Part shown: positions 1 to 39,949 of the stretch, piece by piece
Layout of the letters: every line of letters starts with the position of its first letter
Position numbering within the stretch: position 1 is the first letter of the stretch
From: an uncultured Sporosarcina sp.
GTDB taxonomy: Bacteria > Bacillota > Bacilli > Bacillales_A > Planococcaceae
Direction: 5' to 3'
Assembly (NCBI GenBank): GCA_947644645.1
Contig: CANSAF010000021.1
Coordinates: forward strand, 1 to 39,949
Length of the DNA: 39,949 nt
Translations under genes and position numbers: made by a program
Notes under the pieces: model-generated
What the model was told of the DNA's origin: nothing
Seen by the model: the letters and a program-made list of their open reading frames with translations, nothing else
The model's database searches: none

Positions 1-81
1 TCAATTCGTATTCCAATGGAAGAAAAAGCATTGGTAGAAACAACAGACTATCAAGTAGTTTTTAACCCTAAAAAAGATTAA
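1..81 (+). CDS. C-terminal end of an unidentified protein (partial)
   Basis: An open frame runs from the window edge to a TAA at 79-81 and encodes the last 26 residues of a protein, ending in VVFNPKKD. It has coding character (acidic and lysine residues, no rare codons), but the fragment is too short to identify a family. It lies upstream of the chemoreceptor on the same strand, with an 80-base gap holding no obvious strong terminator. Confidence 0.5.
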
Positions 82-160
82 GTTTTTTCGAAATAAAATT
101 GCACATTTTTCCAAAGTAAGTATACTTAATGCAATAACTATATCTTTGGGAGTGGATAAA

Positions 161-1870
161 ATGGTCACAATTAGGCCTAAGTTAGACATCGAACAACTAT
201 TTAAAAGAGGGACAGATTTAAATGCCACTGGAAGATTTCAAGAAACATTAGCCTATAACCATTTTCAAGCGCAAGACCATGTAAATTTACAAGATTTACA
301 TAAAAAATTACAATCGATTCAACCGTCTATTCAAGAAATTTTCAATCGTTATTTAACCGAAATTTCTCCCGTTCAAAAAAATCCAATCTCTTTAACAACC
401 ATTAATGAGTATTTACAATTATTTTTTGAACACGAAAGAAATGATCAATATGCTGAACAAGTCATTCAATTTTTTAATTTATTACGTGAAAATCGCTTTG
501 AATCTGGTAAAACACTCGTCCTTTTTAATCAGTTTTCATTTTTCATTACGACGCATATTCTACATCATTTTGGCTATCGTCCGGCTAAAGCATTCACGAT
601 GATGAAGTCATTTCAAGCGGCAGTTAATATTGACCAACAAATTTTAAACGAAGTATTCACTGAAAATATTATTGAGAATGTGGTTACTGAAATTACTTCT
701 TTAGTCGACGCAAACGCTAAAATTATGTATATGAAAGACTTAATCTTCAGTCTAGACCGCCAAAATGCGGAGATTCAATCATCCACTGCCGCAACGGAAG
801 AAATTAGCGCGTCCATCGTAGAAGTTGCCAACTTCTCCAATCAAATTTCAAGTAAAACAAATGACTCAGTGACTTATGCGACAAATAGTCAACAAACGAT
901 TGAGCATGCATTAGAGGAAATTTTTAAAACAGAAGATACTTTTTCATCTATCGTTAATACATTTTCCGATTTACAAAATAAAGTAAAAGATATTGAAAAT
1001 GTTGTTGTACTCATCAATGACATCGCTTCACAAACAAATTTACTTGCTTTAAATGCTTCGATTGAAGCGGCAAGAGCCGGCGAACAAGGAAAAGGATTTG
1101 CAGTCGTCGCTGAAGAAGTGCGGAAACTTGCTGAAAATACAGTGACTGCACTACAAGAAGTTTCGAATAATGTACAGCATTTGAAGTCTTATTCAAATCA
1201 TGTGTCAAATTCCATCGGTGAAACAACAGAAATTATTACAAATGCGTCCAATGAAGCAAAAGCAGCCCTTCCCCTTTTATCTTCGATTGTGCATTCGACA
1301 GAAGATATTAATGTAGATGTGACGAATACAGCCGCAATTTCTGAAGAGCAAGCAGCGTCAATTGATGAAATTACAAATCGTATGGGCGAAATGGCTAATT
1401 TACAAGAAGAAATTCGTCATTTGGGTAACAATACTTCTGCTTCTATTTATGATTTAAGTGTGGAAATTAATAATTTCAGACTAAAAGTCATCGAAAATAA
1501 TAATACTCACCTTTCTTCAAATGCATTATTACAGCTCTCAAAAGCTGATCATATTTTATGGAAATGGCGTATTTATAATATGTTTTTAGGATTAGAAACT
1601 GTAAATCCCGAGGATGTCGCAGCACATACTGAATGTCGTCTAGGAAAATGGTATGGACAAGAAAATACAAAGGCCCGATTCGGTCATTTAGAAGCCTATA
1701 AAGCTTTAGATCGTGTTCATGCGGAAGTCCATAATGCGGCAAGAGATGCTGCCGAAAACTTCCAAAACCACGATGTCGAAGCAGCTGAAAATGATTTAAC
1801 AAGACTCGATGCCGCATCTGCACAAGTATTAGCCTACTTGGATGAATTGATTGGTTATTTAAGACAATGA
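161..1870 (+). CDS. Soluble globin-type methyl-accepting chemotaxis protein with C-terminal CZB domain (HemAT-like)
   Basis: A 569-residue cytoplasmic chemoreceptor with no membrane segment. Residues about 5-175 resemble the protoglobin sensor of HemAT; H132 in the segment [11 protein letters not shown] sits where the proximal haem histidine is expected, but this assignment is tentative. Residues about 210-440 are the coiled-coil signalling domain with the canonical hairpin tip ([11 protein letters not shown], then [18 protein letters not shown]). Residues about 460-565 form a chemoreceptor zinc-binding (CZB) domain, with [21 protein letters not shown] and HAEVH carrying the usual His/Cys ligands. 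Role inferred: oxygen or redox taxis, with zinc or hypochlorite sensing by the tail, signalling through CheA/CheW. The ATG at 161 follows a GGGAGTGG Shine-Dalgarno; an in-frame TTG at 146 is less likely. A terminator follows at once, so it is monocistronic. Confidence 0.88.
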
Positions 1871-1912
1871 GAAGGCTGTCCAACAGCTTTGCTATTGGAC
1901 GCCTCCCGTTTA
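1871..1912 (+). terminator. Composite terminator hairpin after the chemoreceptor gene
   Basis: An inner stem GTCCAA/TTGGAC is closed by an outer GGC/GCC stem and followed by CTCCCGTTTATG. It begins right after the stop codon. It belongs to the same family as the hairpins at 2094, 5381, 22335 and 25293, but in plus orientation. Confidence 0.6.
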
Positions 1913-1989
1913 TGTGTGCGTTTAATTTGTTTAACGCGCTACTTTTTGCATTTTCTTTACCAGTATGAAAAAATAAGCAAAAATAGAGG

Positions 1990-2033
1990 GTGTCTCAAAG
2001 TTCATGTACTTCCAACTTTTGAGACACTATTTT
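1990..2033 (+). terminator. Second hairpin (GTGTCTCAAAGTT/AACTTTTGAGACAC)
   Basis: A 13-bp stem with one mismatch and an 11-base loop, followed by TATTTTC on the plus strand. It lies between two convergent genes and could act in either direction. Confidence 0.6.
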
Positions 2034-2093
2034 CTATTTCCCTTACCAGCACGAAGCTCACCAAGCAAAAAAACGCATCATTTCCACGCATAC

Positions 2094-2148
2094 AAAAACA
2101 GGAGGCGTCCCACAAGTTGTATACTTCCGACTTTTGGGACAGCCTCCT
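2094..2148 (-). terminator. Composite terminator after the nhaC-family gene
   Basis: On the minus strand the outer arms are AGGAGGCTGTCC and GGACGCCTCCT with a variable inner stem, then CTGTTTTTGTATG. The stop codon of the transporter gene lies inside the first arm. Sequence and flanks match the hairpin at 25293-25351. Confidence 0.75.
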
Positions 2149-3526
2149 ATTTCTCATACGTTAACGTCTTACCAATGTATCCAAATAATACCGTTAAAAT
2201 CGGTGATAATAAACAGAAGAACGCAAATGGTAAGTATACCAGTACAGGTACACCAAGCATTCCTGAAATAAATATTCCACACACACTCCATGGCACTAAT
2301 GGATTGACAACCGTTCCTGCATCTTCCATAACGCGGCTTAAGTTTTTACCCGCAAGCCCGACTTTTTCATATTGCGTTTGGAAAGCTTGCCCTGTCAATA
2401 AAATCGATAAATATTGTTCACCAATTAAAATATTAATGCTGATCGCTGTTAAAGCTGATGCTGCAATGACAGATGATACTTTTTTCAATGCACTTTCAAC
2501 CTTGTCCAATAAACATTGAACAATCCCCAGTTTAAACAATAAACCGCCCATACTTAACGCGAGTAACACGAGTGAAATGGTAAACATCATACTTCCCATC
2601 CCACCACGTGTTAGCAATGCATCGATTTCTTCAATCCCAGTTGTTGATTTATAACCGGCAAACATCACGCTAAATACATCACTCATTGATGGCGTATGAT
2701 GGAAGTATGTCATGATAATTGCACTCAATGAACTTGCCGCTAATGTCATCATCGCAGGCATTTTCATCATCGTTAAAGCAAATAAAACGACTAAAGGAAC
2801 GACTGTGTACCAATGGATCATCCCTGTTTGCAATAAGCCTTCTTGGAATGTCGCGATTTTCCCGTCATCTACTTCAGTAATTTTGGGCGATAAAAACCCA
2901 AAAAGGACTAGTGTAATTCCGAATGCTGGGAAAGTTGTCCATCCCATATTACGAATATGTTCAAATAAATCTACTCCAACAATCGATGCTGATAAATTTG
3001 TTGTATCTGATAACGGCGACATTTTATCACCGAAAAACGCACCTGAAACAATCGCGCCTGCTGCAATCGGTAATGACACATCAAGCACTGTCGCCATTCC
3101 AATAAATGCCACACCAACTGTTGCAACAGTCGTAAGAGAACTACCGACCGCGACTCCAACAATTGCCGTCACAACAAAAATAATCGCAAAGAAATACGCC
3201 GGTGTCACCATTTGGAAGCCTGCATAGATGAGTGTTGGAATTGTTCCACTCATAATCCAAGTACTCACTAAAATCCCGATAAAGAAGAATAAAAATACTG
3301 CACTCATCCCGGCACCCGCACCTTCAACGAGTCCATTTTCAATTTCTTTATATTTCACTTTTTTCATTAATCCGTACAAAATCAGTAATAAAACTGACAG
3401 TAAAATTGGCATATGTGGCGTTGCACCGAATTTTATAATACTGACACTAATTGTTGCGATAATGAGAATAACCAATACAACTGCTTCCCAGAATGCTGGG
3501 GTGATGACTGCTTTTGTTCTTAACAT
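2147..3526 (-). CDS. nhaC: NhaC-family Na+/H+ antiporter-like transporter
   Basis: A 459-residue polytopic membrane protein with about 11-12 hydrophobic segments. Family marks include GDKMSPLSDTTNLS around residue 165 and VNPLVPWSVCG near the C-terminus, both typical of NhaC. The ATG at 3526 is chosen because AAGGAGATTTTGGATT precedes it; an in-frame extension to 3589 enters the terminator tail of the T-box leader and is unlikely to be translated. NhaC members are annotated as Na+/H+ or malate/lactate antiporters, but members behind T-boxes have been predicted to carry amino acids, notably tyrosine (YheL type). The two T-boxes upstream make an amino-acid-related substrate the better guess here. 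Confidence 0.88.
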   Translation of the reverse strand: MLRTKAVITPAFWEAVVLVILIIATISVSIIKFGATPHMPILLSVLLLILYGLMKKVKYKEIENGLVEGAGAGMSAVFLFFFIGILVSTWIMSGTIPTLIYAGFQMVTPAYFFAIIFVVTAIVGVAVGSSLTTVATVGVAFIGMATVLDVSLPIAAGAIVSGAFFGDKMSPLSDTTNLSASIVGVDLFEHIRNMGWTTFPAFGITLVLFGFLSPKITEVDDGKIATFQEGLLQTGMIHWYTVVPLVVLFALTMMKMPAMMTLAASSLSAIIMTYFHHTPSMSDVFSVMFAGYKSTTGIEEIDALLTRGGMGSMMFTISLVLLALSMGGLLFKLGIVQCLLDKVESALKKVSSVIAASALTAISINILIGEQYLSILLTGQAFQTQYEKVGLAGKNLSRVMEDAGTVVNPLVPWSVCGIFISGMLGVPVLVYLPFAFFCLLSPILTVLFGYIGKTLTYEK

Positions 3527-3575
3527 AATCCAAAATCTCCTTTTAAAAGTAAAATCAACAGGACCAAAAGAAAAT

Positions 3576-3780
3576 AAAAAACCCTTCAATCCCTAATACA
3601 AGGGACGAAGAATTCTCCGCGTTACCACCCTAATTGATTGGCTTCATCAGCCATCCACTTCATTCGTGTGACGAGAAATTACGGACGGCGTAATTCATTC
3701 TATTTGCTGCCTGAGCTTACACCAACCACTCAGTCTCTCTCTTCTGCTCACAAATACACTACTTCAACGTCTTCTCTATC
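3576..3780 (-). promoter_or_regulatory. T-box leader 1 (proximal to nhaC)
   Basis: A complete T-box tRNA-sensing leader on the minus strand. It has Stem I with AGTAG, AGAGAG and GGTTGGTG elements, then the antiterminator element AGGGTGGTAACGCG (T-box UGGU, pairing with an ACCA tRNA end), then a terminator arm pair ending in TTTTTTA. The specifier loop reads GAATTACGC at 3696-3688. With UAC as specifier (3692-3690) it senses tRNA-Tyr and is followed by a purine. Reading straight after GAA gives UUA (Leu). Uncharged tRNA would stabilise the antiterminator and switch the transporter on. Confidence 0.92.
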
Positions 3781-3864
3781 TTGATCAATCATTCAATTGT
3801 TTATGCTAAATCTTTATACAGATTAATAAGCGAGTAATTACTTTTCGAAACTTGCCAAATGAAC

Positions 3865-4068
3865 AAAAAAACCCTCCAATCCCTATTATAAGGGACGAAG
3901 AGTTCTCCGCGTTACCACCCTAATTGATCGTTCAAAATCGATACGATCCACTTCATCTGTGATGAGAAAAAGCAAACGGCGTAATTCATCAAATTTGTTG
4001 CCTGGACTTCCACCAACCGTCCAGTCTCTAGATTGCTGCTTACAAATTGACTACTTCAGCGTCTTCTC
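3865..4068 (-). promoter_or_regulatory. T-box leader 2 (distal, tandem to leader 1)
   Basis: A second full T-box just upstream of the first, with its own Stem I, GGTTGGTGG element, AGGGTGGTAACGCG T-box and terminator ending in TTTTTTTG. Its specifier strand, GATGAATTACGCCG, matches leader 1, so both sense the same tRNA (UAC at 3983-3981 if read as Tyr). Similarity across specifier strand and antiterminator suggests duplication. Transcripts must escape two terminators in series. Confidence 0.92.
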
Positions 4069-4114
4069 ATAATTATATGACGTATGTAATTTTTCGAAAA
4101 TCTAATTGTTATGA

Positions 4115-4142
4115 ATCATAACATATACAAAATAGATGTCAA
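4115..4142 (-). promoter_or_regulatory. SigA-type promoter of the T-box/nhaC unit
   Basis: TTGACA, a 16-base spacer, then TATGAT on the minus strand. It ends about 46 bases before Stem I of leader 2 and lies just after the end of the nuclease gene. Confidence 0.75.
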
Positions 4143-4163
4143 CCTTTTTCAAAAAAGGGGTCA

Positions 4164-4751
4164 TTATTTTTCATCATAAACATCCACATTAAATCCACGA
4201 TTCGTCACATAACCTTCTTTTTCCCAAACACCTTCTTTTGCATCTTTCGCCTTGCTTGCCGCTTCATTGAAGTCATCTATATATTTTGTATTCGGTTCAA
4301 AAACATAAGCAACACGCGCATATCCTTCTTCCAATAATGTCTGTTGGACGCTTTTTCCATCTACATAAATATATGCGAGTAGACGACCATATTTGTCTTC
4401 ATGATCCCCTTCATCAAACTCAATCGTCACATTTCCACTTTTCAATAATTCATCATTTCGTTCTGTCGCTTCCATTGCAAAAGGCTCTGTATTTTCCGGG
4501 TTTTTATGATCAATTTCAGGTGTATCAATTAATAAATAACGAATATTTCTTTCTTCACCTTCATACTTCACTTTAATCGTATCCCCATCAATCGTTCGCA
4601 CAAGTTCAACTGGAATTTGACCTTCTGTGACTTGCGCTTCATCGAATAAATCTATATTAAAAAAGTAAGTAACCGCCGCAATAACAAGCGCAGCGATAAT
4701 TGACACGATACTCTTCTTCCCTTTTCGATTCTGGCTTGGTTGTTGTTTCAT
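4164..4751 (-). CDS. Thermonuclease (staphylococcal nuclease family, YncB-like)
   Basis: A 195-residue protein with a basic N-terminus and one hydrophobic segment (about 13-31), so it is secreted or membrane-anchored. The SNase fold follows from about residue 45: VRTIDGDTIKV holds the calcium-binding aspartates, RYLLIDTPE carries the counterparts of catalytic Arg35 and Glu43 (R71, E79), and KYGRLLAYIYVDG carries the Arg87 counterpart (R123). All catalytic residues are present, so an active calcium-dependent nuclease degrading extracellular DNA or RNA is expected. The ATG follows AGGAGGAAATGATGA. A short C-rich/T-rich hairpin after the stop (about 4143-4160) may be a weak terminator. Confidence 0.88.
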   Translation of the reverse strand: MKQQPSQNRKGKKSIVSIIAALVIAAVTYFFNIDLFDEAQVTEGQIPVELVRTIDGDTIKVKYEGEERNIRYLLIDTPEIDHKNPENTEPFAMEATERNDELLKSGNVTIEFDEGDHEDKYGRLLAYIYVDGKSVQQTLLEEGYARVAYVFEPNTKYIDDFNEAASKAKDAKEGVWEKEGYVTNRGFNVDVYDEK

Positions 4752-4929
4752 TCATCATTTCCTCCTAGTGTTTAGCATTCTTTGAATATTTTACTTGAAA
4801 TGCGGTTTTAATTCTAGGAAATTAATTATGAATGGAAAATATACAAGATTCGTCATTGACTTTAGTGACTTATTCAGGAAATATCTTTATAATAAACTCT
4901 AGTTTCCTCCCATTTTTCTTGTTAAAATG

Positions 4930-5184
4930 TCATGAATATAAATGTCCAGATAATAATAAAAATAAAAAGTAAATAAATAGTATACCAAATACTGTAATAT
5001 TTATATAAGCCTCATACCTGTCACTCTCATCGTCTGACTTTTTAAGAACCTTCACTGCTTCAGGTACTAGAGCGATACCTAACAGTATTACAAAAAGTGG
5101 TATCAATATAGTATTTTTTGTAATCAACAAAAAAGCCGCGAATATGACAACTATCACAAGCAAAATATTACGAAGCATTTTCAT
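4930..5184 (-). CDS. Small membrane protein, possibly DUF3953-like
   Basis: An 84-residue protein with an N-terminal hydrophobic segment pair (about 5-45), a charged middle (KVLKKSDDESDRYEAY), and a final hydrophobic helix ending in SGHLYS. The general plan recalls small YczI/DUF3953 membrane proteins, but I cannot confirm the family. The ATG at 5184 follows GAGGGGGATA; a GTG at 5196 overlaps that site. It stands alone, in the nuclease orientation. Function unknown. Confidence 0.6.
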   Translation of the reverse strand: MKMLRNILLVIVVIFAAFLLITKNTILIPLFVILLGIALVPEAVKVLKKSDDESDRYEAYINITVFGILFIYFLFLLLSGHLYS

Positions 5185-5380
5185 TATCCCCCTCACTAAA
5201 CCTTTATCCTACAACGGTTAACAAAATACTTCAGCCGTTTTCAATTCATCAATCTATTCCCTCCTACACAACTCCAACTCAATCCACACTAGTTCCTCTT
5301 ACACTATCTCTAGTTCTATTAATCTTATGATAAAGTATAACCACATTTCATACCACATTCATAATGCTGATATTACCGAA

Positions 5381-5436
5381 AAACAAAAAACGAGGTGTTC
5401 AGAAAGTCTCTTTTCGACTTTCCAAACAACCTCCCT
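5381..5436 (-). terminator. Terminator after bmrD
   Basis: On the minus strand GGAAAGTC/GACTTTC forms the inner stem and GAGGTTGT/ACACCTC the outer one, followed by GTTTTTTGTTTTT. It is a diverged member of the composite terminator family of this window. Confidence 0.7.
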
Positions 5437-5444
5437 CCAATAAA

Positions 5445-7178
5445 TCAAGACAACGCCCCCGACTGCAAGCGATACATTTGTTCATATCGTCCGCCTTCCG
5501 CAACTAATTCATCATGTGTCCCTTGTTCAACAATTTCTCCGCGGTCTAGTACGAGAATTTGATCGGCATTTTTAATCGTTGATAAACGATGCGCAATAAT
5601 AAATGTCGTTCTTCCTTCTTTTAGGACATCCATCGCATGTTGAATAATCTCCTCTGTTTCCGAGTCAATATTCGACGTCGCTTCATCTAAGATTAAAATC
5701 GCTGGGTCAAAAGCGAGCGCTCTCGCAAATGAAATAAGCTGACGTTGACCTGATGATAAGGTGCTTCCTTTTTCAATGACAGGTTCATCAATGCCTTTTT
5801 CAAATTTCGCAAGAACTCGGTCTCCACCAACCGCAGCTAATGCTTTTTCCACCGCTTCTCTTGAAATTCTTTTGTCATTTAAACTAATATTGGAACCAAT
5901 TGTCCCTGTAAATAAATATGGATCTTGCAAAACGATACCCATATGTTCACGAATCGTCTGTCTTGGCAATTCATTAATATTTTTCCCATCAATTAAAATA
6001 CGTCCTTTTTGCGGGTCATAAAAGCGGAATAATAAATTAATAATGGAACTTTTTCCTGATCCCGTATGACCAACCAATGCGATTGTTTCTCCTTTTTTCG
6101 CTGCAAACTGGATATTCTTCAAAACATATTCATCATCTTGATAAGCAAATGACACTTGTTCAAACGTCACATTTCCTTCGTAACGTTCCATATGTTCATC
6201 ACTAACTGCTTCTCCTTTGACATCGAGTAATTCAAAAACACGCGCACCCGCCACTAATGAACGTTCAAGTTGTGAAAATTGGTTAACCAAGTTTGTAATT
6301 GGACTAAATAAACGCGTAATATAATCGACAAATGCATATAAGGTCCCTGCTGTAACAGCTTCTGGTAAGCTAACAGACTGCATGCCGAAGAAATAAACAA
6401 AAACAGCAAACATCAGTAATCGAAGTATACCAACTAAGTTAAAGGAAGTAGCTGAATCCAAAACTAATAACTTCCGATTATATTCATAATGCTCATCATT
6501 CATTTCGTCAAATTCATGCTTCATTTGGTTTTCACGTCTGAACGCTTGAATAATCGTCATGCCATTGATGGATTCATTAATCATCGCGTTAATATCCGCG
6601 ATTTTCGTACGAATAACATGATTATAATTTGCGGCATATTTACGATAAAAAATCATCCATAAATAAACAATCGGAATTAAAATAAGCGAAAATAATGCCA
6701 TCTTCCAATTTAAAATAAATAATGCGATATAAACGCCACCGATTGTAATCATACTCGTCGCAAACTGTGATAATACGGTAACATATAAATTACGCAAAGC
6801 CTCCGTATCATTGGTCACACGTGCGACAATTTTTCCTGTCGGTAAATTATCAAAATACTCGATTGGCAATGTTTGAATATGACCGAATACGTCTTTTCGC
6901 ATTTGCTGGACCACACCATTTGACCCTCTTTGTAAATAAATATTCATAAAGAAACGAAATATCGCTGTGAATACAGACAAACTAAAGAAAATCATTAATA
7001 AGACAATGATTGGCTTCATTTCAATATTACCAGGTGTCATATGATGATCGATAATATACTTGGCAATAAACGGTCCCGCAACATCGGCGATGACCGCAAG
7101 TGTTAATAAAAATAAACCGATTAAAATTGTTTTCTTAAACTGTAATGCATATAAATAGAGGCGTTTGGATGTACTCAT
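5445..7178 (-). CDS. bmrD: Heterodimeric multidrug ABC exporter subunit, BmrD-like (YheH-like)
   Basis: A 577-residue ABC exporter half: six membrane helices (about 15-310) then a nucleotide-binding domain. Walker A is GHTGSGKSS, Walker B is LILDEATS with the catalytic Glu, the switch His is in IIAHRLS. The signature motif is LSSGQ instead of LSGGQ, as expected for the partner that contributes a weak signature to the degenerate site of an asymmetric heterodimer. Its ATG overlaps the TGA of bmrC (ATGA), so the two are translationally coupled. It is shorter than the roughly 670-residue B. subtilis BmrD, mainly because the extra N-terminal stretch is missing. Role inferred: drug efflux with BmrC. 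Confidence 0.85.
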   Translation of the reverse strand: MSTSKRLYLYALQFKKTILIGLFLLTLAVIADVAGPFIAKYIIDHHMTPGNIEMKPIIVLLMIFFSLSVFTAIFRFFMNIYLQRGSNGVVQQMRKDVFGHIQTLPIEYFDNLPTGKIVARVTNDTEALRNLYVTVLSQFATSMITIGGVYIALFILNWKMALFSLILIPIVYLWMIFYRKYAANYNHVIRTKIADINAMINESINGMTIIQAFRRENQMKHEFDEMNDEHYEYNRKLLVLDSATSFNLVGILRLLMFAVFVYFFGMQSVSLPEAVTAGTLYAFVDYITRLFSPITNLVNQFSQLERSLVAGARVFELLDVKGEAVSDEHMERYEGNVTFEQVSFAYQDDEYVLKNIQFAAKKGETIALVGHTGSGKSSIINLLFRFYDPQKGRILIDGKNINELPRQTIREHMGIVLQDPYLFTGTIGSNISLNDKRISREAVEKALAAVGGDRVLAKFEKGIDEPVIEKGSTLSSGQRQLISFARALAFDPAILILDEATSNIDSETEEIIQHAMDVLKEGRTTFIIAHRLSTIKNADQILVLDRGEIVEQGTHDELVAEGGRYEQMYRLQSGALS

Positions 7179-8917
7179 TTTTTAACCTCCTCAAGCTGTT
7201 GGCGATCATATTGTTCTTTATACCAACCACCGCGTTGTAATAATTGCTCATGTGTACCATGTTCGGTGATGATGCCATCATCTAAGACAATAATTTCATC
7301 TGCATGTTGGACACCACTTAAACGATGCGTAGTAATAATTGTCGTTTTACCCGCTCGTTCCGTTTGAATATTTTCGATGATTTTTGTTTCTGTTTTCGCA
7401 TCAACAGCCGATAATGAATCATCCAAAATTAGCACTTCTGGATTTTTAATGAGTGCCCTTGCGATCGATACACGCTGCTTTTGTCCACCTGATAAGGAAA
7501 CACCTTTTTCCCCAACAAGCGTTTCAATGCCGCGTGGTAAATTTGCTAAATCTTTCTCAAAATCAGCTAAGCGAATCGCTTCCATAATTTCTTCCGCTGT
7601 CGCATCTTCTTTTCCAAATAAAATATTTTCTCGAATCGTTCTTGAAAACAACACATGATCTTGTGGCACATAGCCAATCCAATCTAAAATTTGTTCTTTC
7701 GTCAATGTTGAAAGATCAAAATTATTAATGACTATTTCACCATCTCCTAATGGATATTCTCGCAATAATTGGCGAATAAATGTTGTTTTACCAGCCCCGG
7801 TTTTGCCAACAACCCCGAGTGTTTCTCCTTTTTGTAAATTCAATGAAATTCTTTCTAAGTTTTTCATTTGGGATAAAGGATATTGGAAAGAAAATTGCTT
7901 AAAACCAATTGTTTCAGGCGCTAAAGTGTTCGATGGATGTTCATGATTTTGTACATCTGCAACATATTCCAATGTATTTTGCACGCGGTCAAGTGACGCA
8001 CTTCCTTGTTGCATCACGTTAATGAGCTCACCAATCGCAAACATCGGCCAAACCGCAAGCCCTAAATAAACATTAAAAGAAACCAGTTGCCCAACTGTCA
8101 ATTCTCCGTTTGACACCAAGACAGCTCCTAATCCTAAAGCAATGACATAGCAAATCCCCGTACCCACTTTGGTAATCGGCATAAACAACCCATTAATATA
8201 TGAAACGCGCATATTTTTATCGAAAACGTCTTGACTCATTTGATCAAAACGTTCTTCATCTTGGCGTTCTTGTACATAAGCACGAATCACACGTGTTCCT
8301 GCAATGGATTCCAACACATTATCATTCATCTCCCCGAATGCCGCTTGTGCCGTCATATGGCGCTCATGTACAATTTTTCCCAAATATTGAATAAGAAAAG
8401 CCATAATTGGAATCGGTAGCATCGCGAAAAAGGTTAATTTCCACGAGATAAAAAAGCCCATCGCCAAAATAATTAACACCATATAAACCGTTGAATCAAT
8501 AAGTGTCATAATGCCAAATCCCGCAGTTAATGTGACCGCGTTTAAATCATTTGTCGCTTTCGCCATCAAATCCCCAGTTCGATTTTTCTCATAAAAAGTT
8601 GGCGTCATTTTTAAAAATTGCTGCATCAATTTCTTACGCAATACACGATCTAAAGCAATCGCGCCCCCAAATAAACGATATTGCCATAAGAAATTCAATG
8701 CATAACTGATGATTGCAGCCAAAACAATAAGTCCAACATAACGAAAGACGATGAATGACGTCATTTCTCCACCCGTCATATCATCAATTGCTTTCCCTAA
8801 AATCCAAGGCGGCAATATTTCAATCGCACTGGCAATCATCAAAACGCTAATCGCTAACATATACCGCTTTCGATGTTCTTTAAAAAACCATTTTAGTTTA
8901 ACAAACACATTAAACAT
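7175..8917 (-). CDS. bmrC: Heterodimeric multidrug ABC exporter subunit, BmrC-like (YheI-like)
   Basis: A 580-residue ABC exporter half. The N-terminal region closely follows YheI/BmrC (for example PPWILGKAIDDM, PTFYEKNRTGDLMAKATNDL and FNVYLGLAVWPMFAIGELIN). The nucleotide-binding domain has Walker A GKTGAGKTT and a proper LSGGQ, but Walker B is LILDDS, Asp replacing the catalytic Glu. This degenerate site pairs with the LSSGQ of the next gene and identifies an asymmetric heterodimer. The ATG follows AAGGGGAACGAAAAC. It is first in a two-gene operon behind a leader with two tiny ORFs and a terminator, the same position as bmrB in B. subtilis. Confidence 0.87.
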   Translation of the reverse strand: MFNVFVKLKWFFKEHRKRYMLAISVLMIASAIEILPPWILGKAIDDMTGGEMTSFIVFRYVGLIVLAAIISYALNFLWQYRLFGGAIALDRVLRKKLMQQFLKMTPTFYEKNRTGDLMAKATNDLNAVTLTAGFGIMTLIDSTVYMVLIILAMGFFISWKLTFFAMLPIPIMAFLIQYLGKIVHERHMTAQAAFGEMNDNVLESIAGTRVIRAYVQERQDEERFDQMSQDVFDKNMRVSYINGLFMPITKVGTGICYVIALGLGAVLVSNGELTVGQLVSFNVYLGLAVWPMFAIGELINVMQQGSASLDRVQNTLEYVADVQNHEHPSNTLAPETIGFKQFSFQYPLSQMKNLERISLNLQKGETLGVVGKTGAGKTTFIRQLLREYPLGDGEIVINNFDLSTLTKEQILDWIGYVPQDHVLFSRTIRENILFGKEDATAEEIMEAIRLADFEKDLANLPRGIETLVGEKGVSLSGGQKQRVSIARALIKNPEVLILDDSLSAVDAKTETKIIENIQTERAGKTTIITTHRLSGVQHADEIIVLDDGIITEHGTHEQLLQRGGWYKEQYDRQQLEEVKK

Positions 8918-8966
8918 GTTTTCGTTCCCCTTTTTTACTTATTCATGAAACTTTCCCACCCTTTGC

Positions 8967-9006
8967 AAAACAAAAAGACACCAATCCAGTTTTCGAATTG
9001 GTGTCT
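8967..9006 (-). terminator. Attenuator terminator between leader ORFs and bmrC
   Basis: A perfect 10-bp stem AGACACCAAT/ATTGGTGTCT with an 11-base loop, followed by TTTTGTTTT on the minus strand. It lies 50 bases before bmrC, inside the transcript from the promoter at 9185-9213. The GGTGT and TTTC inside leader ORF 2 can pair with GGAA and ACACC of the first arm, giving a possible antiterminator. Confidence 0.85.
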
Positions 9007-9022
9007 TCCTATACGAAAAAGG

Positions 9023-9070
9023 TCAAATCGGCATGAAACCACACCTCATCGACAGTATACGCATTTTCAT
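9023..9070 (-). CDS. Leader ORF 2, coupled to ORF 1 (15 residues)
   Basis: The peptide is MKMRILSMRCGFMPI. Its ATG overlaps the stop of leader ORF 1 (TAATG), so translation may be coupled. Its stop lies 17 bases before the attenuator stem. Codons AGG TGT GGT TTC cover the possible antiterminator strand, so a ribosome reading this ORF would favour termination. No own Shine-Dalgarno is evident. It may instead be only spacer. Confidence 0.4.
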   Translation of the reverse strand: MKMRILSMRCGFMPI

Positions 9071-9153
9071 TAACAATTTTTGCAAGGAGATAGGCTAGAT
9101 TCACATGAAGTATTTAGTTTTTGGTGATTGTTTACTACGTTTCTTGTCATCAT
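9070..9153 (-). CDS. Leader peptide of the bmrCD attenuator (BmrB-like, 27 residues)
   Basis: A 27-residue ORF starting MMTRNVVNNH and ending SPCKNC, with a strong AAAGGAGG eight bases before the ATG at 9153 and a good promoter 30 bases further up. Its position between promoter and attenuator upstream of a BmrC/BmrD pair matches bmrB, which in B. subtilis controls bmrCD by ribosome-mediated attenuation. I saw no clear sequence likeness to BmrB, which is longer. Drug-stalled ribosomes on this ORF are expected to free the downstream region for antitermination. Confidence 0.72.
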   Translation of the reverse strand: MMTRNVVNNHQKLNTSCESSLSPCKNC

Positions 9154-9184
9154 GTTCATCGCCTCCTTTATTTAGTGTCCCTTA

Positions 9185-9213
9185 ATATTAGTTGAATGAA
9201 ATAATACTGTCAA
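9185..9213 (-). promoter_or_regulatory. SigA promoter of the bmr leader and operon
   Basis: TTGACA, 17 bases, TAATAT on the minus strand: perfect -35 box and spacer, near-perfect -10. The transcript would start about 25 bases before the Shine-Dalgarno of the leader peptide. Confidence 0.88.
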
Positions 9214-9295
9214 TGGTTTTTTGAAAACATTTTATTTTGCGTATTATCAGACGCTTCTTTCTCGAGGTTTCTCCCTACATAATCTATTATTTTTA

Positions 9296-9904
9296 TCAAA
9301 TTCTGTAAGACGGCAACAGTCTTTTTTTATAAAGGAAAGCAATCATATTTAATTGCCACACAGCAATTTTCTTTGGAAAAAAGCGTTTGCGATAATACTG
9401 ATTATAAGCTTTCTTTAAATCATGCCATTGCCTACAATGCTTCCGTTGTCTAAAACGTGCCACGTCAATCATTTTTATTTTGCCATCAGCTGTGATGAAA
9501 ATATTTCGCAAATGAATATCAGATGGGTTAAGCTCTCGATCCCTTGCAAGGGACAATGCAAAATCGATTTCTTTAATATGCGCTCGTGTAATGATTTCCC
9601 CTTGCGCTAAACATTCAAAAAGCGTGAGTCCTTCTATATAATCGATGACGATATAGTTCAATCCGAAGTCATGCATGACTGGATAATAAGGTATATTCTG
9701 CAATATTTTATAAATTTCAGCCTCTTCTTTTGCAATCGAAATAAATGCAGGAAAAAATACTTTAATCGCTCGATTTGATGCATTTATCTTAAAGACGAAA
9801 GCACTTCTCCCCGTCCCAACAAGTTCTAGAGAGTCATCATAGCGAATTAAACGATTTTTCTTGTCGATGACAACTGTATTTGCAAGTGCTTGATAAGATT
9901 TCAA
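9296..9904 (-). CDS. Small protein kinase-like protein (YrzF-like)
   Basis: A 202-residue kinase-fold protein, close to the size of B. subtilis YrzF. Visible parts: glycine-rich loop GTGRSAFVFK (about 31-40), a beta-3 lysine in RAIKVFF, a hinge IVIDYIEG, a catalytic-loop equivalent NPSDIHLRNIFI in which the usual HxD is altered but the Asn is kept, and MIDVARF in place of DFG. It may be an active atypical kinase or a pseudokinase. The start is TTG at 9904, after GGAGGGACAAATT; no better ATG is nearby. Upstream lie two terminators and a manganese riboswitch in the same orientation, so transcription from 10116-10144 should be manganese-dependent. No membrane segment. The substrate is unknown. 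Confidence 0.72.
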   Translation of the reverse strand: MKSYQALANTVVIDKKNRLIRYDDSLELVGTGRSAFVFKINASNRAIKVFFPAFISIAKEEAEIYKILQNIPYYPVMHDFGLNYIVIDYIEGLTLFECLAQGEIITRAHIKEIDFALSLARDRELNPSDIHLRNIFITADGKIKMIDVARFRQRKHCRQWHDLKKAYNQYYRKRFFPKKIAVWQLNMIAFLYKKRLLPSYRI

Positions 9905-9929
9905 AATTTGTCCCTCCAGTCTACAATAT

Positions 9930-9963
9930 AAAAAAACGTGATAACCAATATCTGGTCATCACG
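9930..9963 (-). terminator. Second terminator between the Mn riboswitch and the kinase gene
   Basis: CGTGATAACCA/TGGTCATCACG pair with one G-T wobble, followed by TTTTTTT on the minus strand, ending 26 bases before the start codon. It is distinct from the riboswitch terminator at 9975-10006, so RNA polymerase must pass two terminators. Confidence 0.85.
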
Positions 9964-9974
9964 CCTTGCGGAAT

Positions 9975-10095
9975 AAAAAAGGCCTCACCAAATAAACGGT
10001 AAGGTCTCGCAAACAACAATCGTTGCCAACAAAGCCGAGGGATTCCCCTGTACTGACGACTTTGCTGTATTAGCTACTCCCCTTAAAGGAAGTCA
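9975..10095 (-). promoter_or_regulatory. yybP-ykoY manganese riboswitch with terminator
   Basis: On the minus strand the conserved loop AAGGGGAGTAGC is followed by CAAAGTCGTCAGTAC, CGGCTTTGTTGGCAACG and GCGAGACCTTACC, the arrangement of known Mn2+-sensing yybP-ykoY aptamers. The 3' conserved segment GACCTTACC is also the first arm of a terminator (GACCTTACC/GGTGAGGCC then TTTTTT, 9975-10006). This predicts a manganese-on switch: metal binding locks the aptamer and prevents termination. Confidence 0.9.
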
Positions 10096-10115
10096 AATAT
10101 TCATATTGTATGCTT

Positions 10116-10144
10116 AGTATAAATTGAGACTGGATAAGAGTCAA
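10116..10144 (-). promoter_or_regulatory. Promoter of the Mn riboswitch transcript
   Basis: TTGACT, 17 bases, TATACT on the minus strand, 20 bases upstream of the aptamer. It lies in the gap downstream of the sugar permease genes, so the unit starts independently of them. Confidence 0.82.
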
Positions 10145-10222
10145 TAATTTTACTCTCTATCATTTAGCTACTTTTAACTTGCTTTGTGAGTATCCAAATA
10201 CTAACAAATGGAACAATGCCCA

Positions 10223-11038
10223 CTACCCCTTCAATCCCCCCATCGATAAACCTTCCGTAAGCTTCTTTTGCGTCAGCGCATATAATGTAATTGTCGGTAG
10301 TAATACAAGGACAAGTCCTGCAAACAAAGCCGCCCAGTCTGTCGCAAACTTTTGAACTTCCATTAAGTTTGCCAGTCCGACAGGGATTGTTTTCTTTTCA
10401 TCACTCGAAATAAGTACGAGTGCAAGCGCATATTCATTCCAAAAAGTGAAAAAGTTAAATATGATAACCGTTAAAATCCCCGGTCTTGCAAGTGGAAGTA
10501 TAATACTGATAAGCGTCCGAAAATAACTCGATCCATCGATATAAGAAGACTCCTCATATTCACGTGGAATCGATCGCATAAAACCAGTAAGTAAATAAAT
10601 AGAAAATGGTAAAGCACCTGCCGCGTATACTAAACTAAGCCAAAATCGATTGTCTAACATATGAAAATTATTCATCATTAAAAACAAAGGAATCATAATA
10701 TAAACCGGTTGGATAAATAATCCCCCCATATAAATATTATGTAATAATTTACGCCCTTTAAAATCAAATCGAGACAATGCGTAAGATGTAGGGACGACTA
10801 AGAGGAGAAGTAAACACATTGAAAGGCCTGTCACGAAAAACGAGTTTAAAATAAATTCACCCATACTTGATTCAACAAATGCACGCGTGAAGTTACTAAA
10901 ATTCAAGACTTCCGGAATCGACCACGGACTTTCCATAATTTCTGTATTTGTTTTAAATGCCGCAATAATATTCCAAATTAAAGAATAAACAAAAATAAAT
11001 GTGGCAATCAGTAAAACAACTCTTAAAAAGATACGCAT
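10223..11038 (-). CDS. Carbohydrate ABC transporter permease, MalG type (N-terminus possibly frameshifted)
   Basis: A 271-residue inner permease with six membrane helices and the EAA-type loop EYEESSYIDGSSYFRTLISI followed by LPLARPG, typical of the MalG/CUT1 family. It imports sugar together with the MalF-type permease next to it and the lipoprotein upstream. The ATG at 11038 has no good ribosome site. A strong AGGAGG with an ATG seven bases on lies at 11072 but is out of frame. Removing one A from the A6 run at 11062-11067 would fuse this start to the frame and give MGKIIQFKKKTMRIF as N-terminus. So a one-base insertion, real or a sequencing error, is likely. No ATPase gene is adjacent; a shared MsmX-type ATPase elsewhere is expected. 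Confidence 0.82.
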   Translation of the reverse strand: MRIFLRVVLLIATFIFVYSLIWNIIAAFKTNTEIMESPWSIPEVLNFSNFTRAFVESSMGEFILNSFFVTGLSMCLLLLLVVPTSYALSRFDFKGRKLLHNIYMGGLFIQPVYIMIPLFLMMNNFHMLDNRFWLSLVYAAGALPFSIYLLTGFMRSIPREYEESSYIDGSSYFRTLISIILPLARPGILTVIIFNFFTFWNEYALALVLISSDEKKTIPVGLANLMEVQKFATDWAALFAGLVLVLLPTITLYALTQKKLTEGLSMGGLKG

Positions 11039-11088
11039 CGTTTTTTTCTTGAACTGTATGATTTTTTCCCATCTTTACACCTCCTCGA

Positions 11089-11970
11089 TTAATAACTTTC
11101 GCGTTCTGTTAAACGATTACTAATTAAAGAAAGAATAATAGATACTGTAAATACAATGACAGCAATGGCCATTGCATAACCGAAATTCGCATTGACGAAT
11201 GCTTGTTTATACATATAAGTAAGCGCAACTTGTGAAGCGTTATTCGGTCCACCCGCGGTCATGACAAGAACGAGCACAAAACTAATATTTAAGACGCCAT
11301 TAATACTAAAAATAATTGTAATCCGAATAATTTCCCATAGTATTGGAATCGTTATTTTAAAAAACTGCTGCACAACATTTGCGCCGTCAATTGAAGCTGC
11401 TTCATACAGTTCTCTCGGTACACCGTCCATTCCAGCTAAATACATCACCATATAATAACCAACCGCTTGCCAAACCATCACCAGTGCAATGGCCCATAAA
11501 ACAGTATCTTTACTACCTAACCAAGCAACTGCAAACTGATTCATTCCCATCCATTTTAATACTTCATTAATAATTCCCATATTTGGATGATAGATAAAAG
11601 TCCATAAAATACCAATCACAACAAATGAAAGAATGCTTGGGAAAAAGAAAATCATTCGATATAAATGCTTTTCACGCAAATTTCCAAAGGATAAAATCGA
11701 AGCAAATATAAGTGATAAGAATAATATAATCGCGGGTACGACAAGCATTAAAAACCCTGTATTTTTAAGCGATTGAAGAAAAACTTCATCTGTAAATAAT
11801 TCTTTAAAATTTTCTAGCCCAATAAATGTTTCTCCGCCACCAAATCCCGAACTACTAAAAAGCGATTTATAAAAAACTTGCGTAACCGGATAAACGATAA
11901 AAACTGAGAATATGAATAATGTCGGTACTATACAAAGTAAAATAAAGGCTGTTCGACTTTTACGATTCAC
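11089..11970 (-). CDS. Carbohydrate ABC transporter permease, MalF type
   Basis: A 293-residue permease with six membrane helices, an N-terminal helix FILLCIVPTLFIFSVFIVYP, and the loop ELYEAASIDGANVVQQFFKITIPIL with the conserved EAA-x3-G core that docks on the ATPase. It appears intact. The start is GTG at 11970 with a weak ribosome site. It lies between the broken binding-protein gene, from which a terminator at 12004-12041 separates it, and the MalG-type permease, whose Shine-Dalgarno begins a few bases after its stop. Which sugar is carried cannot be told from sequence. Confidence 0.87.
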   Translation of the reverse strand: MNRKSRTAFILLCIVPTLFIFSVFIVYPVTQVFYKSLFSSSGFGGGETFIGLENFKELFTDEVFLQSLKNTGFLMLVVPAIILFLSLIFASILSFGNLREKHLYRMIFFFPSILSFVVIGILWTFIYHPNMGIINEVLKWMGMNQFAVAWLGSKDTVLWAIALVMVWQAVGYYMVMYLAGMDGVPRELYEAASIDGANVVQQFFKITIPILWEIIRITIIFSINGVLNISFVLVLVMTAGGPNNASQVALTYMYKQAFVNANFGYAMAIAVIVFTVSIILSLISNRLTERESY

Positions 11971-12003
11971 TTAATTCACCAGCTTTCAAATCTTATTTTC
12001 ATC

Positions 12004-12041
12004 AAAAAAGATACCCTAACCACGTACTTTGATTAGGGTAT
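12004..12041 (-). terminator. Intercistronic terminator between binding protein and permeases
   Basis: ATACCCTA/TAGGGTAT stem followed by TTTTTT on the minus strand. Such partial terminators usually keep binding protein expression above that of the permeases. Confidence 0.82.
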
Positions 12042-12051
12042 GATGTTTCTG

Positions 12052-13436
12052 TTAATCCATTTTTTCTGCAACTTTCGAATAGACATCGTACATTTTTTCT
12101 GCCCATTCTTCTTTTGTCATTTCTTTATTCATCACACTTGCCGCTTGGTCAAATAAAACTTCACGTGGCTCAACGTTTACACCTGTTGGAATCGGTACAA
12201 AGTTTCCTGACATCGTATACATGCCACTTTCAACTGCTTTGAAGACATTATAAGACGACTCTGTCAAGTATTCTTCGACTAAATCGGAAGCACCTACAAC
12301 CGCTATTGCAGCTTTCGCAAATTCGCCGTTTAACTGGATACTTTCCTCCGTATACATAAACTTCAAAAATTCTTTCGCTAAATCTGGGTTGCTGCTGCTT
12401 TTGGAATATACATTTGCTCGACAGATGTCAATGCAAGTAATGGATCATTTGCATCAAATGTTGGCACGCCTAAAAAGCCAAATTCAAAACCATCTTCACG
12501 CGGCGCTTCTTCCATTTCACCTTCAAACCAGTTTCCATTCGGAATAAACAGTGCATCCCCTTGCATAAATGATGTTTGAGATTGTGTATGGTCTAAAGCA
12601 ACTGTTCCATTCATTAAACCATTTTCTATCAAAGCAATTGTTTCTAAAACACCCAATGCTTCTAATGCAATATCCGTTTTTCAAAATTCCGGATCATAAT
12701 TCAACATTTGATTCATCGCTTCTTCGCCACCTAAAGAAGAAACAGCAGGAATTAAAATTTCCTCTAAATAGCCTGGGACTGTTCCTTGGTACGTAAATAA
12801 CGCACGGTCATGCGCTTTCGCTACATCATTTAAAGCAAAGAAATCATCCCAAGTTTTTGGTGTCTCAATTCCTTCGGCGTCAAATAAAGTTTTGTTATAC
12901 CATAATCCCATCACCTTATAATTATAAGGTGCCATATAAATTTTCCCATCTCCATATGGAGACATATATGCCGATTCTAAAATTCCTGGTAAAATCTTAT
13001 CTTTTAAAGGAACAGCTTCATCAAGTGCTTCGTCTTCAAATAACTCTGTTAATTCAAGGAAGCCTTCTTCTTTAATAAGCCCCTGTGTCACGCCCGATGG
13101 ATCTGTTTGGTTCAAATAAACGAGATCAGGTGGTGTACCTGCAATGATTTTCGGTCGAATCATTTCACCAATATCCGGATTCGCAGTAATATTCACTGTC
13201 GTTCCTGGGTTTTCTGCTTCAAACTTTTCTGCAAGTGCTTTCCAATAAGCATCTCCGTAGCGACCTTGGAAAACAGCTACTTCAAGTACTTGATTATCCG
13301 TTTTTCCGTCATCATTGCCTTTAGTCGAATTATCTTTTTCTCCGTCTGAACTCGAACTTCCACCCTCACTACACGCTGCTAATAATAAAAATAGCATTAC
13401 AAAAATGACAAATAGTTTACTTGAACTAGATTTCAT
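12052..13436 (-). pseudogene. Sugar ABC transporter substrate-binding lipoprotein, interrupted
   Basis: The gene encodes an extracellular sugar-binding lipoprotein (CUT1 family, about 460 residues when repaired): signal peptide with lipobox LLAAC (Cys22), then a serine/aspartate-rich linker and a binding domain from VLEVAVFQGRYG. Two lesions break it. An in-frame TGA at 12681-12683 follows NYDPEF and the frame continues with KTDIALEALG, consistent with TGG (Trp) to TGA. A frameshift at about 12381-12392, in GCAGCAGCAACCCAG, moves the rest to another frame (PDLAKEFLKFMYTEE); one lost A would explain it. Start chosen at the ATG at 13436, the only one giving a proper signal peptide, after GAGGGGTGTG. 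Without it the transporter should not work, unless the lesions are sequencing errors. Confidence 0.82.
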
Positions 13437-13504
13437 CAATGACACACCCCTCTTATTTTGTTTTGCAGTCAATCCTTCTCTAAAAACCTCAATTCCACCC
13501 CCAT

Positions 13505-13518
13505 TGTAAGCGCTCTCC
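13505..13518. promoter_or_regulatory. cre-like site (CcpA operator)
   Basis: TGTAAGCGCTCTCC matches 13 of 14 positions of the consensus TGWNANCGNTNWCA. It lies 70 bases before the binding-protein start and downstream of the probable promoter, so CcpA would act as a roadblock. Carbon catabolite repression fits a sugar transporter. Confidence 0.68.
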
Positions 13519-13530
13519 AAATCATTCAGA

Positions 13531-13569
13531 AGTAAATAGTTAGTAAATAAAATTAATTAACTATTTACT
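13531..13569. promoter_or_regulatory. Inverted repeat, probable operator of the sugar operon
   Basis: AGTAAATAGTTA and TAACTATTTACT form a perfect 12-bp inverted repeat with a 15-base spacer. It overlaps the expected transcription start just after the promoter at 13580-13608. Position and symmetry suggest a specific sugar repressor site; the regulator gene is not in this window. Confidence 0.55.
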
Positions 13570-13579
13570 GATTATTCTT

Positions 13580-13608
13580 ACTTTATCGTTATATTTATAA
13601 GTTGTCTA
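13580..13608 (-). promoter_or_regulatory. Candidate promoter of the sugar operon
   Basis: TAGACA, 17 bases, TAAAGT on the minus strand; five of six and four of six matches to SigA boxes. It is supported mainly by the operator-like sites just downstream. Confidence 0.45.
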
Positions 13609-13681
13609 GATTTAATCTGTTTTTTTCTTCGATAAAATAAGGCAAAATACATACCTAAAAAGTAGCGATATATTGTTGTAC

Positions 13682-13718
13682 AAAAAACTGCACAGAAAAA
13701 TTTTCTGTGCAGTTTTTT
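13682..13718 (-). terminator. Terminator after the ECF sigma/regulator pair
   Basis: A near-perfect palindrome AAAAAACTGCACAG...CTGTGCAGTTTTTT, T-rich on both sides and therefore bidirectional. It abuts the stop codon of the regulator gene. Confidence 0.88.
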
Positions 13719-14626
13719 TATTTATCTGGCTGAATATAAGGGACCATTTCAGCTGTAGCGCCCACTGATGAAGCGCGGATGAACCCTTGATTTTCTAATG
13801 CTTTAAAGTTTTTCGCTTGACCTGTTAACATCATACCTAAAATTTCAACGTCTTTAAAATCTTTTTCTTGATTGGCTTTTAAAAACGCATGAATGGCATC
13901 ATCATAACCTTTTTCCGCATAAGCTTCTAAATCTTTCAGGAACATTTTATATTCATCTTCTGGTGATGAAGATGGCGCAAAACCATAGATTTCTAGTCCT
14001 GATGGTCCTTGACTTTCATCGGTAATTTCAGAAATCATATATAACCAAACAATATTCAAATTATCTGGGATTTTTGATTCGATTTCTGCAAATGTATAGG
14101 GACGATCAAAGGAAATTGCTACTTCCGCTACATAATTGTCCATTTCTGCAACAGCTTCTAGTTCATTGGGAATCGCATAATACTCTTTAATGAGTGGATG
14201 GTAAAATGTTGCAGATTTTGTTTTTGTTTGTTTATCATATTGGTAAAACTGCGAATCTGACCAATAAGATCCTGGAATTAATTCGTTTGTATCAATATGT
14301 GTAAAAAGCCAATCGTATCGACTTGTTAGCGTACTCCACTCGACTAAATATCCATTAATATTCTTCGAACGATTCGTCACAATATTACCGCCAAAAATCG
14401 CATTCTGTGCTTTCAATTGTGAATCGATTTGAACATTCGGTTGTGTAAGTGCATGTTGTAGATCTAATGCATCATGTAATTTACTCGCATTTTTTGCGGC
14501 GAAATAGTCTCCTACTTTAAAAAATAATGGAATAAAAATGACTATCGTTATCAATGTAATGCCAGTGATTTTCAAAACTTGTTTTCTTTTTGCTTTTTTC
14601 AAAGCTTTTTTTAAATTGTCTGCCAT
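13718..14626 (-). CDS. Membrane-anchored sigma factor regulator (anti-sigma, Sigma_reg N/C type)
   Basis: A 302-residue protein: a short lysine-rich cytoplasmic segment (MADNLKKALKKAKRKQ), one membrane helix (about 20-38, ITGITLITIVIFIPLFF), then an extracytoplasmic domain of about 260 residues. The layout and segments such as NINGYLVEWSTLTSRYDW and FDRPYTFAEIESKIP fit the family found next to ECF sigma genes. It probably binds the sigma factor at the membrane and releases it on an envelope signal. The ATG at 14626 lies one base after the sigma stop codon (TAGAATG), with GGAGGG in the sigma gene end, so the pair is co-translated. Confidence 0.78.
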   Translation of the reverse strand: MADNLKKALKKAKRKQVLKITGITLITIVIFIPLFFKVGDYFAAKNASKLHDALDLQHALTQPNVQIDSQLKAQNAIFGGNIVTNRSKNINGYLVEWSTLTSRYDWLFTHIDTNELIPGSYWSDSQFYQYDKQTKTKSATFYHPLIKEYYAIPNELEAVAEMDNYVAEVAISFDRPYTFAEIESKIPDNLNIVWLYMISEITDESQGPSGLEIYGFAPSSSPEDEYKMFLKDLEAYAEKGYDDAIHAFLKANQEKDFKDVEILGMMLTGQAKNFKALENQGFIRASSVGATAEMVPYIQPDK

Positions 14627-14627
14627 T

Positions 14628-15116
14628 CTATTTCCCTCCAATTTTCGCATGAATTGCTTGACGTGCACGATATAATTTTTGTTTAACACTGGTTTCTTTA
14701 ATCGATAAAATACGGGCAATTTCTTCATACGAAAAATCATAATAATATTTCAAAAAGAAGATTTCTTTATATTCTTTTTTAATATCCTTCAGCAAATATA
14801 AAATCTCTTCTTTATTTAAAATTGCATCAAATTCGCGGTCAATATGTTGCAACTTAGCATAGACTGCTTCTGTTATATGAATATTTTGCTGTTCTTTTTT
14901 CCTTTTAAAATCAATATACTCATTGAGTGCGACTCTGAAGAACCATGGACGTAAATTGGTATCTGTTAAGTCGTCTAATAATGTATAGACTTTGTAAAAC
15001 GTATTTTGAATAATATCTTCCGCGTCTTCTTTCCTTGCTCCTTTCGACTGTAATAAATTTCGCACTTCCTTCCCTAAACTAAGTAGATAGGTAGCAAAAA
15101 CATCTTCTTTTTTCAT
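14628..15116 (-). CDS. ECF-type RNA polymerase sigma factor
   Basis: A 162-residue sigma-70 family factor of ECF size. Region 2 covers about 10-75 (DAEDIIQNTFYKVYTLL, then LRPWFFRVALNEYIDFKRKK). Region 4 covers about 105-160 (YKEIFFLKYYYDFSYEEIARIL, then SVKQKLYRARQAIHAKI), with the helix-turn-helix for the -35 element. It heads a two-gene operon with its membrane regulator. I could not find a convincing ECF autoregulatory promoter in the 100 bases upstream. Target genes are unknown. Confidence 0.9.
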   Translation of the reverse strand: MKKEDVFATYLLSLGKEVRNLLQSKGARKEDAEDIIQNTFYKVYTLLDDLTDTNLRPWFFRVALNEYIDFKRKKEQQNIHITEAVYAKLQHIDREFDAILNKEEILYLLKDIKKEYKEIFFLKYYYDFSYEEIARILSIKETSVKQKLYRARQAIHAKIGGK

Positions 15117-15213
15117 TTATTTCCCTACCTCTTTCGGCCAATTTCTTCCCGCTTACTTATACAACGATTGACCGGCTAATTATGTATACAGTTATTGTTC
15201 AAATTAAAGTCGT

Positions 15214-15244
15214 AAAAAAACAGCCGTCTATTATAACAGCTGCT
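15214..15244 (-). terminator. Probable terminator after the catalase gene
   Basis: On the minus strand GCAGC(TG) pairs with (CG)GCTGT around an A/T-rich loop, followed by seven Ts. The stem is short and imperfect, and it lies about 75 bases after the stop. Confidence 0.55.
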
Positions 15245-15317
15245 TTCAATCTATTTATCCCACATTAACAGGCAGTCGGGGCTGAAGAACTCCTTCACTG
15301 ATTGAAGGTTCACTTTA

Positions 15318-17372
15318 TTATAATAATTTTCGATCCCAATGACGATGAACAGCAGTGGCTTCAATAAATAATTTATCAAAATTTGAAGTTTCACTATTGG
15401 ACACAATCCCTGGTCCGGTTTGTCCATTAGACTTTTCAAATAACGATTTTCCAGTCGTTGCTATCCCGATTGGCTTATAATGCTCATAAGCTTCATTAAT
15501 AAAATTAACGATATCATTCTCAAATTTCTTTTGATTACCTACTTCTCCACCTACAATATATAACCCATCATATAAAACAGGATGTACCGTTAAAAATGTT
15601 TCATCCACTTCAACACCTAGCTCATTATCTCCGCGTAAATGACCTAACTTTTCACTGATGATATCGACCACTACACCTTCTTCAAGAAGCGCATTGATGG
15701 TTCTTTTCACTTCTTCCCCAATAAATCCATTCCCAATCAAGACACCTATTTTGCGCGTTTTCGCTAGTTTAGGTGTCGATTCTTGGCTTAACGCGGGCGA
15801 TGCTTGTTTCACCTCAGAAACTTCATCTACATCAGGTGCTTCAACACCAACTGCATCTGCAACAATAGTTGCTAAATTTTTATCGACATGCGCAAACATA
15901 TTTACGACTTGCTGTTTAACATCATTGTTTTTCACTTTTCCAACTTCAAAACTAAATGCTTCAATAATATGTTGTTTCTCAGGCGATGTCATACTGTTCC
16001 AAAATAAGCGCGCCTGTGAAAAATGATCTTTAAACGAGTCACTTCTTGCTTGAATTTTTCTACCTTCTACTTTTTCTTCATAATGAACATAAGCACCTTC
16101 GTTTTCTTTTGAAGTCGATGGTGTATTTCCTGCCATCGAATTTTTATGATAACTCACTTGTCCAACATTAATGGTCTGCCTACCGTAGCCGTCACGTTGA
16201 TTATTATGAAATGGACATACGGGGCGATTAATCGGCAGTTCATGGAAATTGGGACCGCCAAGACGAATTAACTGGGTATCTGTATATGAAAAAAGTCGTC
16301 CTTGCAATAGCGGATCATTTGTAAAATCAATCCCAGGCACGACACTTCCAGGATGAAATGCAACTTGTTCTGTTTCTGCAAATACATTGTCAACATTTCG
16401 ATTTAATGTCATTTTCCCAATAATTTTCACCGGCACTTCTTCTTCAGGCCATATTTTCGTAGAATCTAAAATATCAAAATCAAACATGAACTCATCTTTT
16501 TCTTCAATCATTTGCACGCCAAGCTCAAACTCAACATAATCTCCTCTTTCAATCGCTTCCCACAAATCACGGCGATGGAAGTCCGGATCTTTACCGCTAA
16601 TTTTTTGTGCCTCATCCCAAACAAGTGAATGTACACCTAATTTTGGCTTCCAATGAAATTTCACAAAATGAATTTTGCCTTCTTCATTAATTAACCGGAA
16701 AGTATGAACTCCAAAACCTTCCATCATTCGAAAACTCCGTGGAATTGCACGGTCGGACATATGCCACATCACCATATGTGCGGACTCTTGATTATTTGCA
16801 ACAAAATCCCAAAATGTATCATGAGCAGACGCAGCTTGAGGCATTTCATTATGCGGCTCTGGTTTCACAGCATGAATAAGGTCTGGAAATTTAATGGCAT
16901 CTTGAATAAAGAATATTGGCATATTATTTCCAACTAGGTCATAATTTCCTTCTTCTGTATAAAACTTCACTGCAAATCCTCTTACATCACGAACAGTCTC
17001 CGCGGAACCTCGATTTCCAGCTACTGTTGAAAAACGAGTAAATACAGGTACTTTTGATCCTGGCTCTTGTAAAAACTTCGCCTTTGTATAAGGTTTCATA
17101 GATTCATAAAGCTCAAATTCACCATGAGCTGCGTAGCCTCTCGCATGTACAGCTCTTTCAGGAATTCTTTCATGGTCAAAATGAGTCATTTTTTCTCGGA
17201 AATGAAAATCTTCCATAAGTGTTGGACCACGTTCTCCAATTTTTAAAGAATGTTCATCTTCTGCAAGACGTAATCCTTGATTTGTTGTCATCCTCTGATT
17301 TTGATCATATGAACGAAATGTTTCTAACTGCTCATGTTTACTATTTTCATGAATCTTGTTCTGTTTCTTCAA
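15318..17372 (-). CDS. katE: Large-subunit (clade 2) monofunctional catalase, KatE/HPII type
   Basis: About 684 residues, the size of large catalases with a C-terminal flavodoxin/DJ-1-like domain. Numbered from the in-frame ATG at 17387: active-site His81 in [12 protein letters not shown], distal Asn near 154 in [10 protein letters not shown], proximal haem ligand Tyr368 in [22 protein letters not shown]. The C-terminal domain starts around 545 ([17 protein letters not shown]). It converts hydrogen peroxide to water and oxygen in the cytoplasm. The ATG at 17387 overlaps the only Shine-Dalgarno (GGAGG), so a TTG at 17372, eight bases after it, is the likelier start. A SigB-like promoter lies just upstream, fitting a general-stress or stationary-phase catalase. 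Confidence 0.93.
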
Positions 17373-17413
17373 CAAAAATTCCTCCATTCGAAAAATGATG
17401 ATCTATTCGTCTG

Positions 17414-17438
17414 TTTCCCGAATGGAATTTTAATAAAC
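17414..17438 (-). promoter_or_regulatory. Candidate SigB promoter of the catalase gene
   Basis: GTTTAT, 13 bases, GGGAAA on the minus strand, close to the SigB consensus GTTTAA-N12-14-GGGTAT and 42 bases before the start codon. Bacillus katE genes are known SigB targets. Confidence 0.6.
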
Positions 17439-17483
17439 AAATTTCATTGTATAAGACAGCTTTAAAGTTATTTCACTTCTTTT

Positions 17484-18047
17484 TTAAATTTCTAATTTCC
17501 CTCGAAATCCTCTAACCCCATAATAAGAATCTGCGCCATTATGATACATAAAGACTGTATTATAACGACGGTCGCAAAAAATTGCGCCACCCTGCGCCCG
17601 AATATTCTCAGGTGTTTTCACCCAACTGGATGACTTCAAATCAAAATTTCCAATTTCCTGTAATGTCCGGTACTCATCTTCCGTTAATAATTCAATGCCT
17701 ATTTGAGCAGCCATATTGACCGCACTATTTTCAGGTTTATGTTTTTTTCGGGATTCAAGTGCTTCCTGATCATAGCAAACGCTTCTTCTCCCTTTAGGAC
17801 TTTCAGGAGAGCAATCATAAAAAGTATAGACATCCGATTCTTTATCGTATTGAACGACATCTGGTTCTCCTCCTGTCGCTTCCATTTCATAAAGCACCTC
17901 TAATTTGTCCAAATTTGCTTCTAATTTCTCTTGAACATTTCCCCACTCTAATCCTTCATGGCGCTGCATATTTTTTTCAAAACGTGTTTTTAATGTATCC
18001 AGTAATGTAACTCGTTCTTCTACAGAAAGTTCTTTCGTCATATTCAT
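17484..18047 (-). CDS. DUF4256-like protein of unknown function
   Basis: A soluble protein of 187 residues. Recognisable segments are HEGLEWGNVQEKLEANLDKL, EMEATGGEPDVV and, near the C-terminus, SWVKTPENIRAQGGAIFCDRR with FMYHNGADSYYGVRGFRG, which I associate with DUF4256. No signal peptide or membrane helix. It is preceded by AAAGGATG; the ATG at 18047 and another at 18041 are both possible. It sits upstream of the catalase gene on the same strand, but the SigB-like promoter lies between them. No function can be given. Confidence 0.75.
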   Translation of the reverse strand: MNMTKELSVEERVTLLDTLKTRFEKNMQRHEGLEWGNVQEKLEANLDKLEVLYEMEATGGEPDVVQYDKESDVYTFYDCSPESPKGRRSVCYDQEALESRKKHKPENSAVNMAAQIGIELLTEDEYRTLQEIGNFDLKSSSWVKTPENIRAQGGAIFCDRRYNTVFMYHNGADSYYGVRGFRGKLEI

Positions 18048-18127
18048 TTCATCCTTTCTTTTCGAATTATTTTATTTTGGATAAATATTTTCAAAGTCTA
18101 TTTTACAGGAATTTGGTCGGCAGTGCG

Positions 18128-18343
18128 AACTGGGAAGTAATTTTTGGAGAACTTAGGAGTAATTTTTGGCAACTTGAAAGTGCTTTTTGGGCAACTCGGT
18201 GGTAATTCCTGACAACTCAGAAGCATTTTCAGGCAACTCGTCTAACTTCCCACAACTCGACTGCACTTTTGGACAACTCAACGACAGTTCCGGACAACTC
18301 ACTATCAATTCCCAACAACTCAACACCTGTCACCCAAACTCGC
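18128..18343. repeat. Array of eleven degenerate ~21-bp repeats, core CAACTC
   Basis: The core AACT(C/T) recurs at 18128, 18150, 18171, 18193, 18214, 18235, 18254, 18275, 18296, 18317 and 18337, nine of the ten steps being 20-22 bp. Between cores a TTTTGG- or TTCC-like stretch recurs in the second half of the unit. The array fills most of the 436-base gap between 18048 and 18483, which holds no gene. The period is two DNA turns. An open frame across it is a by-product of the 21-base (7-codon) period and has no ribosome site. Confidence 0.88.
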
Positions 18344-18483
18344 CCATCCAATCATTTCTATATGTTTATCTTTACCAAAAATGTGTAATATAATAATAAA
18401 TTCATTTGTTTTGTAACTTTCTTCAAGTTGAAACGATAAATGAGATATAAGCAAGTTAATTTTTAGAAAAGAGGTTTTTTAAA

Positions 18484-19041
18484 ATGAGTAAGAAAATCAG
18501 TTTTATTGGATTATTGCTACTCGCTTTAATTATTAGCGCGTGTGGGAATAATTCATCAAGTAATGGTGGAGAAACAAATAAGGCGCCTGCATTCGATGAT
18601 GTTTATGCGAGTGTTGAAAACGCGATTAAAGATTCACTGAAAGAAGATAGCGATATGGCGGAAGATGAAGTGTTAATGAGTTATTTTATCGAAGATTTAA
18701 CTTCTGAAGATGCGGCTGATTCAATGGCAGCTGTATTACTTGAAAGAATGGAATTAGATCCGGAAAAACTTGCAAATGGTAAAGCAATTGGTGCGATGAT
18801 GAATGTCAATTCAGATGAAATTTTTGTCCTTGAAGCAAAATCTGAAGATGATGTTGCCGAGCTAGAGAAAGTCTTAGAACGTGAACTTGCTGCACAAATC
18901 CAAACTTGGGAACAATATTTACCCGACCAACATGAAAAAGTTAAAAACAATGTCATTGAAACAAATGGAAAGTTTTTATTATATGTGACATTTTCTGATC
19001 CCGATCGCGTTGTCGAAGCATTTAACGCGAATTTTAAATAA
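18484..19041 (+). CDS. DUF4358-like lipoprotein
   Basis: A 185-residue exported lipoprotein: signal peptide with lipobox IISAC (Cys20), a Ser/Asn/Gly linker, then an acidic domain. Segments such as VLMSYFIEDLTSEDAADSMA and SDEIFVLEAKSEDDVAELEK, and the closing GKFLLYVTFSDPDRVVEAFN, fit DUF4358 proteins. The family is often found near MBOAT and DHHW genes, as here. It starts at an ATG after AGAAAAGAGG. A terminator separates it from the acyltransferase gene, so it may be more strongly expressed. Function unknown; a role in envelope polymer modification is inferred only from neighbours. Confidence 0.8.
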   Translation: MSKKISFIGLLLLALIISACGNNSSSNGGETNKAPAFDDVYASVENAIKDSLKEDSDMAEDEVLMSYFIEDLTSEDAADSMAAVLLERMELDPEKLANGKAIGAMMNVNSDEIFVLEAKSEDDVAELEKVLERELAAQIQTWEQYLPDQHEKVKNNVIETNGKFLLYVTFSDPDRVVEAFNANFK

Positions 19042-19049
19042 TGATTTAT

Positions 19050-19090
19050 GACAGGCAAGGCGATATGAATCGTTCTTGCCTGTCGTTTAT
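19050..19090 (+). terminator. Terminator after the lipoprotein gene
   Basis: A perfect 10-bp stem GACAGGCAAG/CTTGCCTGTC followed by GTTTAT; the weak T-run may allow partial read-through into the acyltransferase gene. Confidence 0.65.
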
Positions 19091-19123
19091 CCTCATCCGA
19101 AATTTATTATTGGACGTGATGGC

Positions 19124-20521
19124 ATGGTTTTTAGTAGTCTACCTTTTTTATTTTACTTTCTACCGCTTGCACTTTTCATTTATTATATTAGCCCAAATAA
19201 ATTAAAAAACTTCACCTTATTAGTCGTTAGTTTATTATTTTACGCTTGGGGAGAACCGATTTATATTTTCCTACTTTTATTTTCGGCAGCAGTCGATTAT
19301 TTGCATGGCTTACTCATAGAAAAGTATAGGAAAACGACACCATTTAAAGCAAAACTAGCACTCACTTCATCTATTTTTGTCAATTTGGCAGTCCTTTTCT
19401 TTTTTAAATATGCAAATTTCCTTGTGGACAATATTAATCATTTTACCAACTTTCAAATCGAAGCATTAGATTTACCACTACCGATTGGCATTTCTTTTTA
19501 TACATTCCAAACGATGTCTTATTCGATTGATGTGTATCGCGGTGTCGTCCCCGCACAACGAAATCCGATTACATTCGCCTTATACGTTTCTTTATTTCCA
19601 CAGTTAATTGCAGGTCCAATTGTGCGTTATGAAACGATCGAAAAAGAACTGATGCATCGAAAATGGAATGCCGAACAATTTTCTGATGGCGTTCGTATTT
19701 TTACGATTGGGCTTGGGAAAAAAGTGTTACTTGCGAATACGCTTGGTGCGCTCTGGAATGAAACACAAGCTATGCCACCTAATGAATTAACCGTACTGGC
19801 AGCTTGGCTTGGCATACTCGCTTTTATGTTCCAAATTTACTTTGATTTTAGCGGATATTCCGATATGGCGATCGGCCTCGGAAAAATGTTTGGTTTTACT
19901 TTTCCAATTAACTTTCGATACCCATATATTGCGAAAAGTGCCACGGAATTTTGGCGTAGATGGCATATTACGCTAAGTGGATGGTTTAGGGATTATCTGT
20001 ATATTCCACTTGGTGGCAATCGTAAAGGGCAATGGAAATTATATCGAAATCTTTTTATTGTTTGGGGAGCGACGGGTCTTTGGCACGGAGCAAGTTGGAA
20101 TTTTATTTTATGGGGACTTTATTTTGGACTTATTTTAGCTTTTGAAAAAGCAATCGGTTTAAAACTTTTACAACGAATCCCAGCATTTTTCCAACATATT
20201 TACTTATTATTCATCGTTTTAATGAGTTGGGTTTTATTTGTATCAGAAGATATGAATTTCGGCATTCACTATTTCAAAACAATGTTCGGTTTTGCACCGT
20301 TATGGGATCAGCATTTTATGTACCAACTTTATACAAATATCATTTTAATACTGATTGCTAGCGTTGCGGCGACACCTTTATGGCGCATCACTGATCGGAA
20401 AATAACGAATTCAATGATTCGTAATAGTATCGAATGGCTCATCATTACTGGAATTTTAATTTTATCAACTGCTTACTTAGTAGATGAATCATTCAACCCA
20501 TTTTTATATTTCCGATTCTAA
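19124..20521 (+). CDS. MBOAT-family membrane O-acyltransferase (AlgI/DltB-like)
   Basis: A 465-residue polytopic membrane protein. Family hallmarks: FDFSGYSDMAIGLGKMFGF, FWRRWHITLSGWFRDYLYIPLGG and the catalytic-histidine motif TGLWHGASWNFILWG (His321). Proteins of this type move acyl groups, usually acetyl, across the membrane to extracellular polysaccharides or wall polymers, working with a DHHW/AlgX/PatB-like partner. The ATG at 19124 is preferred because an upstream in-frame start lies inside the terminator hairpin. The ribosome site is weak. The downstream partner gene follows after 14 bases, so the two form an operon. Confidence 0.9.
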   Translation: MVFSSLPFLFYFLPLALFIYYISPNKLKNFTLLVVSLLFYAWGEPIYIFLLLFSAAVDYLHGLLIEKYRKTTPFKAKLALTSSIFVNLAVLFFFKYANFLVDNINHFTNFQIEALDLPLPIGISFYTFQTMSYSIDVYRGVVPAQRNPITFALYVSLFPQLIAGPIVRYETIEKELMHRKWNAEQFSDGVRIFTIGLGKKVLLANTLGALWNETQAMPPNELTVLAAWLGILAFMFQIYFDFSGYSDMAIGLGKMFGFTFPINFRYPYIAKSATEFWRRWHITLSGWFRDYLYIPLGGNRKGQWKLYRNLFIVWGATGLWHGASWNFILWGLYFGLILAFEKAIGLKLLQRIPAFFQHIYLLFIVLMSWVLFVSEDMNFGIHYFKTMFGFAPLWDQHFMYQLYTNIILILIASVAATPLWRITDRKITNSMIRNSIEWLIITGILILSTAYLVDESFNPFLYFRF

Positions 20522-20535
20522 GGAAGGGAATCTCT

Positions 20536-21651
20536 ATGAAAAAAATTATCAATATCATTCTTTTTATTTTATTGATTGGTGGACTTTCGATTGCAAACTT
20601 CATGAAAAAAGATGGAGCTTTTTCTGAATTTGAAAATCGACCGCTTGCACAATTTCCAAAGTTTACAATTGAAAAGTTGATAGATGGCTCTTTTACATCA
20701 CAATTTGAAACATATATGACCGATCAGTTTATTGGAAAAACTTTTTGGACGGGCTTAAAAGCAAAGGCGGAGCAAACCGTTTTAAAACAAGAAAATAATG
20801 GTGTTTATTTTGGAAAAGAAAATATGCTTTTGGAAAAACCAGAAGAATTATCAACACAATTAAAAAAGAATATCGATTTCATCAATCAATTTCAAGAAAA
20901 AAACCAGGGATTTCAACTAACAGTTAGCTTAGTACCAACATCTATTGATTTATATCCTGAAAACTTACCGCCTTATGCGAAAACAGGCAAGCATATGGAA
21001 ATTATGAAAATCGTCTCCCATGAACTAAATGAGCAAGTTCAACTTGTTGACCCTTTAGAACACTTGAAACAGAAAAAAGATGAACCGATTTATTTTCGAA
21101 CGGATCACCACTGGACAACATTAGGGGCATTTTATACTTATCAAGCAATTGCCGAGGCAATGGATTTCACTGCCTATCAGTTTGAAGATTTTGCGATTGA
21201 ACAAGTGTCTGATTCCTTTTACGGCACATTTTACGCAAAAGGCAATGATCATGCCATTCCGCCCGATCATATTGATATTTTCAAACCGAAAAAAGAAGTC
21301 GATTACGAAGTAAAAGCGGATCAAAAGCCTATACTTAATAGCTTATATGATGATAGTTTTCTAAGTAAAAGAGATCAATATGCTTATTTTCTAGGTGGAA
21401 ATCATGCAAAAACAATCATTCAATCTAGCGTGCATAACGGCAAAAAACTCTTACTCATTAAAGATTCTTATGCACATGCAATTGTACCGTTTTTAGCGAA
21501 TCATTTTGAAGAAATTCATCTATTGGACCTTCGTTATTATAACGCAAGTATTCAACAATATATTGATGAACATGAATTAACAGAAGGACTTATTTTATAC
21601 AATAGCCCAAACTTCGCCAATGACAATTCTATCCTTTATTTAAAATATTGA
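20536..21651 (+). CDS. DHHW-family protein, partner of the MBOAT acyltransferase
   Basis: A 371-residue protein with an N-terminal membrane anchor (about 5-19) and an SGNH/AlgX-like extracytoplasmic domain. The name-giving motif is in FRTDHHWTTLGAFYTY (about 189-204), with a further segment LLLIKDSYAHAIVPF (about 311-325) that carries the conserved SYA and is probably part of the active centre. Such proteins complete transfer of the acyl group to the extracellular polymer. The ATG follows AGGAAGGG just after the MBOAT stop codon. A strong terminator closes the operon. Confidence 0.88.
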   Translation: MKKIINIILFILLIGGLSIANFMKKDGAFSEFENRPLAQFPKFTIEKLIDGSFTSQFETYMTDQFIGKTFWTGLKAKAEQTVLKQENNGVYFGKENMLLEKPEELSTQLKKNIDFINQFQEKNQGFQLTVSLVPTSIDLYPENLPPYAKTGKHMEIMKIVSHELNEQVQLVDPLEHLKQKKDEPIYFRTDHHWTTLGAFYTYQAIAEAMDFTAYQFEDFAIEQVSDSFYGTFYAKGNDHAIPPDHIDIFKPKKEVDYEVKADQKPILNSLYDDSFLSKRDQYAYFLGGNHAKTIIQSSVHNGKKLLLIKDSYAHAIVPFLANHFEEIHLLDLRYYNASIQQYIDEHELTEGLILYNSPNFANDNSILYLKY

Positions 21652-21656
21652 AAGTT

Positions 21657-21690
21657 GCCCCCAAAAATGTTCGTTTTTTTGGGGGCTTTA
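21657..21690 (+). terminator. Strong bidirectional terminator between convergent genes
   Basis: GCCCCCAAAAA/TTTTTTTGGGGGC hairpin with a short loop, T-rich after the plus-strand stem. It also lies against the stop codon of the convergent methyltransferase gene. Confidence 0.88.
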
Positions 21691-21691
21691 A

Positions 21692-22288
21692 TTACTTCCT
21701 ACTATGTGCAATAAACATCGATGCATCTTTGTTCGCGAAAATGTTTTTTCCATGATGGAAAGTCTTAATTTCTGTTGATTTAAAGCCAACTTCCGCTAAT
21801 ATTTCTTTTAATCCTTCATGCGAAAAACCACTATGGATTAACGGATGGCTCACTTCATCATTTTCGTCAAAATCAATGATAATGAGTTGACCATGCTCGT
21901 TCAATATATGATATAAATTCTGCAAAATTGTTTTCGTTTCAGGAATATGCAATAAGACAAGTGACATTAATACAATATCTGCTTTCATCGTAGGAAGTTC
22001 TTTTGTAAAGTCCGTATGCAATACTTCTGCATTTCTCAATTCTTTCCGAGCAATTTTCCCTTTTGCGACTGCTGTCATTTGTTCAGATGAATCAACAAGT
22101 AAAACCGACTGAACTAAATCCGTTAAGGCTAAACTTACAAGACCTGTCCCACTACCGTAGTCGACCAATGTTTTCGCCTTGGCATCTTGTAATTTTTTTC
22201 GCACCTCTGTCGAAATAATTTTTGCCAATTCAATTCTGTCTTCCGTGTCATATCTTTTAGCCATTTCTTCAAATACATTTTCCTGCAT
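21692..22288 (-). CDS. Class I SAM-dependent methyltransferase
   Basis: About 198 residues with the Rossmann-type SAM-binding fold: motif I VDYGSGTGLVSLAL (about 44-57), then LLVDSSEQM, and DIVLMSLVLLHIPE (about 92-105), followed by GQLIIIDFDEND. The substrate (small molecule, RNA or protein) cannot be told. The ATG at 22288 follows AGGAGTGAGTTA; a longer in-frame start at 22339 lies in the terminator of the dus gene and lacks a ribosome site. It is in the same orientation as dus but separated from it by a terminator. Confidence 0.85.
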   Translation of the reverse strand: MQENVFEEMAKRYDTEDRIELAKIISTEVRKKLQDAKAKTLVDYGSGTGLVSLALTDLVQSVLLVDSSEQMTAVAKGKIARKELRNAEVLHTDFTKELPTMKADIVLMSLVLLHIPETKTILQNLYHILNEHGQLIIIDFDENDEVSHPLIHSGFSHEGLKEILAEVGFKSTEIKTFHHGKNIFANKDASMFIAHSRK

Positions 22289-22334
22289 TAACTCACTCCT
22301 AAATTTTATAAATATCTTTTCTGTAATCAATGTA

Positions 22335-22392
22335 TACAAAAACGCGAGGCGCGCTTAAAAGTGATAGTATTCAACTTTTGAACGCAGCCTCC
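22335..22392 (-). terminator. Composite terminator after the dus gene
   Basis: Outer arms GGAGGC/GCCTC and inner stem TTCAAAAGTT/AACTTTTAA (approximate), then GCGTTTTTGTATAC on the minus strand. The tail matches that of the hairpins at 2094 and 25293 (GTTTTTGTATG). Confidence 0.75.
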
Positions 22393-23370
22393 CTATTCGG
22401 TTAAATCCATATCTAAATAAGGCTGTAAAATTTCTCTCACTTCAGCTGTCGATTTTGTACTCATGAGTCGATGTCTTAAATCACTTGCGCCTTTAAAACC
22501 ACGAATATAGATTTTAAAGAAACGAAGCAATGGTTTGAACGCACGAGGCTCCACTTCTTGATCATATTTATCATGCAAATCAAGCTGCAATAATAATAAA
22601 TTTAATAATTCCTTCGCGCTATGTTCTTTTGGTTCTTTCTCAAATGCGAATGGATTTGTAAATACACCGCGACCAATCATCACACCGTCAATTCCGTATT
22701 TCTCTGCCAATTCTAGACCTTTTTGGCGGTCAGGAATATCGCCGTTAATCGTTAATAATGTATTTGGCGCAATTTTATCACGTAATTTTTTAATTTCAGG
22801 AATTAAATCCCAATGCGCTGGCACTTTACTCATTTCTTTACGCGTACGTAAATGAATCGATAAATTTGCAATGTCTTGCTTTAAAACAGTTGTTAACCAG
22901 TCGCGCCATTCTTCGATTTCATTATAGCCAATTCGTGTTTTGACACTAACAGGAAGTCCGCCCTCTTTCGCCGCTTGAATAATTTTCACAGCAGTTTCCG
23001 GATGGTTAATTAACCCCGCGCCACGTCCTTTTGCCGCAACGTTTTGAACGGGACATCCCATATTAATATCGACGCCTTTGAAACCAAGTTCTTTCATGCC
23101 AATACTCATTTGTCTAAAGTAATCTGGATTATCTCCCCAAATATGTGCAACAATCGGTTGTTCATCTTCTGTAAATGTTAAACGACCACGTACACTTTCC
23201 GTGCCTTCTGGGTGGCAATAACTTGCTGTGTTGGCAAACTCCGTGAAAAACACATCCGGTCTTCCTGCCTCCGCAATCACATGCCTAAAAACAACATCTG
23301 TCACGTCTTCCATCGGTGCTAATATAAAAAACGGCTTTGGTAAATCCAGCCAAAAATTATCATTACTCAT
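22393..23370 (-). CDS. dus: tRNA-dihydrouridine synthase family protein
   Basis: A 325-residue FMN-dependent TIM-barrel protein. Motifs: [13 protein letters not shown] at the N-terminus, [22 protein letters not shown] with the catalytic Cys, [18 protein letters not shown] (flavin/RNA contact region), LTINGDIPD and [15 protein letters not shown] for phosphate binding. It reduces selected uridines in tRNA D-loops to dihydrouridine using NADPH. The ATG follows AAGGAAAGACGAA. It is monocistronic, with its own composite terminator. Which tRNA positions it modifies cannot be decided. Confidence 0.92.
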
Positions 23371-23542
23371 TTCGTCTTTCCTTCCTTTTAAAAAACTACT
23401 TCTATATAGTATAACGTAAATTCATCTTTTACAGTTATACCATATTATTCGTTTCCTTACACTTTTTCAGCAACGATAAGCTGAAGCATATTTTCCTCCA
23501 GTTACTTGGACAAGATATTGGATTCAAGTTATTTCTACACGC

Positions 23543-23587
23543 AAAAAAAGACATCTAGAAAGTAAATTCATCCCTTTCCAGATGTCC
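23543..23587 (-). terminator. Terminator after the MEDS-domain histidine kinase gene
   Basis: GACATCTGGAAAGG pairs imperfectly with CTTTCTAGATGTC, followed by seven Ts on the minus strand. Confidence 0.82.
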
Positions 23588-23591
23588 TTTT

Positions 23592-24908
23592 CTACCTTTT
23601 CGGAAAACTAACCTTAAATGTTGCTCCTTTTCCAACTTCACTTTCAACAATTAAATTTCCATCATGGCCTGCAATAATTTGTTTACTCAACAATAAGCCA
23701 AGTCCAGTACCAAATTCTTTCGTTGTCACAAATGGCTCTCCTATTTGATTCAGAATATTTTTTGGAATACCTGGACCATTATCGATTACATTAATTTGAA
23801 TACTGTTCATCAAATCTTTACTCTCAATCGTAATGACTCCCTCGTCCATCGCTTCAATTGAATTTTTAACTAAATGAATAAGCATTTGCTTCAATTTCAC
23901 CGGATCGCCAAAAAGCGATGCGTCAGGATCTTCAATTTTTGTTTTAAACTGAATCTTTTTACTTTTCGTTTCTAACGTCATTTGCTCTAGCATACTTTCG
24001 ACCAACCCAAACACTTTTACTTCTTTTTTATTTCCTAGTTGTGGATTAGCCAGCACTAAAAATTCAGCCGCTACTTGTTCGAGTTTTTCAACTTGCTTGT
24101 TAATTGTACTCAAATATAGTTGAATCGTACTATTTACGTCATTTGTTTCTTGAATTAACTGTAAAAAACCTTTAATTACACCAAGTGGATTTCCAATTTC
24201 ATGTGCAGTAATCGCAGCTAATTTACTTGCCATATCTAATTTTTCGGCTTGAATGATACTATTTTCTTTTACTTCTTCTAATTTGATTTGTTCTGAAATT
24301 CGAAACAATAAAGCGGGTTCTTTTTTATATAAATGAGATCTTGAAAAATCAGTATCTGTCATATGAAATTCATGTGTCTGTAAGATAACGTTCATGAGCG
24401 ATGCAGGTAATATTAGCTCATCATAAGCACATACCGCCAATACATTCGAGTTTTCCGAAACAAAACAATCGTAATTATGCTCATTTAAACATATTCGCCT
24501 TTTTAATGCTTCTTGATCTTGCTCAATCCAAACAACAGATGCCCATATACGCGTTTCAGTCGTTTCTGTAAAATATGGTCCCATCAATTCTCCAAAATTT
24601 CTACCAATCTGTACAACATTAAATGGTTCGTGTGATGCATAAAAATGATGTGAATCGGCATAGACAATTGAATCTAATTGACTTTTGGTAAAGCCGCGTT
24701 CTGTCAATTCATGGGAAACACGCTCAAAGTAATTTGGTGTATCTACATAAACAATCAAGTTTTTCTTTTCAAAGCCTTCGATGATAAAATCCAACACATT
24801 TTCTATATATTTTTGATCATCTCTATATGTGTAAACAATATGTCGACCATTTGATAATCGTACTTGTTCAATCGTACTCCCTTTAATATCTTTTTTTATA
24901 TTTGTCAT
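23592..24908 (-). CDS. Orphan histidine kinase with N-terminal MEDS sensory domain
   Basis: A 438-residue cytoplasmic protein. Residues about 10-175 look like a MEDS (DcmR-type sensory) domain: GRHIVYTYRDDQKYIENVLDF, NLIVYVDTPNYF and FNVVQIGRNFGEL. A linker leads to a HisKA domain with the phospho-acceptor in AAITAHEIGNPLGVIKGFLQL, then an HATPase domain with HLVKNSIEAM (N box), NGPGIPKN (G1), and GTGLGLLLSKQII (G2). The HEI-NPL-KGFLQL stretch is of the sporulation-kinase type, so Spo0F may be its partner, but no response regulator is adjacent. The ATG at 24908 follows GGAGGGATTCGG; an upstream in-frame start at 24950 lacks a ribosome site. Signal unknown. Confidence 0.85.
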   Translation of the reverse strand: MTNIKKDIKGSTIEQVRLSNGRHIVYTYRDDQKYIENVLDFIIEGFEKKNLIVYVDTPNYFERVSHELTERGFTKSQLDSIVYADSHHFYASHEPFNVVQIGRNFGELMGPYFTETTETRIWASVVWIEQDQEALKRRICLNEHNYDCFVSENSNVLAVCAYDELILPASLMNVILQTHEFHMTDTDFSRSHLYKKEPALLFRISEQIKLEEVKENSIIQAEKLDMASKLAAITAHEIGNPLGVIKGFLQLIQETNDVNSTIQLYLSTINKQVEKLEQVAAEFLVLANPQLGNKKEVKVFGLVESMLEQMTLETKSKKIQFKTKIEDPDASLFGDPVKLKQMLIHLVKNSIEAMDEGVITIESKDLMNSIQINVIDNGPGIPKNILNQIGEPFVTTKEFGTGLGLLLSKQIIAGHDGNLIVESEVGKGATFKVSFPKR

Positions 24909-25065
24909 TCCGAATCCCTCCAAAATCATTTTCAAAAAGCTTTTATACAACTATCTTTATTATATGAACATACCACTAAAAATTCAATCTATTCCCAATA
25001 TTTACATAAGTTATACGACTTTATATTTTAATAAACTGGATTCTTATTCCTTTACGTCGAAATGC

Positions 25066-25110
25066 CAAAAAAGATGTCTAATCAACCAATAAGAATTGAC
25101 TAGACATCTT
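25066..25110 (-). terminator. Bidirectional hairpin AGATGTCTA/TAGACATCT
   Basis: A 9-bp stem followed by TTTTTT on the minus strand. It lies between the histidine kinase promoter region and a 34-codon ORF at 25125-25229, which it would terminate. Confidence 0.72.
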
Positions 25111-25124
25111 CTACTAAATGGCAA

Positions 25125-25229
25125 TCATGTCCCAAGATGATTGATATCCACTTCTTCCCCATTAATCATGATCGCTTGCACTTCCGTGAAATAAAAAGCG
25201 AGACAGTTCTCAAAATCAAACACCACCAT
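25125..25229 (-). CDS. Possible small protein of 34 residues
   Basis: An ATG-started frame whose middle and end (for example EVQAIMINGEEVDINHLGT) look protein-like and which is followed by a good terminator. Against it: no clear ribosome site, and its start overlaps the hairpin at 25190-25245. It may be a small gene, the remnant of a larger one, or chance. It is the only coding-like element in the roughly 440-base gap 24909-25352. Confidence 0.3.
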   Translation of the reverse strand: MVVFDFENCLAFYFTEVQAIMINGEEVDINHLGT

Positions 25230-25245
25230 CTTTGAGAACTGTCTC
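25190..25245 (-). terminator. Long hairpin GAGACAGTTCTCAAA/TTTGAGAACTGTCTC
   Basis: A 15-bp perfect inverted repeat with a 16-base loop; the minus-strand side is followed by GCTTTTTATTT. With the hairpin at 25293 it forms a double terminator after the ABC importer operon. Confidence 0.78.
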
Positions 25246-25292
25246 CACCTGTCACGAAATCCCCAAAAACAAACAATCGCACTAAATCCACG

Positions 25293-25351
25293 CATACAAA
25301 AACAGGAGGCGTCTACAAAGTCGTGAACTACCGACTTTGTAGACAGCCTCC
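25293..25351 (-). terminator. Composite terminator after the T-box-controlled ABC operon
   Basis: Minus strand GGAGGCTGTCTACAAAGTCG pairs with CGACTTTGTAGACGCCTCC, then TGTTTTTGTATGCGTGG. The same outer stem and tail are seen at 2094-2148. It starts one base after the permease stop codon. Confidence 0.88.
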
Positions 25352-25352
25352 C

Positions 25353-26144
25353 TTATTTCCAGGGCAATAATTTAATTTCAATCCAATGGAGCAATCTATT
25401 AAACGTTAAACCTAATAAAGATAAGACTAACACGCCTACCATCAATTTCGTCGTAATCATTAAATTTCCATAATGTAAAACCATCGAACCGATACCATTT
25501 TGTGCTGCTATCATTTCTGCTGCAACTAATAATAGCAGTGAAGTTCCAGCCGCTAGCTTTAAACCTGCAAAAATCATCGGTAAAGCACCTGGTAAAATCA
25601 CTTTTCGGATGACATTAAAATGATTTGAACCGAAAGTGACCGCCGCTTTGATTAAAGATTGATCGACACTTTTCACACCTGAAAATGTATTAATGACCAC
25701 TGGGAAAAAGACGCCTAATGCGATAATCGTTACTTTTGAAAGTTCTCCAATTCCTAACCAAAGAACAAATAATGGCAATAAAGCAATCTTTGGAATTGGG
25801 TAAAGTGCATAGACGACTGGCGTTCCAATTGCATCTGCCCATCTAGAAAAACCTAATATAAGCCCTACGACAATCCCCACAACAGATCCAATCGCATAAC
25901 CGACACCAATTCGATAAAGACTTGGACCAAGATTTCGAGCAATTTCACCACTTACAAGCATTTCCCAACCTGTACGCACAATAGCAGAAGGTGCAGGTAA
26001 AAATAGTGGGGAAACCATTTTCGTACTTGAAATAATTTCCCATAATATGAGTAAGCCAACTAATCCTAAAACAGAAGCATATAATGGCACTTTTTTCTCT
26101 AAAAACGCAACACGGTTTGTAATGACTTTTTTATGTACGGCCAT
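25353..26144 (-). CDS. ABC transporter permease, SsuC/TauC family
   Basis: A 263-residue permease with about six membrane helices. Family marks are ALYPIPKIALLPLFVLWLG and SLIKAAVTFGSNHFNVIRKVILPGALP, which includes the EAA-like docking loop. Together with the ATPase (6 bases upstream) and the NMT1-like lipoprotein it forms an importer. Automatic annotation would say nitrate/sulfonate/taurine; the T-box at the head of the operon argues for an amino-acid-related substrate. The ATG follows AAGGGAGTGAATATAG. Confidence 0.9.
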   Translation of the reverse strand: MAVHKKVITNRVAFLEKKVPLYASVLGLVGLLILWEIISSTKMVSPLFLPAPSAIVRTGWEMLVSGEIARNLGPSLYRIGVGYAIGSVVGIVVGLILGFSRWADAIGTPVVYALYPIPKIALLPLFVLWLGIGELSKVTIIALGVFFPVVINTFSGVKSVDQSLIKAAVTFGSNHFNVIRKVILPGALPMIFAGLKLAAGTSLLLLVAAEMIAAQNGIGSMVLHYGNLMITTKLMVGVLVLSLLGLTFNRLLHWIEIKLLPWK

Positions 26145-26150
26145 CTATAT

Positions 26151-26921
26151 TCACTCCCTTAACGCTTCAACAGCATCATTACGAATCAATTGCCAAATTT
26201 CATCCGCATATCGTTCAAATTGTTCTCGATGCTCTTCTCCATCGCGCCCCATTTTAGGTAAATCAATCTCAATGACCTTTTTAATGCGTCCTGGATGTCT
26301 CGATAAAACAATAACTCGATCTGCTAAATAAACCGCTTCGTCAATATTATGTGTGACGTATAATGTGCTGAGTTGTGTACGGTTCCAGATGGCTAATAAT
26401 TCTTCTTGCATTAAAATCCTCGTTTGTGCATCTAATGCGGAAAACGGCTCGTCCATTAATAGTAAATCCGGCTCAACCGCAAGCGCGCGGCCAATGCCAA
26501 CGCGCTGCTTCATACCACCAGATAATTGTTTCGGGTAAGCATCTTTAAAATCCGTTAGGCCAACCATATCAATATATAAGTCGGCCTTTTCTTTCAATTC
26601 TTTCTTACTCACTTTTTTCTCTTCTAACCCGTAAATCACGTTTTGGTATACCGTTCGCCAAGGAAGCAAAGCAATTTCCTGAAAAACAATCGCTAAATTC
26701 GGCTCTTTTTCCATCATTCCTTCAAAATAAACAGAACCACTTGAAGGGGATAAAAGCCCCCCGACAATGTTTAAAAGCGTTGATTTTCCACATCCACTTG
26801 GACCGACTAGCACGACAAACTCTTTTTCATGAATTGAAAAATTAATATCCTCTAGCGCAGTCACTTCTTCTTTTTTTGAAGAGATGAATTTTTTTCCTAC
26901 ATTTTCAATAACAATTTTCAT
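26151..26921 (-). CDS. ABC transporter ATP-binding protein, SsuB/TauB family
   Basis: A 256-residue ATPase. Walker [10 protein letters not shown] (about 39-47), Q-loop [11 protein letters not shown], signature [15 protein letters not shown], Walker [13 protein letters not shown], switch His in [15 protein letters not shown]. All catalytic residues are present. It energises import through the permease next to it. The start follows GGGGAAGTGAAGTT, 16 bases after the binding-protein stop. Confidence 0.92.
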
Positions 26922-26937
26922 AACTTCACTTCCCCGT

Positions 26938-27978
26938 TTATTTCAATGCTTCCTCTAGTAAACTCGTATCTACAATTTCTGAAGCATCAATCGAACCATC
27001 GATTAAATTTTCTTTTGCGTACCAATCAATTTGCGTTTGGATATCTGAATCTAGTAATTTTCCATCGCGATCCATGTATGGAAGACCTTTTTTAATCAAC
27101 TCTTCTTCTTGATCTGTATATTCTGCAATAATTTTAATGACTTCATCGTAATTCTCGCCTGGTACAATTTCACCATCTACTTGATTCAAAACAGCGTCAT
27201 AGTAATAAGCAGTTGCTTTTGCGTAGGCTTTTAAAAACTTTGTTGCTGCATCCTTATTCCCTGCAAATTTTTCTGAGAAAAAGATTCCTGATGTTTGGTA
27301 TTCAATTTCGTCTCCTACTTCAGCAATCACTTTTCCATAACCTTCTTCTACAACTCTAGAAACATTTGGCTCATTCAATAAAATCGCATCTACTTGCTTA
27401 CTTTCCAATGTTTCCATAAGTCCTGGAATACTATTTAGTGGTACAAGTTCAACATCATCCGTTGTTAAACCATGTTCTTCCAAAAGTCTTCCAGCCATAT
27501 AATGGTATGTTGAACCTGTTTGTGTAATCCCAATCTTTTTACCTTTTAAATCAGCAATCGTTTCTACAGATGAATCATCCGGAACTAATACAGCTGAAGA
27601 TGAATAACCTTTTTCTTCTCTTCCTTTATCCGCAACAATCACCAATTTCTCGCCGCCTGCAACCATATTGTATAAACTTGCTGTAATTCCTGTTGCCCCA
27701 ACTTGAACATCGCCGCCCGCAGTCGCCACTGAAATCGGTTGTGCTGCATCAAACCAAGTTGCGCTTGCATCTAGCCCTTCTTCTTCAAAAAATCCTTTTT
27801 CAAGTGCAATAAATAATGGTGCTGAACTCGTTAATTTCAACATCCCAATTTCAATTTTTTCATTCTTACTTGACGAACTGTCTTCAGAACCTTCGTTTTT
27901 CTCCCCTGCATCATTTCCACAGGCAGCTAGAACCAATAATAAAATGGTAGCCAATAATAGCATCATGCTCTTTTTCAT
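26938..27978 (-). CDS. ABC transporter substrate-binding lipoprotein, NMT1/THI5-like
   Basis: A 346-residue lipoprotein: signal peptide with lipobox LAAC (Cys20), an acidic/serine linker, then a two-lobed binding domain. It opens with [29 protein letters not shown] and has [20 protein letters not shown], typical of the NMT1/THI5/SsuA-like fold. Known family substrates include sulfonates, nitrate, taurine and thiamine precursors. It is first in the operon, directly behind a T-box leader, so the cell treats its expression as a response to an uncharged tRNA. Tyrosine or a precursor is the leading guess; I cannot see the ligand from sequence. The ATG follows GGGGGAAAATGAC. Confidence 0.88.
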
Positions 27979-28044
27979 GTCATTTTCCCCCTAATATATC
28001 GTTTTCACAGCTTTCTAAATCCCAAAATCCAGAAAAAAGGGTAT

Positions 28045-28249
28045 AAAAAAAACCCGTCCATCCCCTTGATAAGGGACGAAGAGTTCTCCGCGTTACCACC
28101 CTAAATTGATCCATCCGTTTTCACTGATGATCCACTTCATTGAATTTGAGAAAATCTGATGTTGTACTTCATACATATTGTTGCCTGAATTCACATTTAC
28201 CATTCAGTCTCTGGTTGCTGCAGACAATATAACTACTAATGCATCTCTC
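28045..28249 (-). promoter_or_regulatory. T-box leader of the ABC importer operon
   Basis: A complete T-box: Stem I with TTAGTAGTT and CAGAGAC, the element AGGGTGGTAACGCG (UGGU pairing with an ACCA tRNA end), and a terminator ending in TTTTTTTT. Its distal Stem I loop reads AATGGTAAATG instead of GGTTGGTG, so that region is diverged. The specifier strand reads GAAGTACAAC (28170-28161). UAC (28166-28164) followed by A would sense tRNA-Tyr; the reading straight after GAA would be GUA (Val). The operon should be induced when that tRNA is uncharged. Confidence 0.92.
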
Positions 28250-28306
28250 AAAATTATTTAATTATTATTTTTTTGATTACCCTTTGCGCAAAAGTAATTA
28301 TTTTGA

Positions 28307-28334
28307 ATTTTATCACACCAGAAATAGAAGTCAA
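28307..28334 (-). promoter_or_regulatory. Promoter of the T-box/ABC importer operon
   Basis: TTGACT, 16 bases, TAAAAT on the minus strand with a TG just before the -10 (TGTGATAAAAT). It lies about 58 bases upstream of Stem I. Confidence 0.7.
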
Positions 28335-28390
28335 GGCGTTTTTTAAGTTTCGAGTCAATTCATATGATTTAAAAAAGAATTGGAAGACGT

Positions 28391-28729
28391 TTATCTTCCA
28401 ATCCAATAGCCTAAAAAGGCAAGTAAAATCCCACCACCATATGTTGCGAAGGCATACACAACTCCATTTTTTCTCCGTTCAATGATTTCTTTCTGTAAAG
28501 TCGAAAATGTCGTCAGCGCACCGAGAAATCCTGATACGAGAAAAAATGTCCAAAGCTTTGGTAAAGACAAACCAAAAATGACACCGATTAAAAATGAACC
28601 GACTAAGTTAACAATCAATGTCCCTAGTGGAAAACGTGCTTTCTCATTCAACTTTTTCGATAAGATAAAACGAATGATTGCACCGAAAAAGCTACCCGCC
28701 CCGACGACTAAAATCTCGATGAATGTCAT
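28391..28729 (-). CDS. crcB: Fluoride channel subunit FluC/CrcB
   Basis: A 112-residue protein with four membrane helices. Motifs: GAGSFFGAIIRFILSKK at the N-terminus, TLIVNLVGSFLIG, and GFLGALTTFSTL, the phenylalanine-box region of the fluoride pathway. FluC exports fluoride as a dual-topology dimer; in many Bacillales two paralogues pair. The ATG at 28729 overlaps the stop of the upstream crcB (ATGA), which decides against a GTG at 28741. Confidence 0.9.
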   Translation of the reverse strand: MTFIEILVVGAGSFFGAIIRFILSKKLNEKARFPLGTLIVNLVGSFLIGVIFGLSLPKLWTFFLVSGFLGALTTFSTLQKEIIERRKNGVVYAFATYGGGILLAFLGYWIGR

Positions 28730-29103
28730 GTTAGTTTCCACTTCCTACCACAATGAAATCCAAATAATCCCATGCAAATTCCGCCTATAACGCTAGCACT
28801 GACATACAGAATCGCTATTAAGAATTTACCGCTTTCAAAAAGCAAAACTGTTTCTATACTGAATGCAGAGAAGGTTGAAAATGAGCCTAAAAACCCAACC
28901 GTAATCATTTCTTTTAGTTGTTTATTTTTCAGCACATGATCTAATACACCTGTTGCGATTAAACATAATAACCATGTCGCTACTAAATTCACGAAAATTG
29001 TCGCGACTGGAAAAGCATGTCCTTCCCCCATCCAAAGACCAATGGAAGTTCGTAAAATCGCACCGAACATTCCCGCGACACCGACCCACACCAATTGTTT
29101 CAT
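28726..29103 (-). CDS. crcB: Fluoride channel subunit FluC/CrcB (paralogue)
   Basis: A 125-residue four-helix protein: VAGMFGAILRTSIGLWMG, TIFVNLVATWLL and GFLGSFSTFSAF mark it as FluC/CrcB. With the overlapping second copy it probably forms a heterodimeric fluoride exporter in opposite orientations. Its ATG lies two bases after the stop of the helicase gene, with only a weak ribosome site (GAGCGGGTG), so it is co-transcribed with the helicase. No fluoride riboswitch is visible before it. Confidence 0.9.
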   Translation of the reverse strand: MKQLVWVGVAGMFGAILRTSIGLWMGEGHAFPVATIFVNLVATWLLCLIATGVLDHVLKNKQLKEMITVGFLGSFSTFSAFSIETVLLFESGKFLIAILYVSASVIGGICMGLFGFHCGRKWKLT

Positions 29104-29105
29104 CT

Positions 29106-31256
29106 TTACACCCGCTCAATAAAACCGTATTGTAAAATCGTATTCGTATCAAATTCCTTCTGTTCATGTTCAAACTGGATTTTTACTTTGCTGTCTACAG
29201 ATAAAATTTTCCCTTTGCCAAATACACGATGAACCACTTCTAAACCAACCGATAGTTCCTGTCGATTTTGAATGCCTTTAGGATTGACTTGTACCGTTTT
29301 TCGCTGGACTTGCTTTGTCGCTATAGTTTTTCGTTTTTCCACTGGCGCTTGATTAGGATTTATGATGCGGCGTACTTCATTTAGAAAACGAGAATCTTCT
29401 TTTTTCTTCCCCTCATCTTCTTGGAATGACAAAAGTTCCAATCGATTTTTTGCACGTGTCATACCAACATAAAATAGGCGTCTAGCCTCTTCCAAAGTAC
29501 GCACATCTTGTTCATCTTCCTCTGATGGAATAATTCCTTTTTGTAAATCAATCATAAACACACGTCCAAATTCCAATCCTTTTGAACTATGAAAAGTCGA
29601 TAAAGTCACTGCATTTTCAGGAGGATTAAACTTCGCTGTTTGAACGGCTTCTTCCAATTCCTTCAAACGCTGCGCGAACTCAACCATCGTTCGAAGCGGC
29701 ATCGCAATATTTTCAAGCGTATCTAAAATATCGTTCAAATGATCAAATCGATAACCAAACTTCTCCGCCCGACTCTTTAAAGCCGCTTCATAACCTAAAT
29801 CTTCCCGAATTAATTGAATGACACGCATCGGACGCATCTCTGGAATAACTTCATAACCTTTTTTATAATCTTGTAGTTTTTTCACTTGTCGTTCTTTTAA
29901 AGGAACTGTCTTCATAAATACATCAAATACATTGCCAGACGCCTTCGCATTTTGAAATTTCGTCACCTGACTTCTCGATACATATAAATTCATTTTCAAA
30001 ATAATTTTCGCGAAAATATCTTTTCGCTCGACATTAAAACTAAGTCGCATAAAGTTTAATATATCTTCAATAATCCAGTGATTAAAGAATTTATCATCCG
30101 CATCTTTCATATAAAATGGAATTCCTCGGCGATGAAGCTCACTCACATACATGGTAGAAGATGCATTATTTCTAAATAAAATCGCCGTCTCACTTAAGTT
30201 TTTTTCATTTAATAATTCATAAATGACATAATCTAGCTGATCTTTTGGCGTGCTCACTTGCTTGAGTTGAATCGGCTTGTTTGCCGCATTTTTCGTAAAC
30301 ATTTGTTTCGGATAACGATCTTGGTTTCGCGTAATAAACTTTGCGGCTGTTTCTACAATTTCTTTTGAGGAGCGATAATTTTGTTCCATTTGAAGAATTA
30401 AAGCATCTGGATACACTTTTTTAAACTCCAATAAATAAGTTGGATCCGCACCACGCCACGTATAAATGGACTGATCATCATCCGCAACGACACATAAATT
30501 TCCGTGATACGCGACTAAATGTTCTACAATCATATGTTGAACGAGCGATGTATCCTGACTTTCATCTGTTAATAAATAATCAAAACGTCCCCTAAATTCA
30601 TCTGCCAACGCATCATCCAAACGAAGTGCTTCTTCAGCAAGCACCAACATATCGTCAAAATCAACATAAATAAAATGCGTTTGTTTTGTTTTATGTTGTT
30701 CATATTTTTTCGCAATTAAACTTGCATTTTTAAAAGGCTGTTCGACTTCTTCCCATTTATCCATCGGAATTAATTTATTTTTTAAACCGCTAATAAATGT
30801 CGATAATGTTCCGAGTTCATCATCCGTACAATCTTCTTTTAACACGTCTTTATAAATACGTTTCAGTAAAGATTGTTTATTAAACTGATGGCTTCCTTTT
30901 CCTTCAATTAACTCGTAATTTCTATCTGTTTTTTCTAAATAATGTCTTGTAATTTCAAACGCCAAACTATGGATGGTCGAAAAATTAACAGAAGGAAGAT
31001 GCGGAAATAACTTTTCAAATCTCGCTTTCATATCCGCCGCAGAAGCGCGACTAAACGTAATCGCTTTGATGCGTGATGGGGGGACTTTCTTTTCCTCAAT
31101 CAAATAACCAATTCGCATAATCATCGTCGTTGTTTTTCCAGATCCTGGGCAAGCAAGTAATAAAAGTGGACCTTCCGTTTCAAGTACTGCTTGCTGTTGT
31201 ACCGCATTCAATTCGATTCCAAGCTCTTCTTTTTTCCGTTCAAAAAAATCACGCAT
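29106..31256 (-). CDS. UvrD/Rep-family ATP-dependent DNA helicase (YjcD-like)
   Basis: A 716-residue superfamily 1A helicase. Motif I LLLACPGSGKTT (about 29-40), Ia ITFSRASAADM, II LLTDESQD, III VADDDQSIYTWRGA, IV QMEQNYRSS, V LSTFHSSKGLEF, VI RRLFYVGMTRAKNRLEL. The C-terminal part ends with a segment GLEVVHRVFGKGKILSVD, a Tudor-like tail as in PcrA/YjcD. PcrA is normally about 740 residues and linked to ligA, so this is more likely the second paralogue. It unwinds DNA 3' to 5' in repair or recombination. The ATG at 31256 lies nine bases after AAGGAG. The crcB pair follows directly. Confidence 0.9.
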   Translation of the reverse strand: MRDFFERKKEELGIELNAVQQQAVLETEGPLLLLACPGSGKTTTMIMRIGYLIEEKKVPPSRIKAITFSRASAADMKARFEKLFPHLPSVNFSTIHSLAFEITRHYLEKTDRNYELIEGKGSHQFNKQSLLKRIYKDVLKEDCTDDELGTLSTFISGLKNKLIPMDKWEEVEQPFKNASLIAKKYEQHKTKQTHFIYVDFDDMLVLAEEALRLDDALADEFRGRFDYLLTDESQDTSLVQHMIVEHLVAYHGNLCVVADDDQSIYTWRGADPTYLLEFKKVYPDALILQMEQNYRSSKEIVETAAKFITRNQDRYPKQMFTKNAANKPIQLKQVSTPKDQLDYVIYELLNEKNLSETAILFRNNASSTMYVSELHRRGIPFYMKDADDKFFNHWIIEDILNFMRLSFNVERKDIFAKIILKMNLYVSRSQVTKFQNAKASGNVFDVFMKTVPLKERQVKKLQDYKKGYEVIPEMRPMRVIQLIREDLGYEAALKSRAEKFGYRFDHLNDILDTLENIAMPLRTMVEFAQRLKELEEAVQTAKFNPPENAVTLSTFHSSKGLEFGRVFMIDLQKGIIPSEEDEQDVRTLEEARRLFYVGMTRAKNRLELLSFQEDEGKKKEDSRFLNEVRRIINPNQAPVEKRKTIATKQVQRKTVQVNPKGIQNRQELSVGLEVVHRVFGKGKILSVDSKVKIQFEHEQKEFDTNTILQYGFIERV

Positions 31257-31334
31257 CACACATAACTCCTTCAATAACTAGTCTTTTTAATTTAACATAA
31301 TTTTTTGTAGAAAGCTTTTATTCGAGAGTGAATT

Positions 31335-31370
31335 CAAAAAAGACGTCTGCACCTACATGGGCGGACGTCT
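31335..31370 (-). terminator. Terminator after the signal peptidase gene
   Basis: AGACGTCCGC/GCAGACGTCT stem followed by TTTTTT on the minus strand. Confidence 0.87.
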
Positions 31371-31376
31371 AACTTT

Positions 31377-31904
31377 TTATTTGGGAATCCCAATCATTTT
31401 AAATGGATAAATACGAAACGATACTTTTCCACTAACAGCATTTTTTTCAATTGGACCTAATTCACGGCTATCTCGGCTATGATGACGATTATCTCCAAGA
31501 ACAAAATAATGCCCTTCAGGTACATGCACTTCAAAATTTTCCGTTAGCCGCATGCCATTATATAATTTGTCTTTATTTTCTTGTATGTACGGTTCTTCAT
31601 ACTCAACACCGTTAATAAATAAATGATCGTCTTTCATCACAACATAATCTCCAGGTAAACCAATGACACGTTTAATATAATACTCATCTGAAATTGGCGA
31701 CTCAAAAACAATCATGTCAAAATTTTTAATCGCGTGCAATTTCCCGATAACCAGTCGCTCATTATGTTCAAATGTTGGCTCCATTGATTGACCAGATACT
31801 GTGACGGGTGTAAATAAAAATTGGCGGACGAGTAGCGCAAGAATCAAAGCAACGGCTACTGATTTTGACCAAGAAATAACTTCCCTTTTTGTTTTATCTT
31901 TCAT
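31377..31904 (-). CDS. Type I signal peptidase (SipS/SipT-like)
   Basis: A 175-residue membrane protease with one N-terminal helix (about 14-30). The catalytic Ser40 is in VSGQSMEPTF and the general-base Lys78 in YYIKRVIGLPGD; box E appears as YFVLGDNRHHSRDSRELG. It removes signal peptides from exported proteins at the outer face of the membrane. It is of typical Gram-positive size. The ATG follows AGGGGGAAGATAA. The gene is 24 bases downstream of the alpha/beta hydrolase gene in the same direction, so the two are probably co-transcribed. Confidence 0.93.
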   Translation of the reverse strand: MKDKTKREVISWSKSVAVALILALLVRQFLFTPVTVSGQSMEPTFEHNERLVIGKLHAIKNFDMIVFESPISDEYYIKRVIGLPGDYVVMKDDHLFINGVEYEEPYIQENKDKLYNGMRLTENFEVHVPEGHYFVLGDNRHHSRDSRELGPIEKNAVSGKVSFRIYPFKMIGIPK

Positions 31905-31928
31905 TTATCTTCCCCCTAACAAATTCCC

Positions 31929-32717
31929 TTACACGACATAACCTAATGACCGTAATGTAGTATGCATAAATGCTTCCGTATATAAAAAGACTTCTTCTCG
32001 CTCAGGCTCTTGATGAAGATCATGGAAAAGCCCTTTCCATTCCTTATATTGGAACTCCGTAATTTGCTGGCGCAACAGCCATTCTTTCGCTGTTTCAATA
32101 TGAATCATTTTATCTTCTTCCGCAACATGCATTAAAACAGGCACATTGCGAATCGTCCCATCATACTGGGCAACAGCTTTCATAAATTGCTGCAATTCTC
32201 GGTACCAACCAGCCGTTACAGTAGAGCTATATAATTTATCATTTTTAGATTCTAAATAAATCTCTGTATTCCGCGTTAATAATTCTATTTCGACATTATG
32301 ATTAATTTTCATTGACGAAGATAATTTTGTTAAAACTGTTGAGAATTTTGCTGGCTGATGCTTTAGAGACAACCAAGGGGAATTTAAAATGGCACCTGCA
32401 CAAACAATTTTTTCTGTTTGTAAAATACGCATCGCAATCGTAGCCCCAAGTCCTTGTCCCATAATAAATAATGGTAAACCGTCTGCCAAACCAACATCGA
32501 GCAATTTTTTTACATAATTGACATATGTATCGAATCTTTCATTATGAATCGTTCGTCCATCTTGCATCCCATGTCCAGGCAAATCGCCCATGACAACATG
32601 AAAATTACTATTTCGAAGTCTTTGAATAAACCACGCATACCTGCGATGATGTTCATAAGCATTATGAATAATCGCCACAACCGCTTTCGGCTGTCCTTCC
32701 GCTTCCCATTTCCACAT
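31929..32717 (-). CDS. Alpha/beta hydrolase-fold protein lacking the nucleophile serine
   Basis: A 262-residue protein related to the monoacylglycerol lipase/YtpA group. It keeps the overall frame: IIHNAYEHHRRYAWF (usually HGxxEHxxRY), VVMGDLPGHG, and a nucleophile elbow at IMGQGLGATIA. The elbow, normally GxSxG, reads G87-Q-G-L-G91, so the serine is a glycine (position 89). The acid and histidine appear kept in EEDKMIH and GLFHDLHQE. It is therefore probably not a serine hydrolase and may be a pseudoenzyme with a binding role. The ATG at 32717 follows GGAGGATTGTCC. It lies upstream of the signal peptidase gene and divergent from the carbonic-anhydrase-like gene. Confidence 0.82.
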   Translation of the reverse strand: MWKWEAEGQPKAVVAIIHNAYEHHRRYAWFIQRLRNSNFHVVMGDLPGHGMQDGRTIHNERFDTYVNYVKKLLDVGLADGLPLFIMGQGLGATIAMRILQTEKIVCAGAILNSPWLSLKHQPAKFSTVLTKLSSSMKINHNVEIELLTRNTEIYLESKNDKLYSSTVTAGWYRELQQFMKAVAQYDGTIRNVPVLMHVAEEDKMIHIETAKEWLLRQQITEFQYKEWKGLFHDLHQEPEREEVFLYTEAFMHTTLRSLGYVV

Positions 32718-32809
32718 GGACAATCCTCCTTTATTGATCAATTTCTACACTGTTCCAAATTATATTTGTTAAGATAATTATATACTAATTCAGGAAAAGA
32801 GGAGAGAAA

Positions 32810-33322
32810 ATGATTTATCCTTATCAAGAAATTTCACCTAAAATTGATCCAACGGTCTTTATTGCAGACTATGCAACGATTACAGGAGATGTGACCATTG
32901 GCGCGAATTCTTCTATTTGGTTTAACACTGTCATTCGCGGCGACGTATCGCCTGTGATCATCGGAGAAAATGTCAGTGTACAAGATTTAAGCTGTCTCCA
33001 CCAAAGCCCAAATAAACCGCTCATCATAGAAGATGACGTTATTGTCGGACATAAGGTTACACTGCATAGTTGCATCATTCGAAAAAAAGCATTAATTGGG
33101 ATGGGTTCTATTATTTTAGACGGGGCAGAAATTGGGGAAGGTGCATTTATCGGAGCAGGTGCGCTCGTTCCACCAGGTATGAAAATTCCTCCAAACATGT
33201 TGGCACTCGGTTCTCCCGCAAAAGTCGTTCGCGAAGTAACAGACGCTGACCGAAAAGACATGGAAAGAATCGTTCGTGAATATGTCGAAAAAGGACAGTA
33301 TTATAAGGGATTGCAAAAATAA
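32810..33322 (+). CDS. Gamma-carbonic-anhydrase-like hexapeptide protein (YtoA-like)
   Basis: A 170-residue left-handed beta-helix protein with hexapeptide repeats throughout (for example ITGDVTIGANSSIWFNTVIRGD, VIVGHKVTLHSC and GAFIGAGALVPPGMKIP). Zinc ligands of the gamma class are plausible in CLHQ and in GHKVTLH. It may hydrate carbon dioxide or only bind zinc; members of this group vary in activity. It ends with the GSPAKVVREV segment common to the family. The ATG follows AGGAGAGAAA. Monocistronic, closed by a strong terminator. Confidence 0.9.
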   Translation: MIYPYQEISPKIDPTVFIADYATITGDVTIGANSSIWFNTVIRGDVSPVIIGENVSVQDLSCLHQSPNKPLIIEDDVIVGHKVTLHSCIIRKKALIGMGSIILDGAEIGEGAFIGAGALVPPGMKIPPNMLALGSPAKVVREVTDADRKDMERIVREYVEKGQYYKGLQK

Positions 33323-33372
33323 AGAGACTGTCCCGCCAAGTGTGGTTGTCTTGGCGGAACGTCTCTTGTTTG
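33323..33372 (+). terminator. Terminator after the carbonic-anhydrase-like gene
   Basis: CCGCCAAG/CTTGGCGG inner stem inside an AGAGAC/GTCTCT outer stem, followed by TGTTTGTG. Its build (outer and inner stem with a mismatch region) resembles the composite terminators elsewhere in the window. Confidence 0.8.
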
Positions 33373-33504
33373 TGTGTTCGTGGACGATATATAATAGTTC
33401 TCCATTTTGAGTTAATCTTCCGAAACGCTTCAATTGGTATCGTTTATTAATACTTTAATAAATTTTCGTCCCTTTATGAGCATTGAAAATTACACTGCTA
33501 TTAT

Positions 33505-34620
33505 TCACTGCTCCAGCTCTATGATGATTTCTTCTAGTGTTAATTCTTTCTCCATTATTGTTGTCCATTCAGTGGTATTCATAGATTCTTCAAAGTCTCT
33601 AGATTCAGTTGTATTCACGGATGCTTCATCTTGATTTACGAATGACTGCTCATTTTCTACTGCCTTCACCAAATTGATAGTAGGCGTGATGATTAACTTT
33701 GTTGCATTTGGATCTAGCTTCCCAAATGTTTCACTCCAAGTCATTGTATCGGGGGCTTTTCCGAATCCGCCATTCCCTTCTCCAACATAAACATTTCCTA
33801 AATCGTCTTTTACTTCCAATTGTACATCTATATTCGTCCATTTCTCTTCTGCTTGTTTCGATACAATTTGGTCATACTGCAAAATAAAGGACATTGGCGT
33901 AACCATAATTTCTTCAATCGCAACACGAACGCCTTCTTCTTCGGAAAACTTATCGCTCAATTGTACTGTAGAATCTGTCGCTTGCAATGAAAAATTGAAC
34001 TTCCATTTCCCTTTTATATCTGCCCCGTCTTCTTCCAATATCAAATGATTAATTTTCCAATCAATATTAATCGGCTCGCCTTCTTTTAAATCTAGTTCAA
34101 ACGGTGTAAAACGAGAAACACCGACATAATGTTTGTCATCTACTTTTGAAATCACATCATTACTCACCATTCCTCTTGCCCCTTGGATATTGGGTGGATG
34201 GTTCAACATGGCGATATTGCTAGCTAAAGCTTTTTTGCTTTCAATCGTGTACGTAACAGTTACCGTATTCCCATCAAAAATTGCTTCGTTAATCGTCATT
34301 TTAATGCCTTTACTTTCAGCATTTAAATTCATTTCAGTAGAAAACTCCTTATAATGACCGTAAGTTTCTTCGTCTAAAAACTTAAACACATCTCCAATAA
34401 TTGGAATATTGCTTGCATAAGTGGGAAATGCAAGGCCAATCGCTGACACAGATAAACTACAAACCATTGCTGCGGCAACTAACTTCAATTTCCAACTTTT
34501 TCTTTTCTCTTTTTGAATGATTGACTTTTTCAGCGAACTCTTCACGCGAGCCTTCTCTAATTCTGATACTTCCATTTCCTCAAAATCATCTTCTTGTAAA
34601 ATTTTATAAAGGTTTTTCAT
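33505..34620 (-). CDS. DUF4179-type membrane regulator of the adjacent ECF sigma factor
   Basis: A 371-residue protein: a cytoplasmic segment of about 45 residues (LQEDDFEEMEVSELEKARVK), one membrane helix (about 47-68, LVAAAMVCSLSVSAIGLAFP), and an extracytoplasmic domain beginning ASNIPIIGDVFKFLDEETYG, the usual opening of DUF4179. It ends in a Glu/Thr-rich tail. Its ATG overlaps the sigma stop codon (34617-34620). Role inferred: membrane anti-sigma factor. No terminator is visible immediately after it; 33373-33504 holds nothing recognisable. Confidence 0.82.
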   Translation of the reverse strand: MKNLYKILQEDDFEEMEVSELEKARVKSSLKKSIIQKEKRKSWKLKLVAAAMVCSLSVSAIGLAFPTYASNIPIIGDVFKFLDEETYGHYKEFSTEMNLNAESKGIKMTINEAIFDGNTVTVTYTIESKKALASNIAMLNHPPNIQGARGMVSNDVISKVDDKHYVGVSRFTPFELDLKEGEPINIDWKINHLILEEDGADIKGKWKFNFSLQATDSTVQLSDKFSEEEGVRVAIEEIMVTPMSFILQYDQIVSKQAEEKWTNIDVQLEVKDDLGNVYVGEGNGGFGKAPDTMTWSETFGKLDPNATKLIITPTINLVKAVENEQSFVNQDEASVNTTESRDFEESMNTTEWTTIMEKELTLEEIIIELEQ

Positions 34621-35183
34621 AAATGCTCCGCCCCTAATTCAAAATTTCTGATTTCTTGACTTAACTTCTTTTTTCCGCGGTAAACTCGATTATTGACCGC
34701 CGTATTTGTCAAATTCAGCTGTCTAGCAATCTCTGCTGTTTGCAAACCTAAAAAATATTTCATAATAAAAATCTCGCGATCAATTGGCGCTAATTGGTTC
34801 ATTAACTGGAGCAAGTCGTTTCGATTTTCTCGCAGAATTAACTGATCCTCTACAGATAAATCTGCATTTACATCCATATATTCAGAAGTAAACTCCATTT
34901 CTGTACTTGCTTTTCTGTAATAATCAATGGCTTTATATTTTGCAATCGTACAAATCCACTTTCTAAAATCTGTGGAATCCCCCTTGAATTTCCTTCCATG
35001 ATTCCAAACTGCTAAAAAAACATCATTCATACACTCATCCATCATGCCTTGATTATTCAAAGGAAGTAGTATTTTATACACAATCCCTTTCACAATGGGT
35101 AAATATAAATCAACGACAAATTCTAATGCATCTTCCTTTTGCTTCTTCAATCGTTTAATATAATTCGCTTCATTGGCTTTCAT
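34617..35183 (-). CDS. ECF-type RNA polymerase sigma factor (second)
   Basis: A 188-residue ECF sigma factor. Region 2: DECMNDVFLAVWNHGRKF and FRKWICTIAKYKAIDYYRK (about 49-91). Region 4: LAPIDREIFIMKYFLGLQTAEIARQL, then TAVNNRVYRGKKKLSQEI (about 130-180). It resembles the subgroup paired with DUF4179 regulators. The ATG follows AAGGGGAATCATCAG. A perfect 14-bp palindrome sits just upstream and may be a control site. Confidence 0.9.
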   Translation of the reverse strand: MKANEANYIKRLKKQKEDALEFVVDLYLPIVKGIVYKILLPLNNQGMMDECMNDVFLAVWNHGRKFKGDSTDFRKWICTIAKYKAIDYYRKASTEMEFTSEYMDVNADLSVEDQLILRENRNDLLQLMNQLAPIDREIFIMKYFLGLQTAEIARQLNLTNTAVNNRVYRGKKKLSQEIRNFELGAEHL

Positions 35184-35206
35184 CTGATGATTCCCCTTAC
35201 TTTTTT

Positions 35207-35220
35207 GTAAAAGCTTTTAC
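35207..35220. promoter_or_regulatory. Perfect 14-bp palindrome before the second sigma gene
   Basis: GTAAAAGCTTTTAC reads the same on both strands. It lies 24 bases before the start codon, between a possible -10 (TATAGT) and the ribosome site. It could bind a dimeric repressor; there is no further evidence. Confidence 0.35.
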
Positions 35221-35310
35221 ACACTATACAACGTGCTAGAAAATATTATCTCTCATATTCTAATAAATACTTATACAAAACCTAAATATAAAAGATTTTT
35301 GAAGGAACGC

Positions 35311-35342
35311 AAAAAGAGATGGACTCCAATCCATCTCTTTTT
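35311..35342. terminator. Bidirectional terminator after the GyrI-like gene
   Basis: AAAAAGAGATGGA/TCCATCTCTTTTT, a perfect 13-bp stem with a 6-base loop, T-rich on both strands. On the minus strand it follows the GyrI-like gene. Confidence 0.85.
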
Positions 35343-35360
35343 CAGTGACTTTTTATCGAT

Positions 35361-35840
35361 TTATTTTCTTACAACAGGAATCCACATTTCGCCATATGTT
35401 AAGTCATCTTCCTGTCCCATCAACACTGCTGTATTTGGACCACCAACATATGATACATCTGTTACCTCCATCAGGACCTCACCAAAGGCCATACCAGTGA
35501 GCTTGTTACTCAATTCCTCATCTGTATTAGCTTCCCCTTTGACAACAATATATTCTCCTTCAGGAAATTGGATAAGTCTGGTTGCCTCTGGTAAAGTCTC
35601 GTCCGTCATAACACCAACGTAATGCATCATCTTATTATTCACTGCTTCATTAACAACAAAAATGTAGTCATTGTTTCCAACCGTTTTTAGTTTTTCAAGC
35701 CTTCCATCTTGATGGACAGCTTGCCAAAAGTCTGCCTTCTCTTTATTAATACCGACCGGGTCCGTATAATCACTCTTAATCTCTATTCCAAAACCTAAAA
35801 CAGTAAAGCTGTCCTTTTCTTCTAAAGTATAGTTTGCCAT
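35361..35840 (-). CDS. GyrI-like small-molecule-binding domain protein
   Basis: A 159-residue single-domain protein. Segments YTLEEKDSFTVLGFGIEI, ADFWQAVHQDG, MHYVGVMTDE, FPEGEYIVVKGEA and the closing GEMWIPVVRK fit the AraC effector-binding/GyrI-like fold as a stand-alone protein. Such proteins bind hydrophobic small molecules, and some hydrolyse them. The ATG follows GGAGGAATTTTGAA. The gene diverges from a WYL-type regulator gene (35947) with about 105 bases between starts, so the regulator probably once controlled it. Confidence 0.82.
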   Translation of the reverse strand: MANYTLEEKDSFTVLGFGIEIKSDYTDPVGINKEKADFWQAVHQDGRLEKLKTVGNNDYIFVVNEAVNNKMMHYVGVMTDETLPEATRLIQFPEGEYIVVKGEANTDEELSNKLTGMAFGEVLMEVTDVSYVGGPNTAVLMGQEDDLTYGEMWIPVVRK

Positions 35841-35946
35841 TTCAAAATTCCTCCTTTTAAATTAAACAAAAGCCTTGCTTTTTCTCTTGTTAAGTTTATG
35901 TTAGCATTAAACCATGTCAAAAAATGATACTATTTAGGAGGGTCCA

Positions 35947-36912
35947 ATGAAAAAAATTGAACGGTTTAATACCATCATGCGGTATATCAATAATCGCTCG
36001 TTCTTTACAATTTCTGAAATAATGCGCGAATTTAACATATCACGTTCGACTGCAATTAGGGACATCAAGGAAATTGAAGCTATGGGAATGCCACTCGATG
36101 CCGAGGTTGGAAGGGACGGCGGTTATACTGTCATGAATAATTCTGTTTTACCTTCTATTCGCTTTACCGATAATGAAGTTAAAGCACTGTTTATTGCCTT
36201 CATGGCCTCTAGGAATCAACAACTTCCCTATCTAAAAAGTCGACAGTCTTTAGCTGAATAATTACTAGGACTCGTTCCGAATTACCAACAAGATAATCTA
36301 GTTTTGCTAAATCAAATCTTGCTTTTTGAAGGTACCAATCCTAATAATCCTGATTTACTTGAGATGGCAGACCTTCCCCACCCTATGTTGGAAAAATTAA
36401 TCCAACTCATTCTTTTGGATAACCATTTATTGATTACTGTTAAAGAAGGGGCAGAAAGAAAGTCTTATCCAATTTATGCTTTACACCTTTATCGTGAAAA
36501 AAGCTTATGGCATCTTGAAGGATTTGACTTAAAGAAGGAAAGAAGAAGAGTTCTTCCTGTTGATCAATTCATTGATGTAAAGCCTTATTCCACGAAATCA
36601 AAAGTCACGAAGAAGAAGAAGATTTCAGAAAAAGTAAGTAAGCAAGAAGAAGTCATCAACCTTGTCATTGAATTTGGCCCAAAAGCAATCGCCCAGTTCA
36701 AAAAGTACCATCCTTTTAATTTTTCAATTTCCTATACGAATCCTTACCAAGCCACAGCCACTTTGAAGGCTTTTATCAATGTTAATATACCCGAAGAATT
36801 GAAAGATATAACAAATTGGTTACTATTTCTAGGTGAGGATATCAAATTCAAAAAGGTGCCAAAAGAAGTCTTAGAAGATTTACGCGGGAGGTTATCCTTA
36901 TACCATCACTAA
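35947..36912 (+). pseudogene. YafY-type HTH/WYL transcription regulator with an in-frame stop
   Basis: A winged-helix DNA-binding domain (residues about 1-60, NRSFFTISEIMREFNISRST) is followed by a WYL-type ligand domain (HLLITVKEGAERKSYPIYAL, then LWHLEGFDLKKERRRVLPVD). Together they make the roughly 320-residue size of YafY-like regulators. A TAA at 36259-36261, after SRQSLAE, stops the first part at 104 residues; the same frame continues without shift as LLGLVPNYQQDN to 36912. One base change (AAA or CAA to TAA) explains it. The second part has an ATG-free restart, so a functional product is doubtful, though the N-terminal half could still bind DNA. It begins after TTAGGAGGGTCCA. Confidence 0.8.
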
Positions 36913-37157
36913 ATAAGTCTTGGCTAATTAAAAAACCAGTAATATTGAGTTTGTCCTTTATCCTACTATGTTTTATTTCAAAACAAGCTAAAGAGACTTT
37001 TGCTGCCATTGCGTATTGAAAATTTGAATCATTAGAGAGCTTTAAGCATTCGTGGATAACAGCTCACTGGAGTTGTAGTAGTTGCTCCGTTAATGCTTAT
37101 ACCTATTTATATAACAATAATAATCGGATCCAACTAATTCGTACGCAACTTATTTTT

Positions 37158-37252
37158 ATCCGCGCCTCGGTGAGCGTTATCCGCGTTTGGAACATGTTTA
37201 TCCGCGCTTCAGCATAGTTTATCCGCGCTCAAGACCACTTTATCCGCGCAAC
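37158..37252. repeat. Array of five 21-bp repeats, core TTATCCGCG
   Basis: ATCCGCG occurs at 37158, 37179, 37200, 37221 and 37242, exactly 21 bp apart each time. The consensus unit is TTTATCCGCGC plus ten variable bases. It lies in the 427-base gap 36913-37339, which otherwise holds only a short hydrophobic open frame after 36913 that is probably a gene remnant. The core differs from the array at 18128-18343, but the period is the same. Confidence 0.92.
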
Positions 37253-37300
37253 AACATATTCTTAACAAACCCTCCAGCAATCCCACCAAAATTAACATAC

Positions 37301-37333
37301 AAAAAATCGCCCATTCCAACTCGAATGAGCGAT
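37301..37333 (-). terminator. Terminator after the CMD-family gene
   Basis: ATCGCTCATTC/GAATGGGCGAT with a GT wobble, followed by TTTTTT on the minus strand. Confidence 0.85.
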
Positions 37334-37339
37334 CATTTC

Positions 37340-37750
37340 TTACGCTTCAGGAATCGACACTGAAACGCTTTCTTCTTTAAACACTTCCTGCGCAACTTTC
37401 AAAGCATTAAGTGCCCGTGGGAAACCTACATATGGAATTAAATGCATAATACAACCAACAATTTCATCGGGCGTTAACCCGACTACAAGTCCTGTTTTCA
37501 CATGCATACCGATTTGCGGAGTGCCTTGAGCGACGAGCGCTGAAATCGTTGTGAGTACTTTTTGTTTATTGTCGATGCCTGGACGTGCGTAAATATCGCC
37601 AAAAGCAAATTCTACTACATATTTTTCCAAATCTGGCGCTACATCTGCATAACCTTTTCCAATATCCATATGCCCCGTTAGGTTATTCCCGTCTGGTATT
37701 GTCAGTTCTTTTAACTTTTCTAATCCCTTTTCATAACGTTCTGTTGTCAT
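37340..37750 (-). CDS. Carboxymuconolactone decarboxylase (CMD) family protein
   Basis: A 136-residue all-helical protein: YEKGLEKLKELT at the N-terminus, then FAFGDIYARPGIDNKQKVLTTISALVAQGT and MHVKTGLVVGLTPDEIVGCIMHLIPYVGFPRALNAL, typical of the CMD/gamma-carboxymuconolactone decarboxylase fold. It has no CxxC pair, so it is not an AhpD-type peroxidase. The true reaction is unknown, and many members are misnamed. The ATG follows GGAGGGATGTTCAA. Monocistronic. Confidence 0.88.
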   Translation of the reverse strand: MTTERYEKGLEKLKELTIPDGNNLTGHMDIGKGYADVAPDLEKYVVEFAFGDIYARPGIDNKQKVLTTISALVAQGTPQIGMHVKTGLVVGLTPDEIVGCIMHLIPYVGFPRALNALKVAQEVFKEESVSVSIPEA

Positions 37751-37830
37751 TTGAACATCCCTCCAAATTTTAAACTATTCTTTATTTTCAACCTTCTAAA
37801 TGCCAGTATATAATCTTTCCAGAAATAAGT

Positions 37831-37870
37831 AAAACGTTCATGAGTCAATTCCTCGACTCATGAACGTTTT
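37831..37870. terminator. Bidirectional terminator after the flavin reductase-like gene
   Basis: AAAACGTTCATGAGTC/GACTCATGAACGTTTT, a perfect 16-bp inverted repeat with an 8-base loop. Confidence 0.88.
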
Positions 37871-37873
37871 CAT

Positions 37874-38590
37874 TCAAATTGTTAATTCAGTTGGTAAAAA
37901 TTCGGGCAATTGACGTGCATGCTTATCGAGTATAATTTGTTCTGCTGGAATACCTTCTTGACGTAATAGGTCAATATTTTGCAATAGGAATTCATCACTA
38001 CCGACAATATAAAATAATCCTTCTTGATCCTCAGCAAGTTTTTTTACTTCACTGTAATACGCTTCTCGATTCTCAACAAATTGCGCACTGAATTTTTTAT
38101 CCGCTGCCGTTTCAAAAATAGTTGGGAATAAAAAATCTTTTGATGAATCGACATTTAACGAATGGATTTGATTCACTTGTTCGTTATTCTCAAAATACTC
38201 CAGAACGAGCGGTCTAAATGTTGCGAGTCCAACCCCTGACGATAGTAAGTAAACATTCTTACCTTCTCGTTTTAGCGGCACATTCGAATGCGTTTTGAAA
38301 ATCGCGACTTGATCACCAATGGTAAGATCTCTTAAAATCGCTTTAAACTCCGAACATTGTTCTTTAATACGCGTCGTAATCCCTATGGACGTTTCATTTG
38401 GTAAAGTAGAAATGGACATATGGCGAATTAAACCGCGATTCGGCTTTTCTCCAGCATTAAAGCCTTCCAAAGCAAAATGCGTATGCGCGCCTTCTTCCCA
38501 TGTAAACCCTTCCGGACAATCTAGCAAATACGTTCTTACTTCAGGTGTTTCTTGAATAATTTGATTGATTTTTGTCCAATAAATCTGCAT
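37874..38590 (-). CDS. Ferredoxin reductase-like FAD/NAD(P)-binding oxidoreductase
   Basis: A 238-residue protein with the ferredoxin-NADP reductase plan: an N-terminal beta barrel with GLIRHMSISTLPNE for flavin binding (about 62-75), a ligand loop in VYLLSSGVGLATFRPLVLEY for NAD(P), and a C-terminal YIVGSDEFLLQNIDLLRQEGI. No iron-sulfur or haem domain. It probably passes electrons from NAD(P)H to an unknown acceptor. The ATG at 38590 follows AGGAGACGATTGT; an in-frame extension to 38632 is less likely. Confidence 0.82.
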   Translation of the reverse strand: MQIYWTKINQIIQETPEVRTYLLDCPEGFTWEEGAHTHFALEGFNAGEKPNRGLIRHMSISTLPNETSIGITTRIKEQCSEFKAILRDLTIGDQVAIFKTHSNVPLKREGKNVYLLSSGVGLATFRPLVLEYFENNEQVNQIHSLNVDSSKDFLFPTIFETAADKKFSAQFVENREAYYSEVKKLAEDQEGLFYIVGSDEFLLQNIDLLRQEGIPAEQIILDKHARQLPEFLPTELTI

Positions 38591-38662
38591 ACAATCGTCT
38601 CCTTCACAATCTTCTATACCTTCACCATACACTAATTGATAATTATTCTCAATTAAACAATC

Positions 38663-39850
38663 TCAATCAAATGATAATGTATCCAATACTTTACCTGTCT
38701 GTCGATCGACCACTTGAACTTCTGCTTCCGCCGTATCTATTCGTTTTTCACTTTCAAAATACCATATATATAATCCTTCCAAATTATATTTTTCGATTTC
38801 TTCTTCTGGTAGCATCGCTAAATTCAATAATCGCGCTTCTTCCCCGTTCACTTGTACGATTGCATCTTCCACTCGGTCAATTAATCCGTATATTAAATGC
38901 CTTTTTCCAATCGTTTCCACATGATTATTAGCCAAAATATCTCTATTATTTATCGGATAGCTAAGAAATCCTTTTGCCTTCCAACCAAAAATTCTTTTAT
39001 CAACATAATGTGCACCTAGTAGTTGATCATCCGAAATTGTAAAGAATAGCGCTTGGCGGTCAAGTACATAGCCAGGAATTAAAGCACTATCGAAATACAG
39101 TTCGTAAATGGCTTCTTGTGGTTCCGAATAAGCCTCAGATTTTTCCCAACTTCCCCAAATAACAAGCATAATGATGACTGCGGGTGCAAGCATTTTCACC
39201 CATTTTAGCACTTGATTTTTTCGTGACGGTACTTCCGTTTCTGCCCCTTGAAACGACAGTAAGTACGGATTAAACCGCATGACAATAAGCATCGCAAAAG
39301 CCGCATAAAGTAGAAAACCGCGCATCGGGCTAGCAAAAAACTGGGAAAATAATATCCCTACTGGAAAAATCCACTGCAATATTCCCATTTCCCAGTTTGA
39401 TTTTGCAGTTTTCACTTGTTTCTCCTCACAATACGGACATTTTACTTCCTTCCCTTTGAACATACTCGCCTTTAAAGATTGACCAAAAGTCCACTCCTCA
39501 CCGCAATTTGCACAAACAGCTAAAGTTCGATGTCTTAACATGATTTTCATCAATAAATAAAATACAATATAAACGCCAAGCATGATTAGCACTTTTAATA
39601 ATTCTGGTGACAATAAAGACTGTTCCACCGTGGCTTCCGGTCTTGCCGCATGATTCATATTTGTAAGATCTCCCGTAAATAATAAATAACTAAATCCCAA
39701 TCCAAGAAGTGTACAAGCCGTTAACACAAATCGATAAGACCAATTAACTCGATTTTTTCGATTCATCTTTCTTAATATCGATTGTTTTTTCTCATCTGAC
39801 AAAGTGACCGAACGAAGCTCTTTTTCTAAATCTTTTTTAATTTGATTCAT
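38663..39850 (-). CDS. Membrane regulator with zinc-ribbon (TIGR04104-like), sigma-linked
   Basis: A 395-residue protein. A helical N-terminus (MNQIKKDLEKELRSVTLSDEKKQ) of anti-sigma character is followed by two membrane helices (about 42-59 and 82-101), a zinc-ribbon (CANCGEEWTFGQ, then CPYCEEKQ) of the cxxc_20_cxxc type, two more helices, and an extracytoplasmic domain from about 240. The ATG at 39850 follows GGGAGG and overlaps the end of the upstream sigma gene by 14 bases, so the two are coupled. Role inferred: control of that sigma factor. Confidence 0.75.
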   Translation of the reverse strand: MNQIKKDLEKELRSVTLSDEKKQSILRKMNRKNRVNWSYRFVLTACTLLGLGFSYLLFTGDLTNMNHAARPEATVEQSLLSPELLKVLIMLGVYIVFYLLMKIMLRHRTLAVCANCGEEWTFGQSLKASMFKGKEVKCPYCEEKQVKTAKSNWEMGILQWIFPVGILFSQFFASPMRGFLLYAAFAMLIVMRFNPYLLSFQGAETEVPSRKNQVLKWVKMLAPAVIIMLVIWGSWEKSEAYSEPQEAIYELYFDSALIPGYVLDRQALFFTISDDQLLGAHYVDKRIFGWKAKGFLSYPINNRDILANNHVETIGKRHLIYGLIDRVEDAIVQVNGEEARLLNLAMLPEEEIEKYNLEGLYIWYFESEKRIDTAEAEVQVVDRQTGKVLDTLSFD

Positions 39851-39949
39851 CGTGGAAAACCTCCCATTCATAATCAATCATTCGATTTTTTAATTGTTTC
39901 CGCGCGCGCTGTAATCTCGTTCTAATGGTCGATTCCGGACATTTTAAGA
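39837..39949 (-). CDS. C-terminal end of an ECF sigma factor (third, partial)
   Basis: A minus-strand frame from the window edge to a TAA at 39837-39839. Its residues PESTIRTRLQRARKQLKNRM match the recognition helix and end of sigma region 4.2. It overlaps the start of the membrane regulator gene, as in the other two ECF modules of the window. The rest of the gene lies outside. Confidence 0.85.
   Translation of the reverse strand, partial: LKCPESTIRTRLQRARKQLKNRMIDYEWEVFHDESN

Follow-up and report, generated by a model that had tools for sequence, protein, structure and literature searches.

The window, a stretch of 39,949 nucleotides (nt) from a Sporosarcina-type soil bacterium, carries on its minus strand an RNA leader followed by the gene of a small kinase-fold protein. 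We consider it probable that this leader is an Mn2+ ON switch of the yybP-ykoY class, in which two terminators coupled as a relay control the kinase-fold protein. The aptamer, the first terminator (T1), the second terminator (T2), and the kinase gene exist and are largely conserved together. According to the proposed mechanism, strand 1 would pair with strand 2 at low Mn2+, and T1 would halt transcription. Polymerase leaking past T1 would then meet T2 (3:4), which could fold because T1 locks strand 2. At high Mn2+, the docked aptamer would retain strand 1 in its helix P1, so that no T1 would form. The freed strand 2 would pair with strand 3 (anti-T2), T2 would be delayed or prevented, and the kinase gene would be transcribed. 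The ligand of the window copy is presumably Mn2+; some yybP variants may sense other metals, as stated in excerpts of a published study (PMC7266159).

The features are listed in Table 1. A consensus scan gave 8 promoter-like sites versus 5.1 ± 2.1 in shuffles, so the single site listed is weak by itself and no proof of function. The leader (9900-10110) folds with a minimum free energy of -74.2 kcal/mol (z = -5.61; 0 of 200 shuffles as low). Between 8800 and 10400, 3 terminator-like sites were found versus 0.9 ± 0.9 in shuffles, the third of them on the plus strand at 10373. Elsewhere on the minus strand, three frames between 12052 and 13520 look like the fragments of one broken solute-binding-protein gene; two permease genes lie beside it.

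Table 1. Coordinates of the leader, the kinase-like gene, and further features (window positions unless a locus is named)
Feature	Position	Strand	Basis
Promoter-like site TTGACT-17 bp-TATACT	10116-10144	-	consensus scan, 10/12 matches
yybP-ykoY (Mn2+ riboswitch) aptamer + T1	9966-10090	-	RF00080, own model R1, helix covariation
Aptamer proper	10090 to ~10000	-	
P1 5' strand UAAGG	10085-10081	-	within aptamer
Aptamer core GGGGAGUAGC	10082-10073	-	within aptamer
Aptamer 3' core GCGAGACC	10010-10003	-	within aptamer
Strand 1 = T1 5' arm	9998-10008	-	sequence, R1 alignment, folds
CCUUA, P1 3' strand and part of strand 1	10004-10000	-	sequence, R1 alignment, folds
Terminator T1	9983-10004; U-tract 9980-9975	-	terminator scan
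Strand 2 = T1 3' arm and start of U-tract, UUGGUGAGGCCUU	9979-9991	-	predicted partner of strand 3 once P1 holds strand 1
Strand 3 = T2 5' arm, AAGGCGUGAUGACCAG	9952-9967	-	terminator scan, pairing analyses
Second terminator T2	9933-9967; U-tract 9936-9930	-	terminator scan; helix with compensatory changes
Ribosome binding site GGAGGG	9912-9917	-	sequence
Kinase-fold gene, 202 aa, TTG start at 9904	9296-9904	-	ORF, weak family matches, invariant catalytic positions
Broken solute-binding-protein ORFs	13520-12681 (PF01547), 12656-12378, 12366-12052	-	
Decayed leader copy	L149:6330-6457	-	R1 46.3 bits
Decayed leader copy	L150:4959-5088		R1 50.7 bits
Decayed leader copy	L151:7055-7179	-	R1 39.9 bits
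Decayed leader copy	L153:4100-4219		R1 23.4 bits

The aptamer matched the Rfam model RF00080 at 10089-10011 (minus strand) with 21.4 bits (E = 4.9e-4; cmscan, 401-nt search). This is below the Rfam 15 gathering score of 45 bits, which is a database cut-off and no biological feature. A scan of the whole window at the gathering score reported no RNA family. A whole-genome search with RF00080 (E <= 0.001) missed the window copy, and its sole match was another copy in the same genome (C8:3736-3901; L001). The C8 copy (as locus L001, C8:3740-3889) scored 32.1 bits, likewise under the cut-off of 45; the gene after it belongs to the TerC family, and T1 is its only terminator. None of the leaders L001, L048, L166, L173, L191, and L062, three of them directly before TerC, was reported at the gathering score; among 14 control genomes, 2 had a match that reached it. 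The cut-off of 45 bits seems too strict for this leader group.

Because the gathering score is silent on these leaders, we built a model of our own (R1) on 30 leaders, among them that of the window. It gives the window 132.6 bits, which is no independent proof, since the window is in the training set. The aptamer structure comprises 6 helices and 24 pairs, with 96.5% of the cells paired and 13 pairs showing changes on both sides (0 of 500 shuffles); the structure tested was derived from the same 30-leader alignment. The motifs GGGGAGUAGC, CGUCA, and GC(G/A)AGACC, which we take to be the conserved core of yybP-ykoY aptamers, are present in the window, and nearly all of their letters are invariant or nearly invariant in the 30 leaders. 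In four relatives, a decayed second leader copy precedes the kinase leader by ~1.3-1.8 kb (Table 1). Core letters are altered in these copies and T1 is still recognisable; the copy in L149 precedes a 144-aa ORF and a DedA-like ORF (named by eye). A PyrR site match (RF00515; 9973-10093, minus strand; E = 2.7) spanning the aptamer and T1 was set aside as terminator resemblance. Excerpts of a Bacillus methanolicus study show a PyrR site annotated beside a yybP-ykoY leader, perhaps by the same resemblance (PMC4342826).

The 3' strand of P1 is shared with the expression platform: in sequence and folds, CCUUA is used by both P1 and T1. The T1 helix is paired in 97.4% of cells in 47 kinase leaders and shows no covariation, as expected if the aptamer fixes its 5' arm. 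Of the 52 intact kinase leaders, 49 have a called T2, and inspection by eye shows one in the remaining 3. Its helix contains 65 cells with changes on both sides (0 of 500 shuffles) or, counted by pairs, 10 pairs (7 of 500 shuffles); the sequences are related, so cell counts and p values, here and below, are not independent events. T2 is a real, conserved helix with compensatory changes. A yybP-ykoY aptamer with its 3' strand in a terminator arm, and a second terminator before the gene, had been put forward in the original prediction, and all of these were found on the minus strand (T2 at 9967-9933). T2 was treated there as an obstacle between switch and gene; the comparison suggests that the same switch has T2 as a second output.

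The relay was assessed in a class-level sample of Bacilli leaders. This sample was not random: it combined the loci returned by a search (L160-L189) with 60 loci hand-chosen for spread and with L001, L049, L050, and L051. From these 94 loci, L206, L217, L226, and L241 were dropped (no core by pattern) and L175 contributed two rows, which left 91 rows, 89 of them distinct. T2 was called in 49 of the 91 rows by a procedure that overlooks T2s with long loops (L199 and L227 are examples). Genes were classed by short self-written motifs, with one representative each of DUF6376, FbpB, PAP2, Spo0M, DUF1232, and TerC confirmed by Pfam; T2 was called before DUF1232 (7/7), Spo0M-like (3/3), kinase (3/3), FbpB-like (5/6), lipoprotein (4/5), unclassed (8/12), TerC (19/54), and DedA (0/1) genes. 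DUF1232-type genes directly follow Mn2+-type leaders at L181, L186, L190, L195, L219, L225, L230, and L048, the last being an eighth case outside the 7/7 count.

In 47 of the 49, pairing is possible between the 5' arm of T2 and the 3' arm of T1 (at least 7 of 8 positions complementary, a count with no null of its own), and the four strands can form either 1:2 + 3:4 (off) or P1 + 2:3 (on). The predicted 2:3 energy for 44 leaders from other Bacilli was -13.8 kcal/mol versus -6.1 when other terminators took the place of T2 and -6.0 kcal/mol when the arms were shuffled. The p value was <= 0.05 in 35 of the 44 leaders with the terminator null and in 37 with the shuffle null. When strand 3, represented by 8-mers picked to fit 2:3, was exchanged among 52 leaders, the 2:3 mean weakened from -13.48 to -12.28, and 0 of 10000 permutations reached the true mean. 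Across Bacilli, the complementarity of strands 2 and 3 exceeds what the nulls allow. Covariation of 2:3 was modest. Alignment A3, which holds 40 of the 52 swap-test leaders (without L048, L143, L166, L193, L197, L202, L215, L223, L216, L222, L232, and L242), gave 7 cells (57/500) and 4 pairs (36/500). Alignment A4, with 47 of 53 leaders (without L013, L093, L107, L126, L130, and L133), gave 5 cells (2/500) and 2 pairs (82/500). The 2:3 pairing was not convincing in L216, L222, and L242.

A point against the relay is that a copy of T1 would give a strand 3 resembling strand 1, and such a strand matches strand 2 without any function. In L137 and L191, strand 3 (8-mers picked for 2:3) is a better match to strand 2 than strand 1 is. 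Ten leaders had no called first terminator, and in five of them (L177, L198, L212, L225, and L248) the first hairpin was judged by eye to have no U-tract; L103, L135, L143, L200, and L242 were set aside from this count for a T-rich tail or a long loop. Without a first U-tract, T2 would be the only terminator, and the aptamer would have to reach it by some route, for example 2:3. The swap test argues for selection on the 2:3 pairing, as do loci like L137 and L191 and the leaders lacking a U-tract in the first hairpin.

Kinase leaders gave a weaker signal. The mean 2:3 energy in 61 of them was -9.2 versus -5.3, and all 61 lay below their own terminator-null mean; p <= 0.05 was reached by 7 of 61 against terminators and by 27 of 61 against shuffles. 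One compensatory case for 2:3 is the window itself, with GCCUU/AAGGC in place of the GUCUU/GAGAC of most relatives. A swap test within 55 kinase leaders was weak (own, -9.10; swapped, -8.68; median rank, 0.46). The window itself has a 2:3 energy of -8.4, which was not significant against other terminators (-5.7; p = 0.15) or the shuffled arm (-7.7; p = 0.35). The support for the putative relay is thus comparative and does not come from the window alone.

Moreover, T2 is more stable than 2:3 at equilibrium in all 61 kinase leaders (in the window, -19.5 versus -9.0) and in 36 of the 44 class-level leaders. With T2 favored at equilibrium, the relay must be kinetic and needs timing. In prefix folds of the window with strand 1 held, 2:3 was the minimum up to transcript index 80, partial T2 appeared from 83, and full T2 at 89, the T2 stem ending at index 77; these folds assume 10 nt inside the polymerase and are minimum-energy snapshots, not a kinetic simulation. 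In the proposed relay, 2:3 would form in time during transcription. Full-length minima in the absence of Mn2+ were obtained for 7 leaders. The window and three others adopted 1:2 + 3:4, as the model says, and L191, L187, and L248 adopted 1:4 enclosing 2:3 instead.

These energies bear on a rival explanation, by which Mn2+ acts on T1 only and T2 is an uncoupled back-up that lowers the leak, the kinase being weakly expressed at best. The greater stability of T2 over anti-T2 in 61 of 61 kinase leaders and the nonsignificant 2:3 of the window agree with it. So do the start codons: in 50 intact order-level kinase leaders with a readable start, the kinase begins with TTG in 44, GTG in 4, and ATG in 2, which suggests low translation. 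Against an uncoupled T2 stand the class-level complementarity and the swap test, the leaders whose first hairpin has no U-tract, and the conserved blocks in the T2 5' arm. Of the 65 compensatory cells of T2, 48 lie in columns 52-57 of this arm, and there is hardly any change in the columns that would face strand 2 (48, 49, 51, 60, and 61). Counting against the relay, columns 53 and 54, which are paired in the tested 2:3 structure too, are among the most variable. The G-U pairs of kinase-type T2s have G on the 5' side in 85 cases and on the 3' side in 22 (150:125 in 213 other terminators), which favors the relay; the absence of this asymmetry in class-level T2s (24:31) counts against it. Weighing both sides, we regard the uncoupled back-up as unlikely, if a credible competitor.

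An improbable explanation is that T2 answers a second signal, protein or RNA, which would make the leader a gate with two inputs, Mn2+ being the one read at T1. It would suit the strong conservation of T2 and its sequence, which is unlike that of T1 in the Sporosarcina kind. However, no known RNA family was found at threshold in the window, a threshold that misses the aptamer too, and the class-level T2 repeats the T1 arm, pointing to strand 2 as the partner.

Returning to the Mn2+-controlled relay, we analyzed its target. A Pfam search of the 202-aa ORF at E <= 0.001 gave no match. PF00069 matched at E = 0.0027 with 17.6 bits, under its cut-off of 31.7 bits, and two NCBIfam kinase models matched at E = 1.7e-5 and 7.2e-5, both far under their own cut-offs. 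In an alignment of 20 sequences that contains the window's own, four residues (K48, D129, N134, and D147) never change; D129 and N134 sit in the motif S-D-I-H-L-R-N. We take K48 to be the catalytic Lys, D129/N134 the Asp/Asn loop, and D147 the metal-binding Asp. The window protein may be an active kinase that serves metal homeostasis.

Aptamer and kinase were then followed across genomes. Among 25 genomes of the same genus, a close kinase was present in 16, and the leader DNA match adjoined it in 16 of 16. The other 9 had neither a close kinase nor a leader match; three of these 9 had only weak, remote kinase matches, and one was an 83% complete genome. At the order level, a close kinase was found in 65 of 261 genomes. 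An intact aptamer core lies 170-524 nt upstream (median 187) in 52 of the 65, and two more (L080 and L101) have the variant core GAGGAGUAGC with matching GAGAUCUUACC, i.e., with the matching change in P1. The aptamer is thus kept before the close kinase in 54 of 65 genomes. In the remaining 11, the leader is lost or present as remnants; several retain pieces of T1 or T2, which points to decay in place.

Outside the order, the aptamer was present within 1.2 kb in 9 of 19 kinase loci examined and absent in 10. The class-level search returned 66 kinase genomes, and loci were taken for the best 30; L018 and L019, the only two inspected from the other 36, had no aptamer within 700 nt. None was found by the kinase in L021 and L064. 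Of the five named loci outside Sporosarcina and Psychrobacillus (L060-L064), four have an aptamer, L064 being the exception. Remote kinase relatives (28.7-38.7% identity) had 0 aptamers within 700 nt in 15 sampled loci (L110-L124), of which L111 offered only 111 nt for inspection; L020 (34% identity) does have an aptamer. In other families, small genes lie between aptamer and kinase, with FbpB (PF13040), DUF6376 (PF19903), Spo0M (PF07070), and PAP2 (PF01569) as representatives. Of the ORFs listed between aptamer and kinase in relatives, none was recognised as an exporter. As judged from these genomes, the aptamer-kinase link is old and common, not universal.

The idea that the exporter once controlled by this riboswitch is gone, that a short RNA is now made instead, and that the kinase is a chance neighbor would accommodate two terminators ahead of the gene and decayed leaders in some relatives, but we rejected it as highly implausible, because aptamer and kinase occur together in 54 of 65 genomes with no recognised exporter in the interval and are jointly absent in 9 of 9 same-genus genomes lacking a close kinase. 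The original prediction had called the next gene kinase-fold, with which the weak kinase-model matches and the invariant catalytic positions agree. It had offered two alternatives for the locus, that the aptamer controls this gene or that its target was lost. The conserved linkage favors the former; the latter is not supported, as an exporter in the interval was sought in close relatives and not found.

Beyond the kinase, we see about an even chance that many Mn2+ riboswitches of Bacilli are relays of this kind, with a single aptamer and two chained terminators. Such leaders would need no second aptamer for a tight OFF state and would control TerC as well as small kinase, FbpB-like, Spo0M-like, DUF1232, and DUF6376 genes, i.e., a wider manganese regulon. 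If this is true, a well-studied riboswitch class has an output device in which one sensor releases two stop signals in sequence. The apparent absence of tandem Mn2+ riboswitches would gain a testable explanation, and manganese would be linked to the kinase-like protein and to several others whose function is unknown. Among the matches listed from the open literature (titles and abstract starts, with the founding papers outside this scope), none described a kinase target or chained terminators for the yybP-ykoY class. One sensor releasing two terminators in sequence does not appear in the excerpts of nine papers (PMC10898510, PMC2965389, PMC11087558, PMC4342826, PMC4205851, PMC10448178, PMC7266159, PMC9481103, and PMC9495176).

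Several known systems share parts of the proposed design. The TerC-linked yybP-ykoY Mn2+ riboswitch, e.g., the C8 copy, has the same aptamer core and P1/T1 switch as the window. Unlike the window, the C8 copy has T1 only, whereas the window has a kinase-fold target and a second terminator. In trp-type attenuators, four strands form 1:2 and 3:4 or, alternatively, 2:3, and a ribosome on the leader peptide is the sensor. The window leader would share this logic, but its sensor would be a metal-binding aptamer that holds strand 1, and its 1:2 is itself a terminator. The yybP-ykoY riboswitch of Lactococcus lactis is described in excerpts as an ON switch acting by antitermination, a further likeness to the window (PMC11087558). 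In the rimP-leader of Gammaproteobacteria, a second terminator in tandem and a potential antiterminator are likewise found in one leader; in contrast to the window, the extra terminator lies upstream, and the excerpts name no ligand aptamer (PMC2965389). Finally, a review of tandem riboswitches notes, in the excerpts, a surprising lack of tandem arrangements among over 5,000 Mn2+ riboswitches (PMC9481103). Tandem riboswitches resemble the window in having more than one checkpoint along one leader and differ from it in that the window combines one aptamer with two chained terminators.
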